Positions 1 through 64,000 of a stretch of DNA of 64,000 bases are shown in pieces. The position numbers and the translations under genes are program-made. This stretch comes from Bacteroidia bacterium (GTDB lineage Bacteria; Bacteroidota; Bacteroidia; B-17B0; Aurantibacillaceae). The notes under the pieces were generated by a model that was not told the DNA's origin, searched no databases, and saw only the letters and a list, made by a program, of their open reading frames with translations. Position 1 is the first letter of the stretch, and each line of letters starts with the position of its first letter. The stretch is from assembly GCA_022842625.1 (NCBI GenBank), contig JALHPG010000001.1, positions 124,001 through 188,000 on the forward strand. Direction: 5' to 3'.

Positions 1-110
1 CATAATGGTATCAAATAAATTTAAACTTCGTTTTAATTCGCTCATAGTTGGTTTATGGATTTAAAGATACTTAAATTTGCAATTAATTAAACAAAAGTGA
101 ATTTTAAGCA

Positions 111-659
111 ATGAAAGTTTTAGGGGATAGAATAAGTATTTTAAAAAAGGAAGATCTGTTAAGTGTTGTTATTTTACCAACTGTAGATAAGAAAAAATTA
201 GGTATTTTATTCTTATGGATATTTGCTTGGACAGTTTGTGGTGTAATTGTTTTAGTGAATTATTTTAAATTACAAAATCAAGATGCAAAAGTTTTTATTA
301 TTGGCTACTTGGCTTTTTGGGCCTACTTTGAATTTAAGATCGTGAGCACTTTTATCTGGAAAAAAAACGGAAAAGAAAAATTATGGATACAAAACGGAAT
401 TGTACATTATCAAAGAGAATTAAATAAAAAAGGAAAAATTACCGAATATAATATTTCATTAATAGACGATTTTAAAATTATTGATCTTAGCAATACAAGT
501 TTTGCCGACACTATTAATCAAAGCTTTTGGATAAAAGGTGGCGAACGACTTGAATTTATTTCGCAAGGAAAAGCAGTTAGATTTGGAATGCAGATCACAG
601 ATGAAGAAGCGCGATCGTTGTTTAATGAGATAAATAAATTTATTTTTGGAAAAAAATAA
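111..659 (+). CDS. Hypothetical membrane protein (two predicted N-terminal TM segments)
   Basis: Intact 182-aa ORF with hydrophobic N-terminal segments (ILFLWIFAWTVCGVIVLV); followed by a hairpin. Confidence 0.6.
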   Translation: MKVLGDRISILKKEDLLSVVILPTVDKKKLGILFLWIFAWTVCGVIVLVNYFKLQNQDAKVFIIGYLAFWAYFEFKIVSTFIWKKNGKEKLWIQNGIVHYQRELNKKGKITEYNISLIDDFKIIDLSNTSFADTINQSFWIKGGERLEFISQGKAVRFGMQITDEEARSLFNEINKFIFGKK

Positions 660-670
660 TTTTAATTGAT

Positions 671-710
671 TAGGCGAATTAGAATTTGCTTAAAAACTCT
701 AATTCGCCTA
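671..710. terminator. Perfect 13-bp hairpin between convergent genes (likely bidirectional terminator)
   Basis: TAGGCGAATTAGA (671-683) and TCTAATTCGCCTA (698-710) are exact reverse complements. Confidence 0.6.
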
Positions 711-724
711 GCTAACTTTTTAAA

Positions 725-1673
725 TTAAATACCCGTACTTACTTTTTTGGTTAGGTAAACAATTAGTTTTCTTGTTAAAATGAAAAGAAAAACTAATATC
801 AAGATCACTCCCCAACTATTTACAAGAAACAAAATAAAGCTCTTTAAGATCTGAAAGCCGTTTAAAAAAGAATTTCCTAGTTTTTCGGTAAATGAAATTT
901 GATACGGCTCAATTGTATTTGGTATTGCTAACACCTGTTTTAAAATGGCTTGCGCTTGATAGGTTTCAATATTTATCGTGCTATAGTTAACCTGATCGAC
1001 CAACTCAAAAGATTCTATTCTTTTTTCATCTGCCGCGGTTTGTTTGCTTAAAATATTTTCTTCAGCATTTATTACTTGATTTGTTTTTGCTTTAGTAGAA
1101 CTTGTTTTTTGTTTTAAAGAACTATTAAAGTTTTTATATCTGTTCTCGGCCAACTGATTTGAAAATAATTTCATTTTTACATCATTCGAATGTAAATTTC
1201 TGTAATCGATAAAAAGTGCAAGATCGCTTATCAGCCTAAGCACAGTGTCTAAACGCTGGCTTGGCACTCGAATAGAAATGCTATTAACTGTGGTATAAAA
1301 AGTTTGTTCTACTAACGAGTCTTTATTGATTTGAGTGGATTGCGTGTAATTCTTGTTAGAGGATAATTCACTTGCGGAAACATAACCTCCATTAACCGCA
1401 ACAATATCCTCAATTTTTTTACTGCAGGCTAATACATCCTGAGTTTTAAATTTAAGATTTGCCTTTCGAATAAAATTGTGCGTTACGCCATTTATTGTAT
1501 CTGTAGAAATTCCTTTCAAATAAGAAGAAACAGAATCGGCAACTTCTTGAGAAGCTTTCGCGCCAGATTCTCGATCTCCCATTCTTTCTGCAGAAGACCC
1601 GCAACTAAAAAAAAACGGATGAAATAATTAAAAAGGATAAAAACTTAAACCCAAAATTTTTAGGCAATACCAT
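725..1673 (-). CDS. DUF4349-like lipoprotein; ORF 725-1582, signal peptide in another frame to 1673 (apparent frameshift at a 9-nt homopolymer)
   Basis: DUF4349-like pattern (conserved central region, coiled coil, C-terminal TM). Upstream frame from 1673 reads MVLPKNFGFKFLSFLIISSVFF and the ORF frame continues SCGSSAERMGDRES; the two are separated by A9 at 1607-1615 on the + strand. Confidence 0.6.
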
Positions 1674-1789
1674 TCCGGTTCTAATGAAAGCCTTGCTTGC
1701 ATCAGAACAATATTTTATACTGTTCATACGTTATTAGATTTTATTATTTATACCGAATTTTTAAAAAGGTAACCTTAATTAAATTTATT

Positions 1790-2005
1790 ATGAAAAAATC
1801 GAGTTTGTTTTTGATCGTCTTTGCTACTGTTTTTTTAAGCAGCTGTAAAAAAGAATATGCCTGTGAATGCACAAATCCGGGAGGGAAATATATAGCCTTT
1901 AATACAAATGGCACTAAAACAAAAGCAGAGCAAAAATGTAAGGACTATTATGACCAAAACTTTGGAAACATACCAATGAATGAAACAAATTGTATAATAA
2001 AATAA
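1790..2005 (+). CDS. Small lipoprotein
   Basis: MKKSSLFLIVFATVFLSSCKKEYACEC lipobox; start at 1790 preferred to 1697. Confidence 0.55.
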   Translation: MKKSSLFLIVFATVFLSSCKKEYACECTNPGGKYIAFNTNGTKTKAEQKCKDYYDQNFGNIPMNETNCIIK

Positions 2006-2012
2006 CCTGGTT

Positions 2013-3077
2013 TTAGTGCAAGATCTTAAACACTAATTCCTTTAAAAGCTCTCCGTTTTCAATACTTGGATTATCTACGCCTTTTGCTTTTAGATCGCAC
2101 TCTTTTAAATACCCAAAAATGTGTTTTAATTTAGCGGTATTGTAATTCAAAGCAGCTTTAGCATAACCATCTACAAAAAAAGGATTAACGCCTAACGCGC
2201 CTGCAGCAGCAAATTTACTTTTGTCCGGTAAAAAATGGTATTTCAAAATTTTGCTAAAATACCCGTATAAGGAACTTAATATCATTACAGCAGGATGTTC
2301 CTTTTCATTAAAAGCAAAATAATTAATAATACGGTTGGCTTTTAAAATATCCTTTTTTGCTAAAGCATCTTGTAATTCAAATACATTAAAATCTTTACTA
2401 ATACCAATATTATCCTGAACTAACTCTGCAGTTATTTCGCTTCCACTAGGCAAACTAATTACCAGCTTATTTATCTCGTTGGTTATTTTGCTGAGATCAT
2501 TCCCTAAAAATTCTGACAGTAAAAAAGTTGCTTTTGGCGCAATAGAATAATTGATCTCTTTTACATAATTGTTTATCCAATCAGGCACCTGATTATCGTA
2601 AAGTTTAGTTGATTCAAAATAAACAGCATGCTTTTGAAGTGCTTTTGCCATGGCGCTTCTTTTATCGATGGTTTTGTATTTAAAACAAAAAACTAATATA
2701 GTTGTTGGCTGAGGATTATTAATATAATTTACAAATTGTTGCGCCGCACCATTTGGATTATTTTTTGAGCTTGCAGCACTTTCTTCGCCACCTGCACTTT
2801 TATTTAATTCTTTAATATTTTGTGCTTCTTTTACAATTACCACCTGATGTTCACTCATCATAGGAAACTGCTTGGCAAGCCCTAAAATACTCACCAGATC
2901 AACATCTTTACCGTAAACAACATTTTGATTGAATTCCTTGTCGGCATCATCTAAAACATTCTTTTCAATGTAATCACTTATCAGATCAATATAAAATGGT
3001 TCTTCTCCCGATAAAAAATAGATTGGTTTAAAAATACGACGCTTAAGGTCGAGTAATATTTGATTTGCCTCTTTCAA
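2013..3077 (-). CDS. holA: DNA polymerase III subunit delta
   Basis: HolA-like sequence (PIYFLSGEEPFYIDLISDYIE; C-terminal delta domain), TTG start. Confidence 0.85.
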   Translation of the reverse strand: MKEANQILLDLKRRIFKPIYFLSGEEPFYIDLISDYIEKNVLDDADKEFNQNVVYGKDVDLVSILGLAKQFPMMSEHQVVIVKEAQNIKELNKSAGGEESAASSKNNPNGAAQQFVNYINNPQPTTILVFCFKYKTIDKRSAMAKALQKHAVYFESTKLYDNQVPDWINNYVKEINYSIAPKATFLLSEFLGNDLSKITNEINKLVISLPSGSEITAELVQDNIGISKDFNVFELQDALAKKDILKANRIINYFAFNEKEHPAVMILSSLYGYFSKILKYHFLPDKSKFAAAGALGVNPFFVDGYAKAALNYNTAKLKHIFGYLKECDLKAKGVDNPSIENGELLKELVFKILH

Positions 3078-3099
3078 GTTTTGAGCTTCTTTTTTAGTT

Positions 3100-5067
3100 T
3101 TAAAATTTTATGGTAATTATAAATTTTGTTCCGTTTGCTTTTTCAATTTTTAAATTCGCGCCCAGTTGCTCTGCTAAAATATTTATTAATTCCATTCCCA
3201 TTGAGCTTTTGTTTACACTTTCAATGTTATCCGGCAATCCTTTTCCGTTATCGCCTATTGTTAAAACACACACATCTGTATTATCTACAAGTGAAACAGA
3301 AACGTTGCCTTTCTCATTTGCCGAAAAAGCATGCTTATAGGCATTTGTAAGAATTTCGTTGATTAATAAACCAAGTGGCACAGCTGAATCAATATTAATT
3401 TTTCTTTCGCGCGAATCTATTTTAGTAGTTAATTTAATATCCCCCGAAAAAATAGTTTTTTCTATTTGACCCGCCAGATTTTCAACATAATCTCCCAAAC
3501 TAATTGAAGTAATATTATCTTTTTGATAAAGCATTTGATGCGTTAATGAAATGGAATTAATGCGCTGTTGCGCATCTCTTAAAATTGTTTGTGTGTTTTT
3601 ATCCGAAATTTTGCTCATTTGCAAGCTTAGCATGCTTGAAACGATTTGCAAATTATTTTTTACACGGTGATGAATTTCTTTAATAAGCGCTTCTTTTTCT
3701 TTTAAAGCTTGTTCGATCAATTCGTTTTGAGTGCTGATCTGTTTATTCTTGGTATATAATTGATCTTCGCGTTTTTTTGAATAATGATTGTTTAATATCA
3801 AAAATAGTATGATCGTAGATAGAATAATAATACCGGCCAGCAAATAAGCTCTAAAGGTTTTTTGTTTTGCTTCATCCAATTTATTTTGCTCTAGCAATTT
3901 ATCTTTTTCATTCAATTCTATCTCAGATTGCTCTACACTTATTGCAACGCTTTGATTTTTTATTTGGCGCTCTTTTTCTAGAATTTGAAAACTATCGTTG
4001 ATAGCTAAATACTGTTTATAGCTTTCGTTAGATCTGCTAAAATCGTTGATTGAATTAAAATAATTAGCCGAGGTTAGTAAAAATCTAAGTTTTGGGGCAA
4101 TTCCTTTTACTTTATCATTTATTAGAAAATGAGCAGAATCTAAATAGTTTTTTGCTAATTTATTTTGGTTTAACTTGATGTAACACTGAGTTAACAGGTT
4201 ATAACTGTTAAATGCACTTTCATAATTATTAACCTTTAAACTATAATACACGTCTATTTTTAGGAGCGGAATAGCTTCTACAACGTTTCCTTCATTAAAA
4301 TAACTTAAGGCTAAGTTTCCGTCAATTAACGATAGAAAAAATTTATGGAAGGTTTCATTCTCTTTGCTTATTTTTTTTTGCAACAATAAATTTTTTGCTT
4401 TTAAAAAATAAACCTGGGCACTATCAGACTTCTTTTTGGCATTATAAAAAACACCAATGTCGTTATACATATTAATGAACTTATCCGTGTCGTTTTTCCA
4501 AACGTAACCCTCTCCTTCTTTTCTGCGCTCGGCAATTGCCTGCTCGGTTAAGCCAAGCATATTAAACAAGGTGCTTTTTGGACGACCTAATTCAATATCT
4601 ACTGAATCGCTTTTTCTGCTCCACTTCAATTCCATTAAATGATGCATCTCAAATGCTTTATTGATATCGCGTATTTTAATGAAGGCATTTTTTAACATCG
4701 AATAACAGATCAAAGAATCCTGAACATTTGTAGCATGCTTTCGAAGTCCGTTCTCTAAAATAAAAATGGCTTTGGTATAATTTTCATTATTCAATTCAAT
4801 ATCTGCTTCTATCTTATCAAACAAAAATTTAGCCTCTTTGCTTTGAGGGCGCATGTAAACAAGACTTTTTAATCGAGCTAATGTGTCTTTAATTTGCGGA
4901 TAAATTTCTTTTATATCCGTATAGGGAACAGATGCAACCAAACGCACTTTGTTTTTCAGATCCGCTTTATTGAATTTTTCCAAAAATAATTTTGGATCAA
5001 CCTCTGCCTTAAATAACAAAGGCAACAATAGTAAGGCAAAATAAATATGTTTTAGTTTCATCTTCAT
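3100..5067 (-). CDS. TPR-containing sensor histidine kinase (HisKA_2/HATPase_c)
   Basis: TPR-like N-terminus, one TM, IKEIHHRVKNNLQIVSSMLSLQ (HisKA_2) and GDNGKGLP (ATPase G box). Confidence 0.85.
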   Translation of the reverse strand: MKMKLKHIYFALLLLPLLFKAEVDPKLFLEKFNKADLKNKVRLVASVPYTDIKEIYPQIKDTLARLKSLVYMRPQSKEAKFLFDKIEADIELNNENYTKAIFILENGLRKHATNVQDSLICYSMLKNAFIKIRDINKAFEMHHLMELKWSRKSDSVDIELGRPKSTLFNMLGLTEQAIAERRKEGEGYVWKNDTDKFINMYNDIGVFYNAKKKSDSAQVYFLKAKNLLLQKKISKENETFHKFFLSLIDGNLALSYFNEGNVVEAIPLLKIDVYYSLKVNNYESAFNSYNLLTQCYIKLNQNKLAKNYLDSAHFLINDKVKGIAPKLRFLLTSANYFNSINDFSRSNESYKQYLAINDSFQILEKERQIKNQSVAISVEQSEIELNEKDKLLEQNKLDEAKQKTFRAYLLAGIIILSTIILFLILNNHYSKKREDQLYTKNKQISTQNELIEQALKEKEALIKEIHHRVKNNLQIVSSMLSLQMSKISDKNTQTILRDAQQRINSISLTHQMLYQKDNITSISLGDYVENLAGQIEKTIFSGDIKLTTKIDSRERKINIDSAVPLGLLINEILTNAYKHAFSANEKGNVSVSLVDNTDVCVLTIGDNGKGLPDNIESVNKSSMGMELINILAEQLGANLKIEKANGTKFIITIKF

Positions 5068-5073
5068 AAATTT

Positions 5074-6615
5074 TTATCCTGCCCAACCATCTCTGTCAAG
5101 GCTCCTGTATTGGATCGCTTCAGCAATGTGATTGGTTTCAATACTTTTTGAATTATCAAGATCTGCAATGGTGCGCGCAACTTTTAAAATTCTATCGTAA
5201 GCGCGTGCACTTAATCCTAAGCGCTCCATAGCGTTTTTTAACAATGCATTTCCTGTTTCATTTAACTCACAATACGTTTTAAGATCTTTTGTGCGCATTT
5301 GCGCATTGCAGTGCACATTCTCGTCTTCCGAAAAGCGTTCGCTTTGTATCAACCTTGCGGCAATAACTCTGTTTCGGATATTTTTACTTGGCTCGGTAGT
5401 GGTTTGTTTACTTAATTCACTAAAAGGAACCGGAGTAACTTCTATATGCAGATCAATCCTGTCTAATAAAGGTCCACTTATTTTATTTAAATATTTTTGT
5501 ACTATTCCCGGCGCGCAAACACATTCTTTTTCAGGATGATTGTAATAACCACAAGGACAAGGATTCATGCTCGCTATTAACATAAAACTAGCAGGATAAT
5601 CCACACTGAATTTTGCGCGACTGATATTTACCACTCTGTCCTCTAACGGTTGGCGCATTACCTCAAGCACCGTTCTTTTAAACTCAGGCAATTCATCTAA
5701 AAACAAAACACCATTATGCGCTAAACTTATTTCGCCGGGTTGCGGATTATTTCCTCCGCCAACAAGTGCTACATCACTTATCGTGTGGTGTGGGCTGCGA
5801 AACGGACGCTGTGTAACTAATCCCTTTCCTCCTTTGCCGGTTTTGCCTGCAACACTGTGAATTTTTGTAGTTTCTAGGGCTTCGTTAATAGTAAGTGGCG
5901 GCAAAATACTTGGTAACCGTTTACTTAACATGGTTTTACCTGCCCCGGGAGGTCCAATTAATATAGCATTATGACCACCCGCTGCTGCAATTTCCAAAGC
6001 GCGCTTAATGTTTTCCTGACCTTTTACATCCGAAAAATCGAATTCAATATTTTCTATTTGGTTTAAAAAAGCGGTATTCAGGTCTATTTTGGCTTTTGGC
6101 AAAGCCTCACCATTATTAAAAAAATCAATAACTTGTTTTATATTATTGGCATATAATACCTCCAAGCCATCCACAACCGCTGCCTCGCCCGAATTTATCT
6201 CCGGTAAAATAACGCCTTTAAAACCTTCTTTTTTTGCTTGTATAGCAATAGGTAAAGCACCTTTAATAGGGCGTATTTCCCCATCCAAGGCTAATTCGCC
6301 CATTATTACGTAATCTGCTATTGTATCTGAAAGAATTTGTTCACTGGCGGCTAAAATACCAACCGCAATGGTTAGATCGTAGGCAGATCCCTCTTTACGG
6401 ATATCTGCAGGAGCCATGTTAACCGTAATTTGTTTGCCGGGAATTTTGTAACCATGTTGTTTTAATGCAGTATCTATTCGTTGCTGACTCTCTTTTACAG
6501 CACTATCGGGCAATCCAACCAAATAAAAATTAATGCCTGTTGCCACACTCACCTCAACCGTAACTTTGGTAGCACTTATGCCTTGCACTGCATACCCAAA
6601 CGTTTTAACCAACAT
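5074..6615 (-). CDS. YifB/ComM-family Mg-chelatase-like AAA ATPase
   Basis: [25 protein letters not shown]-terminus, Walker [19 protein letters not shown]; start at 6615 preferred to 6666. Confidence 0.9.
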
Positions 6616-6739
6616 ACATGCAAGATAACCAATTTTCTTAAAGTTCAAATCTAAATTTTCAGTCAAAATTTAAACAAGCGCAACATTAATTTTTGAATTT
6701 TTAATTTTTTTTGTAGGTTTGATTAAATATTATCTAAAA

Positions 6740-7174
6740 ATGAAAAAATTATTATTAGCCGCTTCTTTATTTTTGACATTAACTTCTTTTTCTCAAGATA
6801 AAACGATAGAACTGAATTGTTATAACAAATGGGCCGCAAAATTTGAAGACAGAGGCGCAGAAGATGTAAAAGATGGTGTTTACGAAGACGTGATCGTTAC
6901 TGTTCGTCAGGGTGCTAAAGCAACCTGCCATAATGGAAAAGCAGAGGTTAGAAACGGAAAATTAATAAAGTTCTACCTTTTATTAAGCGATGGCAGCCAT
7001 GAAGAAGTAAAAAGAACCTGGAAAAACGCTTCAAATGAAAATGTTACCATTATTAATGGCATCAGTAAAAGTATGATCTCTGTTCATAATGAATTAATTA
7101 ACGTATTGTGGCCTAGTAAAATAAAAGCTAAAAAAGCTAAACCTACCACGGCGCCCGACCCAACAGACGATTAA
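6740..7174 (+). CDS. Secreted hypothetical protein
   Basis: Signal peptide MKKLLLAASLFLTLTSFSQ; no family recognised. Confidence 0.55.
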   Translation: MKKLLLAASLFLTLTSFSQDKTIELNCYNKWAAKFEDRGAEDVKDGVYEDVIVTVRQGAKATCHNGKAEVRNGKLIKFYLLLSDGSHEEVKRTWKNASNENVTIINGISKSMISVHNELINVLWPSKIKAKKAKPTTAPDPTDD

Positions 7175-7177
7175 TAG

Positions 7178-7226
7178 TGACATTTGTCATGTAAGTTGCT
7201 AAGCAAATGACAATTTTATGACAAAT
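7178..7226. promoter_or_regulatory. Putative operator cluster upstream of hemA
   Basis: TGACA-TT-TGTCA at 7178-7189 plus ATGACAA at 7207-7213 and 7218-7224 (11-bp direct repeat), upstream of CATCTTTG at 7244. Confidence 0.4.
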
Positions 7227-7259
7227 AAAAGCCAATTATATACCATCTTTGCGGTATAA

Positions 7260-8489
7260 TTGGACTCTTTTAAAATAATAGCTTTTACCCACAAAAACCT
7301 TCCTTTCGACCTGATAGGAAAGTTGCACTTGAACCAAGACGAGCAAAGTACCGTTTTAGGAGCAGTAAAATTAAACTTTGGTTTTGATGAATTTTTATTT
7401 TTAAGTACTTGTAATCGCGTTGAATTATTTATTAGTGCTCAGCAAGAAATAAATTCTGTTTTTATTAAAGAACTTATTCTGTTTTTAAACAGCCGTTTAA
7501 ATAATGTTGAAGCAACTACATTATCAGAAAACGCCGAAGTTTATGTTAGTGATGAAGCCGTTGAACATATTTTAAAAGTAGCTTCCTCATTAGACTCACT
7601 GGTTGTTGGCGAGCGCGAAATTATTACCCAAGTTAGAAAAGCTTACGATTTTTGTAATCTGTTAGGATTAACCGGCGATTTTATTCGTTTGTTAACCAAA
7701 CAAACTATTGAAACCGCAAAAGATATTTATACCAATACCGATATTGCTAAAAACCCGGTATCTGTAGCCTCTTTGGCATACAGACAATTAAGAGATCTGG
7801 GCATTAAAAACGATGCACGTATTTTATTTGTGGGTAGTGGCGAAACCAACACCATTTTAGCAAGTTATTTACAAAAACATAAGTTTGCCAATTTTAAAGT
7901 GTTTAACCGCTCGTTGGCAAATGGCGAAAAGCTGGCAAAATCACTTAACGGAAAAGCCTTTGAGTTAAAAACATTAGCATCTTTTAAAGAAGGTTTTGAT
8001 GTATTGATCGTGTGTACGGCAAGCAGCGAACCGTTAATTACTGCAGAGATCTTTGCCCAATTGAATGGCAGCGAAACTTCTAAAAAAGTAATTATTGATC
8101 TGGCAATACCTGCCAACGTGGAAGAAAGCGTTGCCAAAAATAAACACGTAACGTATATTGATATTAACTCGTTAAAAGCACAGGCAGAAGCTAATTTACA
8201 ATTACGCAAAAACGAAATTGACAAGTGCGAGCAAATTATTAAAAATAAAACCGAGCAATTTAAATGGCTACACAAAGAGCGCCGTATTGAATTAGCCTTT
8301 GGCGAAGTACCGCGCCAGGTAAAAGCCATTAAAGATTTAGCCCTTAACGAAGTTTTTGCAAAAGAAATTAATTTACTAGACTCTAACAGCAAAGAGGTGT
8401 TAGAAAAAGTACTCTCGTACGTAGAAAAAAAATACAACGCCGTGGCTATTAAAACTGCCAAAGAGGTGTTGTTGAATCCCAGAGATTAA
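7260..8489 (+). CDS. hemA: Glutamyl-tRNA reductase
   Basis: FLSTCNRVELF, VVGEREIITQVRKAY, VASLAYRQ motifs; TTG start. Confidence 0.93.
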   Translation: MDSFKIIAFTHKNLPFDLIGKLHLNQDEQSTVLGAVKLNFGFDEFLFLSTCNRVELFISAQQEINSVFIKELILFLNSRLNNVEATTLSENAEVYVSDEAVEHILKVASSLDSLVVGEREIITQVRKAYDFCNLLGLTGDFIRLLTKQTIETAKDIYTNTDIAKNPVSVASLAYRQLRDLGIKNDARILFVGSGETNTILASYLQKHKFANFKVFNRSLANGEKLAKSLNGKAFELKTLASFKEGFDVLIVCTASSEPLITAEIFAQLNGSETSKKVIIDLAIPANVEESVAKNKHVTYIDINSLKAQAEANLQLRKNEIDKCEQIIKNKTEQFKWLHKERRIELAFGEVPRQVKAIKDLALNEVFAKEINLLDSNSKEVLEKVLSYVEKKYNAVAIKTAKEVLLNPRD

Positions 8490-8560
8490 TCCAAAAAATC
8501 TTTTTCGGGTCGCTTAATTATCTTTATTCAATTTTAGGTTTAAATTTTTATCTTTGAGCC

Positions 8561-10177
8561 GTGAAACGTAAAATTATTATAGGTACACGCGGAAGCGATC
8601 TAGCCTTATGGCAAGCTAATTACACCAAAAATTTATTGGAAGAAAAAGGTAACGAGGTTGAAATTAAAATTATTTCAACTGCCGGCGACCGCTCGCAACA
8701 ATACGAAACGAGTTTTGATAAACTGGAAGGCAAAGGTTTTTTTACAAAAGAGCTTGAAGAGTCGCTTTTAAATAAAACTATCGATCTTGCAGTACACTCC
8801 CATAAAGATCTTCCAACGGTTAGTCCGGATGGTTTAATGATCGCCGGTGTTTCAAAACGAGAAGATCCATCGGATATTTTAATTATAAATGATAAAGCGG
8901 CTGATGATAAACTAAAATTTGGTTTAAAGAAAAACGCCATAGTTGGAACTTCTTCTGCAAGAAGAAAATCACAATTATTAGCATTCAGACCTGATGTACA
9001 AGTAAAAGATCTTCGTGGCAATGTGCCAACCCGCATCAATAAATTAAGTGAGGGTGGTTACGATGCTATTTTAATTGCAACGGCCGGTGTAGAAAGATTA
9101 GAAATAGAGCTGGATGAATTCACCGTTGAAAAATTAAATCCCGAAGTGTTTGTTCCCGCTCCTGCACAAGGTGTTTTAGCATGGCAAACAAGAGAGGATG
9201 ATAATGAATTGTTAGATATTATTGATACGATAAGTGATCTGGATGTTTTAATTAAAATAAATATCGAGCGTCAGTTATTAAATATGTTCGACGGCGGTTG
9301 CCATTTACCATTTGGCGCTTATTGCGATACCGAAATGGATGATGAAGACCGTTTACGTTTTAAAGTTTGGGTAAGCATTGCCGATGATTGGGATAAGCAA
9401 CCAAAACAATTTTATTTTGATACCTTAGATACTGATGGTTTTGTTGACAGGATGTATGAACACATACGATCTGTAAAACCTAAAAAAATATTTATTTCAA
9501 AAACATTTAAAGAAGACGATTATTTTCCAACTGCATTAGGGAAATTAGGCTTTGAGGTACAGGGAACAAGTTTAATTGAGTTTAAACAAATTGCTATTCG
9601 TTTTTTACCAAGAACCGAGTGGATATTTTTTAGCAGCAAACATGCTGTACGATTTTTCTTTAATCAAAAGCCGGAATTGTGGCCGGGTGTAAAGTTTGGT
9701 TGTGTAGGAAGCTCTACCAGCGCAGAGTTACGATCGTTCGGACACCGTGCTGATTTTATTGGTCAAAGCACCGATATTAAATTAGTAGGCAAACAATTTA
9801 GCAGTAAAGTTGGAAACGCACGCGTTTTATTTCCTATTGCCAGAGGAAGTATGCAAAGCATACAATGGCAAATGGTAAAAAGAGAGAACGTAGTTAATTT
9901 AGAAGTTTACGCAACCTTAAACATTAGCCAAGAGATCTCGACTGAGAACGAAGTGTTGATCTTTACAAGCCCGAGTAATGTTGAATCGTATTTTGAAAAA
10001 AACACCATTCATCCGCACCAAAAACTTATTGCTATGGGCGAGGCAACCGGTAAGGCTTTAGAAAAATTGAAATTTAAAAAGTTTACTCTGCCAAGAAGTT
10101 TTGATGATCTGGGATTACTTCAAGCTGTTTTAGCATTACCTCAAGTTTCACAAGCGCCGCAGGTTTCGCAGCCATAG
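8561..10177 (+). CDS. hemC: Fused porphobilinogen deaminase - uroporphyrinogen-III synthase
   Basis: HemC: IGTRGSDLALWQA, HSHKDLPT, GTSSARR, DLRGNVPTR, FDGGCHLPFG; HemD-like C-terminal part from about aa 310 (KKIFISKTF...EWIFFSSKHAVRFFF). GTG start at 8561. Confidence 0.9.
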   Translation: MKRKIIIGTRGSDLALWQANYTKNLLEEKGNEVEIKIISTAGDRSQQYETSFDKLEGKGFFTKELEESLLNKTIDLAVHSHKDLPTVSPDGLMIAGVSKREDPSDILIINDKAADDKLKFGLKKNAIVGTSSARRKSQLLAFRPDVQVKDLRGNVPTRINKLSEGGYDAILIATAGVERLEIELDEFTVEKLNPEVFVPAPAQGVLAWQTREDDNELLDIIDTISDLDVLIKINIERQLLNMFDGGCHLPFGAYCDTEMDDEDRLRFKVWVSIADDWDKQPKQFYFDTLDTDGFVDRMYEHIRSVKPKKIFISKTFKEDDYFPTALGKLGFEVQGTSLIEFKQIAIRFLPRTEWIFFSSKHAVRFFFNQKPELWPGVKFGCVGSSTSAELRSFGHRADFIGQSTDIKLVGKQFSSKVGNARVLFPIARGSMQSIQWQMVKRENVVNLEVYATLNISQEISTENEVLIFTSPSNVESYFEKNTIHPHQKLIAMGEATGKALEKLKFKKFTLPRSFDDLGLLQAVLALPQVSQAPQVSQP

Positions 10178-10269
10178 CAAATTAAAAATTGTAGTAGACT
10201 AAAAAAGCAAAAGTTAACTTTAGGATTTAATTTTAATTAGAAAATGCTTGTATTTTCTGGTCTCTACAT

Positions 10270-11847
10270 TTATTTGATCTTGTAAATAGATAGCGATTCC
10301 TTTTCAAATACCTTATTTGCAAGTAATGTCGTTAGTTTTGTGTTTTTTCTCAAGCCAGGATCGATCACGAAAATGTATTTAATGTTTTTGTGATCATTAA
10401 CAAAATTAGCCGCATTATCTGCACTTGTATTTACACTCGTGTATCCAACTCTATCTAATAAATAAAGAGATCTGTTAATTGTTCCATCACCAAGACAAAG
10501 AATAGTGTCAGACTCTAAAACCCCAATTTTTTTTATATCAAGTGTCGGATCTTCAAGCGCCTTATAATATTGTCTGTCGAACCAATAGATCCAAAAAAAA
10601 TTCTTTTGTTCAAAAGCGTTAAATACAATTGAGTTCTCAATATTGTTTACGTTACAATTAATTTTTTTCCAGGTTTTTATGCCGCTGGTGTAGGTGCCAA
10701 ATAGAAGCATGATCAATAAAACTGTCCAAACAATTTTAAAATTATTAATTACATAGTTGTGATAAATTATTTTAAAGATAAAAAACAAAGCGACAACAAC
10801 TATTCCCGTTGATGTGATCAAATAATAATCATGTACATCAAATGCATCAAAAAACAAAAGTATGTATGCAATAAAGATAACCACACAGCTTATAAGAATT
10901 AATGATGCTGAAAAATATTTTTTTAGGTTAAAAAAACTATTGGCAATTATAAAAATTAAAACTCCAATTAAAAGAAAAGGATTAAGTATTTGCGGCAGTA
11001 AATTAAAGATCAAACTATTAAAATTATCGCTTATTCGTTGTGGTTGAAGATCCCAAATTGGCAGTGTGCCTACCAAAAAGAAACTATTTCTGTTTTTGAT
11101 ATTATAATTATTCGCATAAATAAACCATGCACTCCATACTAAAAAAGGAAAGAGTAATAGAAAAAATTTAATGGCATTTTTTTTATTGAATGCACTAAGG
11201 TTTATTTTTTTATTTTCTACCGCCTCAAAAAACAAGTATACTAAACAAAGTAAATATACCATTGCCGAAGAAGCCTTTAATAATCCTGCTAATGAAAAAA
11301 CAGACACAAATAAAATTAACTTTTGGTTATTTTTTGTTTTTATCCAATTATAAAAAAAATAAAAACCTATCATACTCAACGAAAAAGCCTGAATGTCGCT
11401 AATAGTAGAGATGCCGTAATAAGAAAGATTTGCTGAAGAGAAAATTAATGCGGCAAAACATGCGGCAAAGATCTTATTCTTAAATTCTTCCAAAAAGAGT
11501 TTATAGATATAAAACAAACCGAAAATTAGAAACGCCAAATTTATTAATCGATAGATGACCGTATGCACCCCGGTGATCTTCCAAATATTGCCAACTAAAA
11601 ATTGTACAATAGGAAAATCACTGGCAGCTTTGCCTGTTAGTGTATTTCCAAGATTATTTACAGAAGGCTCTAAGAGTGTTCCTCTATTGTGATAAAAACT
11701 TTGTGCAAAAGATAAGCAGTCAAATTGGCGCCAGGCATGCACGGTTCTTGGTTCTATTTTTGCAATGTAGGGGTAATTAAAAACTATCATCTGCAAAACA
11801 ATAATTAAAAAGAAAAGCAGATGTTTATAATTTAAAACCCTAAGCAT
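10270..11847 (-). CDS. Multi-TM glycosyltransferase (GT39/ArnT-like)
   Basis: Multiple TM helices with N-terminal loop EPRTVHAWRQFDCLSFAQSF. Confidence 0.6.
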   Translation of the reverse strand: MLRVLNYKHLLFFLIIVLQMIVFNYPYIAKIEPRTVHAWRQFDCLSFAQSFYHNRGTLLEPSVNNLGNTLTGKAASDFPIVQFLVGNIWKITGVHTVIYRLINLAFLIFGLFYIYKLFLEEFKNKIFAACFAALIFSSANLSYYGISTISDIQAFSLSMIGFYFFYNWIKTKNNQKLILFVSVFSLAGLLKASSAMVYLLCLVYLFFEAVENKKINLSAFNKKNAIKFFLLLFPFLVWSAWFIYANNYNIKNRNSFFLVGTLPIWDLQPQRISDNFNSLIFNLLPQILNPFLLIGVLIFIIANSFFNLKKYFSASLILISCVVIFIAYILLFFDAFDVHDYYLITSTGIVVVALFFIFKIIYHNYVINNFKIVWTVLLIMLLFGTYTSGIKTWKKINCNVNNIENSIVFNAFEQKNFFWIYWFDRQYYKALEDPTLDIKKIGVLESDTILCLGDGTINRSLYLLDRVGYTSVNTSADNAANFVNDHKNIKYIFVIDPGLRKNTKLTTLLANKVFEKESLSIYKIK

Positions 11848-11874
11848 ACATAAATGTAATGTTATTTAAAACTA

Positions 11875-13227
11875 TTACAACAAGTCGTTTGCTAAATTTG
11901 CCAATTCACTACGTTCACCTTTTTCTAGAGTAATGTGTGCGTATAATTTTTGGCCTTTTACTTTTTCTATCAAATAGCTTAAGCCATTACTTTGTGCATC
12001 CAAATAAGGTGTATCAATTTGATTGATATCGCCGGTAAAAATAATTTTTGTATTCTCCCCTGCTCTTGTAATAATTGTTTTAACCTCATGCGGCGTTAAG
12101 TTTTGTGCCTCATCTACAATAAAGAAAACATTACTTAAACTTCTGCCGCGGATATACGCCAATGGACAAACTACTAATTTTTGAGATTCGATCATCTCGG
12201 CAATTTGTTTATGCTCTTTATCTTTTTCGCTAAACTGACTACGAATGAATTTCAAATTATCCCATAACGGTTCCATGTAGGGATTTAATTTACTGTTCAC
12301 GTCGCCCGGCAAATAACCAATGTCTTTATTGCTTAGTGGTACTATAGGGCGCGCTAAATATATCTGATGGTAATTTCTTCTTAACTCTAATGCACCCGCA
12401 AGAGACAATAATGTTTTTCCGGTTCCGGCCACACCTTGTATACTCACTAATTTAATATCCTGATTCATGATGGCATCTAAAGCAAACGATTGCTCTGCAT
12501 TTTTTGGTATCACACCAAAAGCCGAAGTTTTAATTACACGGTGCAGCGTATCATCCTCTGCATTGTAACGTGCCATAACACTTTGCGAACCATTTTTTAT
12601 TACATAATAATGGTTTGGTAAACTCTTATGATTTTTTAAAATTGTTTTTGCTTTACAGCTGCCGGTATTGTAAATGGTAGCAATTTGCTCTGCTGTTGCT
12701 TTAACATCTTCAGAATTTCCGGTATATAATTCATCAACCGTTTTTATTTTACCGGTTTCATAATCCTCTGCATTTAAGCTTAAACTTTTTGCTTTAATAC
12801 GAAGGTTTATATCCTTAGTAACTAAAACAACTTTTCTGTCGGGGTGCATTTCTGCAGTATATAAAGCTGTATTTAAAATACGGTGATCGGCTTTACGATC
12901 AGCAAAAATACGTTCGGCATTTATTTTTGAAGAGAAATTCATCTCTATTTTAAACATGCCTCGTGTTGGACCATTAATTGGCGTCCACTCCTGTAAGGTA
13001 TTGTTACCACTTAACTTATCAATGTATCGTGTAAATTCTCGAGCCGAAAAGTTTTTAGTATCGTTACCCTTTTTAAAATTATCCAACTCTTCTAAAACAG
13101 TAATTGGAATTACCACATCGTGTTCTGCAAAATTTTTAATTGCTGTGTGATCGTAAATAATAACAGAGGTATCTAACACAAATATTTTTTTGTCGTTGAT
13201 ACTTGCCTTTGGAGTTCTTTTGGCCAT
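11875..13227 (-). CDS. PIN domain - PhoH family ATPase
   Basis: N-terminal PIN (IFVLDTSVIIYD), PhoH Walker A GVAGTGKTLLSLAG, DEAQNLTPHEVKTIITR. Confidence 0.9.
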   Translation of the reverse strand: MAKRTPKASINDKKIFVLDTSVIIYDHTAIKNFAEHDVVIPITVLEELDNFKKGNDTKNFSAREFTRYIDKLSGNNTLQEWTPINGPTRGMFKIEMNFSSKINAERIFADRKADHRILNTALYTAEMHPDRKVVLVTKDINLRIKAKSLSLNAEDYETGKIKTVDELYTGNSEDVKATAEQIATIYNTGSCKAKTILKNHKSLPNHYYVIKNGSQSVMARYNAEDDTLHRVIKTSAFGVIPKNAEQSFALDAIMNQDIKLVSIQGVAGTGKTLLSLAGALELRRNYHQIYLARPIVPLSNKDIGYLPGDVNSKLNPYMEPLWDNLKFIRSQFSEKDKEHKQIAEMIESQKLVVCPLAYIRGRSLSNVFFIVDEAQNLTPHEVKTIITRAGENTKIIFTGDINQIDTPYLDAQSNGLSYLIEKVKGQKLYAHITLEKGERSELANLANDLL

Positions 13228-13327
13228 AAAAATAAATTAAATAACTTATGGTAAAGCTATTAATCCGATGATGGTTTTATAAAGAAGTAATCATTTGATT
13301 TTAACAATGAATTGTTTATTTAAACAA

Positions 13328-13358
13328 AAAGCCCTCTGGTATTGAACCAGAGGGCTTT
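13328..13358 (-). terminator. Intrinsic terminator downstream of typA
   Basis: AAAGCCCTCTGGT / ACCAGAGGGCTTT 13-bp stem; A-tract on the + strand gives a U-tract for the minus-strand gene. Confidence 0.8.
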
Positions 13359-13378
13359 AATTGTTTTATAGAGTCTTA

Positions 13379-15190
13379 TTATTGAGCTTCTAATTTTTTA
13401 CCCATACGTTTTCTTTCGTTTTCCTCTAAATAAATTTTACGAAGACGGATAAATGATGGTGTAATTTCTACATACTCATCACCTTGGATATATTCCATTG
13501 CTTCCTCTAAACTGAATTTAATTTTTGGAACGATACGCATTTTCTCATCTGTACCAGAAGCACGCATGTTTGTTAATTGTTTTTCGGTACAAACGTTTAC
13601 AACTAGATCATCAGGACGAATATGCTCGCCAATGATCATTCCCGGATAGATCTCTTCACCTGCTTCGATAAAGAATTTACCACGATCTTGTAATTTATCA
13701 ATACTGTATGCAACCGCCGACCCTTTATCTTTACTGATCAATACACCAGCAATACGACTTGGGATTGGCCCTTTCCATGGCTCATAAGCTTTAAAACGGT
13801 GAGCCATAATTGCTTCACCCGCAGTAGCTGTTAACACGTTATTACGTAATCCAATGATACCACGTGAAGGAATTTCAAACTCAATGTGAGTAAGATCTCC
13901 TTTAGGCTCCATAATTAATAAATTACCTTTACGTTGACTAACTAAGTCAATTACCTTACTTGAAGATTCTTGCGGAACATCCACAGTTAACACCTCAACC
14001 GGCTCACACTTAACACCATCAATTTCTTTAATGATAACTTGTGGTTGACCTAATTGTAATTCGTATCCCTCGCGACGCATTGTCTCGATCAATACTGATA
14101 AGTGAAGAATACCACGGCCAAATACTAAGTAAGAATCAGGAGATCCTGTTTCTTCTACACGCATTGCTAAGTTCTTCTCTAACTCTTTAAATAAACGATC
14201 ACGTAAGTGACGAGATGTAACGAATTTACCATCTTTGCCAAAAAATGGAGAGTTGTTAATTGTAAACAACATACTCATTGTTGGTTCATCAATATGCATA
14301 GTTGGCATACCTTCAGGATTTTCGAAATCAGCAACTGTATCACCAATTTCAAAACCTTCAATTCCTGTAAATGCGCAAATATCACCTGTTTCAGCCTCGG
14401 TAACTTTCATTTTACCTAAACCTTCAAACACAAATAATTCTTTAATACGTGATTTTTGAATTCTGCCATCGCGTTTTACAACGCTAACAGGCATATTTTC
14501 TTTAATGTTACCGCGGAAAATACGGCCAACAGCAATACGACCAATAAATGAAGAATAATCTAAAGATGTAATTTGAATTTGTAAAGTTCCTTCTCTTTTA
14601 GGAGCAGTAGGAATATTTTCAATAATTGTATCTAATAAATAAGTAACGTCTGTTGTTGGCGTTTTGTAATCTGGACCCATCCAACCTTGTTTACTTGAAC
14701 CGTAAACAGTAGGGAAATCTAACTGATCTTCGTTTGCATCTAAGTTAAAGAATAAGTCAAATACGTTATCATGAACTTCTTCAGGACGACAATTTGGTTT
14801 ATCTACTTTATTGATAACTAAAATTGCTTTTTTACCGGCAGCAATAGCTTTTTGAAGCACGAAACGTGTTTGAGGCATAGGCCCTTCAAAAGCATCCACT
14901 AATAAAATAACACCGTCGGCCATGTTCATCACACGCTCAACCTCTCCTCCAAAGTCGGCGTGACCAGGAGTATCAATAATATTAATTTTAGTTCCTTTGT
15001 ATTGAACCGATACGTTTTTTGCAAGAATGGTAATACCACGCTCACGTTCAAGATCGTTATTATCAAGAATAAGTTCTCCAGTAGCTTGGTTTTCGCGGAA
15101 TAAATTACACTGGTGTAAAATTTTATCTACCAGGGTCGTTTTACCGTGGTCAACGTGGGCAATAATGGCAATGTTTCTAATTTCAGACAT
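13379..15190 (-). CDS. typA: Translational GTPase TypA/BipA
   Basis: NIAIIAHVDHGKTTLVD, DTPGHADFGGEVER, NKVDKP. Confidence 0.96.
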   Translation of the reverse strand: MSEIRNIAIIAHVDHGKTTLVDKILHQCNLFRENQATGELILDNNDLERERGITILAKNVSVQYKGTKINIIDTPGHADFGGEVERVMNMADGVILLVDAFEGPMPQTRFVLQKAIAAGKKAILVINKVDKPNCRPEEVHDNVFDLFFNLDANEDQLDFPTVYGSSKQGWMGPDYKTPTTDVTYLLDTIIENIPTAPKREGTLQIQITSLDYSSFIGRIAVGRIFRGNIKENMPVSVVKRDGRIQKSRIKELFVFEGLGKMKVTEAETGDICAFTGIEGFEIGDTVADFENPEGMPTMHIDEPTMSMLFTINNSPFFGKDGKFVTSRHLRDRLFKELEKNLAMRVEETGSPDSYLVFGRGILHLSVLIETMRREGYELQLGQPQVIIKEIDGVKCEPVEVLTVDVPQESSSKVIDLVSQRKGNLLIMEPKGDLTHIEFEIPSRGIIGLRNNVLTATAGEAIMAHRFKAYEPWKGPIPSRIAGVLISKDKGSAVAYSIDKLQDRGKFFIEAGEEIYPGMIIGEHIRPDDLVVNVCTEKQLTNMRASGTDEKMRIVPKIKFSLEEAMEYIQGDEYVEITPSFIRLRKIYLEENERKRMGKKLEAQ

Positions 15191-15322
15191 ATTTTGTTTT
15201 TTAAGCGCCGCAAAGATATGCTTTTTATTGGTTAAACTACTTTATTACAAAGGATTATATAGTTTATTATAGGTGATTTTAACAAATAATCGGAGAATTG
15301 TACCTTAGATCAAAAAACATTA

Positions 15323-15433
15323 ATGCCCTGCAAAAAGCCTAAATCTATTCCGTTTTATACAGGTTTATACGCCTATTTGCATAAAAAGGCCGTCAAAATA
15401 GCTAAAAATGGCAAAAAAATATTTTCGGGATAA
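15323..15433 (+). CDS. Possible 36-aa basic micro-ORF
   Basis: ATG...TAA open frame MPCKKPKSIPFYTGLYAYLHKKAVKIAKNGKKIFSG in an otherwise empty intergenic region. Confidence 0.25.
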   Translation: MPCKKPKSIPFYTGLYAYLHKKAVKIAKNGKKIFSG

Positions 15434-15457
15434 CCGGAATGGAAAAAACCGATCTGT

Positions 15458-16093
15458 CTAAATTTTATCAGATTCGATGATGTGTTTTCCTTTTAAATTC
15501 TGGTTTGCTGCAGTAATCATTCGCAATGCAATAGCACTGGCTCTTACGCCTTTGTATTTTTTTAGACTGCCAAAAAAAAGTGGGCCTAATAAACTCATAA
15601 AAATAATTCCAATTTTTTCCCCTAATCTAAATTCATTTCTTTTTCCTAAAATAATCGAAGGGCGAAGAATTATGAACGTTTCAAAATTAAGCTCAGAAAT
15701 TTTTTTCTCCAACTCTCCTTTTGTTCTTAAATAAAAATTATTTGAATTGTAATCGGCGCCAATAGATGAAACAAGAATAAATTGTTTAGTGCCATTCTGT
15801 TTTGCAATGTGGGCAATGTTATAAGGATACTCGCAATCTATTTTATATTGGTTTTCTTTTGAGCCTGCTTTTTTTATGGTTGTTCCTATGGCACAAAAGA
15901 CGTCATCACCTTTTATTGACTCTGGATCAATATTATCAAAATCAATTAGGAGCTCTTCAAACTTTAAATGGTTAAAATCTGACTTACGTCTAACTAATAA
16001 TATCACACGCGAATAAAATTTGGAATCGTTAAGACGCCTTACAATTTTACTGCCAACTAAGCCCGTGGCCCCAATAATTAAAGCGGTTTTCAT
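15458..16093 (-). CDS. NAD(P)-binding oxidoreductase, SDR-like
   Basis: Rossmann GATGLVGSKIVRRL; FCAIGTTIKKAGS. Confidence 0.8.
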   Translation of the reverse strand: MKTALIIGATGLVGSKIVRRLNDSKFYSRVILLVRRKSDFNHLKFEELLIDFDNIDPESIKGDDVFCAIGTTIKKAGSKENQYKIDCEYPYNIAHIAKQNGTKQFILVSSIGADYNSNNFYLRTKGELEKKISELNFETFIILRPSIILGKRNEFRLGEKIGIIFMSLLGPLFFGSLKKYKGVRASAIALRMITAANQNLKGKHIIESDKI

Positions 16094-16127
16094 GATCCAT
16101 TCGAATTAAATTAAAGGAAATATATTT

Positions 16128-17153
16128 TTACTCCCATTTGTAGTCCTTCACCACATCAACGAAAAATTTAACCTTTTGTTTATCAATATCCGGGTACAAA
16201 CCATGACCCAAATTACAGATATAGCGGTTCTTACCAAATGCACTAAGCATTGAATGCGTTTCTTCTATGATCTTTTTTTCATTGGCATATAATAAACACG
16301 GGTCAGCATTACCTTGTAAGGTTTTTGTACCGGCTTGTTTACGCGCTGTTAAAGGGTTAATCGTCCAATCTAGTCCGATTGAATTACATGAGGTTTCTGA
16401 AATTTTTTGAACCGCATAATGTGCATCCTTAGCAAACACAGTTACAGGAACCAATGGCGACAAGGCGTCGCAAATTTTAGACATATATTTTAATGAGAAC
16501 TCATAAAACATTTGTTCGCTTAAAACACCGGCCCACGAATCAAATAACTGCAAAATGTTTGCGCCTGCAGCAACCTGACCTTTTAAATAATTAATTGTGC
16601 TTTGTGTTATTTTTTCTAATAACTGATGTGCTAATTCAGGTTGTGTATATAAAAATTGTTTCGCTTTACTAAATGTTTTGCTTCCGCTTCCTTCTATCAT
16701 ATAAGCAAAAATTGTCCAAGGGGCGCCGGCAAAGCCAATTAAAGGCACGCGATCGTTCAACTCTTTTTTAGTAAGCTGTAATGCTTTAATAACATAATCC
16801 AGATCACCGGCCTCGGCAATTCTTAATTTGTCAACGTCGGCTTTGGTTTTAATGGTGTTTTCAAACCATGGTCCTTTGGCCTCTATCATTTGGTAAGGTA
16901 AACCCATTGCTTCGGGAATAACTAAAATGTCACTAAAAATTATAGCGGCATCTACACCTAAAATATCAACGGGTTGAATAGTTACCTCGCAGGCTAACTC
17001 CGGATTTTTAACAAACTCTATAAAGTTTTTTGCTTTACTTCTGGTAGCTCTGTATTCCGGTAACACACGGCCGGCCTGGCGCATTAACCAAATTGGCGCA
17101 CGTTCAACTTCTTGTCCCTTAGCAGCTCTTAATAATAAATCGTTTTTTAACAT
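16128..17153 (-). CDS. hemE: Uroporphyrinogen decarboxylase
   Basis: [44 protein letters not shown]. Confidence 0.95.
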
Positions 17154-17280
17154 CGGTGTAAAGGTACAAGCAAATTCTATAATTCATAAAAAATATTCAA
17201 GCTAATTATCTTCAAAATAGTGATGAACGGTTTTTTATCTAAAATTAAACAGGCGTATATTGCGTTAACAAAATATACTC

Positions 17281-19266
17281 ATGAAAAAAATCGCACTTGT
17301 TATTGCTCTTTTAGGCACAAATTTTATAAACGCCCAGCAACATTTTTGTTCTAAAGCAAAACAAACTTCAATGGCTTCTCAAATAAGCCATCAGGCAAGA
17401 ACATCGGCTTTAGCGCCACATATTTCGCACGAATTAAAATATGATGTAAAGTTTGTACACTTAAATTTAAATTGCGAGCGCACAAATAAACTTATTAGCG
17501 GAAACGTTAAAACCGTTGCTACGGTTACCATAGCGCCACTAGATACATTTATGACCATTTTACACGTTAACCACTCTGTTGATTCAGTTAGATTTAACGG
17601 CGCCTTGTTGCCATCTGTAAGAAAGGACAGTGCCGTAAAAGTTGGTTTACCGGCACCTTTAGGAATAGGCTCAACGTTTACAGTAGTTGTTTACTACAAT
17701 GGTAATGCACCCGTTGGAGGTTCTGCTATTGGTAGTGGTTATAGCTTTGGCACATCCGGATCATGGGGAAATCAAGTAAGCTGGAGTTTAAGTGAAGCTG
17801 TTGCTGCCTACCACTGGTGGCCATGTAAACAAATTCTTACCGACAAAATAGATTCGAGCTGGGTATTTGTTACTACCGATTCTACAAATAAAGTGGGTTC
17901 TAACGGCAAACTGCAAAACGTTGTAGTTGTTGGAAATAAAAAGCGATATGAATGGAAATCAAGAACACCAATTAATTACTATTTGATCTCTGTGGCTACT
18001 GCAAAGTATAAAGAATACAACCTTTACGCCAAACCGCAATATTTATTAAACGATTCGATTTTAATTCAAAATTATATTTACGATAACGCTATAAATAACC
18101 CACTTTTTAATACTCAAAAAACTCAACTTAATAAAATGCCGCAGGTAATGAATTTTTTATGTAAAATGTATGGCATGTACCCTTTTTACAAAGAAAAATA
18201 CGGTCATTGTATGGCACCCTTTGGCGGGGGAATGGAACACCAAACCATGACCAGCTTAGGCTTTTTTGATTATTATATTGATGCACACGAATTAGGCCAC
18301 CAATGGTGGGGAGATATTGTAACCTGCAAAAGCTGGGGCGATATTTGGATCAACGAAGGATTTGCTTCGTACTCTGAACATTTAGTGGCACAATATTTAG
18401 ACCCTTCAAACTTTAATACAAATTTAAATTCTGCACACAATAGTGTTATGTCTGCAACAGGAGGAAAAGTATATGTTACAGGCCAAGACACTATGAATTC
18501 GAATATTATTTTCGATTCGCGCTTAACGTACGATAAAGGTGGTTCAATTGTAAGAACCTTACAGTTTTTAACCAACAATGATACTGTTTGGTTTAATACT
18601 TTACGAGGCTTTCAAAATACTTTTAAAAATAGTAACGCTTCTGGAATTGACTTTAGAAATTACTATCAAACACAAACCGGTATTAACGCTACTCAATTTT
18701 TTAACCAATGGTTTTTTGGCGAAGGTTACCCAACCTTTAATGTGAAATTTTATTCTGCTCCAAATACCTGCATCATTAAAAGCACTCAAACAACAAGCTT
18801 TCCTTCATCTGTACCATTGTTTATTACACCAATGGAATACAAACTTACCCGTACAGGTTTTCCTGACACCACTGTAAGAGTAATGCATAGCAATGCGATC
18901 GAAAATTATACTTTTAATTTACTTGGCACAGTTACCGGAGTGGTGTGCGACCCAAATAATTGGGTGATAAATAAAGTAATAGGGCCAACATTTGATTCCT
19001 CATTAGGCTTTGATGAATTAGGTGCATCGGCTTATGATATTAAAATTGGTCCAAATCCAACTAAAGGAATTATTGCCATAAATACAACTCAAAGTTTTGA
19101 AGGCAGGGTTATGGTGCTTGACATAAATGGTAAGCAGTTAATTGATAAAAAACTAGCGTCAGAAACATCATTAGATATTAGCGCCTACGCTAATGGAATT
19201 TATCTTGTTAAAATTACTGATGCAAATGGAATTGAAAAATATTCTCAAAAAATAATTAAGGATTAG
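17281..19266 (+). CDS. M1-family aminopeptidase with T9SS C-terminal sorting domain
   Basis: HELGHQWWGD-18-E (WINEGFASY); C-terminal Por-type sorting domain (IGPNPTKGIIAINTT...YANGIYLVKITD). Confidence 0.88.
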   Translation: MKKIALVIALLGTNFINAQQHFCSKAKQTSMASQISHQARTSALAPHISHELKYDVKFVHLNLNCERTNKLISGNVKTVATVTIAPLDTFMTILHVNHSVDSVRFNGALLPSVRKDSAVKVGLPAPLGIGSTFTVVVYYNGNAPVGGSAIGSGYSFGTSGSWGNQVSWSLSEAVAAYHWWPCKQILTDKIDSSWVFVTTDSTNKVGSNGKLQNVVVVGNKKRYEWKSRTPINYYLISVATAKYKEYNLYAKPQYLLNDSILIQNYIYDNAINNPLFNTQKTQLNKMPQVMNFLCKMYGMYPFYKEKYGHCMAPFGGGMEHQTMTSLGFFDYYIDAHELGHQWWGDIVTCKSWGDIWINEGFASYSEHLVAQYLDPSNFNTNLNSAHNSVMSATGGKVYVTGQDTMNSNIIFDSRLTYDKGGSIVRTLQFLTNNDTVWFNTLRGFQNTFKNSNASGIDFRNYYQTQTGINATQFFNQWFFGEGYPTFNVKFYSAPNTCIIKSTQTTSFPSSVPLFITPMEYKLTRTGFPDTTVRVMHSNAIENYTFNLLGTVTGVVCDPNNWVINKVIGPTFDSSLGFDELGASAYDIKIGPNPTKGIIAINTTQSFEGRVMVLDINGKQLIDKKLASETSLDISAYANGIYLVKITDANGIEKYSQKIIKD

Positions 19267-19285
19267 TCTTATAAATAATTATCTT

Positions 19286-19319
19286 AAAAAAAGCCTTTCG
19301 TGAACGGAAGGCTTTTTTT
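19286..19319 (+). terminator. Intrinsic terminator after the M1 peptidase
   Basis: AAAAAAAGCCTTTCG-tgaa-CGGAAGGCTTTTTTT. Confidence 0.8.
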
Positions 19320-19337
19320 TGTGGCTCCGCTCAGAAT

Positions 19338-19366
19338 CCCCGCCTGAATGACTCAGTCGTGCAGGG
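19338..19366. repeat. REP-like GC-rich palindrome
   Basis: CCCCGCCTGAATGACTCAGTCGTGCAGGG; imperfect hairpin in an AT-rich intergenic context. Confidence 0.5.
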
Positions 19367-19431
19367 AACTGAGATCTAAAGTTTAGGAAACTTCTATCGC
19401 TTATCAACTGTATTAACTGGTAGCTTTGATT

Positions 19432-19653
19432 TCAAAAACCTGCGACCTGCAGCTGTTTTAAAATACTTTCTCTTTTAATAGCTTCTGCTCTTGTTTTAAA
19501 CTCTTCAGAATAAATTAATTCAAATGGAATTTTATTTTTTATTGACTGTGTTTGTCCGGAATTATGTTGTTGTAATCTTTTCTGCAGGTCTTCACAATAT
19601 CCTTTGTAAAAAAAGCCATCAATTTTACTTTGAATAATATAAGTAAAAAGCAT
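19432..19653 (-). CDS. Small GIY-YIG endonuclease-like protein (possibly C-terminally truncated)
   Basis: MLFTYIIQSKIDGFFYKGYCEDLQKRLQQHNSG...YSEEFKTRAEAIKRESILKQL. The 19695 start is rejected because MRVRFPPR is translated tRNA. Confidence 0.75.
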   Translation of the reverse strand: MLFTYIIQSKIDGFFYKGYCEDLQKRLQQHNSGQTQSIKNKIPFELIYSEEFKTRAEAIKRESILKQLQVAGF

Positions 19654-19668
19654 TAAAAAAATATTATG

Positions 19669-19740
19669 TAGTCTCGGCGGGAATCGAACCCGCATTTAGC
19701 GTTTAGGAAACGCTCGTTCTATCCATTGAACTACGAAACC
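19669..19740 (-). tRNA. tRNA-Arg (anticodon CCT)
   Basis: Minus strand GGTTTCG-TA-GTTC..GAAC-G-AGCGT-TTCCTAA-ACGCT-..-GCGGG-TTCGATT-CCCGC-CGAGACT; CCA not encoded. Confidence 0.9.
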
Positions 19741-19760
19741 ATTAAAACTACATCTTCTAA

Positions 19761-19845
19761 TTCTATCCCCGCCCGAACGACCTAACAGATTGATTCATTT
19801 ATGCAATCGTTCAGTCGGGCGGGCATTGAACTACGGTGCCGGTTT
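19761..19845. repeat. Fragment of a second tRNA interrupted by a roughly 55-bp REP-like palindrome
   Basis: TTCTATCC (19761-19768) and CATTGAACTACG (19824-19835) match contiguous D-arm sequence of the tRNA-Arg; between them CCCGCCCGA ... TCGGGCGGG inverted repeat (19768-19776 / 19815-19823). Confidence 0.55.
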
Positions 19846-19954
19846 TTATGGGAAACAAAAGTACTAAAAAAAGTCAATGTCCTTGTAAAAATAACAAGTA
19901 ATAAAACAGACTAAAACAAAAATTCATTTTTTTATCTGCATATTTGTAAAGCAT

Positions 19955-21013
19955 ATGCCTATTACGAAATTAAACATACAAGAGTTTTTACAAGCAACTC
20001 AAGGTCAACTTATTTTTGATGTAAGAAGTCCGGGAGAGTATGAACACGCGCATATTCCAAACGCCTTTTCATTACCACTGTTTACTAATGAAGAGCGTAA
20101 AGTTGTAGGCACTGCTTATAAACAAGAGAGCAGAGAGAAAGCGATCAAAATTGGTCTTGATTATTTTGGAACAAAAACCGTAAAATTAATTGAGGAAGTT
20201 GAAAAATTAATTGCCGTTAAAAAAAACGGGTCAAAAGAAATTGGCGTGCATTGTTGGCGCGGAGGCATGCGTAGCGCGGCCATTGCCTGGCTTTTAGATC
20301 TATATGGCTTTAAAGTTTATTTATTAAATGGTGGTTACAAGGCATACCGTAACTGGGTAATACAACAGTTCGATAAAAAATATGACATGCGTATTGTTGG
20401 CGGATATACCGGAAGTAATAAAACAGGAGTTATAGAAGAATTAAAAAGTTCAGGTGAAAAAACGATCGATCTGGAAGGTCTTGCTGCTCATAAAGGTTCT
20501 GCCTTTGGAAATCTGGAACAACACCCGCAACCTTCTCAAGAAATGTTTGAAAATTTGCTTGCCGCTGAGCTTGATAAACATGAGTTAAATAAAAATTCCA
20601 ATATTATTTTTTTAGAAGACGAAAGCCAGCGAATAGGAAACATCAATATTCCGGTGCCGTTATATAATAATATGCGCGAACACCCGGTTGTGTTTTTAAA
20701 TATTCCGTTTGAAGAGCGTCTCCAACATATTCTTAATGATTATGGCACCCACGGTAAGGATAAATTGGTTACCGCTATCATGCGCATCAAAAAAAAATTA
20801 GGTGGATTAGAAACTAAAAATGCGATCAATTTTATTTTAGAAGATGATCTGAAAAGTTGTTTTACATTGTTGTTAAATTATTACGATAAGCTTTACCTAA
20901 AAAGCACTTACAAAAGAGAAGACGCAGAAACAAAAATTAAAAAATTAGATTTTGATTCTGTTAACGCAAAAATAAATACCGAAAAAATACTTCAACATGT
21001 CTACAACAGATAA
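19955..21013 (+). CDS. mnmH: tRNA 2-selenouridine synthase
   Basis: Rhodanese domain FDVRSPGEYEHAHIPNA, HCWRGGMRSAAIAWLL, P-loop-like GGYTGSNKTGV. Confidence 0.93.
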   Translation: MPITKLNIQEFLQATQGQLIFDVRSPGEYEHAHIPNAFSLPLFTNEERKVVGTAYKQESREKAIKIGLDYFGTKTVKLIEEVEKLIAVKKNGSKEIGVHCWRGGMRSAAIAWLLDLYGFKVYLLNGGYKAYRNWVIQQFDKKYDMRIVGGYTGSNKTGVIEELKSSGEKTIDLEGLAAHKGSAFGNLEQHPQPSQEMFENLLAAELDKHELNKNSNIIFLEDESQRIGNINIPVPLYNNMREHPVVFLNIPFEERLQHILNDYGTHGKDKLVTAIMRIKKKLGGLETKNAINFILEDDLKSCFTLLLNYYDKLYLKSTYKREDAETKIKKLDFDSVNAKINTEKILQHVYNR

Positions 21014-22058
21014 TACGTTCGCTCTTACACAATATGCTCATGGCGCAGGCTGCGGGTGTAAAATAGCACCACAAGTCCTTAAAGAAATATTACAAAGTTC
21101 GGTTACTCAACCTTCACAAAATTTATTGGTAGGCAATAGCAGTAATGATGATGCGGCAGTTTACGATCTTGGAAATGGGAATGCATTAATTTCGACTACC
21201 GATTTTTTTATGCCAATTGTTGATGATGCTTTTGACTTTGGACGCATAGCAGCAGCAAATGCGATCAGCGATGTGTATGCCATGGGAGGCAAACCGATTT
21301 TAGCCTTAGCAATATTAGGCTGGCCAATTCAAAAACTACCAACTAGCTTAGCGCAAAGAGTTATTGAAGGCGCTAGAACTGTCTGCGCCGAAGCGGGAAT
21401 AGCCCTAGCGGGCGGTCATAGTATTGATACATTAGAACCAATGTTTGGTCTTTCAGTAAACGGATTAATTGAAATAAAACATCTTAAAAAAAACGACACG
21501 GCTCAAGAAGGCGATCTACTTTTTTTAACCAAAGCCATTGGTGTTGGTGTTTTATCTACAGCGCAAAAAAGAGGTTTGCTAAAGGAAGATGACAAAACAA
21601 CCTTAATTAAACAACTTACGCAATTAAATAGTTTTGGAGAAAAATTAGGTGCAGTTGCCGGAGTAACTGCTGTTACTGACGTTACAGGCTTTGGTTTATT
21701 AGGCCATTTAATTGAAATGGCACAAGGCAGTAATTTATCGGCAGTAGTTAATTATTCAAACGTTCCAAAAATTGAAGGGATCTCTTTTTATTTAAATCAA
21801 AATACAATCCCCGATGCGACCTTTAGAAATTGGAATGCTTATAGCGTCATTACCGAAATAGAGGGCGATGTAAATGTAATGGAGGCTTTTAATTTATTAC
21901 CCGATCCGCAAACAAACGGCGGACTATTATTTTCAGTTAAACCCGATTCCGTTAACGAAATAATAGCATTGTTGAAAGAAAACGGATTGGAAAAATTTAT
22001 CACACCTATTGGTAAAATGATAAAAAAAGAGGAAAAAGTAATACGGGTTGAGAAATAA
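20997..22058 (+). CDS. selD: Selenide, water dikinase
   Basis: QYAHGAGCGCKIAPQVL, DDAAVYDL, ISTTDFFMPIVDD; overlaps the end of mnmH by 17 bp. Confidence 0.95.
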   Translation: MSTTDNTFALTQYAHGAGCGCKIAPQVLKEILQSSVTQPSQNLLVGNSSNDDAAVYDLGNGNALISTTDFFMPIVDDAFDFGRIAAANAISDVYAMGGKPILALAILGWPIQKLPTSLAQRVIEGARTVCAEAGIALAGGHSIDTLEPMFGLSVNGLIEIKHLKKNDTAQEGDLLFLTKAIGVGVLSTAQKRGLLKEDDKTTLIKQLTQLNSFGEKLGAVAGVTAVTDVTGFGLLGHLIEMAQGSNLSAVVNYSNVPKIEGISFYLNQNTIPDATFRNWNAYSVITEIEGDVNVMEAFNLLPDPQTNGGLLFSVKPDSVNEIIALLKENGLEKFITPIGKMIKKEEKVIRVEK

Positions 22059-22079
22059 ATTAATACCTATCTTTGAATT

Positions 22080-22958
22080 ATGAAAATTGCTGTTTACGCA
22101 CGTTCAACAAAAGATAATCATTCTGCCTACATTGAGCAGATCTACACTATCCTTAAAGGTGAGAAAGTCGATCTTATCATCCACGAACCGTATTATAATT
22201 TCTTAAAACAAAATTACAACTTTACTATTCCTATCTCAACATTTTCAACTTCGGAAGAATTAATTTCACAGGCAGATTATTTAATTTGTTTAGGCGGAGA
22301 CGGCACCATGCTTGAAACTGTTGCCTTGGTTAAAAATTCGGGCATCCCTGTTTTAGGTGTAAACACCGGGCGTTTAGGTTTTTTAGCCTCTGTAAATAAA
22401 GACGATCTAGCAAAAGCACTACAGCAATTATTAAAAGAAAAATTTACATTAGATAAACGTGAGTTAATTGAAATTACCGGTTGTTCGCAATGCTTTGGTG
22501 ATGTAAATTATGCATTGAACGAATTTACAATTCATAAAAAAGATAGTAGTGCTATGATCAATATAGACACCTATATTGATGATGTTTTTCTTAACTCTTA
22601 TTTTGCCGACGGATTAATTGTTGCAACACCAACAGGCTCTACAGCCTATTCTTTAAGTTGCGGCGGCCCGATCATGATGCCCGATTCTGATAATTTTATT
22701 ATTACACCAATTGCCCCGCATAATTTAACAGTTAGACCAATTGTTGTTTCAAACAATAAAAAAATTAGTTTTAAAGTGAGTGGCAGAAGTGATAGTTTTA
22801 ATATTGCTCTTGATTCACGAAGCGCACAAATACCATCTAACTCTGAGATCATAATAAAAAAGGCTGATTTCAGAATAAATTTAATAAATCTGGAAGGACA
22901 ACATTTCTTTACTACACTTCGTAATAAAATGATGTGGGGTTTAGATAGAAGGTACTAG
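22080..22958 (+). CDS. nadK: NAD kinase
   Basis: LICLGGDGTMLETV, GVNTGRLGFLA, TPTGSTAYSLSCGGPI. Confidence 0.95.
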   Translation: MKIAVYARSTKDNHSAYIEQIYTILKGEKVDLIIHEPYYNFLKQNYNFTIPISTFSTSEELISQADYLICLGGDGTMLETVALVKNSGIPVLGVNTGRLGFLASVNKDDLAKALQQLLKEKFTLDKRELIEITGCSQCFGDVNYALNEFTIHKKDSSAMINIDTYIDDVFLNSYFADGLIVATPTGSTAYSLSCGGPIMMPDSDNFIITPIAPHNLTVRPIVVSNNKKISFKVSGRSDSFNIALDSRSAQIPSNSEIIIKKADFRINLINLEGQHFFTTLRNKMMWGLDRRY

Positions 22959-22976
22959 TATATCCAAAATATTATA

Positions 22977-23007
22977 TTGTTTTTTTGATGTTATTTTTTT
23001 AAATTTG
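22977..23007 (+). promoter_or_regulatory. Bacteroidota-type promoter for the first reprolysin-like gene
   Basis: TTG (22977-22979)-N20-TAAATTTG (23000-23007). Confidence 0.6.
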
Positions 23008-23024
23008 AATACATCAACAAACAA

Positions 23025-25319
23025 ATGAAAAAAACTACATTCCTACTATCTTTGGCATTGCTAATTAACGTTGGTTTAAATGCGCAAAGCAATAACGATA
23101 AATTTTGGTCGCCTATAAGCGAAAGCGCAATTAAAGTTGCCGGAAAAAGACAAATTATTCCAAACAAATATTTAGCATTTCAATTAATTGGAAGCGAATT
23201 AAAAACACAACTATCATCTGCTCCATCAGAAAGTAGTGTAAAGATCAACCAAAGCACTTGCATTATTTCATTACCATTACCTAATGGTACAATTCAAAAA
23301 TTTAAAGTGGTAGAAAGTCCTATTATGGAAAGAGACCTTGCTGCGGCTTATCCAAATATAAAGACATACAGCGTAAAAGGAATTGACGACCCCTATGCAA
23401 ACGGAAAATTAGATTGGAACGAATTTGGATTTCATGGCATGGTGCGTTCTATAAACGGCGATTTTTTCATTGATCCTTATTGCTTAAATAACGTAAAAGA
23501 TTATATCACCTATTACACTGCTGATTTTGAAAAAGATCCTTCACAAAAAATACCTGAGGTAGGTGTTATTCCAAATACAGATAAAGACCATATTTCTGCG
23601 CCTAAAAAAAAAACAGAAAGCGAAGCAAAACTAAATAGTACATCTCCGGCAACATGCGTTGGAGCGCAATTAAGAACTTACCGCTTAGCAGTAGCTTGTA
23701 CAGGAGAATATGCTGTAGCAGCAACAGGCTCAACAACGCCAACTATAGCTCAAACACTTGCTAAGATAGTTACAAGTGTTAATCGTGTAGATGGTGTTTA
23801 TGAAACAGAAGTTGCGGTGCGCTTAGTTTTAGTAGCAACACAAACTAATGTAATTTTTACAAACGCTGCCTCTGATCCGTTTAACGGAAATAATAATGCA
23901 AGTGTATTAATTGGTGAAAGTCAAAGTGTTATTACAAACGCAATTGGCTCTGCCAATTTTGATATTGGACATACCTTTAGTACCGGTGGTGGTGGTTTAG
24001 CGGGTCTGGGTGTAGTGTGCAGCAATTCACAAAAAGCAGGCGGGATAACCGGTAGCGGAAGCCCGGTTGGAGACCCTTACGATATTGATTATGTTGCGCA
24101 TGAAATTGGTCATCAATTTTCGGGGAACCACACTTTTAATTCTGTAGTAGGAAATTGTGGTGGTGGAAATAGAAATGGCTCTACAGCAGTTGAGCCGGGT
24201 AGCGGAATAACCATTATGGCCTACGCCGGAATTTGCGGCTCACAAGATATAGCTGCTAATAGTATTCCTTATTTTCACGCGATCAGTTATGATGAGATCG
24301 TAAATTTTACAAACTTTTACGGCGGTAACAGTTGCCCTGTTACAACTACTACCGGAAATAATCCACCTGTGGTTACAGGCTCAGGAAATTATGTTGTCCC
24401 TAAATCAACAGCCTTTATTTTAACGGGAAGCGCAACTGATCCTGATGGCGATTCACTTACGTTTTCATGGGAAGAAACAGAATTAGGCGTTGCCGGCAAT
24501 TGGAATTCAGGAAATCCAAATTATTTTAGATCATACACACCGGTAGTTTCACGATCAAGACTGTTCCCAAGACAAAGTGTTGTTTTATCCGGAAATTATG
24601 TTGCCACAAAAGGTGAATATGTTCCGGCAAGCGCACAACAGTTAGAGTTCAGATTAACTGCACGCGATAACAAAATGGGCGGCGGCGGCGTTTGTTATGC
24701 GATCAATAATATTACTATTGACAATTCAGGCCCTCTTTCAGTTACCTATCCAAATGCCGCCGGCATTTTCTGGAGTATTGGCACACAACAAACAATTACT
24801 TGGGCCGTTAACGGTACAGATGTTGCGCCGGTTAGCTGCGATTCGGTTAAAATACTGATATCCTATAATGGTGGTACAACCTATAGCGTTATGAATAATT
24901 CAACACTAAACGATGGCTCTGAAATAATCACAGTACCGACATTAACAGCAAGTATTTCTACATGCAGAATTAAAATAGAATCAAAAGGAAATATCTTTTA
25001 TGATATCAGTAATAATAATTTTGAAATTTCAACTAACGTTGGCATAAATCAAATATCAAAAAACAATCCTGTTGGATTAGCAGTTTGGCCAAATCCATTT
25101 ACAAACCAAATTAATTTTGCGGCAAATAATTTAAATAGCGAAAGTTTAACTGAGGTTAAAGTTATTGATGTGTTAGGAAAAACAATTGTTCAGTTTAACT
25201 ACAACAATAAATCCGAATTAAACGAAACGCTTGATTTATCAAAACTTAGTTCTGGGATGTATTTCATTAACATTTCTAACAATAGTAAACAATCAGTTTA
25301 CAGAATTATTAAAAATTAA
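23025..25319 (+). CDS. T9SS-secreted reprolysin-like metallopeptidase
   Basis: HEIGHQFSGNHTFN metzincin-type motif, Met-turn ITIMAYAGICG, C-terminal sorting domain (VWPNPFTNQINFA...SGMYFINI). Confidence 0.85.
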   Translation: MKKTTFLLSLALLINVGLNAQSNNDKFWSPISESAIKVAGKRQIIPNKYLAFQLIGSELKTQLSSAPSESSVKINQSTCIISLPLPNGTIQKFKVVESPIMERDLAAAYPNIKTYSVKGIDDPYANGKLDWNEFGFHGMVRSINGDFFIDPYCLNNVKDYITYYTADFEKDPSQKIPEVGVIPNTDKDHISAPKKKTESEAKLNSTSPATCVGAQLRTYRLAVACTGEYAVAATGSTTPTIAQTLAKIVTSVNRVDGVYETEVAVRLVLVATQTNVIFTNAASDPFNGNNNASVLIGESQSVITNAIGSANFDIGHTFSTGGGGLAGLGVVCSNSQKAGGITGSGSPVGDPYDIDYVAHEIGHQFSGNHTFNSVVGNCGGGNRNGSTAVEPGSGITIMAYAGICGSQDIAANSIPYFHAISYDEIVNFTNFYGGNSCPVTTTTGNNPPVVTGSGNYVVPKSTAFILTGSATDPDGDSLTFSWEETELGVAGNWNSGNPNYFRSYTPVVSRSRLFPRQSVVLSGNYVATKGEYVPASAQQLEFRLTARDNKMGGGGVCYAINNITIDNSGPLSVTYPNAAGIFWSIGTQQTITWAVNGTDVAPVSCDSVKILISYNGGTTYSVMNNSTLNDGSEIITVPTLTASISTCRIKIESKGNIFYDISNNNFEISTNVGINQISKNNPVGLAVWPNPFTNQINFAANNLNSESLTEVKVIDVLGKTIVQFNYNNKSELNETLDLSKLSSGMYFINISNNSKQSVYRIIKN

Positions 25320-25424
25320 TTGCTGTTGAATTTAATTATTTAAGGGATAAACGGCTATTATTTAGTGTTACTATCCTTTCTTTTACTAATTCCCAATTTT
25401 AACAAAGTAAACTACATGTATTAG

Positions 25425-25455
25425 TTGCTTGTAGAATTTATATTATTTAAATTTG
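25425..25455 (+). promoter_or_regulatory. Bacteroidota-type promoter for the second reprolysin-like gene
   Basis: TTG (25425-25427)-N20-TAAATTTG (25448-25455). Confidence 0.6.
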
Positions 25456-25473
25456 AGATATAACACTCAAATC

Positions 25474-27759
25474 ATGCAGAAAAAAACATTATTATTATCA
25501 ATAAGCTTATTATTTGCTTTTAGTATAAACAGTCAAAATAATAGCGACAATTTTTGGTCGCCAATTAATCAAAGCTCAATTCGCTCCGCCGGGAAACGAC
25601 AAATTATCCCTCAAAAATGTGTAGCCTTTGAGTTAATGGGAAATGAATTAAAAACTAAATTATTATCCGCACCAAACGAAGTAAATGTTAGGATTAACGA
25701 AAGTACCTGCATTATATCATTACCATTGCCAAATGGAAGCATTGAAAAATTTAGAGTGGTAGAAAGTCCAATCATGGAGCCTGGTTTAGCCGCTCAATTT
25801 CCCAATATAAAAACCTATAGCGTAAAGGGAATTGATGATGTATATGCTAATGGAAAAATTGACTGGACGCCGGAGTTTGGTTTTCATGGAATGGTTCGTT
25901 CGGTGCATGGCGATTTTTTTATTGACCAATATTGCCTTGAAAATACTAAGGACTATATTTCTTATTATACTTCAGATTTTATTAAGGACCCTTCACAAAA
26001 AATTCCTGAGGCTAGTCTAATTTCTGATTTAGATGAAAAGAAATCTTCATCGGATCAAGGTGCAAAAATTAACGCAATGCCCCCGGCTACCTGCGTTGGC
26101 GCCCAATTAAGAAGGTACCGTTTAGCGGTAGCTTGTACCGGAGAATATGCTGTTGCTGCAACAGGCTCAACAACTCCAACCGTTGCACAAACATTAGCGA
26201 AAATTGTTACCAGTGTTAATCGTGTAAACGGCGTTTACGAAACCGAAGTTTCTGTTCGATTAATTTTAGTAGCAACCCAAACTAATGTAATATTTACAGT
26301 TGCAGCAACAGATCCATTTACTGGAAATAACAATGCCGGAACACTTATTAATGAAAGTCAAAGCGTTATAACTGCAAGCATTGGATCTGCCAACTATGAT
26401 GTCGGGCACACCTTTAGCACCGGCGGTGGTGGATTAGCAGGCTTAGGTGTTGTTTGCAACAATTCTCAAAAAGCCCGCGGTATTACCGGAAGCCCAAGTC
26501 CGGTTGGCGACCCATACGATATAGATTATGTAGCGCACGAAATTGGGCACCAGTTTGCGGGTAATCACACCTTTAATTCAACAGTAAGTAGTTGTGGAGG
26601 CGGTAACAGAAACGGTTCTACAGCTGTGGAACCCGGAAGTGGAATTACTATTATGGCTTACGCAGGAATTTGCGGCTCTCAAGATTTAGCCCCAAATAGC
26701 ATTGCTTATTTTCATGCAATTAGTTATGATGAAATTGTAAATTTTACAAATTTAAATGGTGGCAATAGTTGCCCTGTAACTACTACTACCGGAAACAATC
26801 CTCCGGTTGTAACTGGTTCAGGAAATTACATAGTTCCAAAATCTACGCCGTTCGTTTTAACCGGAAGTGCAACAGATGTTGATGGTGATGCCCTCACATA
26901 TTCTTGGGAAGAAACGAGCATTGGAGTTGCCGGGAACTGGAACTCAGGTAATAAAAACTTTTTCATGTCATACACACCAACCCCTAGCCCGTCGCGTTTG
27001 TTTCCAAAACAAAGTGTTGTACTAAGTGGAAATTACACCGGTACCAAAGGAGAATATGTTCCTGCAACTGCACAAACTATACAATTTAGATTAACCGCGC
27101 GCGATAATAAAATGGGCGGCGGCGGCGTGTGTTATTCAATAAATACAATTACCGTATCTGGCACGGCAGGACCTTTATCTGTAAGTTATCCAGACGCAAC
27201 CGGTATTGTCTGGGGCTCTAGCACACCACAAACAATTACATGGGCTGTTAATGGAACCAATGCTGCACCGGTATCATGCGACTCCGTTAAAATTTTAATT
27301 TCCTATAATGGTGGAGCAACTTACAGCACATTATTAGGCTCAACGCCGAATGATGGGACAGAATTAATTACTGCACCAACTGTAACGGCAAGCATCCTTA
27401 CTTGTAGAATAAAAGTGGAATCTAAAGGAAATATTTTTTATGATGTAAGTAATAACAACTTTGAAATTTCAATTAGCGTTGGTTTAAATTCTTTATCAAA
27501 AAACAATCCAATTGGTTTATCAGTTTGGCCAAATCCATTTACTAATCAACTTAATTTTGCTGTCGGAAATTTAAAAACCGAATCTAATACCGAAGTAAAA
27601 GTTATGGATGTATTAGGAAAAACAATTAGTCAATATTCGTACACCAACAAAACCGAATTAAACGAAACCATAGACTTGTCTAATGTAAGTAACGGCGTTT
27701 ACTTCTTGAAGGTCACAAATAACAACAAACAGTCTGTTTATAGAATAATAAAAAATTAA
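25474..27759 (+). CDS. T9SS-secreted reprolysin-like metallopeptidase (tandem paralog)
   Basis: Near full-length similarity to 23025-25319; HEIGHQFAGNHTFN; ATG at 25474 preferred to TTG at 25453. Confidence 0.85.
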   Translation: MQKKTLLLSISLLFAFSINSQNNSDNFWSPINQSSIRSAGKRQIIPQKCVAFELMGNELKTKLLSAPNEVNVRINESTCIISLPLPNGSIEKFRVVESPIMEPGLAAQFPNIKTYSVKGIDDVYANGKIDWTPEFGFHGMVRSVHGDFFIDQYCLENTKDYISYYTSDFIKDPSQKIPEASLISDLDEKKSSSDQGAKINAMPPATCVGAQLRRYRLAVACTGEYAVAATGSTTPTVAQTLAKIVTSVNRVNGVYETEVSVRLILVATQTNVIFTVAATDPFTGNNNAGTLINESQSVITASIGSANYDVGHTFSTGGGGLAGLGVVCNNSQKARGITGSPSPVGDPYDIDYVAHEIGHQFAGNHTFNSTVSSCGGGNRNGSTAVEPGSGITIMAYAGICGSQDLAPNSIAYFHAISYDEIVNFTNLNGGNSCPVTTTTGNNPPVVTGSGNYIVPKSTPFVLTGSATDVDGDALTYSWEETSIGVAGNWNSGNKNFFMSYTPTPSPSRLFPKQSVVLSGNYTGTKGEYVPATAQTIQFRLTARDNKMGGGGVCYSINTITVSGTAGPLSVSYPDATGIVWGSSTPQTITWAVNGTNAAPVSCDSVKILISYNGGATYSTLLGSTPNDGTELITAPTVTASILTCRIKVESKGNIFYDVSNNNFEISISVGLNSLSKNNPIGLSVWPNPFTNQLNFAVGNLKTESNTEVKVMDVLGKTISQYSYTNKTELNETIDLSNVSNGVYFLKVTNNNKQSVYRIIKN

Positions 27760-27781
27760 TTTTATTTAAATTATACTATTT

Positions 27782-27817
27782 AAAAAGGTTACTTGAAATT
27801 TTAAGTAACCTTTTTTT
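27782..27817 (+). terminator. Intrinsic terminator
   Basis: AAAAAGGTTACTT / AAGTAACCTTTTTTT. Confidence 0.8.
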
Positions 27818-27830
27818 ATTTTTGAGTTAT

Positions 27831-29039
27831 ATGCCTATGCGTTTTATTTTTATTTTTCTTCCCTTTTTTATTTTTTCGCAACAAGCAAAAAAATTAGATA
27901 CCGTTTTTTGCGATTGCCAAAACGCAAGGACTGTTGTATTAAAAGGGAATAGTAAGATCGGCCCAACAATTGCACCCAATGGCTGGGGACAAACAAATGA
28001 AATTAATGAACGCAAACAAAACACACAATTTGCCTTCGAAAAAGAACATAACAGCGCCTGGCACAAATTAATTATTAAATCGAACGGATTTTTAGTATTT
28101 GATATTATTCCTACAAAACCAGTAGACGATTATGACTTTATGCTGTTTAAAGGTAACAATAACGGCTTTTGCGACAGCATGCAGAAGTTTCGTGTTAAAC
28201 CTATCCGTGCCTGTATCTCACGAGATAAGGAGGAAATTAAAGGGTTAACCGGTTTAAATTTTAAAGCAAAAAAAGAATTAGTAAAAGAAGGCTTAGGTGA
28301 TGCCTTTGCAAAACCTTTAGAAGTAAAAGAAGGAGATGTTTATTATTTAGTATTAGATAATGTTTATGCAAATGGGGATGGGCATACCATTAATTTTTAT
28401 TTTGAAGAAATAATGTCGCTAGTTGGCAAAACACTTGATGAGAACCAAAAACCCGTAAAAGCAGAAATTACAATTACTGCACCAAATGGAGATACGTTAA
28501 AAAAAATAACATCCGATAAAAAAGGTAATTATGATTTTGAAGTGGCATTAAGAAGAAATTTTAAGTATTCGCTAAACTTTTATAATGACAGTAGTTTTTT
28601 TGAGACGCGAGAAATCACAACCAAAACAAATAAAGACACACTTAAAAACATAACTACCGTTTTGCCTACCTTAAAAAAAGGAAATAAATACACCATTCAA
28701 AATATTAATTTTTATCCCGGCAAGTCTATAGTTTTACCTTCTGCACTACCCTCTTTAAAAAATTTAACTTTATTAATGCGTAAAAATCCTGATCTAAAGA
28801 TCCTTATTGTTGGCCATACCAACGGTTGTGATGGTGAAACTAAAGAACACATCGAAGAACTTTCTAAAAGTCGCGCAATTACCATAAAACGGTTTTTAGA
28901 AACAAACTCAATTGACTTTAGGAGAATTAACACCGATGGTAAAGGTTGTAGCGAAATGCTTTATCCCACCAACAGTTCAACACCAGAATGGCAGCAAGTG
29001 CTAAACAGAAGAGTAGAGATTTTTATAGTAGAAAAATAA
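27831..29039 (+). CDS. OmpA-family outer membrane protein with Cna-B-like region
   Basis: Signal peptide; C-terminal OmpA-like LKILIVGHTNG...LSKSRAITIKRFLETNSID...NRRVEIFI. Confidence 0.8.
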   Translation: MPMRFIFIFLPFFIFSQQAKKLDTVFCDCQNARTVVLKGNSKIGPTIAPNGWGQTNEINERKQNTQFAFEKEHNSAWHKLIIKSNGFLVFDIIPTKPVDDYDFMLFKGNNNGFCDSMQKFRVKPIRACISRDKEEIKGLTGLNFKAKKELVKEGLGDAFAKPLEVKEGDVYYLVLDNVYANGDGHTINFYFEEIMSLVGKTLDENQKPVKAEITITAPNGDTLKKITSDKKGNYDFEVALRRNFKYSLNFYNDSSFFETREITTKTNKDTLKNITTVLPTLKKGNKYTIQNINFYPGKSIVLPSALPSLKNLTLLMRKNPDLKILIVGHTNGCDGETKEHIEELSKSRAITIKRFLETNSIDFRRINTDGKGCSEMLYPTNSSTPEWQQVLNRRVEIFIVEK

Positions 29040-29049
29040 ACTTCGGAAA

Positions 29050-29778
29050 TTAATACTGCGTTTTCATTTCAATATATTTTAAAAACTCTTGCTTAGTTGC
29101 GTCGTTCTCAAATTTACCGCCGTAAAAAGAAGTTACGGTTGCCGCATTGCCATCTTGCACCCCTCTTGATGAAACACATAAATGTTTAGCATCAATAATA
29201 ATTGCAACATCATCGGTATTTAATGCTTTTTGAAGTTCTTTTGCTATTTGTATAGTTAAACGCTCTTGCACCTGCGGACGCTTTGCAAAATACTGAACAA
29301 TACGATTTAATTTAGATAATCCAATTACACTTCCATTAGAAATATAAGCTACATGGGCTTTTCCAAAAATTGGCACAAAATGATGTTCGCAATTACTGTA
29401 AAACGAAATGTCTTTTTCAACCAACATTTGATCGTATTGGTATTTATTTTCAAATAAAGCTATTTTGGGTTTGTTAGCAGGATCTAGTCCGCTAAAAATT
29501 TCCTGAACATACATTTTTGCAACGCGCTCAGGAGTTCCTTTCAAACTATCGTCTGTAAGATCTAAACCAAGCGTTTCCATTATCTCTTTAAAATAGCTTT
29601 GTATCTTTTTTATTTTTTCCGCATTGCTCATGTCAAATGCATCATCTCTTAGTGGCGTTTCAATATTAGCACTCACATGGTCGTTTCCGATCTCATCTGA
29701 ACTCAAATTACTTGATACAACTTTTTTATCTTTAAGCAGGGTATTCAACATAGTTTCTTTCGGTTTCATATAAAACAA
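29050..29778 (-). CDS. folE: GTP cyclohydrolase I
   Basis: YSNCEHHFVPIFGKAHVAYI, GLSKLNRIV, RPQVQERLT, HLCVSSRGV. Confidence 0.95.
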   Translation of the reverse strand: MFYMKPKETMLNTLLKDKKVVSSNLSSDEIGNDHVSANIETPLRDDAFDMSNAEKIKKIQSYFKEIMETLGLDLTDDSLKGTPERVAKMYVQEIFSGLDPANKPKIALFENKYQYDQMLVEKDISFYSNCEHHFVPIFGKAHVAYISNGSVIGLSKLNRIVQYFAKRPQVQERLTIQIAKELQKALNTDDVAIIIDAKHLCVSSRGVQDGNAATVTSFYGGKFENDATKQEFLKYIEMKTQY

Positions 29779-30145
29779 CTTTTAGTTCGTATTGTTTATC
29801 AAGCTTGTCTCTTAATAAATTATAAATAACCACAGCAATGTTCTCTGCAGTTGGATTTAAGTCTTTAAATTCTACTGTATCTAAATTTAAATTCTTGTGA
29901 TCAAATTTTTCAATAACAAATTGGTTGATCAGATCACTTAAAATTTTTAAGTCGATCACATAACCTGTTTTTGGGTCAATTTCGCCGGTTACTTTAACTA
30001 TTAACTCATAGTTATGCCCATGATAATTAGCATAATTACATTTGCCAAAGATCAATGCATTTTCTGCATCGCTTAAATTCGGATTGTGAAGCCTATGCGC
30101 AGCATTAAAATGTTCTTTTCTATAAACAGCAATTTTCTGTCCCAT
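29732..30145 (-). CDS. 6-pyruvoyl-tetrahydropterin synthase / QueD family protein
   Basis: HFNAAHRL, FGKCNYANYHGHNYELIVKVTGEIDPKTGYVIDL, DHKNLNLD. Confidence 0.9.
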   Translation of the reverse strand: MGQKIAVYRKEHFNAAHRLHNPNLSDAENALIFGKCNYANYHGHNYELIVKVTGEIDPKTGYVIDLKILSDLINQFVIEKFDHKNLNLDTVEFKDLNPTAENIAVVIYNLLRDKLDKQYELKVVLYETERNYVEYPA

Positions 30146-30321
30146 TTTTAAATTTTAAAATCAGAAATAGTTGGTTAAGCTATACTAATCAAAGTTTTTT
30201 CACAAACATTGTGTAAGAAGTTTGCTTACAAAGTAGTTTGCTAATTGTTGATTAACAAAGTTAAACAATAAATGTTTACTTGTTTCTTGGAATAAAGTTA
30301 AGAATATTTTTAATTTAACTA

Positions 30322-30732
30322 CTAATCACCGAAATATTCTACGCAAATACGCGGTGTTTCATATAACTTAACGCAGTGTAAAGCTACGCCTGCAGGTAAA
30401 TGCGGTACAATTTGCTGCCAAATGGCAATAGCTAAGTTTTCGGTGCTGGCAAGTTTTCCTGCCATAAAATCTACATCTAAATTTAAATTTTTATGGTCTA
30501 GTTTTTCGCAAACATATTGCTGTAAAATGCCACTCAACACCTTAACATCCATTAAAAAGCCGGTATCTTGGTTAACATTCCCTTTTATGGTGATTATAAG
30601 TTCATAATTATGTCCATGCCAATTAGTATTCGCACATTTTCCAAAAACTTCTACGTTCTTTTCTTCCGTCCAGTTTGGATTGTATAATTTATGAGCTGCG
30701 TTAAAATGTTCGTGTCGAGTTAAATAAACCAT
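30322..30732 (-). CDS. 6-pyruvoyl-tetrahydropterin synthase / QueD family protein (second copy)
   Basis: HFNAAHKL, FGKCANTNWHGHNYELIITIKGNVNQDTGFLMDV, DHKNLNLDVDF, STENLAIAIW. Confidence 0.9.
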   Translation of the reverse strand: MVYLTRHEHFNAAHKLYNPNWTEEKNVEVFGKCANTNWHGHNYELIITIKGNVNQDTGFLMDVKVLSGILQQYVCEKLDHKNLNLDVDFMAGKLASTENLAIAIWQQIVPHLPAGVALHCVKLYETPRICVEYFGD

Positions 30733-30777
30733 GGCGCAAATTTAATTAAATAATTGCTGAAATTTCTTTAAATATTT

Positions 30778-30873
30778 GCCGCAGATTTCGCGGAAACAAG
30801 CAGATTGATTTTAAATTGGTGTTTTAATCCCGCTTTTTTTATCATCATCTGCGTTATTTGCGAAATCCGTGGC
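30778..30873. repeat. Dispersed-type inverted repeat (GCCGCAGATTTCGC ... GCGAAATCCGTGGC)
   Basis: Left arm 30778-30791 and right arm 30860-30873, 12/14 complementary. Confidence 0.55.
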
Positions 30874-30916
30874 TAAAACAATTAGCGTAATTAAAGGCTA
30901 ATCCTTAATTTTGAAT

Positions 30917-31579
30917 ATGCCTAAATTTTTAATAGTTGCCGCAACAAAAGAGGAAATTCATCCACTTATAAAACATTTTAATGTTGCTTTAGAAGGAGCC
31001 GAGGGCTTATTTGAGAGTGATTCTGAGATAGAGCTCAGTGTGCTTATTACGGGCGTTGGGATGGTAAATACAGCCTATTATTTGGGGCGCTATTCGCACA
31101 ACTTATATGATTATGTTATAAATGCCGGGATTTGCGGAGCGTTTAACCGTAGCATAAAAATTGGCGAAGTGGTGAATGTTGTTGAAGACAGTTTTTCTGA
31201 AATGGGTGCAGAAGATGATAAAGGATTTATTAAATACGTTGATCTGAATTTAGGAGGAAAAACAATTTTTCAAAATCAGGTAACAGTAGATTTTACTTAT
31301 CTGGACGAATTAAAAAAAGTAAAAGGCATTACTGTTAACAAAGTGCATGGTAACGAAGAGAGTATAAAAACTATAACAAAACTTTTTACTCCTGATATCG
31401 AAAGCATGGAAGGCGCAGCTTTTTTTAGAGGTTGCTTTCGTTTATCTGAAAATTATTTTCAAGTAAGGGCGGTTTCTAATTATGTAGAAAAACGTGATAA
31501 AAGCAAATGGGATATTCCTTTAGCCATAAACAATTTAAATAACTTTTGTATTACATTAATTAACGACCTCAACACTTGA
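30917..31579 (+). CDS. mqnB: Futalosine hydrolase
   Basis: Nucleoside phosphorylase fold (LIVAATKEEIHPL, NAGICGAFNRSIKIGEVV, DIESMEGAAFF); overlaps mqnD. Confidence 0.87.
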   Translation: MPKFLIVAATKEEIHPLIKHFNVALEGAEGLFESDSEIELSVLITGVGMVNTAYYLGRYSHNLYDYVINAGICGAFNRSIKIGEVVNVVEDSFSEMGAEDDKGFIKYVDLNLGGKTIFQNQVTVDFTYLDELKKVKGITVNKVHGNEESIKTITKLFTPDIESMEGAAFFRGCFRLSENYFQVRAVSNYVEKRDKSKWDIPLAINNLNNFCITLINDLNT

Positions 31580-32409
31580 AAATAACAATAGGATATTCGC
31601 CTTGCCCAAACGACTGCTTTATATTTGACGCATTAATTCATGGTAAAATTGATACAGAAGGTCTGCAATTTGAAGTGTTGCTGGAGGATGTAGAAACCTT
31701 GAATAAAAAAGCATTAAAAGGCGAGTTAGATATTACAAAACTAAGCTACCACGCCTATGCATATGTTTTAGAAAATTATATTTTACTGCGCTCAGGAAGT
31801 GCGCTGGGTTTTAATTGCGGGCCATTATTGATCACCCGTCATCCTGAGGGGAGTCGAAGGATGGATGATAATTTAAAAATTGCCATTCCGGGTAAATTAA
31901 CAACAGCTAATTTATTATTGTCTATTGCCTATCCAAATCTTACAAATAAAATAGAATATGTTTTTAGCGATATTGAAAATGCTGTTCTGTCGGGAGAAGT
32001 AGATGCGGGATTGATCATTCATGAAAACAGATTTACTTACCAGGATAGAGGACTAAAAAAAATAATAGATCTTGGTGAATTTTGGGATTCGCTGATCCAC
32101 GCACCTATTCCATTAGGAGGAATTGTTATAAAAAGAAGTTTAAACAATGACTTACAACAAAAAGTAAATCGTTTAATTAAAAAAAGTGTTGAGTATGCTT
32201 TTGCAAATCCTGAAAGCAGCATGGATTATGTAAAAGCACATGCACAGGAAATGAGCGAAGAGGTAATGAAAAAACACATTGCCCTTTATGTAAATGATTT
32301 TTCGATCGACTTAGGTGAAACCGGAATTAACGCGGTGCAACTATTGTTTAATAAAGCAAAAGAATTAAACTTATTTAAATTTAATAATGAGAAAATAGTG
32401 ATAGACTAA
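31576..32409 (+). CDS. mqnD: 1,4-dihydroxy-6-naphthoate synthase
   Basis: IGYSPCPNDCFIFDAL, GSALGFNCGPLLI, IAIPGKLTTANLLL; TTG start. Confidence 0.9.
   Translation: MKITIGYSPCPNDCFIFDALIHGKIDTEGLQFEVLLEDVETLNKKALKGELDITKLSYHAYAYVLENYILLRSGSALGFNCGPLLITRHPEGSRRMDDNLKIAIPGKLTTANLLLSIAYPNLTNKIEYVFSDIENAVLSGEVDAGLIIHENRFTYQDRGLKKIIDLGEFWDSLIHAPIPLGGIVIKRSLNNDLQQKVNRLIKKSVEYAFANPESSMDYVKAHAQEMSEEVMKKHIALYVNDFSIDLGETGINAVQLLFNKAKELNLFKFNNEKIVID
31837..31863. repeat. Dispersed-type repeat inside the mqnD coding sequence
   Basis: CGTCATCCTGAGGGGAGTCGAAGGATG, translated RHPEGSRRM; CATCCT/AGGATG ends. Confidence 0.5.
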
Positions 32410-32888
32410 ATTCTTTCCCATCTTTGAAATTTAAAATCGAATTTGTTTTTTTCGTCTGCTTTATGCGGTTCTTCCCAAACTAACTTAAATTCGTTTTCGT
32501 TTATCGCCGGAAAAAAAGTATCCGCATCAAAACTATGATCAATAACGGTGCGGTAAATGACATTAACCAAATGCATGGATTGTTTAAAAATTTCAGAGCC
32601 CCCGGTAATAAACACTTTTTCTTCGGTACAGTATTTTAAAGCGCCTTCAAGTGAATGATAGATCTCTCCGCCCTCCACTTTATAATCGCTGCTGCGTGTA
32701 ATAATTAAATTTCTCCTTCCCGGTAAAAGTCTGCCAATGCTTTCATAGGTTTTACGGCCCATAATAACCGGGCAACCCATGGTAGTGGCTTTAAAAAATT
32801 TAAGATCGGCAGGTAAATGACATAAGAGTTGGTTATCTTTTCCAATACCGTTATTTAAATCTGTAACAACTATAGCTGCAATTATCAT
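32406..32888 (-). CDS. folA: Dihydrofolate reductase
   Basis: NNGIGKDNQLLCHLPADLKFFKATTMGCPVIMGRKTYESIG, FITGGSEIFKQ. Confidence 0.95.
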   Translation of the reverse strand: MIIAAIVVTDLNNGIGKDNQLLCHLPADLKFFKATTMGCPVIMGRKTYESIGRLLPGRRNLIITRSSDYKVEGGEIYHSLEGALKYCTEEKVFITGGSEIFKQSMHLVNVIYRTVIDHSFDADTFFPAINENEFKLVWEEPHKADEKNKFDFKFQRWERI

Positions 32889-32909
32889 AATAAACTTAAT
32901 TTTGTAAAA

Positions 32910-34148
32910 TTGAACGCCTTACAATTAATACTACAAACCTATTTAAATAAGTTTAGCAACACAACAAAACTTATTAATGATACAATTAACAATGATTGTA
33001 AACAGATAATTATTATTCCCTCTTATTGCGAACCGGAATTAGAAAAAACACTTAATTCCTTATTAGATTGTGAACCCACAAAATTTATAACAGAAGTAAT
33101 TATTGTTTTAAACTGTGCTTTAGGAGATGAAGAAGCCAAACACTTTCATCAATCTCAAAAAAAAGAATTAGAACAAAAATTTAATAAACACAGCAAACTA
33201 AATTTTTATTTTATTTTGGTTGATGATCTTCCTCCAAAACATGCCGGTGTTGGTTTGGCTCGTAAGATAGGCATGGATGAAGCTATTCGCCGTTTTAATG
33301 AGATTAATTTTGATGGCTTATTGGTGTGTTTTGATGGCGATTGTGTGGTAAACAAAAACTATTTAATTGAATTAGAAAAATATGCCTCTGCGCCCGAAAC
33401 ATATAATACAATCTGTTTGCACTTTGAGCACGATCTAACTACCGAACAGGATAAAACGTTAAATAAAGGAATAATTTTTTACGAACTTTTTTTACGTTAC
33501 TATAAAGAAAGTTTAAGTTATTGCGGCTTTCCATATTCCTTTCACACCATCGGAAGCAGCTTGGCGGTTAAAGCAAGTATCTATTGCAAAGCAGGCGGCA
33601 TGAATAAACGCAAGGCAGGAGAAGATTTCTATTTTTTAACCAAAGTTTTTCCATACGGCAAAATAATTGAATTAAATACGGCTGTAGTTTATCCAAGTGC
33701 GCGCATCAGCACACGTGTACCTTTTGGCACAGGCAGAGCACAACAAAATTTTATCGAAAAACAAAACGAAGAATATACCACCTATGCCTTTAAATCATTT
33801 GAAGATCTAAAACAATTTTTTGCAACCGATCTGTATGACATAGAATTTGATTTCGATTCGTTTCCTCAAACCTTAAAACACTTTTTACCGGAAGCAATTC
33901 TTAAAAACAAATTAGCAGAAATAAAAAACAACACATCAACCAAACAACAATTTCAAAAACGCTTTTTTGATTGGTTTGATGGTTTTATGATACTAAAATT
34001 TGTGCATTTTGTTCGTGATAATTATTATCCGAATGCCTCTATCGCCCATGAGTTGAATGTTCTTTTAACCAAAAAAAGTAGTTCATCAACTTTAATTTCA
34101 GCAAAAGATCAACTGATCTATCTAAGAAAAATTCAATCGCAGAGCTAA
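32910..34148 (+). CDS. Glycosyltransferase family 2-like protein
   Basis: IIIIPSYCEPELEKTLNSLL, LLVCFDGDCVV, KAGEDFYFLTKV; TTG start. Confidence 0.75.
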   Translation: MNALQLILQTYLNKFSNTTKLINDTINNDCKQIIIIPSYCEPELEKTLNSLLDCEPTKFITEVIIVLNCALGDEEAKHFHQSQKKELEQKFNKHSKLNFYFILVDDLPPKHAGVGLARKIGMDEAIRRFNEINFDGLLVCFDGDCVVNKNYLIELEKYASAPETYNTICLHFEHDLTTEQDKTLNKGIIFYELFLRYYKESLSYCGFPYSFHTIGSSLAVKASIYCKAGGMNKRKAGEDFYFLTKVFPYGKIIELNTAVVYPSARISTRVPFGTGRAQQNFIEKQNEEYTTYAFKSFEDLKQFFATDLYDIEFDFDSFPQTLKHFLPEAILKNKLAEIKNNTSTKQQFQKRFFDWFDGFMILKFVHFVRDNYYPNASIAHELNVLLTKKSSSSTLISAKDQLIYLRKIQSQS

Positions 34149-34214
34149 CTTAGATCATAAAATATATTTCATTAGCACCTAAAAGTTTTAAATAAAATTT
34201 TCTAACTTTATTAT

Positions 34215-34754
34215 ATGGAAGGTAATATTCTTGTAGCACATCCCTTATTGCACGATGGTTTTTTTAACCGCTCGGTAGTATATGTCACCAATCACAATTC
34301 GGTGGAGTCCTTAGGTTTTGTTTTAAATTTTAAAACAGAATTTAAACTTAGTGATGTTAAACCTGAAATTAAAAACGGACACTTTCCTATTTATGAAGGA
34401 GGTCCGGTTGGCAAAGATCAACTGTTCTATATCCACAAACTTGGTCATAACCTAAGCGACTCGGTTAAAATAAAAGATGATATTTATTTTGGCGGAAATT
34501 TTAATGAGTTAATGAAAATGATCGAACAAGGCAAAGTAAAAACATACGACATTCGTTTCTTTGCAGGATACAGCGGCTGGGCCGATGGACAGCTAGAAAA
34601 TGAAATTAAACACGATCATTGGTTAATTAATAAAAAAGTCGATTCCTCTTTTTTTGGTAATGAGGCCGAAGATCTATGGGGATTACAACTCACTGAAATA
34701 AAAAATACCTATAGTATCTTTGCAGATTTTGGCGATACGCCTTCAGTAAATTAA
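34215..34754 (+). CDS. YqgE/AlgH family protein (UPF0301)
   Basis: GNILVAHPLLHDGFFNRSVVYV, GGPVGKDQLF, FAGYSGWADGQLENEI. Confidence 0.92.
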   Translation: MEGNILVAHPLLHDGFFNRSVVYVTNHNSVESLGFVLNFKTEFKLSDVKPEIKNGHFPIYEGGPVGKDQLFYIHKLGHNLSDSVKIKDDIYFGGNFNELMKMIEQGKVKTYDIRFFAGYSGWADGQLENEIKHDHWLINKKVDSSFFGNEAEDLWGLQLTEIKNTYSIFADFGDTPSVN

Positions 34755-35212
34755 TCTTTACTATTCATATCTACTTTTTGTTTTATCTTAACGGGAAAAC
34801 GTTTTTTAAGATAAAATTTTCCGGCCTTTAGATCTCCTGCAACCTCAATAATACTTTTTCCTCCACCGCCCATTAACTTAATTATATCCATTGGATTGGC
34901 ATCCTTAAAATTACTTTTTAAATTAAAGCTGTATGTTTTCTCGGTATTTCCAGCAATAGGTACACGTTTAGAAAGTTTTGCTTTCCCTAAATGTATACCA
35001 CTGTAAATAACATCAAACTCGCTTCGGTAAATAGAGAATCCCATTTTATTCGGATTTTTTATTCCCAATAAAATATCGGCGTCCATTCCTTGCGGACTGA
35101 TCTTATTTATCTTAAAACCTTTTACACCTGTACATTGCGCCTCTTTAAAATCGGTGCAGCTTGAAAAGAAAATAATACTAAATAAAATTATCGCAGAAAA
35201 TATTGATCTCAT
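34751..35212 (-). CDS. LEA type 2-like lipoprotein
   Basis: Lipobox FFSSC; LLGIKNPNKMGFSIYRSEFDVIYSGIHLGKA. Confidence 0.7.
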   Translation of the reverse strand: MRSIFSAIILFSIIFFSSCTDFKEAQCTGVKGFKINKISPQGMDADILLGIKNPNKMGFSIYRSEFDVIYSGIHLGKAKLSKRVPIAGNTEKTYSFNLKSNFKDANPMDIIKLMGGGGKSIIEVAGDLKAGKFYLKKRFPVKIKQKVDMNSKD

Positions 35213-35214
35213 TT

Positions 35215-35451
35215 TTATTTTTTATTTAAATTAAATAATGCTAATAAACTTGCTAAAACCCACACACTTTCTAAAACCACAAAAGGATAAAAATGTATCA
35301 TGTAGCTTGAAACCCCGGCTAAACCGGCTCCTAAAATATTTAAGATCAAATAGCTTTTTGATTCGGGTGTTATTTTTTTTGCAATGTTTAATGCAAATGC
35401 AATTAAAAGCAATGTAACACCTAATGTTCCTATCCAATCACTTAAAGCCAT
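35215..35451 (-). CDS. Small membrane protein (CBU_0592-like)
   Basis: MALSDWIGTLGVTLLLIAFALNI; three short TM segments. Confidence 0.6.
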   Translation of the reverse strand: MALSDWIGTLGVTLLLIAFALNIAKKITPESKSYLILNILGAGLAGVSSYMIHFYPFVVLESVWVLASLLALFNLNKK

Positions 35452-35458
35452 CTAAAAA

Positions 35459-36856
35459 TTACTTAGAAGATAACTGCGTGAAATGCTTATAAAATAAAGG
35501 AATGGTTTCAATGCCTTTATAATAATTAAATAAACCATAATGTTCGTTTGGCGAATGTAATGCATCTGAATCTAAACCAAAGCCAAACAATATACTATCT
35601 AATCCTAATTCTTTTTTAAATAAGGCTACAATAGGAATACTGCCACCACCACGAGTTGGTACAGGTTTTTTGTTATATGTTTCCTGCATAGCCATACTTG
35701 CTGCTTTATATCCTATGTTATCTGAACTTAAATAATAAGGCTCACCGCCATGATGTGGTTTTACAATTACCTTTACTGACTTAGGCGCAATGCTCTCAAA
35801 ATATTTTTGAAAAATAGCACTGATCTTATCAGAATTTTGATTTGGCACTAAACGCATACTGATCTTAGCAAATGCTTTTGAAGGCAAAACAGTTTTAGCA
35901 CCTTCGCCAATATACCCACCCCAAATACCATTTACATCTAAGGTTGGACGGATCCCTGTGCGCTCAATAGTTGTGTATCCTTTTTCTCCTAATTCTTCGC
36001 CAACATTCAAGTCTTTAATAAAATCATTTAAATTAAATGGCGCTTTTGCCATCTCTGCACGCTCTTCTGCACTTAGCTCCATTACATCTGCATAAAAATC
36101 AGGAATGGTAATGTGATTATTTTCATCGTGACAGCTCGCTATCATTTTACATAAAATATTTATAGGGTTTGCAACCGCACCACCATAAACACCGCTATGC
36201 AGATCGCGATTCGGCCCTACCACTTCAACTTCCATATAGGCTAAGCCGCGTAAGCCGGTATCAATACTTGGTATATCATTAGCAATAACCGATGTGTCAG
36301 AAATTAAAATAACATCTCCTTTTAATCGTTCTTTATTTGCAATGATCCATGGGCCTAAGCTTGGCGAACCAACTTCTTCTTCACCTTCGATCATAAATTT
36401 TACATTACACGGCAATGTGTTTGTTTTCATCATCAATTCAAAGGCCTTAACGTGCATGTACATTTGGCCTTTATCATCGCAAGATCCGCGCGCGAAAATT
36501 GCACCTTCAGGATGTACGTCCGTTTTTCTGATTACCGGTTCAAATGGCGGAGAATCCCATAATTCTAGTGGATCGGCAGGCTGAACATCATAATGACCAT
36601 AAACAACAACTGTAGGTTTTTTTGGGTCTATTATTTTCTCTCCGTAAACCACCGGAAAACCTTTAGTTTGGCACAATTCCACTTTATCGGCTCCTGCCTC
36701 AATTAAACGTTGCTTAACTGCTTCTGCAGTTTTAATAACGTCTGCTGCATAATTAGAATTAGCACTTATAGACGGGATGCGTAAAAGATCAAAAAGTTCA
36801 TTTAACAAACGGTCTTTGTTTTGATCCAAATAGGTAGTAATAGTAGATTTTTCCAT
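35459..36856 (-). CDS. M20-family dipeptidase
   Basis: VVVYGHYDVQPADPLELW, GSCDDKGQMYMHV, MIEGEEEVGSPSL; start MEKSTITTYL at 36856. Confidence 0.92.
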   Translation of the reverse strand: MEKSTITTYLDQNKDRLLNELFDLLRIPSISANSNYAADVIKTAEAVKQRLIEAGADKVELCQTKGFPVVYGEKIIDPKKPTVVVYGHYDVQPADPLELWDSPPFEPVIRKTDVHPEGAIFARGSCDDKGQMYMHVKAFELMMKTNTLPCNVKFMIEGEEEVGSPSLGPWIIANKERLKGDVILISDTSVIANDIPSIDTGLRGLAYMEVEVVGPNRDLHSGVYGGAVANPINILCKMIASCHDENNHITIPDFYADVMELSAEERAEMAKAPFNLNDFIKDLNVGEELGEKGYTTIERTGIRPTLDVNGIWGGYIGEGAKTVLPSKAFAKISMRLVPNQNSDKISAIFQKYFESIAPKSVKVIVKPHHGGEPYYLSSDNIGYKAASMAMQETYNKKPVPTRGGGSIPIVALFKKELGLDSILFGFGLDSDALHSPNEHYGLFNYYKGIETIPLFYKHFTQLSSK

Positions 36857-37061
36857 AAAAATTTGATGGCTAAAGGTACAATTTTGAAGGAGATATAAAA
36901 AGAAAATTCTATTTAACGATCCAATTTGCCACGTTCCTCTAAACCCTTCACCCACTTGTGAAATCTAACTATTTTAAAAACTAAGATCCAAAAAGTTCTA
37001 GTATAATTCACACTTAAAACAAACAAAATGTGTTACTTTTACATAAAGCATATTGGCTATT

Positions 37062-38645
37062 ATGAATTCATTTATAACAAGTTTAACTTTATTTTTTGTT
37101 TTCTTTTTTTCTAATATCCTTTTTGGGCAAATCCAAAATATTAAGATCAGCAGTCAGTTTGAACCCGAAGAGGTTTCTATTGCCATTAACCCAAAAAACA
37201 CCAAACAAATAATCGCGGGCGCAAATTTATCCAGCTCTTACTATAGCCACGATGGTGGATTTACCTGGCAACGTAATGCTATTTTATGCAAAGAGTTTAA
37301 TGTTTATGGCGACCCTATTTTGTTTTGGGACACCGCTCAAACAGCTTACTTTATGCACTTGTCTTTTCCTAATCCAAAGATCACGCCGGGTGGCAGTTGG
37401 GTAGACAGGATCGTGTTAAACAAGTCGGCCGATTTTGGAATAACTTATCCAAACTGTTTTGCCGTTGGAAAAAACAATAAAAAAGTTCAGGATAAACACT
37501 GGGCCTGTGTAGATGAAAAAACAAATACCATTCATGTAGCATGGACACAATTTGATATTTACGAAAGCTCAGATCCAAAAGACACATCCATTATTCGTTA
37601 TTCAAATTCGAAAGATGGAGGTGTAACCTGGGCAGAACCAAAAAAAATAAGTGCTTTTACCGGAGATTGCAGAGATAACGATAATACGGTAGAAGGCGCA
37701 GTGCCTTGCATGGGGCCAAACGGGGAGTTATATATTGCTTGGGCGGGGCCTAAAGGATTAGTGTTTCAAAGATCGTTAGACGGAGGAACTACTTTTTTAA
37801 AAGAAGAAAAAATAATTACTCCAATCAAAAACGGTTGGGAATACAGTGTAAATGAAGTATCGAGAGCTAACGGTTTGCCATTTACCGCATGTGACATTAG
37901 CAATGGCCCAAATAGAGGAAGAATTTATGTTTGTTGGGGCGACGAAAAGAACGGCGAAAAAAATAAAGACGTGTTTATTGTGTACAGCGATGATAAAGGC
38001 GAAACCTGGTCGGATCCAATAATCATAACCTATAGGCCAAATCACAAAGAGCAGTTTATGCCTTTTATGACCATTGACCAAAAAACAGGCTACGTTTATG
38101 TTTTATATTACGACAGACAAAACTATACAGATAATTTAACTACAGACGTTTATATGGCCGTGAGCAAAAACGGCGGATTAAAATTTGACTATTATAAAAT
38201 TAACGAAACCTCTTTTAAACCTGTTAAAAGTGTTTTTTTTGGTGACTACATTGGTTTAAGCGCAGTTAACAATATGGTAAGACCAATATGGATGCAAATT
38301 GGAGAGGATAAAAAATTAAGCATTTACACAGCAATTATTAATGACAGCATTTTACAGAACTACCAAAACAAAACAGTAAATGAAATGGTTATTGAAAAAA
38401 CCTTTAAATTTTTGCCAAAAATTAAAGTAGATTTTACAACCAACACAGGCGGAAAATTAATGGCTGAGATCTCAAAGCCACTGGATCCTAGTTTTAAAAG
38501 CGTTACCATAAAAAGCATGCAGGTAAAAAAGGGCAAAAATCAATTAACCATCAAAACTAAAAAACTTGGCTTGCCAAAAGGCAATTATGTATTAACACTT
38601 TACCTTAACGGCAAAAATCAATACGTTTGGATAACAGAAGACTAA
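37062..38645 (+). CDS. Secreted sialidase-like/BNR-repeat beta-propeller protein
   Basis: Signal peptide; repeated Asp-box patterns YSHDGGFTW, SKDGGVTW, SLDGGTTF, SDDKGETW. Confidence 0.8.
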   Translation: MNSFITSLTLFFVFFFSNILFGQIQNIKISSQFEPEEVSIAINPKNTKQIIAGANLSSSYYSHDGGFTWQRNAILCKEFNVYGDPILFWDTAQTAYFMHLSFPNPKITPGGSWVDRIVLNKSADFGITYPNCFAVGKNNKKVQDKHWACVDEKTNTIHVAWTQFDIYESSDPKDTSIIRYSNSKDGGVTWAEPKKISAFTGDCRDNDNTVEGAVPCMGPNGELYIAWAGPKGLVFQRSLDGGTTFLKEEKIITPIKNGWEYSVNEVSRANGLPFTACDISNGPNRGRIYVCWGDEKNGEKNKDVFIVYSDDKGETWSDPIIITYRPNHKEQFMPFMTIDQKTGYVYVLYYDRQNYTDNLTTDVYMAVSKNGGLKFDYYKINETSFKPVKSVFFGDYIGLSAVNNMVRPIWMQIGEDKKLSIYTAIINDSILQNYQNKTVNEMVIEKTFKFLPKIKVDFTTNTGGKLMAEISKPLDPSFKSVTIKSMQVKKGKNQLTIKTKKLGLPKGNYVLTLYLNGKNQYVWITED

Positions 38646-38646
38646 T

Positions 38647-39246
38647 ATGAAAAAATTACTTTTATTTATATTTGGTTGTATTACATTTGCCGGCAGCGCG
38701 CAAAGAATTAGCGATTTTAATTTGTTTTTTGCAGGTAATGGCGTTACTATAAAATTCACTATTTTAAAAGGAACTTTATGCAACGGGTATAACATATTGC
38801 ATAGCGTAGATTCAATTAACTTCAAAACAATTTATAATTTTCCGGGGATTTGCGGAAACACATCTACTGATGAAAGCATTAGTTATTTTCACGCATCGCC
38901 TGAAATTAATAAAAATAACTATTATAAGATCGAACTTATTCCTATAGAAGTTTCGTTGGTAAAAAAGATCTTTGTTTTCGAGATTTCTGATCTAGAAGCG
39001 GTTCTCTATCCAAATCCACAAACCGGTAATTCGGATCTATTAGATCTTAGAATTTTTAACGCAGGAACAATTCAACTCAAAGGTTTTATTTATGATCAAT
39101 ACGGAAGTTCGATACAAGAACTAAACTTAACAACCAGCTTTGATCTTGCAAAAATTAATGTTTCTAATTTAAAAAATGGCGTATATTTTATAAGACTCCT
39201 GAATGCAGAAAAAAAATATTCCTTTAAACTTATCATTAATAGGTAA
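38647..39246 (+). CDS. Short secreted protein with T9SS-type C-terminal domain
   Basis: Signal peptide MKKLLLFIFGCITFAGSAQ; C-terminus LYPNPQTG...NLKNGVYFIRLLNAEKKYSFKLIINR. Confidence 0.7.
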   Translation: MKKLLLFIFGCITFAGSAQRISDFNLFFAGNGVTIKFTILKGTLCNGYNILHSVDSINFKTIYNFPGICGNTSTDESISYFHASPEINKNNYYKIELIPIEVSLVKKIFVFEISDLEAVLYPNPQTGNSDLLDLRIFNAGTIQLKGFIYDQYGSSIQELNLTTSFDLAKINVSNLKNGVYFIRLLNAEKKYSFKLIINR

Positions 39247-39623
39247 TGGAAGTAAGAGCAGATTCATATTTGTGGGCAATTAGAATGTACAAGTCTAGAA
39301 CCCTTGCCTCTGAAGCAATTAAAGGAGGGAAAGTGAAATTAGATGGCGATAATTTTAAACCATCACATGTTGTAAAAATTGGTGAACGCTACACTTTATC
39401 AATAGGCGATACAAAAAAAATAATTGAAGTTACTGCCTTAATTGATAAGCGCGGGAATTTTGAATTAGCACAAAAACATTATACCGATCATTCTCCTGTA
39501 CAAACAAAACAAGAAAAATTAGATTCCGTTTTTTACTCTCCAAATGTTAAGCGCGATAAAGGTTCCGGCAGACCAACCAAAAAAGACAGAAGAGATATTT
39601 TTGGATTTAACTCACCGGATTGA
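39246..39623 (+). CDS. S4-domain RNA-binding protein (Hsp15-like)
   Basis: RADSYLWAIRMYKSRTLASEAIKGGKVKLDG; start overlaps the preceding stop (TAATG). Confidence 0.88.
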   Translation: MEVRADSYLWAIRMYKSRTLASEAIKGGKVKLDGDNFKPSHVVKIGERYTLSIGDTKKIIEVTALIDKRGNFELAQKHYTDHSPVQTKQEKLDSVFYSPNVKRDKGSGRPTKKDRRDIFGFNSPD

Positions 39624-39739
39624 TCATTTAGCAGTTGCTTGAAAATAACACCTTGTAACTCTCCCTTTGAAAAACAGAGGCAGAGGGCTTTTTAAAAACA
39701 TTGTTTCAAGTTTACCAAAATCAAACAATAAATTATTTC

Positions 39740-39888
39740 GTCCCTACGGGACTAGGCTTAATATATATTTTCTTTTTTCTACAGTTATTAGATCCCTAAC
39801 GGGATCAAACATTAAAACTTTATTTGTCCCATAGGGACAATATCTCTTTAGAAACATCGCTAAAAATAAAAAGTCCCCTTAGGGACTT
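39740..39888. repeat. Array of four related short hairpins (GTCCC...GGGAC class)
   Basis: GTCCC-tac-GGGAC (39740), GATCCC-taac-GGGATC (39791), TTGTCCC-ata-GGGACAA (39824), AAGTCCC-ctta-GGGACTT (39871). Confidence 0.75.
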
Positions 39889-39933
39889 AATATTATTAAA
39901 AAGAAAAATAGCATGCTGCTCTGAAGCTTCAAA

Positions 39934-41121
39934 CTATTTCACTACACCTAATTCTTTGCCCACTTTAGCAAAAGCAGCAATGGCTTTATCTAAATGTTCT
40001 TGCGTATGCGCAGCACTTAATTGCACACGAATACGTGCTTTGTCTTTTGGTACTACCGGAAAGAAAAATCCGATAACATAAATACCTTCATCCAATAATT
40101 TTGCGGCAAAGGATTGCGCTAATTTTGCATCGTATAACATCACAGGTACAATCGCACTGTCGCCATCTTTAATTTCCAATCCGGCAGCTTTTATTCCCTT
40201 TTTAAAATAGTTCACGTTCCACTCTAATTTATCGCGCAGATCGGTTGTTTTGCTTAACAAATCGAACACTGCAATACTTGCACCAACAATACTTGGCGCT
40301 AATGAGTTACTAAATAAATACGGACGAGAACGTTGACGCAACAATTCAATAATTTCTTTTCTGCCGGAAGTAAAACCTCCCATTGCACCACCTAAGGCTT
40401 TTCCAAGGGTTCCGGTAATAATGTCTACGCGGCCAATTACATTTTTAGCTTCGATCGTTCCTCTTCCTGTTTTACCAATAAATCCGCTGGCGTGACATTC
40501 ATCCACCATTACCAAAGCATTGTATTTATCAGCTAGGTCACAAATTTTATCTAAAGGCGCAACAAAACCATCCATGCTAAATACACCATCTGTTACAATA
40601 ATTCTATGGCGTTGTGCTTGCGCTTTAATTAATTGCTCTTCCAAATCTGCCATGTCGCAATTTTTATAACGGTAACGTTGTGCCTTGCATAAACGCACTC
40701 CGTCTATAATACTCGCGTGATTTAATTCATCGCTGATAATAGCATCCTGCTCATCAAACAAGGGCTCAAATACGCCACCATTCGCATCAAAAGCAGCTGC
40801 ATATAAGATTGTATCTTCTGTGCCTAAAAAATCGGCTATCTTTTTTTCTAATGTTTTATGTATGTCTTGCGTGCCGCAAATAAAGCGCACACTGCTCATT
40901 CCAAAACCATGCGTATCTAAAGCATTTTTAGCAGCCTCTAACACTTTTGGGTGAGATGATAATCCCAAATAATTATTAGCACAAAAAATAATTACATCTT
41001 TTCCGTTTACCTTAACAACAGCATCCATAGGTGTTGTAATAACGCGCTCGCGTTTAAATAAACCATTGCTTTCTATTTCAGCTAAAGTGCCTTGAAGTTG
41101 TTCTTTTAATTTTCCGTACAT
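39934..41121 (-). CDS. kbl: Glycine C-acetyltransferase (2-amino-3-ketobutyrate CoA ligase)
   Basis: [58 protein letters not shown]. Confidence 0.93.
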
Positions 41122-41150
41122 ACTAATTGTTTTTATGGTGTGAATTTAAT

Positions 41151-41185
41151 AAAAAAAGCCCGTTAAAATTTAATTTAACGGGCAT
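41151..41185 (-). terminator. Intrinsic terminator for the upstream minus-strand gene
   Basis: GCCCGTTAAA / TTTAACGGGC with A7 on the + strand (U7 in the minus transcript). Confidence 0.8.
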
Positions 41186-41199
41186 AATTTACAATTACA

Positions 41200-42513
41200 T
41201 TATTTACAGATAATAAGCTTTTGAGGCTTGGATTGACCGCTGTCGTTAACCACAACTAAGGTATAAATACCAGAATTAAATTTTTGTGTATTGACTTGGA
41301 CTAAGGATAGTGAAATTTTTTCTTCGAAAACTTTTTTACCTAAATTATCAAAAATATACAACACTGTTTTATCGTTTATTTGTCCCGCCCAAGAAACTAT
41401 AAGTTCATTTGTTGCAGGATTTGGCATCATACTTAAATAATGATCCATAATAAATTTGTTGTCAGTTATTCCGGTTGGCGCACATGTAGGAGCAAGGGTT
41501 GTAGTTTGTCCGCATCGCCATTGTGAGTAAGTAATACCAGTCGATCCGCTCCATGCAGCAAATGCTGTTTGTTTTTGATCGATCGTTTTCCAATTAATTT
41601 TTCCTTGAGTTTTCATAACATTAATTGAGTCAAGAACTCGAGAAAGAGTAGCCGGCATTTGAAATGTTGGTGTTACTGTACTTGTTCCAAAATCTTTAAA
41701 ATTTATCATGAGGGTTCCGTTGTAAAATTTATTTGCAGGGTAAGTGCCATTTTTAATCTTTGTTGCTTCATTTCTAATGTCTGCGATCATAGCGTTTACA
41801 TTGGTTGTAGGAGTTAAAACCCACGAACAGCCATTTCCTTGCAACCAAACATTTTGCGCAGGATCATGGCAATAAAAATCAATTGAATCATTTTTGCCGC
41901 GTGGTTTCCAAACTCCATAATTACTTGCATCATTGTCGTGTGGGGGTAAGCTCCCTGCTCCCCAAATAACATTTGCTTTCCAAGTAAAAGTTGGCACGCT
42001 TTGCGCGGTAATAGTTGTGGTATAAGGGATCCAATCCCCAGAAGCATAAGACTGGCTGGGGGTAACCGTGCCGTTATAATAAATAAAACCTCCAACAACG
42101 TTGCTTGCCTGAGCTCCTGTTAGATTTATTGAATAACTTACGTCTGCTATATTATAGGGGCTAGGGCTTTTATACCGTGGATCTATTTGCACAACGTTTG
42201 CAGGAATGCCACCAATATTATAAGCATATTGTAGTATATCCGTAGTGGCTGTAGCTGCAGATTCATGAATTAAACTGCCTTGAACAAAATTTGGATTGAG
42301 TTGCATGTTATACTTTGCGCCCTTAGCAAATACCAAGTCCACAATTTTTCTAAGGGTGTCGCGCGTTTGATTAAAATTAGCAGCAGTGGTATAATTTTCT
42401 GCGGGCTCATTATGCGATGTAATACCAAAATTTAATGTCGGCGTTGGCACTTGCGAAAAATAAGAATTAGATAGTGTTATAAATATCAAAATAAGCGTAA
42501 TTGTTTTTTTCAT
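41200..42513 (-). CDS. T9SS-secreted protein of unknown function
   Basis: Signal peptide; C-terminal sorting domain MMPNPATNELIVSWAG...FNSGIYTLVVVNDSGQSKPQKLIICK. Confidence 0.7.
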   Translation of the reverse strand: MKKTITLILIFITLSNSYFSQVPTPTLNFGITSHNEPAENYTTAANFNQTRDTLRKIVDLVFAKGAKYNMQLNPNFVQGSLIHESAATATTDILQYAYNIGGIPANVVQIDPRYKSPSPYNIADVSYSINLTGAQASNVVGGFIYYNGTVTPSQSYASGDWIPYTTTITAQSVPTFTWKANVIWGAGSLPPHDNDASNYGVWKPRGKNDSIDFYCHDPAQNVWLQGNGCSWVLTPTTNVNAMIADIRNEATKIKNGTYPANKFYNGTLMINFKDFGTSTVTPTFQMPATLSRVLDSINVMKTQGKINWKTIDQKQTAFAAWSGSTGITYSQWRCGQTTTLAPTCAPTGITDNKFIMDHYLSMMPNPATNELIVSWAGQINDKTVLYIFDNLGKKVFEEKISLSLVQVNTQKFNSGIYTLVVVNDSGQSKPQKLIICK

Positions 42514-42620
42514 ACAAAAATTTATTAGGTTTAATTTACAATCGAAATTAATAAATTTAGTATAAAAGGCAAATAAATTACTGGTTATTACTAAAGTAAT
42601 TTTTACTTTTGAAGTACATT

Positions 42621-43679
42621 ATGACTTATATAATTTCAGGGATACAACAGGTTGGAATTGGCGTTGCCAATGTTCACGAAGGTTTTAAATGGTACAATAA
42701 CAATTTTGGAATGGATATTCCAATTTTTGAAGAAGCTGCCGAAGCAAATTTGATGCTGCCTTACACAGGCGGCAAACCACATAAGCGTCACGCTATATTA
42801 GCCATTAACATGAAAGGCGGCGGCGGCTTTGAGATTTGGCAATACACCAGCCGCACACCACAAGCTTGCGCCTTTAAACCACAATTGGGTGACTTAGGAT
42901 TATTTTGCGCTAAAATAAAAACAGAAAATATTACCGCTTCCTTTGAGTTTTTAAAATCAAAGGGCGTAAAAATGCTTGGCAACATTTCTAAAAATCCGGT
43001 TGGTAAACAACATTTTTTTATTGAAGATGCTTTTGGAAATTTATTTGAGATAATTGAAGATAATGTTTGGTTTGGCAAAGGTTTAAAAGAAACCGGCGGA
43101 CCGGTAGGCATGATCATTGGCGTTAAAAATATTGAGAAATCAATTAAATTTTATTCAGATATTTTAGGTTACGATAAAGTGTTATACAATGGCGAAGGAA
43201 GCTATGATGACCTTTCTGTTTTACCGGGAGGCTCAGTAACCGCTAAGCGCGCCATTTTAACACATAGTAAGGAACGTGTTGGTCCATTCTCAAAATTATT
43301 TGGTAATAGTTATATCGAATTAGTAGAAGCGAAAAATTATACGCCTCGCAATATTTTCGAAAATCGTTTTTGGGGCGATCTTGGTTTTATTCATTTATGT
43401 TTTGATATTAAAAACATGGCAGCTCTAAAAACCGCTTGCGAAGCTGCAGGACACCCATTTACAGTTGATGGCGGCTCGGGTTTTGAAATGGGTGAAGCAG
43501 CAGGACATTTTACGTACATCGAAGATCCGGATGGAACTTTAATTGAATTTGTTGAAACCAAAAAAATTCCGATCATGAAAAAATGGGCTTGGTATTTGGA
43601 TCTTAAAAAACGCGCGCCCGAAAAACCTTTGCCTAATTGGATGCTAAAAGCATTGGCCATGAACAGGAAAAAGGTTTAG
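42621..43679 (+). CDS. VOC-superfamily protein with two glyoxalase-like modules
   Basis: IQQVGIGVANVHEGFKWY and IGVKNIEKSIKFYSDILGYDKVLY, YIEDPDGTLIEFVET. Confidence 0.8.
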   Translation: MTYIISGIQQVGIGVANVHEGFKWYNNNFGMDIPIFEEAAEANLMLPYTGGKPHKRHAILAINMKGGGGFEIWQYTSRTPQACAFKPQLGDLGLFCAKIKTENITASFEFLKSKGVKMLGNISKNPVGKQHFFIEDAFGNLFEIIEDNVWFGKGLKETGGPVGMIIGVKNIEKSIKFYSDILGYDKVLYNGEGSYDDLSVLPGGSVTAKRAILTHSKERVGPFSKLFGNSYIELVEAKNYTPRNIFENRFWGDLGFIHLCFDIKNMAALKTACEAAGHPFTVDGGSGFEMGEAAGHFTYIEDPDGTLIEFVETKKIPIMKKWAWYLDLKKRAPEKPLPNWMLKALAMNRKKV

Positions 43680-43772
43680 TTAATTGTTGTTTTATTACGT
43701 GTGATAACTATCACTGTTTCATTAATACATTATTAATGGCAGTTCCTCTACATTTTGCTTACCTTTATTAGT

Positions 43773-44384
43773 ATGAAACACTACTTGATAATTTTTATTT
43801 TTATTGTTTGCGCAAAACTTTCGGCACAAGAAATTGTTTCGTCAAGTAGTTCTATCGAATCGTGTGCAGACAGTGCTAATTGCTACACAGTAAAAGGTCC
43901 GGCTTATTTATTTTACGATGAAAGCAAAAACGATCTGTTTTTAAAAATTATGTTTTCTGATTTTAAACGACAAGGTGATACCGCTGATGTTTGGTTAAAT
44001 AGAACTTCAGACAGCATCTTATATTTTAAGGCCGATCTTCAAAAAGAACAATTTCCAACACTAAGCAATCAAAACACAAAAACAATTGAGCTTAACGGAC
44101 AAGTTTATTTTAATAATAAATGGAGAGATCAAAAGATAAACCTTTCCATTTTTAGTTCAGAAAACAGTATTGTAAATACCAGTAACACCAATGCAAATTT
44201 TAAGTACGATAATTATAAAGTCAATTTTAGTTTGCCCTTTGTACCCAAACAATTTAAAACCTACAAAAAATCACATTACACTAAACAAACTATTAGTATT
44301 AACATAACCATGGGCAGAATAAATTTGTTAAAACCCGGCATGGAAAACCTTTTAAAGGATATCTATTATCAGTCTTCGCACTAA
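43773..44384 (+). CDS. Secreted hypothetical protein, possibly YceI-like
   Basis: Signal peptide MKHYLIIFIFIVCAKLSAQ; beta-rich remainder; family assignment weak. Confidence 0.45.
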   Translation: MKHYLIIFIFIVCAKLSAQEIVSSSSSIESCADSANCYTVKGPAYLFYDESKNDLFLKIMFSDFKRQGDTADVWLNRTSDSILYFKADLQKEQFPTLSNQNTKTIELNGQVYFNNKWRDQKINLSIFSSENSIVNTSNTNANFKYDNYKVNFSLPFVPKQFKTYKKSHYTKQTISINITMGRINLLKPGMENLLKDIYYQSSH

Positions 44385-44415
44385 CACTTTGCCTATCTAA
44401 TCTAACCGCATTGTC

Positions 44416-44519
44416 ACATAGATTCAATTGATCTTGGCTTTCTTTTAAAGTTTACATAGTTGCCTCACTATTGTAAAGCCAAACCTATAGTTCTCTCTCA
44501 TTTTCCTATGTTTCTATGT
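44416..44519. repeat. Dispersed-type intergenic repeat with nested inverted motifs
   Basis: ACATAG at 44416 and 44454; TTGGCTTT (44434) / AAAGCCAA (44475); CTATGT at 44506 and 44514. Confidence 0.5.
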
Positions 44520-44562
44520 GGTTTAACAGCTTACTATTACCTTTTTTACCTACCTTTGCGCC

Positions 44563-45555
44563 GTGATAAAAATAGGCGACCATATTGAACTTCCTGATTT
44601 TCCCTTATTACTTGCTCCTATGGAGGATGTGAGCGATCCGCCGTTTAGAATGGTTTGCAAGCAATATGGTGCCGATCTGATGTATACTGAATTTATCAGT
44701 AGCGAGGGGCTTATTCGCGATGCCATTAAAAGCAGAAAAAAATTAGATATTTTTGATTACGAGCGTCCAATTGGTATTCAGATATTTGGGGGCGACGAAG
44801 AAGCAATGGCGCTTTCGGGTAAAATTGTAGATGCTGCCAACCCCGATATTGTAGATATTAATTTTGGTTGCCCTGTTAAAAAGGTTGTTTGCAAAGGTGC
44901 TGGTGCTGGTGTTTTAAAAGATGTTGATCTAATGGTGCGCTTAACCAAAGCGGTTATTAAAAGCACTAATTTACCCGTTACTGTTAAAACTCGCCTGGGT
45001 TGGGATGATGCAACCATTAATATTATGGAAGTAGCTGAGCGCTTGCAAGACATAGGCATTAAAGCATTAAGCATTCATGGGCGCACGCGCCAGCAAATGT
45101 ACAAGGGCTCTGCTAATTGGGCACCTATTGCAGAAGTAAAAAACAATCCACGCATAAAAATTCCCATTTTTGGTAATGGCGATATTGATAGTCCGAAAAA
45201 AGCTTTAGAGTATAAAAACAGATATGGCATTGATGGTATTATGATAGGCCGTGCTGCCATAGGCTATCCTTGGATATTTAACGAAATAAAACATTTTTTT
45301 GAAACCGGAGAGCATCTTCCAAAGCCAACCATTGTAAACCGAGTTGAAGTGTGCAAAACACATTTAGAAAAATCGGTTGAGTGGAAAGGCGAAAAATTAG
45401 GTCTTTTAGAGATGCGCAATCACTATTCTAATTACTTTAAAGGCATTCCAAATTTTAAAGAAACCAGAACAAAATTAGTTACCTTAAATTCTTCTTTAGA
45501 ATTATTTGACTTGTTAGACACAATACCGCAAATGCCCGACTTACAGGCTATTTAG
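44563..45555 (+). CDS. dusB: tRNA-dihydrouridine synthase
   Basis: LAPMEDVSDPPFRMVCKQYGADLMYTEF, NFGCPVKKVVCKGAGA, GTG start. Confidence 0.94.
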   Translation: MIKIGDHIELPDFPLLLAPMEDVSDPPFRMVCKQYGADLMYTEFISSEGLIRDAIKSRKKLDIFDYERPIGIQIFGGDEEAMALSGKIVDAANPDIVDINFGCPVKKVVCKGAGAGVLKDVDLMVRLTKAVIKSTNLPVTVKTRLGWDDATINIMEVAERLQDIGIKALSIHGRTRQQMYKGSANWAPIAEVKNNPRIKIPIFGNGDIDSPKKALEYKNRYGIDGIMIGRAAIGYPWIFNEIKHFFETGEHLPKPTIVNRVEVCKTHLEKSVEWKGEKLGLLEMRNHYSNYFKGIPNFKETRTKLVTLNSSLELFDLLDTIPQMPDLQAI

Positions 45556-45696
45556 CTTAATTGCCCAATTAGTAATTTCATTTAAGGCGGCAACAAAACA
45601 TGCCTTGCAAGGGAAATTAGGCTTTGAGTGTTAAAAAAATATTTCCTACCACCATAAATATGTTCTAATTTTAGTATTACTTCGTATTAGTTTTTA

Positions 45697-47904
45697 ATGA
45701 AAATTATTTTAAAATATTCTTATATATTTTTGTTCGCTCTGTTCGTTTTGCATGGAGGAAGATCTTTTTCTCAAAAAAACCGAATTGATTCTTTATTGAA
45801 AGTTGTTAAGGGTTTAGGGGCAGAAATGTCTTCTTCGAGTTTAGACGATACGGTTAGAATTAAAGCTTTAATAGATCTAAGTAAGGAGTACGTTTTTAAT
45901 AGAGACTTTTCAAAATCCATTAAATATGCAAGTATTGCAAAGCTAATTTCCGAAAAACTCGTTACCGCCTTAGACATTTCAATATCTAAAACCTGGCTGG
46001 CAAACTCTTTACAAAGCATTGCCTTTACCTTCGAAAACCAGGAAAATTTCCCTAATGCACTTGCGCAATACAAAAAGGAATTAGTGTTAAGGGAAGCTAT
46101 TGGAGAAAAACACAGTATTTCAAAATGCCTAAATAAAATTGGCGAAATGTATAATTCGATGGATAATTTAGATGCCTCGTTAGAATATTATTACAAGGCG
46201 CTAAGCTTGATAGACGAGGTAAATTATAAAGACGACGTATTAACTATATACAATAATATTGGAATTGCTTACGACAGACAAAAAAATCATTCAAAATCTT
46301 TGGAGTATTATGTTAAGGTGCTAAACTTAAGTAAAGCAACAAATGACAAAAACACAATGGGTATTTGTTACTCTAACATTGGCACATTATATGCCGAAGA
46401 CGGGAAAAATTCTCAGGCCTTAGATTACTTTTTTAAATTTTTAAAAATCGCAGAGGAGTTAGGTAACAAAAAAAATATTGCCATAGCTTATTTAAACATC
46501 TCTAATGTATATGATGTTGAGGGTAATTATACTAAGTCTTTTGAAATGCAATTTAAGGCTATTAAGGTGTTTGAAGAATTAGGCAACCAGTCAGAACTAG
46601 CCTTAATTAAGGCAAACATTGGATCGTCCTATCTTTCTTTAGCGAAAACAACTTCCAATAAAAACGAAAAAGACAAAAGCCTTCGTGAATCTGAAAAGTA
46701 CCTAAAAGAATCGCTCATGCTGTACAAAAAAATTGGCCAAATAGAAAGCATAGGCCAGGTATATTATGATCTATCTGAATTAGCCATGCTAAGGGGAAAT
46801 TTTGAATCATCATTAAATGACTATAAGAATTATATTCTGTACAGAGATAGTTTAACGAAGTTGAAAGACAATGAAAAAAGCATTCGCGCTGAAATGAATT
46901 ACGAGTTTAATCAAAAAGAAAACTTATCTAAATTAGCTTTGGAAAAAAATCAGGCAGTTGCAAACGAAGAAAGCGAAAGACAAAAAAAAATACTATACCT
47001 ATTTGTTGTAGCCTTTGTTTTTACAGCCATTTTGGCCATTTTTATTTTCAGAAGTAACCGGAATAAACAAAAAGCTAATAGAATAATTACTCTCCAAAAA
47101 CAAGAGGTTGAACGACAGAAAAATTTAGCAGAAGAAAAACAAACACAGATACTTGCTAGTATTAATTATGCCAAGCGCATTCAAGATTCGGTTTTAATTT
47201 CTGAAGAAAAAATAACGGCTAATATTCCCAATCTATTTATTACTTATATTCCTAAGGATATTGTAAGTGGCGATTTTTATTGGTATTCAAAACAAGGGCA
47301 CGAGTCGTTTATTGTGGTGGCAGATTGCACAGGTCATGGGGTGCCGGGCGCATTTTTAAGCATGGTAGGCAGTACGCTTCTAAATGAAATAATTAATCAT
47401 AAAAAGGTGTTTGATCCTGCATTAATAATTAAAGAGCTTTCCATTGGATTATCGAACACATTTGTAAGTAAGGGCAAAGATGATTTCAACCAGGACGGCA
47501 TGGATATTTCGATCTGTAAGATCGATCACGAAACAAAAAAGCTATACTTTGCCGGCGCCAATCAACCAATATATCTGGTAGACAGCAAATCAACCAAAGA
47601 GATCAAGGCGCAAATAAGTTCCATCAACGGGATTTTTGCTTTAAATAAAAACGAAACTATCACCAACTTTGAGTGGGATCTAAAACCCGACACAATGGTG
47701 TATATGTCTACCGACGGATATGTTGATCAGATAGGCGAAATAACAAATAAGAAATTTTTAAGCTCCCGTTACGAAAAACTATTAAAAGAAATTAATGGTT
47801 TACCTATTGAAAAGCAAAATCAATTGCTGGAAGAAAACTTTGATGAATGGATGGGCGACTCAAAACAAATAGATGATGTTTTGGTAATTGGTTTTAGGAT
47901 CTAA
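45697..47904 (+). CDS. TPR-containing SpoIIE/PP2C-type serine phosphatase (SiaA-like role)
   Basis: TPR repeats, TM, coiled coil, then SGDFYWYSKQGHESFIVVADCTGHGVPGAFLSMVG. Confidence 0.9.
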   Translation: MKIILKYSYIFLFALFVLHGGRSFSQKNRIDSLLKVVKGLGAEMSSSSLDDTVRIKALIDLSKEYVFNRDFSKSIKYASIAKLISEKLVTALDISISKTWLANSLQSIAFTFENQENFPNALAQYKKELVLREAIGEKHSISKCLNKIGEMYNSMDNLDASLEYYYKALSLIDEVNYKDDVLTIYNNIGIAYDRQKNHSKSLEYYVKVLNLSKATNDKNTMGICYSNIGTLYAEDGKNSQALDYFFKFLKIAEELGNKKNIAIAYLNISNVYDVEGNYTKSFEMQFKAIKVFEELGNQSELALIKANIGSSYLSLAKTTSNKNEKDKSLRESEKYLKESLMLYKKIGQIESIGQVYYDLSELAMLRGNFESSLNDYKNYILYRDSLTKLKDNEKSIRAEMNYEFNQKENLSKLALEKNQAVANEESERQKKILYLFVVAFVFTAILAIFIFRSNRNKQKANRIITLQKQEVERQKNLAEEKQTQILASINYAKRIQDSVLISEEKITANIPNLFITYIPKDIVSGDFYWYSKQGHESFIVVADCTGHGVPGAFLSMVGSTLLNEIINHKKVFDPALIIKELSIGLSNTFVSKGKDDFNQDGMDISICKIDHETKKLYFAGANQPIYLVDSKSTKEIKAQISSINGIFALNKNETITNFEWDLKPDTMVYMSTDGYVDQIGEITNKKFLSSRYEKLLKEINGLPIEKQNQLLEENFDEWMGDSKQIDDVLVIGFRI

Positions 47905-48272
47905 ACTTCGTTAAAAATAAATTTCAACCCTGTTAGTTTTTCCAGTCTGGTTCCGGTTTGCATCATATCACCATCTCCAATATCGTAATTCCAATTAAGC
48001 TTAACAGTTTTTGTTTTTGCTAATTCATCAAACAATAAAATTATTCGCATTATTTGTTTTGTAGAAGCAGTACTTAAATAATCAAAATGAAAAACAACAT
48101 TTGTAATTTCTTTTGGCGATTTAAGATAATCTAATATATAGGCTACTAAAGGATCGTAAAAAATTATAGCATTTTCCGGCAGAGATCGTTTTGAGATCTC
48201 AAACACGCCTTTAAGATCATCAAACATTACATTTGGCGCATCCTCTGTTGCTTCTCGTTTTAATGTTGCCAT
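47901..48272 (-). CDS. SiaC-like regulatory phosphoprotein (DUF1987)
   Basis: KGVFEISKRSLPENAIIFYDPLVAYILDYL; FHFDYLSTASTKQI. Confidence 0.85.
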   Translation of the reverse strand: MATLKREATEDAPNVMFDDLKGVFEISKRSLPENAIIFYDPLVAYILDYLKSPKEITNVVFHFDYLSTASTKQIMRIILLFDELAKTKTVKLNWNYDIGDGDMMQTGTRLEKLTGLKFIFNEV

Positions 48273-48276
48273 TATA

Positions 48277-49407
48277 TTAATACTTAATATTTGCTTTTAT
48301 GATAATAAATGTTTTTTCGTTTAGGTAAGGAACCATTTCTATCTCTATTTTATTCTTACTTTTAAGTCTAATGTCAATAAACCCCAAGCCGGCCCCTTGC
48401 TTGTTTGCATCTTGTTCTAACAAAAGTGTTTCTAAATAAAGTTTTTCTATGGCCTCATCACCCAAAGAGTTCACATGATCAATTCTTTTTACGAGAGCTT
48501 CAATTTTCGAATTCTCAATATAGTTTCCTGTTATTAACGAACAAATATTATTATTATCTGCTACCATAAATAAACCCGGTCTGTCTTCGCTATTATTTAA
48601 TCCTGTAGCATGGTAACTGATGTTTTGAAGCAATTCGATCATAATGGAAACAGACGTTTTTTTAAAACTAAACTTTTCCGTTAAATACATGCTCCCTTCA
48701 GCCATTGACAGCAAACTCCTAACATTTTCGTGTTTAAACTGTCCTTGAAAAAAAATCTTTAAATTGTTATCTAAAACAACCTTATGTACATTCTCTACTA
48801 TATCAAACTTATCAGGTTCCGGCGAATTGGTGTCTAAATTCTGCCCCTCAGTTATTTTTGACTGAAAATAAAAGTAGGAGTTTTTTTCATCAAGTTTCTT
48901 AAAATCATAAGCAAGCTTATTCCCGCTCTTCCTCACCATTTCAATTAATCCCAAGCCTGCACCCCCTTTTTCAGAAAACCCTCCCGCACTCAACACTTCC
49001 TTTTGATACTCTTTCAATTCGTCGGCACTTAATGAATTTACTTTCGCAAGTTTTTGCGAAAGAGAAGGTATATGCTCGTTTTCAATAGCATTTCCCGAAC
49101 CTATCAGGTATCCTCCAGTAAATTTATGTATTGAAAAAAAACCGTCCATTAACCTGGCATCCTGACTTATTCCCTGGTGTCTGGTGATATTTTGCAGCGA
49201 TTCAACAATAATAAAATATACCTTTTTCTTCATCTTTAGCGATTCGCTCTCAACTTCCATATTAGTCTCAGCTAAAGATAAAATGCGTTCGGTTAAATCA
49301 TTAGTGAAATCGCCGTTGTACGCATAATTTAATTGGTAATTATTTAAAACATTAAATAATTCGGCGATTGATAGATATTTTTCATTTTTGGTCATTTCCA
49401 TAAACAA
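48277..49407 (-). CDS. Tandem two-domain SiaB-family kinase (DUF6272-like)
   Basis: Two GHKL-like units: IIVESLQNITRHQG ... KGGAGLGLIEMVRK and MIELLQNISYHATG ... QGAGLGFIDIRLKS. Confidence 0.8.
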   Translation of the reverse strand: MFMEMTKNEKYLSIAELFNVLNNYQLNYAYNGDFTNDLTERILSLAETNMEVESESLKMKKKVYFIIVESLQNITRHQGISQDARLMDGFFSIHKFTGGYLIGSGNAIENEHIPSLSQKLAKVNSLSADELKEYQKEVLSAGGFSEKGGAGLGLIEMVRKSGNKLAYDFKKLDEKNSYFYFQSKITEGQNLDTNSPEPDKFDIVENVHKVVLDNNLKIFFQGQFKHENVRSLLSMAEGSMYLTEKFSFKKTSVSIMIELLQNISYHATGLNNSEDRPGLFMVADNNNICSLITGNYIENSKIEALVKRIDHVNSLGDEAIEKLYLETLLLEQDANKQGAGLGFIDIRLKSKNKIEIEMVPYLNEKTFIIIKANIKY

Positions 49408-49553
49408 TCAAACATACAATTTAATTACAAGTTATAAAAATTAAATTGAAAAACCGCTTAGTTTTAAGCTTAAGGTATTTTTGGCGAGTTCTTTTAAAAA
49501 TTTAATTATTAATTACCTAATTGATTAATTATATTTGGTTAAATAATTCACCT

Positions 49554-52500
49554 ATGCTTTTTAAGTTCTCAAAACAACTCCTAGCCTTAACTTTCTTAAT
49601 GTTATCTGTTTGCGGCTTTTCCCAAAAAGGAAGTCAATTGTCTAACGATACCGTAAAATTTATTTCCGATCTAAATAATTACTTTATCGAAAACACCTCT
49701 AACCGTTTAGAGGCAGAAACCTACATGCGCACATTTACAGAGCGCTGGGAACAAAATTATATTACCGGCTACTACAAAGAAGCTACTATTAAGGCCTGCA
49801 ACTTGATGGCTGTTAAACGTCTAAAGCCAAATCCTTATCTCATAGGTTATTTTTCTGCGCTCTACTCCTTTTTGGAAAAACAAATAGCTGCCGAAAAATA
49901 TATAAACTGGCAAATTTGTTTAGAAAAAATATTAGCAAAAAAAGGTGTTAGTGGCGTTCAGGAAATTTTGGTGCTTGGTGAAAACATGTTTAAATACAAC
50001 GCCTTTTATAAAACACCATCCTATGTATACTACTCCTACCAACCAAACTATAAATTTGAATACGACACCACTTTAAAAATTATTTTTAAGGATATTACTT
50101 TAATTGGTGTAAACCCACGCGGCGATAGTATTGCCGTTGAAGAAACACAGGGTGTGTACTACCCAAATACAGTAACCTTTGTTGGTAAAGGCGGTAAAAT
50201 TAGTTGGGAACGTTGCGGCCTAACTAAGGAGGTATATGCAACCATTAAGCGTTTTAATATAGACTGTAAAACAGGAAACTACACGAGTGATACTGCTACT
50301 TTTGTTGGTAAACAATTTTTTGACAAACCACAGGTTGGTAGATTTTCAGACAGGATCATAACCGAAAATGGCGAATTAACCTACCCTCGTTTTGATTCAT
50401 ATAGCAAACGTTTAGTTGTAAAAAATATTTATCCCGATGTTGATTACGATGGTGGTTTTGGTATGCGCGGGCCAAAATTTGTTGGTTCCGGAACAAATAG
50501 TAATCCTGCAAGAATTATTTTTAAAAGAAATGGGGTTAAATTTTTGGAGATCAGTTCGCGATCTTTTGGTATGGGTAAGGACAAGATCGTAGCAAACCCC
50601 GGCGCGGTTAAGTTTTTCCTTAATAAAGATACTATTTATCATCCGGGCTTAAGTTTTACCTACCAAGTAGAAAAACGTTTAGTTACTATTTTACGTGGCG
50701 ACGACGGCTTACAAAAAACACCCTTCTCGAATTCATTTCACAAATACGATATGTATTTTGAACAGATTCTTTGGCAGTTAGACCAGCCGATGATCGCATT
50801 TAATTTTTTACCGAATAACTTTCAAGGCGAAGCGTTTTTTGAATCTACCGATTTTTATACAAGAGAAAAATCAGAAACTATAAAAGGTAAAGAAACCATT
50901 AGCCCGGTTACTAAAATGATAGAATACTACAATGCCAATGAAAAGCCAGCTCAGTTCTCAGTTGTAGATTTTGCAAAATACATTAAATATTTAGCTGTAG
51001 ACCTCCGCCCAATAATTTTTAAAATGGCAATTTATGGTTTAATTTATTTTGATCCCGAAACGGATATGATCAAAGTTAAACAGCGTTTAATGGACTATGC
51101 TGATAATTTAAAACATAAACACGATTACGATATTATTACTTTACACTCAGTAACCCAGGGCAAAGATAACGCTTCGTTAAATCTACTCAATTATGATATA
51201 ACTGTTCGTGGTGTTAAGCAAGTATTACTAAGCGATACTCAAAAAGTTTTTATTTTCCCAAAGAACGGAGAAATGCTTCTTAAGAAAAATAGAGAAATCA
51301 ATTTTAGCGGAACTCTTTCGTCGGGTAAGTTTGAGTTTATTGGTAAAGACTTTATTTTTGATTACGAAGAGTTTAAGGTTAAAATGAAAACCATTGATTC
51401 TATAAAAATTTATGTTGAGGCCTTTGAACCGGATATTAACGGAAACATCCCGTTTAAAAAAGTACAAACTTTAATTGAGAACGTAAATGGTGAATTAAGG
51501 ATCGACGCGCCAAAAAACAAAAGCGGCTGGGGTCGAGCCCCTACCTTCCCTTCGTTTCAAAGCTTTAAAGAGAGTTATGCATTTTATGAAAAACGCAGTA
51601 TTTTTAAAAACGTATATAATAAAGATAAATTTTATTTTAAACTCGACCCATTTGCAATTGACAGCTTAGATAACTTCAGAAACGAAGGACTCCGATTTGA
51701 TGGAACATTTTCTTCCGCAGGAATCTTTCCTGATTTTAGAGAGGTTTTAACCTTACAAAAAGATTACTCGCTTGGTTTTATCAGGCAAACGCCCGCTGGA
51801 GGCTTTCCTATCTATGGCGGTAAAGGCAACTTCGATCAGGAAATTAGATTAAGTAATAAAGGATTACGCGGGGGTGGAGATCTTAATTTTAGCTCAAGCG
51901 CTTCAAAAGTACCAGACCTTATCTTTTTTCCCGATAGCGCAAATGGTAATGCAAGCACCTTTGATGTGAAAGAAGGCGATGCCCCCGAATTCCCAACTGC
52001 ACATGGCGATACAGTGCGCCTTCATTTTATGCCCTATAGGGATCTATTACAAGCCTTTGATATTAAAAAACCATTTATTGCGTATAAAGAAAAAATTACT
52101 TTCAAGGGTCGCTTTGACCTTACCTATAAAGAACTTACCGGAAACGGTAAAGCTGAATTTGAAAAAGCAGATCTTAGTTCGGGAAAGATATTATTTGTGA
52201 AACGTCGAATGTTTAGCGATACGTCCAACTTCCATCTAAAGGCTTTTGATGAAGATGGCTTTACTTTTAGTACCGTAAACGTAAATGCAAAAATTGATTT
52301 TGATGCTCGCGTTGGTGATTTTATAACTAATGGCGATGCCTCTTATGTAAAGTTCGATAAAAATCAATACATCGCTTATATGGATCGCTTTAAGTGGTAT
52401 ATGGATTCGGAAGAATTAGAACTGGGTGATACTCAGAAAAAAATTGATACAGACGCTTCTGAAAAAGGTTTAGACTTAGAGGGGCCACAATTTATAAGTA

Positions 52501-54041
52501 TTCATCCTAAACAAGATTCACTCAGGTTCTTTGCGCCCGGAGCAAAATATAATTTAAAAAAATACATTATAAAATGTAAGAACGTTCCGTTTATAAATGT
52601 GGCCGATGCTAGAATGTTCCCTGCCGACGGAGATGTTACCATATTTAAAAATGCTGTTATGGACACTTTGCGCAAATCTTCTATTCTTGCAAATACAGTT
52701 ACTAAATTTCATACCATCCGTAATACAACTACCAATATTTTTGGCCGCCGCAGTTACCTTGCTTCAGGCGAATACCAATACTTAGATGAAAATGAGAAGG
52801 TTTACTTAATTAAATTTAACACCATCCGACCGGATACTACAGGCCAAACAATTTCTGAAGGTTTAATTGATGATAAAGAAAATTTTAAATTTAATGACCA
52901 CTTTAGTTTTGCCGGAAAGGTATATCTATTTGCAACTAATGAATTTTTATTTTACGAAGGGGGTACTAAGATCGTAAACAATTGTAAACAGATTGGTAAA
53001 TCATATCTACAATTTACCGGAGAGATCAATCCAAAAGATATACAAATACCTATCCCTAAAAAAGCTCTAGATATTAATGGCGCGGCTGTTGGAACAGGTT
53101 TGTTTTATAACCAAGACACTAACATGGTGTTCGCATCCTTTTTATCGCTGCAAGGTGCCCGAAGCTCAAAAGATGTTATAGAGGCCGATGGTATTTTAAC
53201 TTATGATAAAGAAAATTTAATGTACGAGATCTCTAACAAAGAAAAATTATTAGAGATGAGTTTGCCCGGAAACTATGTGAGTTTAAATACTGAGAATTGC
53301 GAAATTTATACCGAAGGGGTCTATAACCTTAGTAACGACTTGGGGCAGGTAAAATTAAAAGGTGTTGGTAATGCTCGTTACGGTACAGCTAAGGATAGTA
53401 TTAATTTTAATTTAATGCTTTTGGTTGATTTCTTTTTTGAAAATAGCGCCATCAAAAAAATGGCAAAAGATTTTGAATTGTATTTGGGAGGCCTAAACCC
53501 TACTCCATTCGAGGGTGATTTATTTAACCACGGCTTAATTGAGATCCTTGGAAAAGATAAGGGTGACAGAGCTTTATCTGAATTAAATTTATATGGCAAC
53601 TATAAAAAGTTTCCTGACGAATTAGAAAAAAATCTTGTGTTTAACGAAGTAAAAATGAGTTATAATCGTGCTGCAAAAGCATACGTTTCAGAAGGAATGC
53701 TGGGTCTTGGCAATATTCAAAAAACAGAGATTTTCCGTTACATGAAAGGTAAGATTCAGATTAAAAAACAAAGAGGTAAAGATATTTTGGATATTTACCT
53801 AGAGGCTGATCCAAACACATGGTATTACTTTACTTACTATAACGGAACAATGTTGGCTGTAAGCAGTAACGATCAGTTTAATAAAGATGTAAAAGAACTA
53901 AAAAGTAAAAGCAAAAAAATGGATGTTGAAAAAGGACCCTCATATCGTTTTGATGCCACCAGTGTAAAAAAGAAGGATGATTTTTTACGCAAAATGAAAC
54001 AGATAGGGGCTATGGAAGAGGAAGAGAAAAAAGAGGACTAG
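49554..54041 (+). CDS. Giant secreted protein of unknown function (about 1495 aa)
   Basis: Signal peptide MLFKFSKQLLALTFLMLSVCGFSQ; beta-rich repetitive body; no known family recognised. Confidence 0.65.
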   Translation: MLFKFSKQLLALTFLMLSVCGFSQKGSQLSNDTVKFISDLNNYFIENTSNRLEAETYMRTFTERWEQNYITGYYKEATIKACNLMAVKRLKPNPYLIGYFSALYSFLEKQIAAEKYINWQICLEKILAKKGVSGVQEILVLGENMFKYNAFYKTPSYVYYSYQPNYKFEYDTTLKIIFKDITLIGVNPRGDSIAVEETQGVYYPNTVTFVGKGGKISWERCGLTKEVYATIKRFNIDCKTGNYTSDTATFVGKQFFDKPQVGRFSDRIITENGELTYPRFDSYSKRLVVKNIYPDVDYDGGFGMRGPKFVGSGTNSNPARIIFKRNGVKFLEISSRSFGMGKDKIVANPGAVKFFLNKDTIYHPGLSFTYQVEKRLVTILRGDDGLQKTPFSNSFHKYDMYFEQILWQLDQPMIAFNFLPNNFQGEAFFESTDFYTREKSETIKGKETISPVTKMIEYYNANEKPAQFSVVDFAKYIKYLAVDLRPIIFKMAIYGLIYFDPETDMIKVKQRLMDYADNLKHKHDYDIITLHSVTQGKDNASLNLLNYDITVRGVKQVLLSDTQKVFIFPKNGEMLLKKNREINFSGTLSSGKFEFIGKDFIFDYEEFKVKMKTIDSIKIYVEAFEPDINGNIPFKKVQTLIENVNGELRIDAPKNKSGWGRAPTFPSFQSFKESYAFYEKRSIFKNVYNKDKFYFKLDPFAIDSLDNFRNEGLRFDGTFSSAGIFPDFREVLTLQKDYSLGFIRQTPAGGFPIYGGKGNFDQEIRLSNKGLRGGGDLNFSSSASKVPDLIFFPDSANGNASTFDVKEGDAPEFPTAHGDTVRLHFMPYRDLLQAFDIKKPFIAYKEKITFKGRFDLTYKELTGNGKAEFEKADLSSGKILFVKRRMFSDTSNFHLKAFDEDGFTFSTVNVNAKIDFDARVGDFITNGDASYVKFDKNQYIAYMDRFKWYMDSEELELGDTQKKIDTDASEKGLDLEGPQFISIHPKQDSLRFFAPGAKYNLKKYIIKCKNVPFINVADARMFPADGDVTIFKNAVMDTLRKSSILANTVTKFHTIRNTTTNIFGRRSYLASGEYQYLDENEKVYLIKFNTIRPDTTGQTISEGLIDDKENFKFNDHFSFAGKVYLFATNEFLFYEGGTKIVNNCKQIGKSYLQFTGEINPKDIQIPIPKKALDINGAAVGTGLFYNQDTNMVFASFLSLQGARSSKDVIEADGILTYDKENLMYEISNKEKLLEMSLPGNYVSLNTENCEIYTEGVYNLSNDLGQVKLKGVGNARYGTAKDSINFNLMLLVDFFFENSAIKKMAKDFELYLGGLNPTPFEGDLFNHGLIEILGKDKGDRALSELNLYGNYKKFPDELEKNLVFNEVKMSYNRAAKAYVSEGMLGLGNIQKTEIFRYMKGKIQIKKQRGKDILDIYLEADPNTWYYFTYYNGTMLAVSSNDQFNKDVKELKSKSKKMDVEKGPSYRFDATSVKKKDDFLRKMKQIGAMEEEEKKED

Positions 54042-54105
54042 CTTTAACATTCAAGAAATTAGATATAACAAAAATTATGATTAATTTAATGCCTGTTTTA
54101 ATTTT

Positions 54106-57100
54106 ATGAGTGAGGAAATTCTAAGGGCGTTAATGCAACTGTTTGCAATTATTGCAAAGCAAGACGAAGGAAGTGGCGACTTTGAGCGTAACTTTGTTCG
54201 GTCGTTTTTATCGTTTCAATTAAATAAAACCAAAACCGAAGAATACCTTTTACTTTACGATAATTTTTTATTAGGTAAAGATGAAAAGCCGGCTAAAACA
54301 GTAGAAGGCGAAGAAGCTCCGGCACCTAGAAAAAGAAAACTAACCTCTGTTTCTGATTCCTTAAAAACTCTTACTATTTGCATTAAGATCAACAAAACTC
54401 TTGCGCAAAAACAAAAAGTAATTGTGCTTGTTCGTTTATATGAATTATTAAAAGCAAACAATTCATTTACCGAACAACGTATTGATATTATTAATACAGC
54501 CGCCGAAACCTTTAATATACCTGAAGAAGAAAGGCGTGCAGTAGAAGCATTTTTTACGCGAGCCTCTATCCCTGAAGATCTTGCGCAATATTTTGTGGTA
54601 ATAGATGATAATGCAGATAGGATCACTAAAGCAAACCACATTCATTCTGAGGGATTAGATGGGGTTATTCTAACAATTCGTTTCCCAAGCGTAAATTTAT
54701 TATTTACAACTTACGCAGGTAATAACGAATTACACATTAACGGTATTCCTGTTAACCAGTCTATTGTTTATTTATTAGCGCCGGGCAGCACAATTCGTGT
54801 GCCGAGAGGCACCTTGTATTATTCCGACATAGTTGAACAGTTCTTACAAAAAGCTCAGGTAAATAAACTAAGTTTTGTTGTAGAAAATTTAGAATACAAA
54901 TTTCCCGGTGGAAAAATTGGGTTAAGGGATATTAATATTTCAGAGTCTAACAGTGCTTTGGTTGGAATCATGGGCGCCAGCGGTGCAGGTAAAACCACCT
55001 TACTTAATGTACTGTCCGGTATTGAAACCGCAAGCGGCGGTAGTATTCGTATTAACGGTTTAGATGTAACAAAAGATAAAACACAAATTAAAGGCTTAAT
55101 TGGTTACATCTCGCAAGACGATCTTTTAATTGAGGAGCTAACCGTTTATCAAAATCTATACATCAATGCACAACTTTGTTTTAAAGATAAATCGCCGGAA
55201 GAATTAAAAGAAGTTGTTTTAGCTACTTTAGAAAACTTAGGCTTACTCGAAACAAAAGATATTATTGTTGGAAATGCCCTTAATAAAAAAATAAGCGGTG
55301 GTCAACGTAAAAGATTAAATATTGCTTTAGACCTAATTCGCGAACCGGCAATTTTATTTGTTGATGAACCCACCTCGGGTCTATCATCGCGCGACTCGGA
55401 AAATGTTATGGACCTTCTTAAAGAACTATCATTAAAAGGGAACTTAATTTTTGTAGTAATCCATCAGCCATCATCCGACATTTTTAAAATGTTTGATAAA
55501 ATTTGCGTGTTAGATGTGGGTGGATATAATATTTACTATGGCAATCCGGTGGAAGCCGTAATGTATTTTAAGCAAGCTGCCAATCACGCCAATTGCGATG
55601 TGGGAGAGTGCGAGCTTTGCGGCAACGTTAATCCCGAATTAATTTTTAATATTTTAGAGAGTCAGGAAGTTGATGAGTACGGTAATTACACCGGAAACAG
55701 AAAAATGCAGCCCGAAGAATGGCATAGTGCATTTAAGACCAATATTAAATTTCCCGATTTTAAGGAGGTAAAAGAAACCATTGTTAATGCCTTTAAAATT
55801 CCAGGCATTTTAAAACAATTAATGGTTTTTATTAAACGCGATGTGCTTTCTAAAATTGGCAATAAACAATATTTACTCATAAATTTTTTAGAAGCACCGG
55901 TTCTTGCGTTGTTGTTATCTTTCGTAATCCGCTATACTTCTCGCGTTAAAGGCTCTGAATATATTTTTAGAGATAATGATAATGTGCCTGCTTATATTTT
56001 TATGTGCGTTATTGTTATGCTGTTTATTGGCTTAACCGTTAGTGCCGAAGAAATTTTTAAAGACCGCAAAATTTTAAAACGTGAGCGCTTTTTAAATTTA
56101 AGCCCCTTTGCATATTATCTTTCTAAAATTAAAATACTCTTTGTTTTATCTGCCATACAAAGTTTATTATTTATTTTAATTGGCAATTATGTTATTGAAC
56201 TAAAAGGCATGAATTTTGAATGCTGGTTCATGCTCTTTACTGTTGCTTGTTCGGCCAATTTAATAGGTTTAAATATTTCAAGCGCCTTTAATTCAGCTGT
56301 TACCATTTACATTTTAATTCCGCTATTAATTATTCCGCAGCTAATATTGGGCGGCGCCATGTTTACCTTTGATAAATTAAACTCAGCAATTGGCGGCGGC
56401 TCGGGCGTGCCTTACGTAGCAAGCATGATGCCTTCGCGCTGGGCTTACGAGGGCTTAATGGTTCAACAATTTAGATCTAATAACTTCAAGGAACCTTTCT
56501 TTCAGATTGATAAAGATATTAGTCAGGTAAATAATAAAATGACCTATTACATCCCTGAATTAGTGCAAATAAGTACCGATGCTTTGCGCCTATCTAAAGA
56601 AAAAGATGCCAAGTCGCAAGAAGAATTAAAAGATAAACTGGCTATTATTAAAAACGAATTAAAAAGAGAGGCTTTAATTAATAAAGATGTAGTGTATAAG
56701 GACTTAAGTTATTTAACCCCTAAAAACTACAGCAACATTACTTTCGAGAACTTAAACAACTATTACATCCGCTTAAATCGTTATTATAATTTTCAGTTCA
56801 TACGTCACGATCTTAAACGAAACTTAAAACTCTCAAATATATTAGATACTAAAGAGGGTCAAGAAATGTACCAAAAAGTTAAAAACAAATTCTCAAATGA
56901 GTATTTAGAGGACGTTGTTAGAAAAGAATATGTTAAAAACAAGTACATTATTGAGGATAATTTCTTAAATCAGCAAATAGACGCTATTTATATAAACCCG
57001 CCAAAACAGACCATTTCCTACAATATTCACTTCTTTTCACCCTATAAATACCTGTTTGGTAAAGAAATTAGCACTTTTTGGTTTAACTGCATCGTTATTT

Positions 57101-57180
57101 GGGTAATTTCCTTCGTTTTGTTCATTTTTTTATATTTTGAAGTTCTCAAAAAAACTTTAAATTTGTTTAACAAGCGTTAG
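54106..57180 (+). CDS. ABCG-like ABC transporter with N-terminal TerB-like domain
   Basis: N-terminal helical TerB-like region, FHA-like central part, Walker A GIMGASGAGKTTLLNVLSG, signature ISGGQRKRLNIALDL, C-terminal ABC-2 type TM region. Confidence 0.85.
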   Translation: MSEEILRALMQLFAIIAKQDEGSGDFERNFVRSFLSFQLNKTKTEEYLLLYDNFLLGKDEKPAKTVEGEEAPAPRKRKLTSVSDSLKTLTICIKINKTLAQKQKVIVLVRLYELLKANNSFTEQRIDIINTAAETFNIPEEERRAVEAFFTRASIPEDLAQYFVVIDDNADRITKANHIHSEGLDGVILTIRFPSVNLLFTTYAGNNELHINGIPVNQSIVYLLAPGSTIRVPRGTLYYSDIVEQFLQKAQVNKLSFVVENLEYKFPGGKIGLRDINISESNSALVGIMGASGAGKTTLLNVLSGIETASGGSIRINGLDVTKDKTQIKGLIGYISQDDLLIEELTVYQNLYINAQLCFKDKSPEELKEVVLATLENLGLLETKDIIVGNALNKKISGGQRKRLNIALDLIREPAILFVDEPTSGLSSRDSENVMDLLKELSLKGNLIFVVIHQPSSDIFKMFDKICVLDVGGYNIYYGNPVEAVMYFKQAANHANCDVGECELCGNVNPELIFNILESQEVDEYGNYTGNRKMQPEEWHSAFKTNIKFPDFKEVKETIVNAFKIPGILKQLMVFIKRDVLSKIGNKQYLLINFLEAPVLALLLSFVIRYTSRVKGSEYIFRDNDNVPAYIFMCVIVMLFIGLTVSAEEIFKDRKILKRERFLNLSPFAYYLSKIKILFVLSAIQSLLFILIGNYVIELKGMNFECWFMLFTVACSANLIGLNISSAFNSAVTIYILIPLLIIPQLILGGAMFTFDKLNSAIGGGSGVPYVASMMPSRWAYEGLMVQQFRSNNFKEPFFQIDKDISQVNNKMTYYIPELVQISTDALRLSKEKDAKSQEELKDKLAIIKNELKREALINKDVVYKDLSYLTPKNYSNITFENLNNYYIRLNRYYNFQFIRHDLKRNLKLSNILDTKEGQEMYQKVKNKFSNEYLEDVVRKEYVKNKYIIEDNFLNQQIDAIYINPPKQTISYNIHFFSPYKYLFGKEISTFWFNCIVIWVISFVLFIFLYFEVLKKTLNLFNKR

Positions 57181-57215
57181 TTCTGGTTTATAAATATTAA
57201 AACACATTATTAAAA

Positions 57216-57626
57216 ATGAAAACAAAATTATTCCTCGGCTTTAGTTTAATTATTTCGAGCTGTTTCTTAAAAGCACAATGCGTTTCAGATAACTGCAACT
57301 CTAAACTAGGAACCTTTACCTATTTAAAAACTATTTATATAGATAACACAAAGCTGCAAGACAAGCCAAACATGGTAACCTACTTATTCAGTAAAGGATC
57401 TACCTACATGGTTTTGTGTTGCGATCAGGCAATTAAAGGCAGTCGTTTAATTGTAAATGTTTACGATAAAGAAAAAAACTTAATTGCTACAAACAAGCAA
57501 AAAAAGAAAGTTTATCCTTCGATACAATATCCTTGCAGCGCAACCGGTATTTATTATATCGAATCGTTTTATGAGGATAGCAAAGATCCTTGCGGAGTAA
57601 ACATTTTAGGTTTCTCTAAATCGTAA
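57216..57626 (+). CDS. Small secreted Cys-containing protein
   Basis: Signal peptide MKTKLFLGFSLIISSCFLKAQC; 36 bp downstream of the ABC gene. Confidence 0.55.
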   Translation: MKTKLFLGFSLIISSCFLKAQCVSDNCNSKLGTFTYLKTIYIDNTKLQDKPNMVTYLFSKGSTYMVLCCDQAIKGSRLIVNVYDKEKNLIATNKQKKKVYPSIQYPCSATGIYYIESFYEDSKDPCGVNILGFSKS

Positions 57627-57653
57627 TTTTCTTATTTATCCAAAAAAAACAGT

Positions 57654-58565
57654 ATGAAAAATTTTAGCCGTTTAGGTTTATATATACTCACGCCTCTTTT
57701 TGCATGTTTTGTTAGTTGCGGTGGCGACGATGAAAAATTTATTGAGAAGCCTGAAAATAAAGATACCATTGCAACAAAAATTAAGCCCGACATTTCTGCA
57801 GAGGTAATTAATGACATTATTATGTCAATTCCTTCGCCTTTAGAAATGGCAACCATGTTAAAAGATAACGGACAGGGTTATGATGCTAATTTATTAAACC
57901 CATCAACTAACCTTATTAAATACAATACCAATTACAAAACAGCATTTAATATTGGTGTGTATAGTGCCGACTTAGGTTATATAAACATTTACGAAAAAAC
58001 CTTTTCGGCAATGAGTTATTTGCAAAACATTAAACAACTTGGTGACCAAATACACATTGGGCAGTTTTTTGATTTTGAAACCTTAAAACGTTTAGCTACT
58101 AACACAAAAAATTACGACTCGTTAATTTTTATTAGCACCGATAACTTTAATAAAATGGATGCGCATTTAAGAACGCAAAACAGAAATGAGTTAAGCGTGT
58201 TAATGATAAGCGGTGCCTGGTTAGAGGGTGTGCACATTGCATGCCAGGTGGCAAAACAAAAACCAAACAAAGAACTAACAGAGCGTTTAGGTTTTGAAAA
58301 AATTAACTTAGATAATATTTTGGTTATTTTAAATGCCTACAAAAGCGATCAGTATTTTGGAAAAATTGTAAATGAATTTGAAAAATTAAAAGAAATTTAC
58401 GCTAAAATAACCATTAGCTATACTTATGTAGAACCTGAGACCAAAGAAGTAAACGGACAACTGGTAATTGTAAACAAAAGTAAAAGTACAGTAAATATTA
58501 CTGATGAGCAGTTAAAAGAAATTATTGCAGAGGTTGCCAGAGTAAGAGAGATAATGATCAACTAA
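57654..58565 (+). CDS. Lipoprotein of unknown function
   Basis: MKNFSRLGLYILTPLFACFVSCGGDDE lipobox; 27 bp downstream of the previous gene. Confidence 0.6.
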   Translation: MKNFSRLGLYILTPLFACFVSCGGDDEKFIEKPENKDTIATKIKPDISAEVINDIIMSIPSPLEMATMLKDNGQGYDANLLNPSTNLIKYNTNYKTAFNIGVYSADLGYINIYEKTFSAMSYLQNIKQLGDQIHIGQFFDFETLKRLATNTKNYDSLIFISTDNFNKMDAHLRTQNRNELSVLMISGAWLEGVHIACQVAKQKPNKELTERLGFEKINLDNILVILNAYKSDQYFGKIVNEFEKLKEIYAKITISYTYVEPETKEVNGQLVIVNKSKSTVNITDEQLKEIIAEVARVREIMIN

Positions 58566-58585
58566 TTAAAACAAAAAATATTTTT

Positions 58586-58618
58586 AAAATGCCCGCGCAA
58601 GTTGCGGGCATTTTTTTT
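58586..58618 (+). terminator. Intrinsic terminator closing the ABC cluster
   Basis: TGCCCGC-gcaagtt-GCGGGCA followed by T8. Confidence 0.85.
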
Positions 58619-58678
58619 GTAATAAATAAACGTTTAAATTTTAAACTGCTATAGTTAACGTAAAATCATTATATAAAA

Positions 58679-59389
58679 ATGGAAAATTTAAAACCAAACG
58701 AACAAAGAGCAAAAACTGCTATCCTACTAATTTGGATTGCGCTGGCCTTTGAAGTTATTTCTTTAATATCTGCCTATTTTCAATACGACTTGCTAGATAG
58801 CGCTGCAAATGGCGCTGAGATCACACAAGAAACTGCCTCTGCAAACGACACCAGAGAGCAAATTATTGGCATTCTTAGTTTAATAGTTTCCCTTGTTTCC
58901 GGAATAACTTTTATTCAGTGGTTCAGACGAGCATACTTTAATCTTCATTTAAAAGTAGAGCATTTAGCGCATTCAGAAGGTTGGGCGGCCGGATGTTGGT
59001 TTGTGCCAATTTTGAGTTTATACAGACCATATCAAATAATGAAGGAATTGTATTCAGAAACAAAAGACTTGTTAGTAAAAAAAGATTTAAGTTTTAAAGA
59101 GACATTTTCTCAAGCATCCCTAGGTATTTGGTGGACCCTATGGATCAGTAACAATATTATTGGTCAGTTTATTTTCCGTTATTCTATGAGAGCAGAAACA
59201 ATTCATGAACTAACCGTTAGCACAATTGCAAGCATGATTGGAAACATTATTGGTATTCCACTTGCTATTATAACAATAAAAGTTATTAAAGATTATTCAA
59301 ATGTAGAACCACTGTTGAATGAACTGGTGGAAGGTGCTGATATTAAAAAAGGAGAAGTAACACCAATACCTCCTGTTGATTTGGCGTAA
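58679..59389 (+). CDS. DUF4328-like membrane protein
   Basis: FIQWFRRAYFNLH...HSEGWAAGCWFVPILSLYRPYQIMKELY. Confidence 0.75.
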   Translation: MENLKPNEQRAKTAILLIWIALAFEVISLISAYFQYDLLDSAANGAEITQETASANDTREQIIGILSLIVSLVSGITFIQWFRRAYFNLHLKVEHLAHSEGWAAGCWFVPILSLYRPYQIMKELYSETKDLLVKKDLSFKETFSQASLGIWWTLWISNNIIGQFIFRYSMRAETIHELTVSTIASMIGNIIGIPLAIITIKVIKDYSNVEPLLNELVEGADIKKGEVTPIPPVDLA

Positions 59390-59473
59390 TCCCCTCTTTT
59401 TAATATATTTGATGAGGCCATGCCGCCTTGGCATTGCCCCATTTAACAACAAAAAATACTATTAAACATATTT

Positions 59474-59710
59474 ATGGACGATATTAAGGTCTTTATACAA
59501 GAAGAGGTAATGAATTTAGCTTTTAAAAAAGTTGGTTATGATGAGTCGTTGGTTAGATCAAAATTATTGGATTCTATTTCAACTGTTGACCTTTTGGTCG
59601 CCATTGAAGAAAAAATCGGTAAGCAGGTTCCGCAACATTTATTTATTGAAGAGAATTTTGATACAATAGACCTTATTTACGATACATTAAAAAAGAATAA
59701 TTTGTATTAA
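59474..59710 (+). CDS. dltC: D-alanyl carrier protein-like acyl carrier protein
   Basis: Phosphopantetheine site LLDSISTVDLLVAIEEKIG; first gene of the dlt-like operon. Confidence 0.82.
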   Translation: MDDIKVFIQEEVMNLAFKKVGYDESLVRSKLLDSISTVDLLVAIEEKIGKQVPQHLFIEENFDTIDLIYDTLKKNNLY

Positions 59711-60897
59711 TGAAAAAAATAATACTGCTTTATTTTGTTCCGTTATTTATTGTTTTGTTTTGTTTTTTTAAATTTAGCGATAAAATAAATTCTGTTTTTT
59801 TTGATCAGGAACAAAATGCAGCAGTTGATCCTTCCTTTAATTGCATCGCAAATTTTGGAAACTCCCCCTATTATGAAGATCAGTTCTTAAACACATCAGA
59901 TAGCAATGAAACTATTTTTATTTTAGGTTCGTCTGAATTAGCACCCGAAACAGAAGCGCATCCTTATAATTTTATATCCACACATTTTAAAACAAAACTC
60001 AAAGGCGTTGGCCATGCAGGCAATCAATGTTTTTCAATCTATTCGCAATTACTAGCCAACGAAAAACGTTTAAAAAACGCCCCTATCGTAATTGTGTTAT
60101 CGCCGGGTTGGTTTTCTGAATATGCAAAAGGCACCTCGTCATCCATTTTTTTAGAATTTAATTCTTCGCGATTTCTGACCCGGATTTTTCAAAATAAAAC
60201 TCTTCCTGAATTTAAAGCATATGAAGCAAAACGAATTTCTGATCTTTACACAGAATTTAGTAATGCTGACTTAATATTAACCATGTTTTATTTAGAAGCT
60301 CAGGCTTCAAAAAATATTTTCTTCAAAGCCTTCTATTTTCCAATAATTGAAACCATCAAAGTACTAAACACTTTAAAGTTAGATCTAAAAAAATCAAATT
60401 ATAAAGAAACTACGTCGGTAAATAGAAAAACAATTGTTGCTGAATCGGTAACTATTAATTGGGACAGCCTTTTTGTTTCGGCTAAACAACAACAAATTAG
60501 TAACTCAAATAATAATAAATGGTTTATTGAAAACGGCTATTACTCAGAACATGTGAATGGGAAAACCCGAACAATACCCTTAGTTAATGATGATGTAAAT
60601 CAAGAATTAAAAGATCTAAAAATGTTACTTAAACTTTTAAAAACAAAAGAAGTAAATGCTTCTTTCATCATGTTGCCACTAAGTCCTTATTGCTACACTA
60701 ATACAAAAGAGCTTACGCCACTTATTACTGCAATAAATAATGAACTTAAAAACAATAATTTTCCTTGCTTGAATTTATGGCAGGATGATTCAATAAATTT
60801 TGACAACGGTATTTTATCAGACGTAATGCACTTAAGCAAATATGGCTGGTACAAGGCAGATAAATTTATTGTTGAAACTTATAAACTCTCAAAATGA
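59710..60897 (+). CDS. dltD: DltD-like SGNH-type protein
   Basis: N-terminal TM; FILGSSELAPETEAHPYNFI; C-terminal DVMHLSKYGWYKAD; TAATG overlap with dltC. Confidence 0.85.
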   Translation: MKKIILLYFVPLFIVLFCFFKFSDKINSVFFDQEQNAAVDPSFNCIANFGNSPYYEDQFLNTSDSNETIFILGSSELAPETEAHPYNFISTHFKTKLKGVGHAGNQCFSIYSQLLANEKRLKNAPIVIVLSPGWFSEYAKGTSSSIFLEFNSSRFLTRIFQNKTLPEFKAYEAKRISDLYTEFSNADLILTMFYLEAQASKNIFFKAFYFPIIETIKVLNTLKLDLKKSNYKETTSVNRKTIVAESVTINWDSLFVSAKQQQISNSNNNKWFIENGYYSEHVNGKTRTIPLVNDDVNQELKDLKMLLKLLKTKEVNASFIMLPLSPYCYTNTKELTPLITAINNELKNNNFPCLNLWQDDSINFDNGILSDVMHLSKYGWYKADKFIVETYKLSK

Positions 60898-61043
60898 AAA
60901 AAACATTCACATTTAATTTTCTAGCAAATATTCTTTTGTATTTATTTATTGTTTTGGCTTTTTATTTTTTATACAGTCCTTTAAACACGCATCCTAATAA
61001 CAAACCAGGTTCATCTGCTAAATTTGTATACCAACAGTTTTAA
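60894..61043 (+). CDS. dltX: DltX-like 49-aa single-TM protein with C-terminal FxYxxF motif
   Basis: MKKTFTFNFLANILLYLFIVLAFYFLYSPLNTHPNNKPGSSAKFVYQQF; ATGA overlap with dltD, 2 bp before dltB; not in the supplied ORF track. Confidence 0.8.
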   Translation: MKKTFTFNFLANILLYLFIVLAFYFLYSPLNTHPNNKPGSSAKFVYQQF

Positions 61044-61045
61044 AC

Positions 61046-62197
61046 ATGCTTCCATTTAGTTCGATAGATTTTTACATACTCATTGCCCTATTTATAGGGC
61101 TAGTGGTGGCATTAAAATTTTTATTGAGCAACGCGTATTACAAATATGTATTAGCACTACTAAACTTTTCGTTTTTGATCTTTGCCTTTCCAAAACCATA
61201 TCATTTTTTTGTATTTATTGTTTTTTCGTATGCAGGAATTTACTTGTTCTCAACTATTTTAAAATTTAGTCTGAAAATATGGGGAATTCTTTTTTTATTA
61301 TTACCAATGCTTCTCGTAAAATTAGAAATACGCTCCGAATTTGACCTCTCTCATCTATTATCGTTTGCCGGCTTATCCTATGCAACATTTCGCGTAATTG
61401 GTTATTTTATGGATAGAGCTCCGAATGAAAAAATGGCGGATCCTATAACTTATTTTAATTTTTTAGCCTTTACACCAACGTTATTAATAGGTCCTATTGA
61501 GCGATACGGACGATTTAAGACTTCACAAGAAAGTGGTTTTTTATCGATTACTACCGAAAACTTTATTGTTGGCTGGAATGCCTTGTTAAAAGGGATCGTT
61601 TTTAAATACATAATTGCTGAAGTAATTGATAGGTATTGGCTAAATCTGTTTCCCGAAACAAGTAAAGACATTTTACATATGGCAAACAATATGTACGCCT
61701 ATTATTTTTATTTGTTTTTTGATTTTGCCGGCTATTCGTTTATGGCTTTAGGCGTTGGAAAAATGATGGGAATAAATGTTCCGGTCAATTTCACAAATCC
61801 GTTCCTTGCGGTAAGCCCTCAAGATTTTTGGAGACGATTTCATATAAGTTTAGGCGATTGGTTAAAGGATTACTTTTTTACTCCCTTATATGTGTTCTTA
61901 ACAAGAAAGAAAAGTTTAAAAAAATACCCTGTACTTCGTCAAAACATTGCCTTAATATTAACCTTTGCATTAATGGGTTGCTGGAACGGCTTTAGATTCA
62001 ATTATATTTTAAGTGGTTTATTATTTGGCATTTATTCTGCCGTGCACAACAGCTATAGCATCCAATGTAAAAAGAAGGGAAAAGATGTTCTTTTTGGCAA
62101 TTTACATCCCTTGGCAGTACAAATTATCAGCATTTTTATTATGTTCAATTTAGCAGCCGTAGCCATGTATATTTTTAGCGGCCGCAGTCCTTATTAA
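61046..62197 (+). CDS. dltB: DltB-like MBOAT family acyltransferase
   Basis: PQDFWRRFHISLGDWLKDYFFTPLY MBOAT signature, about 9 TM helices; WNG at the usual WHG position. Confidence 0.85.
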   Translation: MLPFSSIDFYILIALFIGLVVALKFLLSNAYYKYVLALLNFSFLIFAFPKPYHFFVFIVFSYAGIYLFSTILKFSLKIWGILFLLLPMLLVKLEIRSEFDLSHLLSFAGLSYATFRVIGYFMDRAPNEKMADPITYFNFLAFTPTLLIGPIERYGRFKTSQESGFLSITTENFIVGWNALLKGIVFKYIIAEVIDRYWLNLFPETSKDILHMANNMYAYYFYLFFDFAGYSFMALGVGKMMGINVPVNFTNPFLAVSPQDFWRRFHISLGDWLKDYFFTPLYVFLTRKKSLKKYPVLRQNIALILTFALMGCWNGFRFNYILSGLLFGIYSAVHNSYSIQCKKKGKDVLFGNLHPLAVQIISIFIMFNLAAVAMYIFSGRSPY

Positions 62198-62207
62198 TTA
62201 AAAGAAG

Positions 62208-63719
62208 ATGAAATATAATTTTAAAACCAAACAATTTTCAGAAATTGAAACTGCTCCCAAAAAACTTGCAATAGCCGGAAGCGACAGGGACATTGATTGG
62301 GATACATTAAAAACAAAAACCGAACAGCTGGTTAAGGTGTTTAATGAAATTGGTATACCAAATGGACATCCGGTTATTATATACGGGCACAAAGAATATT
62401 TATTTCCACTTGCGATATTAGCTTGTATTCATTCAAACACTACTTACATTCCCATAGATAAAATTTATCCAATAGATAGAATTAAAAAGATCATTGAAAA
62501 AACCGGGTCTCAAATTTTAATTAATTGCTCCGAAGAAACCTTGGATATTAATATTGCAATTACTATTAATTCATCATTTAATACAACCGTTAATTTTATT
62601 CCTGATTACTCAAATAAAATTTACGGAATACCCGAAGACCCTCTTCAATATATCATGTTTACATCAGGATCAACAGGGGAGCCAAAAGGAGTGCAAATTA
62701 CCCAAAACTCCATTCTTACATTTTTAAATTGGGCGCAAAAAGATTTTGGCTTTTGCTCCGATGATGTGTTTATGAATCAAGCGCCATTTACATTTGATGT
62801 TTCACTATGCGATGTGCTTAATTCTTTCTCACACGGCGGAACGCTCGTGCTAAATTCAACAAACATAGTTAAAGATCAAGAGGCGTTTTTTAAACGCTTA
62901 GTAAATTACAAATGTAGTGTGTGGACATCCACTCCATCCTTTGCCTATTTGTTCCTTCGCCACCCCGATTTTAATGCAGAAAAAATCTACACCATAAAAA
63001 CATTTTTATTTATGGGCGAAGAATTACCAAACCGCACTTGCTCTATTTTAAAAAAATCGTTTAACGATGTAAGAATATTAAACGCTTATGGCCCAACAGA
63101 GGCTACAATTGTAACAACACTAGTTGAAATAACAGATGACGTTATTTCAAAATACCCAATGTTACCAATTGGTTTTCCAATGCCAGCAAGCAAAATAGTA
63201 ATTGAAAAACTAGACCCTAATGATAAAGAAGGGGAGTTGATCATAGTTGGCGAACATGTTTCGATTGGCTATTTTAAAAATGATGAACTAAATAAACAAA
63301 AGTTTTTTTTACACGAAGGGAAACGCGCATTTAAAACTGGTGACCTGGCCTATTACGAAAACGAAATGGTTTTTTGTATAGGAAGAAATGATGATCAGGT
63401 TAAAATGCATGGTTTTAGAATTGAACTGAATGAGATAAGCAATGTACTTTGTAAAAATGATCTCATCTCAGACGCAGTAACAATTGCCTTAAAACGAAAT
63501 AATGAAGTAAAAAAGATCGTAAGTTTTGTAATTGTAAAAGAGCCCATTCAAAAAGAAGAATTAAACCAACACCTAGTTGCATTTTTAAATACTACCTTGC
63601 CGTATTATATGATCCCGGGTGATTTAGTAACTGTAGGCTCTTTCCCTTACAGCACAAGTCACAAAATTGATAAAAACAAACTCATTGAAGATTATTTAAA
63701 ACAACAATTTAATAATTAA
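62208..63719 (+). CDS. dltA: DltA-like D-alanine:carrier protein ligase (adenylation enzyme)
   Basis: YIMFTSGSTGEPKGVQIT, TPSFAYLFL, NAYGPTEATIV, FKTGDLAYYE, KMHGFRIELNEI. Confidence 0.87.
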   Translation: MKYNFKTKQFSEIETAPKKLAIAGSDRDIDWDTLKTKTEQLVKVFNEIGIPNGHPVIIYGHKEYLFPLAILACIHSNTTYIPIDKIYPIDRIKKIIEKTGSQILINCSEETLDINIAITINSSFNTTVNFIPDYSNKIYGIPEDPLQYIMFTSGSTGEPKGVQITQNSILTFLNWAQKDFGFCSDDVFMNQAPFTFDVSLCDVLNSFSHGGTLVLNSTNIVKDQEAFFKRLVNYKCSVWTSTPSFAYLFLRHPDFNAEKIYTIKTFLFMGEELPNRTCSILKKSFNDVRILNAYGPTEATIVTTLVEITDDVISKYPMLPIGFPMPASKIVIEKLDPNDKEGELIIVGEHVSIGYFKNDELNKQKFFLHEGKRAFKTGDLAYYENEMVFCIGRNDDQVKMHGFRIELNEISNVLCKNDLISDAVTIALKRNNEVKKIVSFVIVKEPIQKEELNQHLVAFLNTTLPYYMIPGDLVTVGSFPYSTSHKIDKNKLIEDYLKQQFNN

Positions 63720-63868
63720 GTGTATCCAAATTAACCTCAAATGATTTACAATTTTAGAATTTACGAATCACATTGGGTTGATTTCAGATCGTTAACAAGA
63801 TATAAAGGAAGTTCGTTTTTCAACAGATGAAAAAGCGAATAAGCTAGTAGTCAAAACAACATAATTAA

Positions 63869-64000
63869 ATGACGATACGAGATTATACATCCAAGGACAA
63901 AGAGGCGTGCATTGAGGTTTTTAAAAGTAACTGCCCTAAATTTTTTGATGAATCTGAATTAGACTTGTTTATTAAGTGGCTAAATCATCAGGAAAATCCT
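63869..64000 (+). CDS. Partial GNAT-like N-acetyltransferase (runs off the window end)
   Basis: MTIRDYTSKDKEACIEVFKSNCPKFFDESELDLFIKWLNHQENP, open to the window edge. Confidence 0.55.
   Translation, partial: MTIRDYTSKDKEACIEVFKSNCPKFFDESELDLFIKWLNHQENP

Follow-up and report, generated by a model that had tools for sequence, protein, structure and literature searches.

A five-gene dlt-like operon in a member of the Bacteroidia raises the question of whether a Dlt-type pathway, which in Gram-positives serves teichoic acid D-alanylation, can operate in a Gram-negative envelope, and on what it would act there. Here, we analysed the operon within its window, i.e., the whole stretch of 64,000 nucleotides, and compared it with related loci.

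The operon comprises five tightly packed genes

The genes dltC-D-X-B-A occupy positions 59474-63719, all on the + strand. They are joined by a TAATG overlap (dltC/dltD), an ATGA overlap (dltD/dltX), a 2-bp gap (dltX/dltB) and a 10-bp gap (dltB/dltA), and the tight order and junctions given in the original prediction proved exact to the base. The features are as follows:

59380-59411, + strand: candidate promoter of the Bacteroidota type, TTTG-N20-TATATTTG, a consensus match only; 5' UTR of about 55 nt
59474-59710, + strand: dltC, 78 aa carrier protein with the phosphopantetheine Ser34 in LLDSIST
59710-60897, + strand: dltD, 395 aa SGNH-type transferase with an N-terminal membrane helix; LGSSEL (Ser74/75), D371, H374
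60894-61043, + strand: dltX, 49 aa microprotein with a single hydrophobic stretch and the C-terminus FVYQQF (acyl-shuttle FxYxxF, Tyr46)
61046-62197, + strand: dltB, 383 aa MBOAT; H266 (St His289) kept, N314 (St His336) and S323 (St Tyr345) switched
61985-61987, + strand: codon of DltB Asn314 (AAC), within TGC TGG AAC GGC
62208-63719, + strand: dltA, adenylation enzyme of 503 aa, with D197 contacting the amino group, M269 in place of Cys269, and K486

The pattern TTTG-N19-21-TANNTTTG, which we take to be the Bacteroidota promoter consensus, has just two matches on both strands of the 64 kb, one of them being the candidate promoter of the dlt operon. Similar -7 boxes are present at some related loci, not at all of them. 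No credible Rfam element was found upstream of the operon, and scans for sigma-70 promoters and terminators gave no more matches than were obtained in shuffled sequences.

The five proteins are closest to Dlt families

DltD matched PF04914 with 172 bits (2.5e-50, cut-off 22.7) and the solved DltD 7dxm at 9e-9, and it retains the SGNH catalytic motifs GSSEL and DxMH; against the NCBIfam DltD equivalog (TIGR04092) it scored 130 bits and did not reach the cut-off of 150. For DltA, the NCBIfam DltA profiles gave 430 and 414 bits (cut-offs 476 and 560), and its closest single-domain matches in the PDB were the solved DltA structures 3fcc and 3dhv (2.6e-95). The best NCBIfam match of DltC was DltC, at 28 bits (cut-off 68), with 19.2 bits against PF00550 (cut-off 20.8); its pantetheine serine is present. 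DltB reached 65 bits against PF03062 and 237 against NCBIfam DltB (cut-off 375), and its predicted structure (pLDDT 91.5) has DltB 8jem (TM 0.87) and 6bug (TM 0.84) as top PDB matches, so that profile and model both place it in the MBOAT fold. DltX scored 10.6 bits against PF12459, under the cut-off of 25, and was thus recognized by its position and its C-terminus, which carries the acyl-shuttle motif FxYxxF as defined in PMC12148441, and not by the profile.

Each of the five proteins falls under some curated cut-off. The five are nevertheless nearest to Dlt families, though under the equivalog cut-offs, and the sequence and structure searches bear out the prediction that these ORFs are Dlt genes and not fragments of an alginate or cellulose acetylation system or of an NRPS. 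Judged by its sequence, the operon is a true Dlt-type system.

Two active-site residues of DltB are switched throughout the Bacteroidota

The roles of His336, His289 and Tyr345 of DltB and of the DltX tyrosine have been described (PMC11035591, PMC12148441, PMC12979248). In all distinct Bacteroidota DltB sequences (30/30) the St His336 position is Asn and that of its neighbour in the pocket, Tyr345, is Ser, and both His336 and Tyr345 are kept in 70/70 other DltB. DltB therefore belongs to the MBOATs at the level of the fold, while the His of the signature WHG motif is absent. As the homologous His is required in both DltB and PatA (PMC12148441), an enzyme that has lost it could be inactive or work very differently.

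The 30 sequences are diverse (minimum identity 37%, median 47%), and H266 is invariant among them (17/17 in the aligned DltB); it lies at the second, upstream catalytic position of MBOATs, which can be His, Asn or Asp. Out of the 14 pocket positions examined in St DltB, 11 either stay the same or vary in all groups; the switch is complete at H336 and Y345, and at W288 Phe is present in 15/17. Over 21 copies, Asn is encoded by AAT in 15 and by AAC in 6, and both AGY Ser codons occur, which indicates that the residues are conserved and not the DNA. In the same genome, six other intact MBOATs retain WHG and have the fused FIYFxF tail, which confines the change to DltB. Another His, that of VHN located 20 residues past Asn314, was considered as a replacement base and set aside, being Tyr in two copies.

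The MBOAT His/Asn pair of the Bacteroidota DltB thus looks swapped. The exchange of His336 for Asn314 and of Tyr345 for Ser323 leaves His266 as most likely the base. The original prediction of a Dlt system in a Gram-negative holds as far as the genes are concerned; however, to describe it as the Dlt system of Gram-positives housed in a Gram-negative is too simple, since the supposedly invariant His has been lost clade-wide, a loss which that prediction had overlooked.

The cassette is scattered among the Bacteroidia

Copies of dlt were found in 13 of 395 sampled Bacteroidia genomes, scattered over 11 families. Every complete Bacteroidota copy found has the five genes in C-D-X-B-A order, which differs from dltXABCD; the recurrence of five genes in one order argues that the arrangement is not due to chance. 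The hexapeptide FxYxxF with the DltX Tyr is retained in all Bacteroidota copies read. In the DltB, DltD and DltA trees the Bacteroidota copies form a single deep clade, whose stem in the DltB tree is 1.86.

The flanks of the operon are common to Bacteroidota relatives, and the cassette shares no neighbours across lineages. When the flanking regions of 17 loci were compared all against all, no linked acceptor gene emerged, with recurrence only among close relatives; beyond these, there were just isolated matches to common families. A search of the plasmid collection with DltD gave no match. Weak PF04914 matches in other Bacteroidota were not counted as Dlt, and mostly adjoin canonical WHG MBOATs, some of which carry a fused FIYFQF tail. 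On the evidence of the trees and the survey, the dlt operon is a portable cassette of scattered environmental Bacteroidia rather than a recent acquisition from any Gram-positive sampled.

D-alanine is the most likely substrate of DltA

In B. cereus DltA, Cys269 is important for the preference of D- over L-alanine. Here, Asp197 is kept and the Cys269 position is Met; among Bacteroidota DltA it is Met or Ile in 11/17 and Cys in 6/17. This position was set aside as a test for D-alanine, since it also varies in Gram-positive DltA. An alanine racemase domain was found, inside an 817-aa frame. The activated amino acid is most likely D-alanine. A TagF-type teichoic-acid polymerase (PF04464) was found in 0/40 genomes of the genus. 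Together with a gene order unlike dltXABCD, this makes the predicted acceptor other than teichoic acid a sensible inference.

Proposed pathway and alternative explanations

We propose, with a probability of roughly 0.65, that the five genes encode a variant Dlt pathway that is complete and functional, in which a DltB with a swapped residue pair takes part in aminoacylating a non-teichoic envelope acceptor. Gene content, order, motifs, fold and the clade-wide conservation of the switch are observed, while activity, amino acid, the role of His266 and the acceptor are inferred. DltA would activate the amino acid and load it onto the pantetheine arm of DltC, and DltB would then move the aminoacyl moiety across the inner membrane onto Tyr46 of DltX, with His266 in the rebuilt site most likely as the base and Asn314 as its partner. 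DltX would hand the group over to the DltD serine, and DltD would esterify it to a hydroxyl of a non-teichoic periplasmic or outer-envelope glycan or lipid.

The changes in the DltB and DltA pockets could instead be adaptations to the transfer of another aminoacyl group, be it that of glycine, L-alanine, D-serine or a beta-amino acid; we regard this as doubtful but worth consideration. Y345S and W288F do sit in the DltB pocket, and Met or Ile replaces Cys269 in most of the Bacteroidota DltA; however, the DltB switch is universal even though the Cys is kept in 6/17, variation at this position extends to Gram-positive DltA, and the contact to the amino group, Asp197, is retained. Rather unlikely, in our view, is a DltB devoid of transferase chemistry of its own, serving as a membrane gate and scaffold through which the DltC arm gains access to DltX, while transfer to Tyr46 would need no MBOAT base or would draw on a base of DltD or DltX. 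The absence of a supposedly universal MBOAT residue in 30/30 sequences speaks for it, as does the parallel of HHATL, which has Leu instead of His and is believed to lack acyltransferase activity (PMC5831804). Yet, with identity as low as 37%, His289 and nearly all of the remaining pocket are conserved, the Asn and Ser are themselves invariant, so that the site looks rebuilt rather than decayed, and DltX has no clade-specific conserved base near Tyr46.

Two further explanations concern the identity of the operon itself. It is very improbable that Dlt-like parts serve some other acylation, or the making of a small NRPS-like product: although gramicidin synthetase tops the phmmer list of DltA, that score is summed over two modules, and the best single module reaches 197 bits vs 323 for a solved DltA. 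No further NRPS-like gene was seen nearby, by eye and by comparison, and DltB, DltD and DltX always accompany DltA. Least credible of all is that an ordinary Dlt operon was recently acquired from a Gram-positive or that the assembly contains a contaminating contig; the patchy distribution would fit this, but the deep Bacteroidota clade in all three trees with its DltB stem of 1.86, the flanks shared with Bacteroidota relatives and the 30 distinct copies across many genomes do not.

Comparison with known systems

All five proteins are common to this operon and Gram-positive dltXABCD, including the carrier Ser, the FxYxxF Tyr, the Ser/Asp/His of DltD and the DltB fold (TM 0.87 to 8jem). The two differ in gene order and in the Asn and Ser of DltB; moreover, DltX and DltC are here far from the curated families, and the genus yielded no PF04464 match. 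Outside Firmicutes, Dlt-like operons that include a DltX-like FxYxxF protein also occur in Chloroflexota, Verrucomicrobiota and Desulfovibrio (L028, L032, L040, L041, L045, L075). Those of Chloroflexota have C-D-X in common with the present operon, but the six loci are arranged as C-D-X-A-B, D-C-X-A-B or A-B-C-D-X and all retain the DltB WHG and Tyr. The proteobacterial dra locus of Bordetella pertussis, compared here by its published description, is a Gram-negative dlt-like locus that places D-alanine on an outer-membrane component, according to PMC9410548 citing Taneja 2013.

In PatA/PatB and AlgI-type systems an MBOAT likewise transfers the acyl moiety to the Tyr of a C-terminal FxYxxF, from which it goes on to an SGNH partner (PMC12148441), but the donor is acetyl-CoA, the motif is fused to the MBOAT and WHG is retained; six such MBOATs are encoded in this genome. 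HHATL also lacks the invariant His, with Leu in its place (PMC5831804), but it is a protein of vertebrates believed to have no enzymatic activity, and its first position is Asp, where Bacteroidota DltB have His. ACAT1, DGAT1 and PORCN have the same His/Asn pair, with the two positions exchanged in Bacteroidota DltB.

The MBOAT field is built on a single invariant His, regarded as essential throughout this enzyme class. A conserved natural branch without it, in an otherwise complete pathway, offers a test of which residue performs the chemistry of transmembrane acyl transfer. It is conceivable, though somewhat short of an even chance, that this branch with its exchanged His/Asn pair drives an aminoacylation of the Dlt type on a Gram-negative envelope polymer for which no such modification has been described. 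In Gram-positives, charge and peptide resistance depend to a large extent on envelope aminoacyl esters, and our results suggest that such esters may exist on a polymer of many uncultured Bacteroidota envelopes.

A complete but divergent dlt operon in a Bacteroidia genome

The original prediction of a complete dltC-D-X-B-A operon in a Gram-negative Bacteroidota proved exact in the positions and junctions of all five genes. The features concerned are:

58679-59389, + strand: DUF4328 membrane protein gene, directly upstream of dltC
59474-63719, + strand: the five dlt genes, in the order dltC-D-X-B-A

The DUF4328 gene was not found beside dlt at other loci and is therefore probably outside the dlt system. 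The operon lies on a contig of 195,260 bases, part of a 4.09-Mb assembly (98% complete), whose flanks recur in further members of its Bacteroidia genus, which rules out a stray Gram-positive contig as the source.

DltD matched PF04914 in a profile search (2.5e-50) and a solved DltD (9e-9), while DltB matched a solved DltB (1.5e-38) and DltA gave its top score among single-domain chains to a solved DltA (2.6e-95). The best PDB matches of an AlphaFold2 model of DltB (pLDDT 91.5) were the DltB structures 8jem (TM 0.87) and 6bug (TM 0.84). In the short carrier protein DltC, Ser34 lies within LLDSIST, and the 49-aa DltX ends in FVYQQF, the FxYxxF acyl-shuttle motif, in which the Tyr takes the acyl group from DltB and passes it to DltD (PMC12148441). 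DltX itself reached only 10.6 bits against PF12459 (cut-off 25). The whole donor-to-acceptor chain is present, with the DltC Ser, the DltX Tyr and the DltD Ser/Asp/His all kept. Since DltA, DltB, DltC and DltD all fall under the NCBIfam equivalog cut-offs, the proteins are, by these scores, a divergent branch. In three other Bacteroidota loci (dltC of L012, 5417-5644; L026, 5427-5651; L027, 5403-5636) the Asp preceding the pantetheine Ser is replaced by Ser or Thr (LSSIL, LTSIL), which is unusual for carrier proteins.

Distribution and possible movement of dlt loci

One scan with two peptide patterns over named genomes, whose counts are a lower bound, yielded at least 16 dlt loci in Bacteroidota (two titled only 'uncultured bacterium' and grouped here) and at least 64 in other phyla. 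Every complete Bacteroidota locus found had the order C-D-X-B-A; the order is C-D-X-A-B in Chloroflexota, D-C-X-A-B in Verrucomicrobiota, and D-X-A-B-C or A-B-C-D-X in Clostridia. Further samples were searched with the DltD family alone, counting strong matches: these occurred in 8/87 genomes of the order and 13/395 of the class (11 families, window genome included), and in none of the other genomes among the 394 first sampled from the phylum. Eight of the 13 class-level loci were extended, all with C-D-X-B-A (8/8). Two Chloroflexota operons (L028, 1281-4926; L032, 2703-5134) carry two dltD genes adjoining one DltX-like gene, and six streptococcal loci (L056, L057, L062, L067, L072, L084) have a second dltB-dltD-DltX-like set, apart from or beside canonical dltXABCD.

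Dlt outside Firmicutes is not in itself new, since Bordetella has been published and our scan contained loci from Verrucomicrobiota, Chloroflexota and Desulfovibrio. Literature searches, with most subscription journals outside their scope, turned up no description of Bacteroidota dlt operons.

In quick, unrooted trees of DltB, DltD and DltA, Bacteroidota formed one fully supported group whose stem is long (1.86 changes per column for DltB), and the genes flanking dlt vary from lineage to lineage. Two dlt subtypes occur within one genus (genome G404 versus G398, G401 and the window genome, G000). The genes upstream of the window operon are also present in six dlt-less relatives, and in the four read further on they are followed by another gene set, MoxR/DUF58-like by eye. 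Together, these observations fit a cassette often moved or lost inside Bacteroidota, and not one lately acquired from the Gram-positives sampled. At L119-L122, loci of dlt-less relatives, the MoxR/DUF58-like cluster occupies the dlt site just downstream of a 303-aa gene; the same stretch in the window genome holds the dlt operon, the DUF4328 gene and others.

Two DltB pocket residues are switched in every Bacteroidota copy examined

Catalysis by MBOAT enzymes is held to depend on two residues, one an invariant His and the other, further upstream, Asn, Asp or His (PMC12979248; PMC5831804). Their S. thermophilus DltB counterparts, His336 and His289 respectively, sit in a pocket also lined by Tyr345, Trp335, Trp285 and others (PMC11035591), and the homologous His is needed in DltB and PatA (PMC12148441). 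By alignment to the S. thermophilus protein, which defines all pocket positions here, the window DltB has Asn314 for His336 and Ser323 for Tyr345, and retains His289 as His266. In the first alignment Asn and Ser were present in 17/17 Bacteroidota DltB, versus His and Tyr in 70/70 from other phyla, a partial sample picked by similarity to a Bacteroidota query. The enlarged set of 30 distinct Bacteroidota proteins, with identity down to 37%, gave 30/30 for each residue; the added copies were found via DltD alone and are thus unbiased by the DltB residue. Across the copies, Asn is encoded by either of its codons and Ser by either AGY codon. The switch is complete at only these two of 14 pocket positions examined; Trp288 is Phe in 15/17 Bacteroidota and position 400 is variable.

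Six other intact MBOATs of the window genome keep the WHG motif of the invariant His and have a fused FIYFxF tail, so the His loss is, on this comparison, confined to this DltB family. These six are of AlgI/PatA type with the shuttle motif C-terminal (contigs C3, C39, C106, C37, C89, C67; L092-L095, L098, L100), and two further MBOAT matches contain internal stops. A different MBOAT-SGNH pair type was seen at Bacteroidota loci L137-L139, where weakly DltD-like SGNH proteins lie beside MBOATs in which WHG occurs twice (CGLWHG and WGLWHG/WGIWHG).

Proposed function of the operon

All our evidence comes from sequence, with many of the genomes assembled from metagenomes. The main rival explanation of the switch is that DltB is catalytically dead and serves as a gate. 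The rest of the pocket is nearly unchanged, which speaks for a site that is active but rebuilt. In the proposed arrangement His266 would act as base and Asn314 would partner it, giving the His/Asn pair known from ACAT1, DGAT1 and PORCN but with its positions swapped. To our knowledge, conserved replacement of the invariant MBOAT His within a complete pathway is undescribed.

Two findings make D-alanine the likely transferred amino acid: DltA retains Asp197, and an alanine racemase domain was detected. This falls short of proof, since the Cys269 position, which in B. cereus favours D-alanine over the L form (PMC4176424), is Met in the window DltA and variable across the clade.

As to the acceptor, predicted to be other than teichoic acid, PF04464 polymerases are absent from 40/40 genomes of the genus and no recurring neighbour gene was found beside dlt across loci. 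The closest Gram-negative precedent known to us is the Bordetella dra locus, which reportedly puts D-alanine on an outer-membrane component (PMC9410548). In the proposed pathway, DltA would load the amino acid onto DltC, DltB would hand it on to Tyr46 of DltX, and DltD would esterify an envelope hydroxyl.
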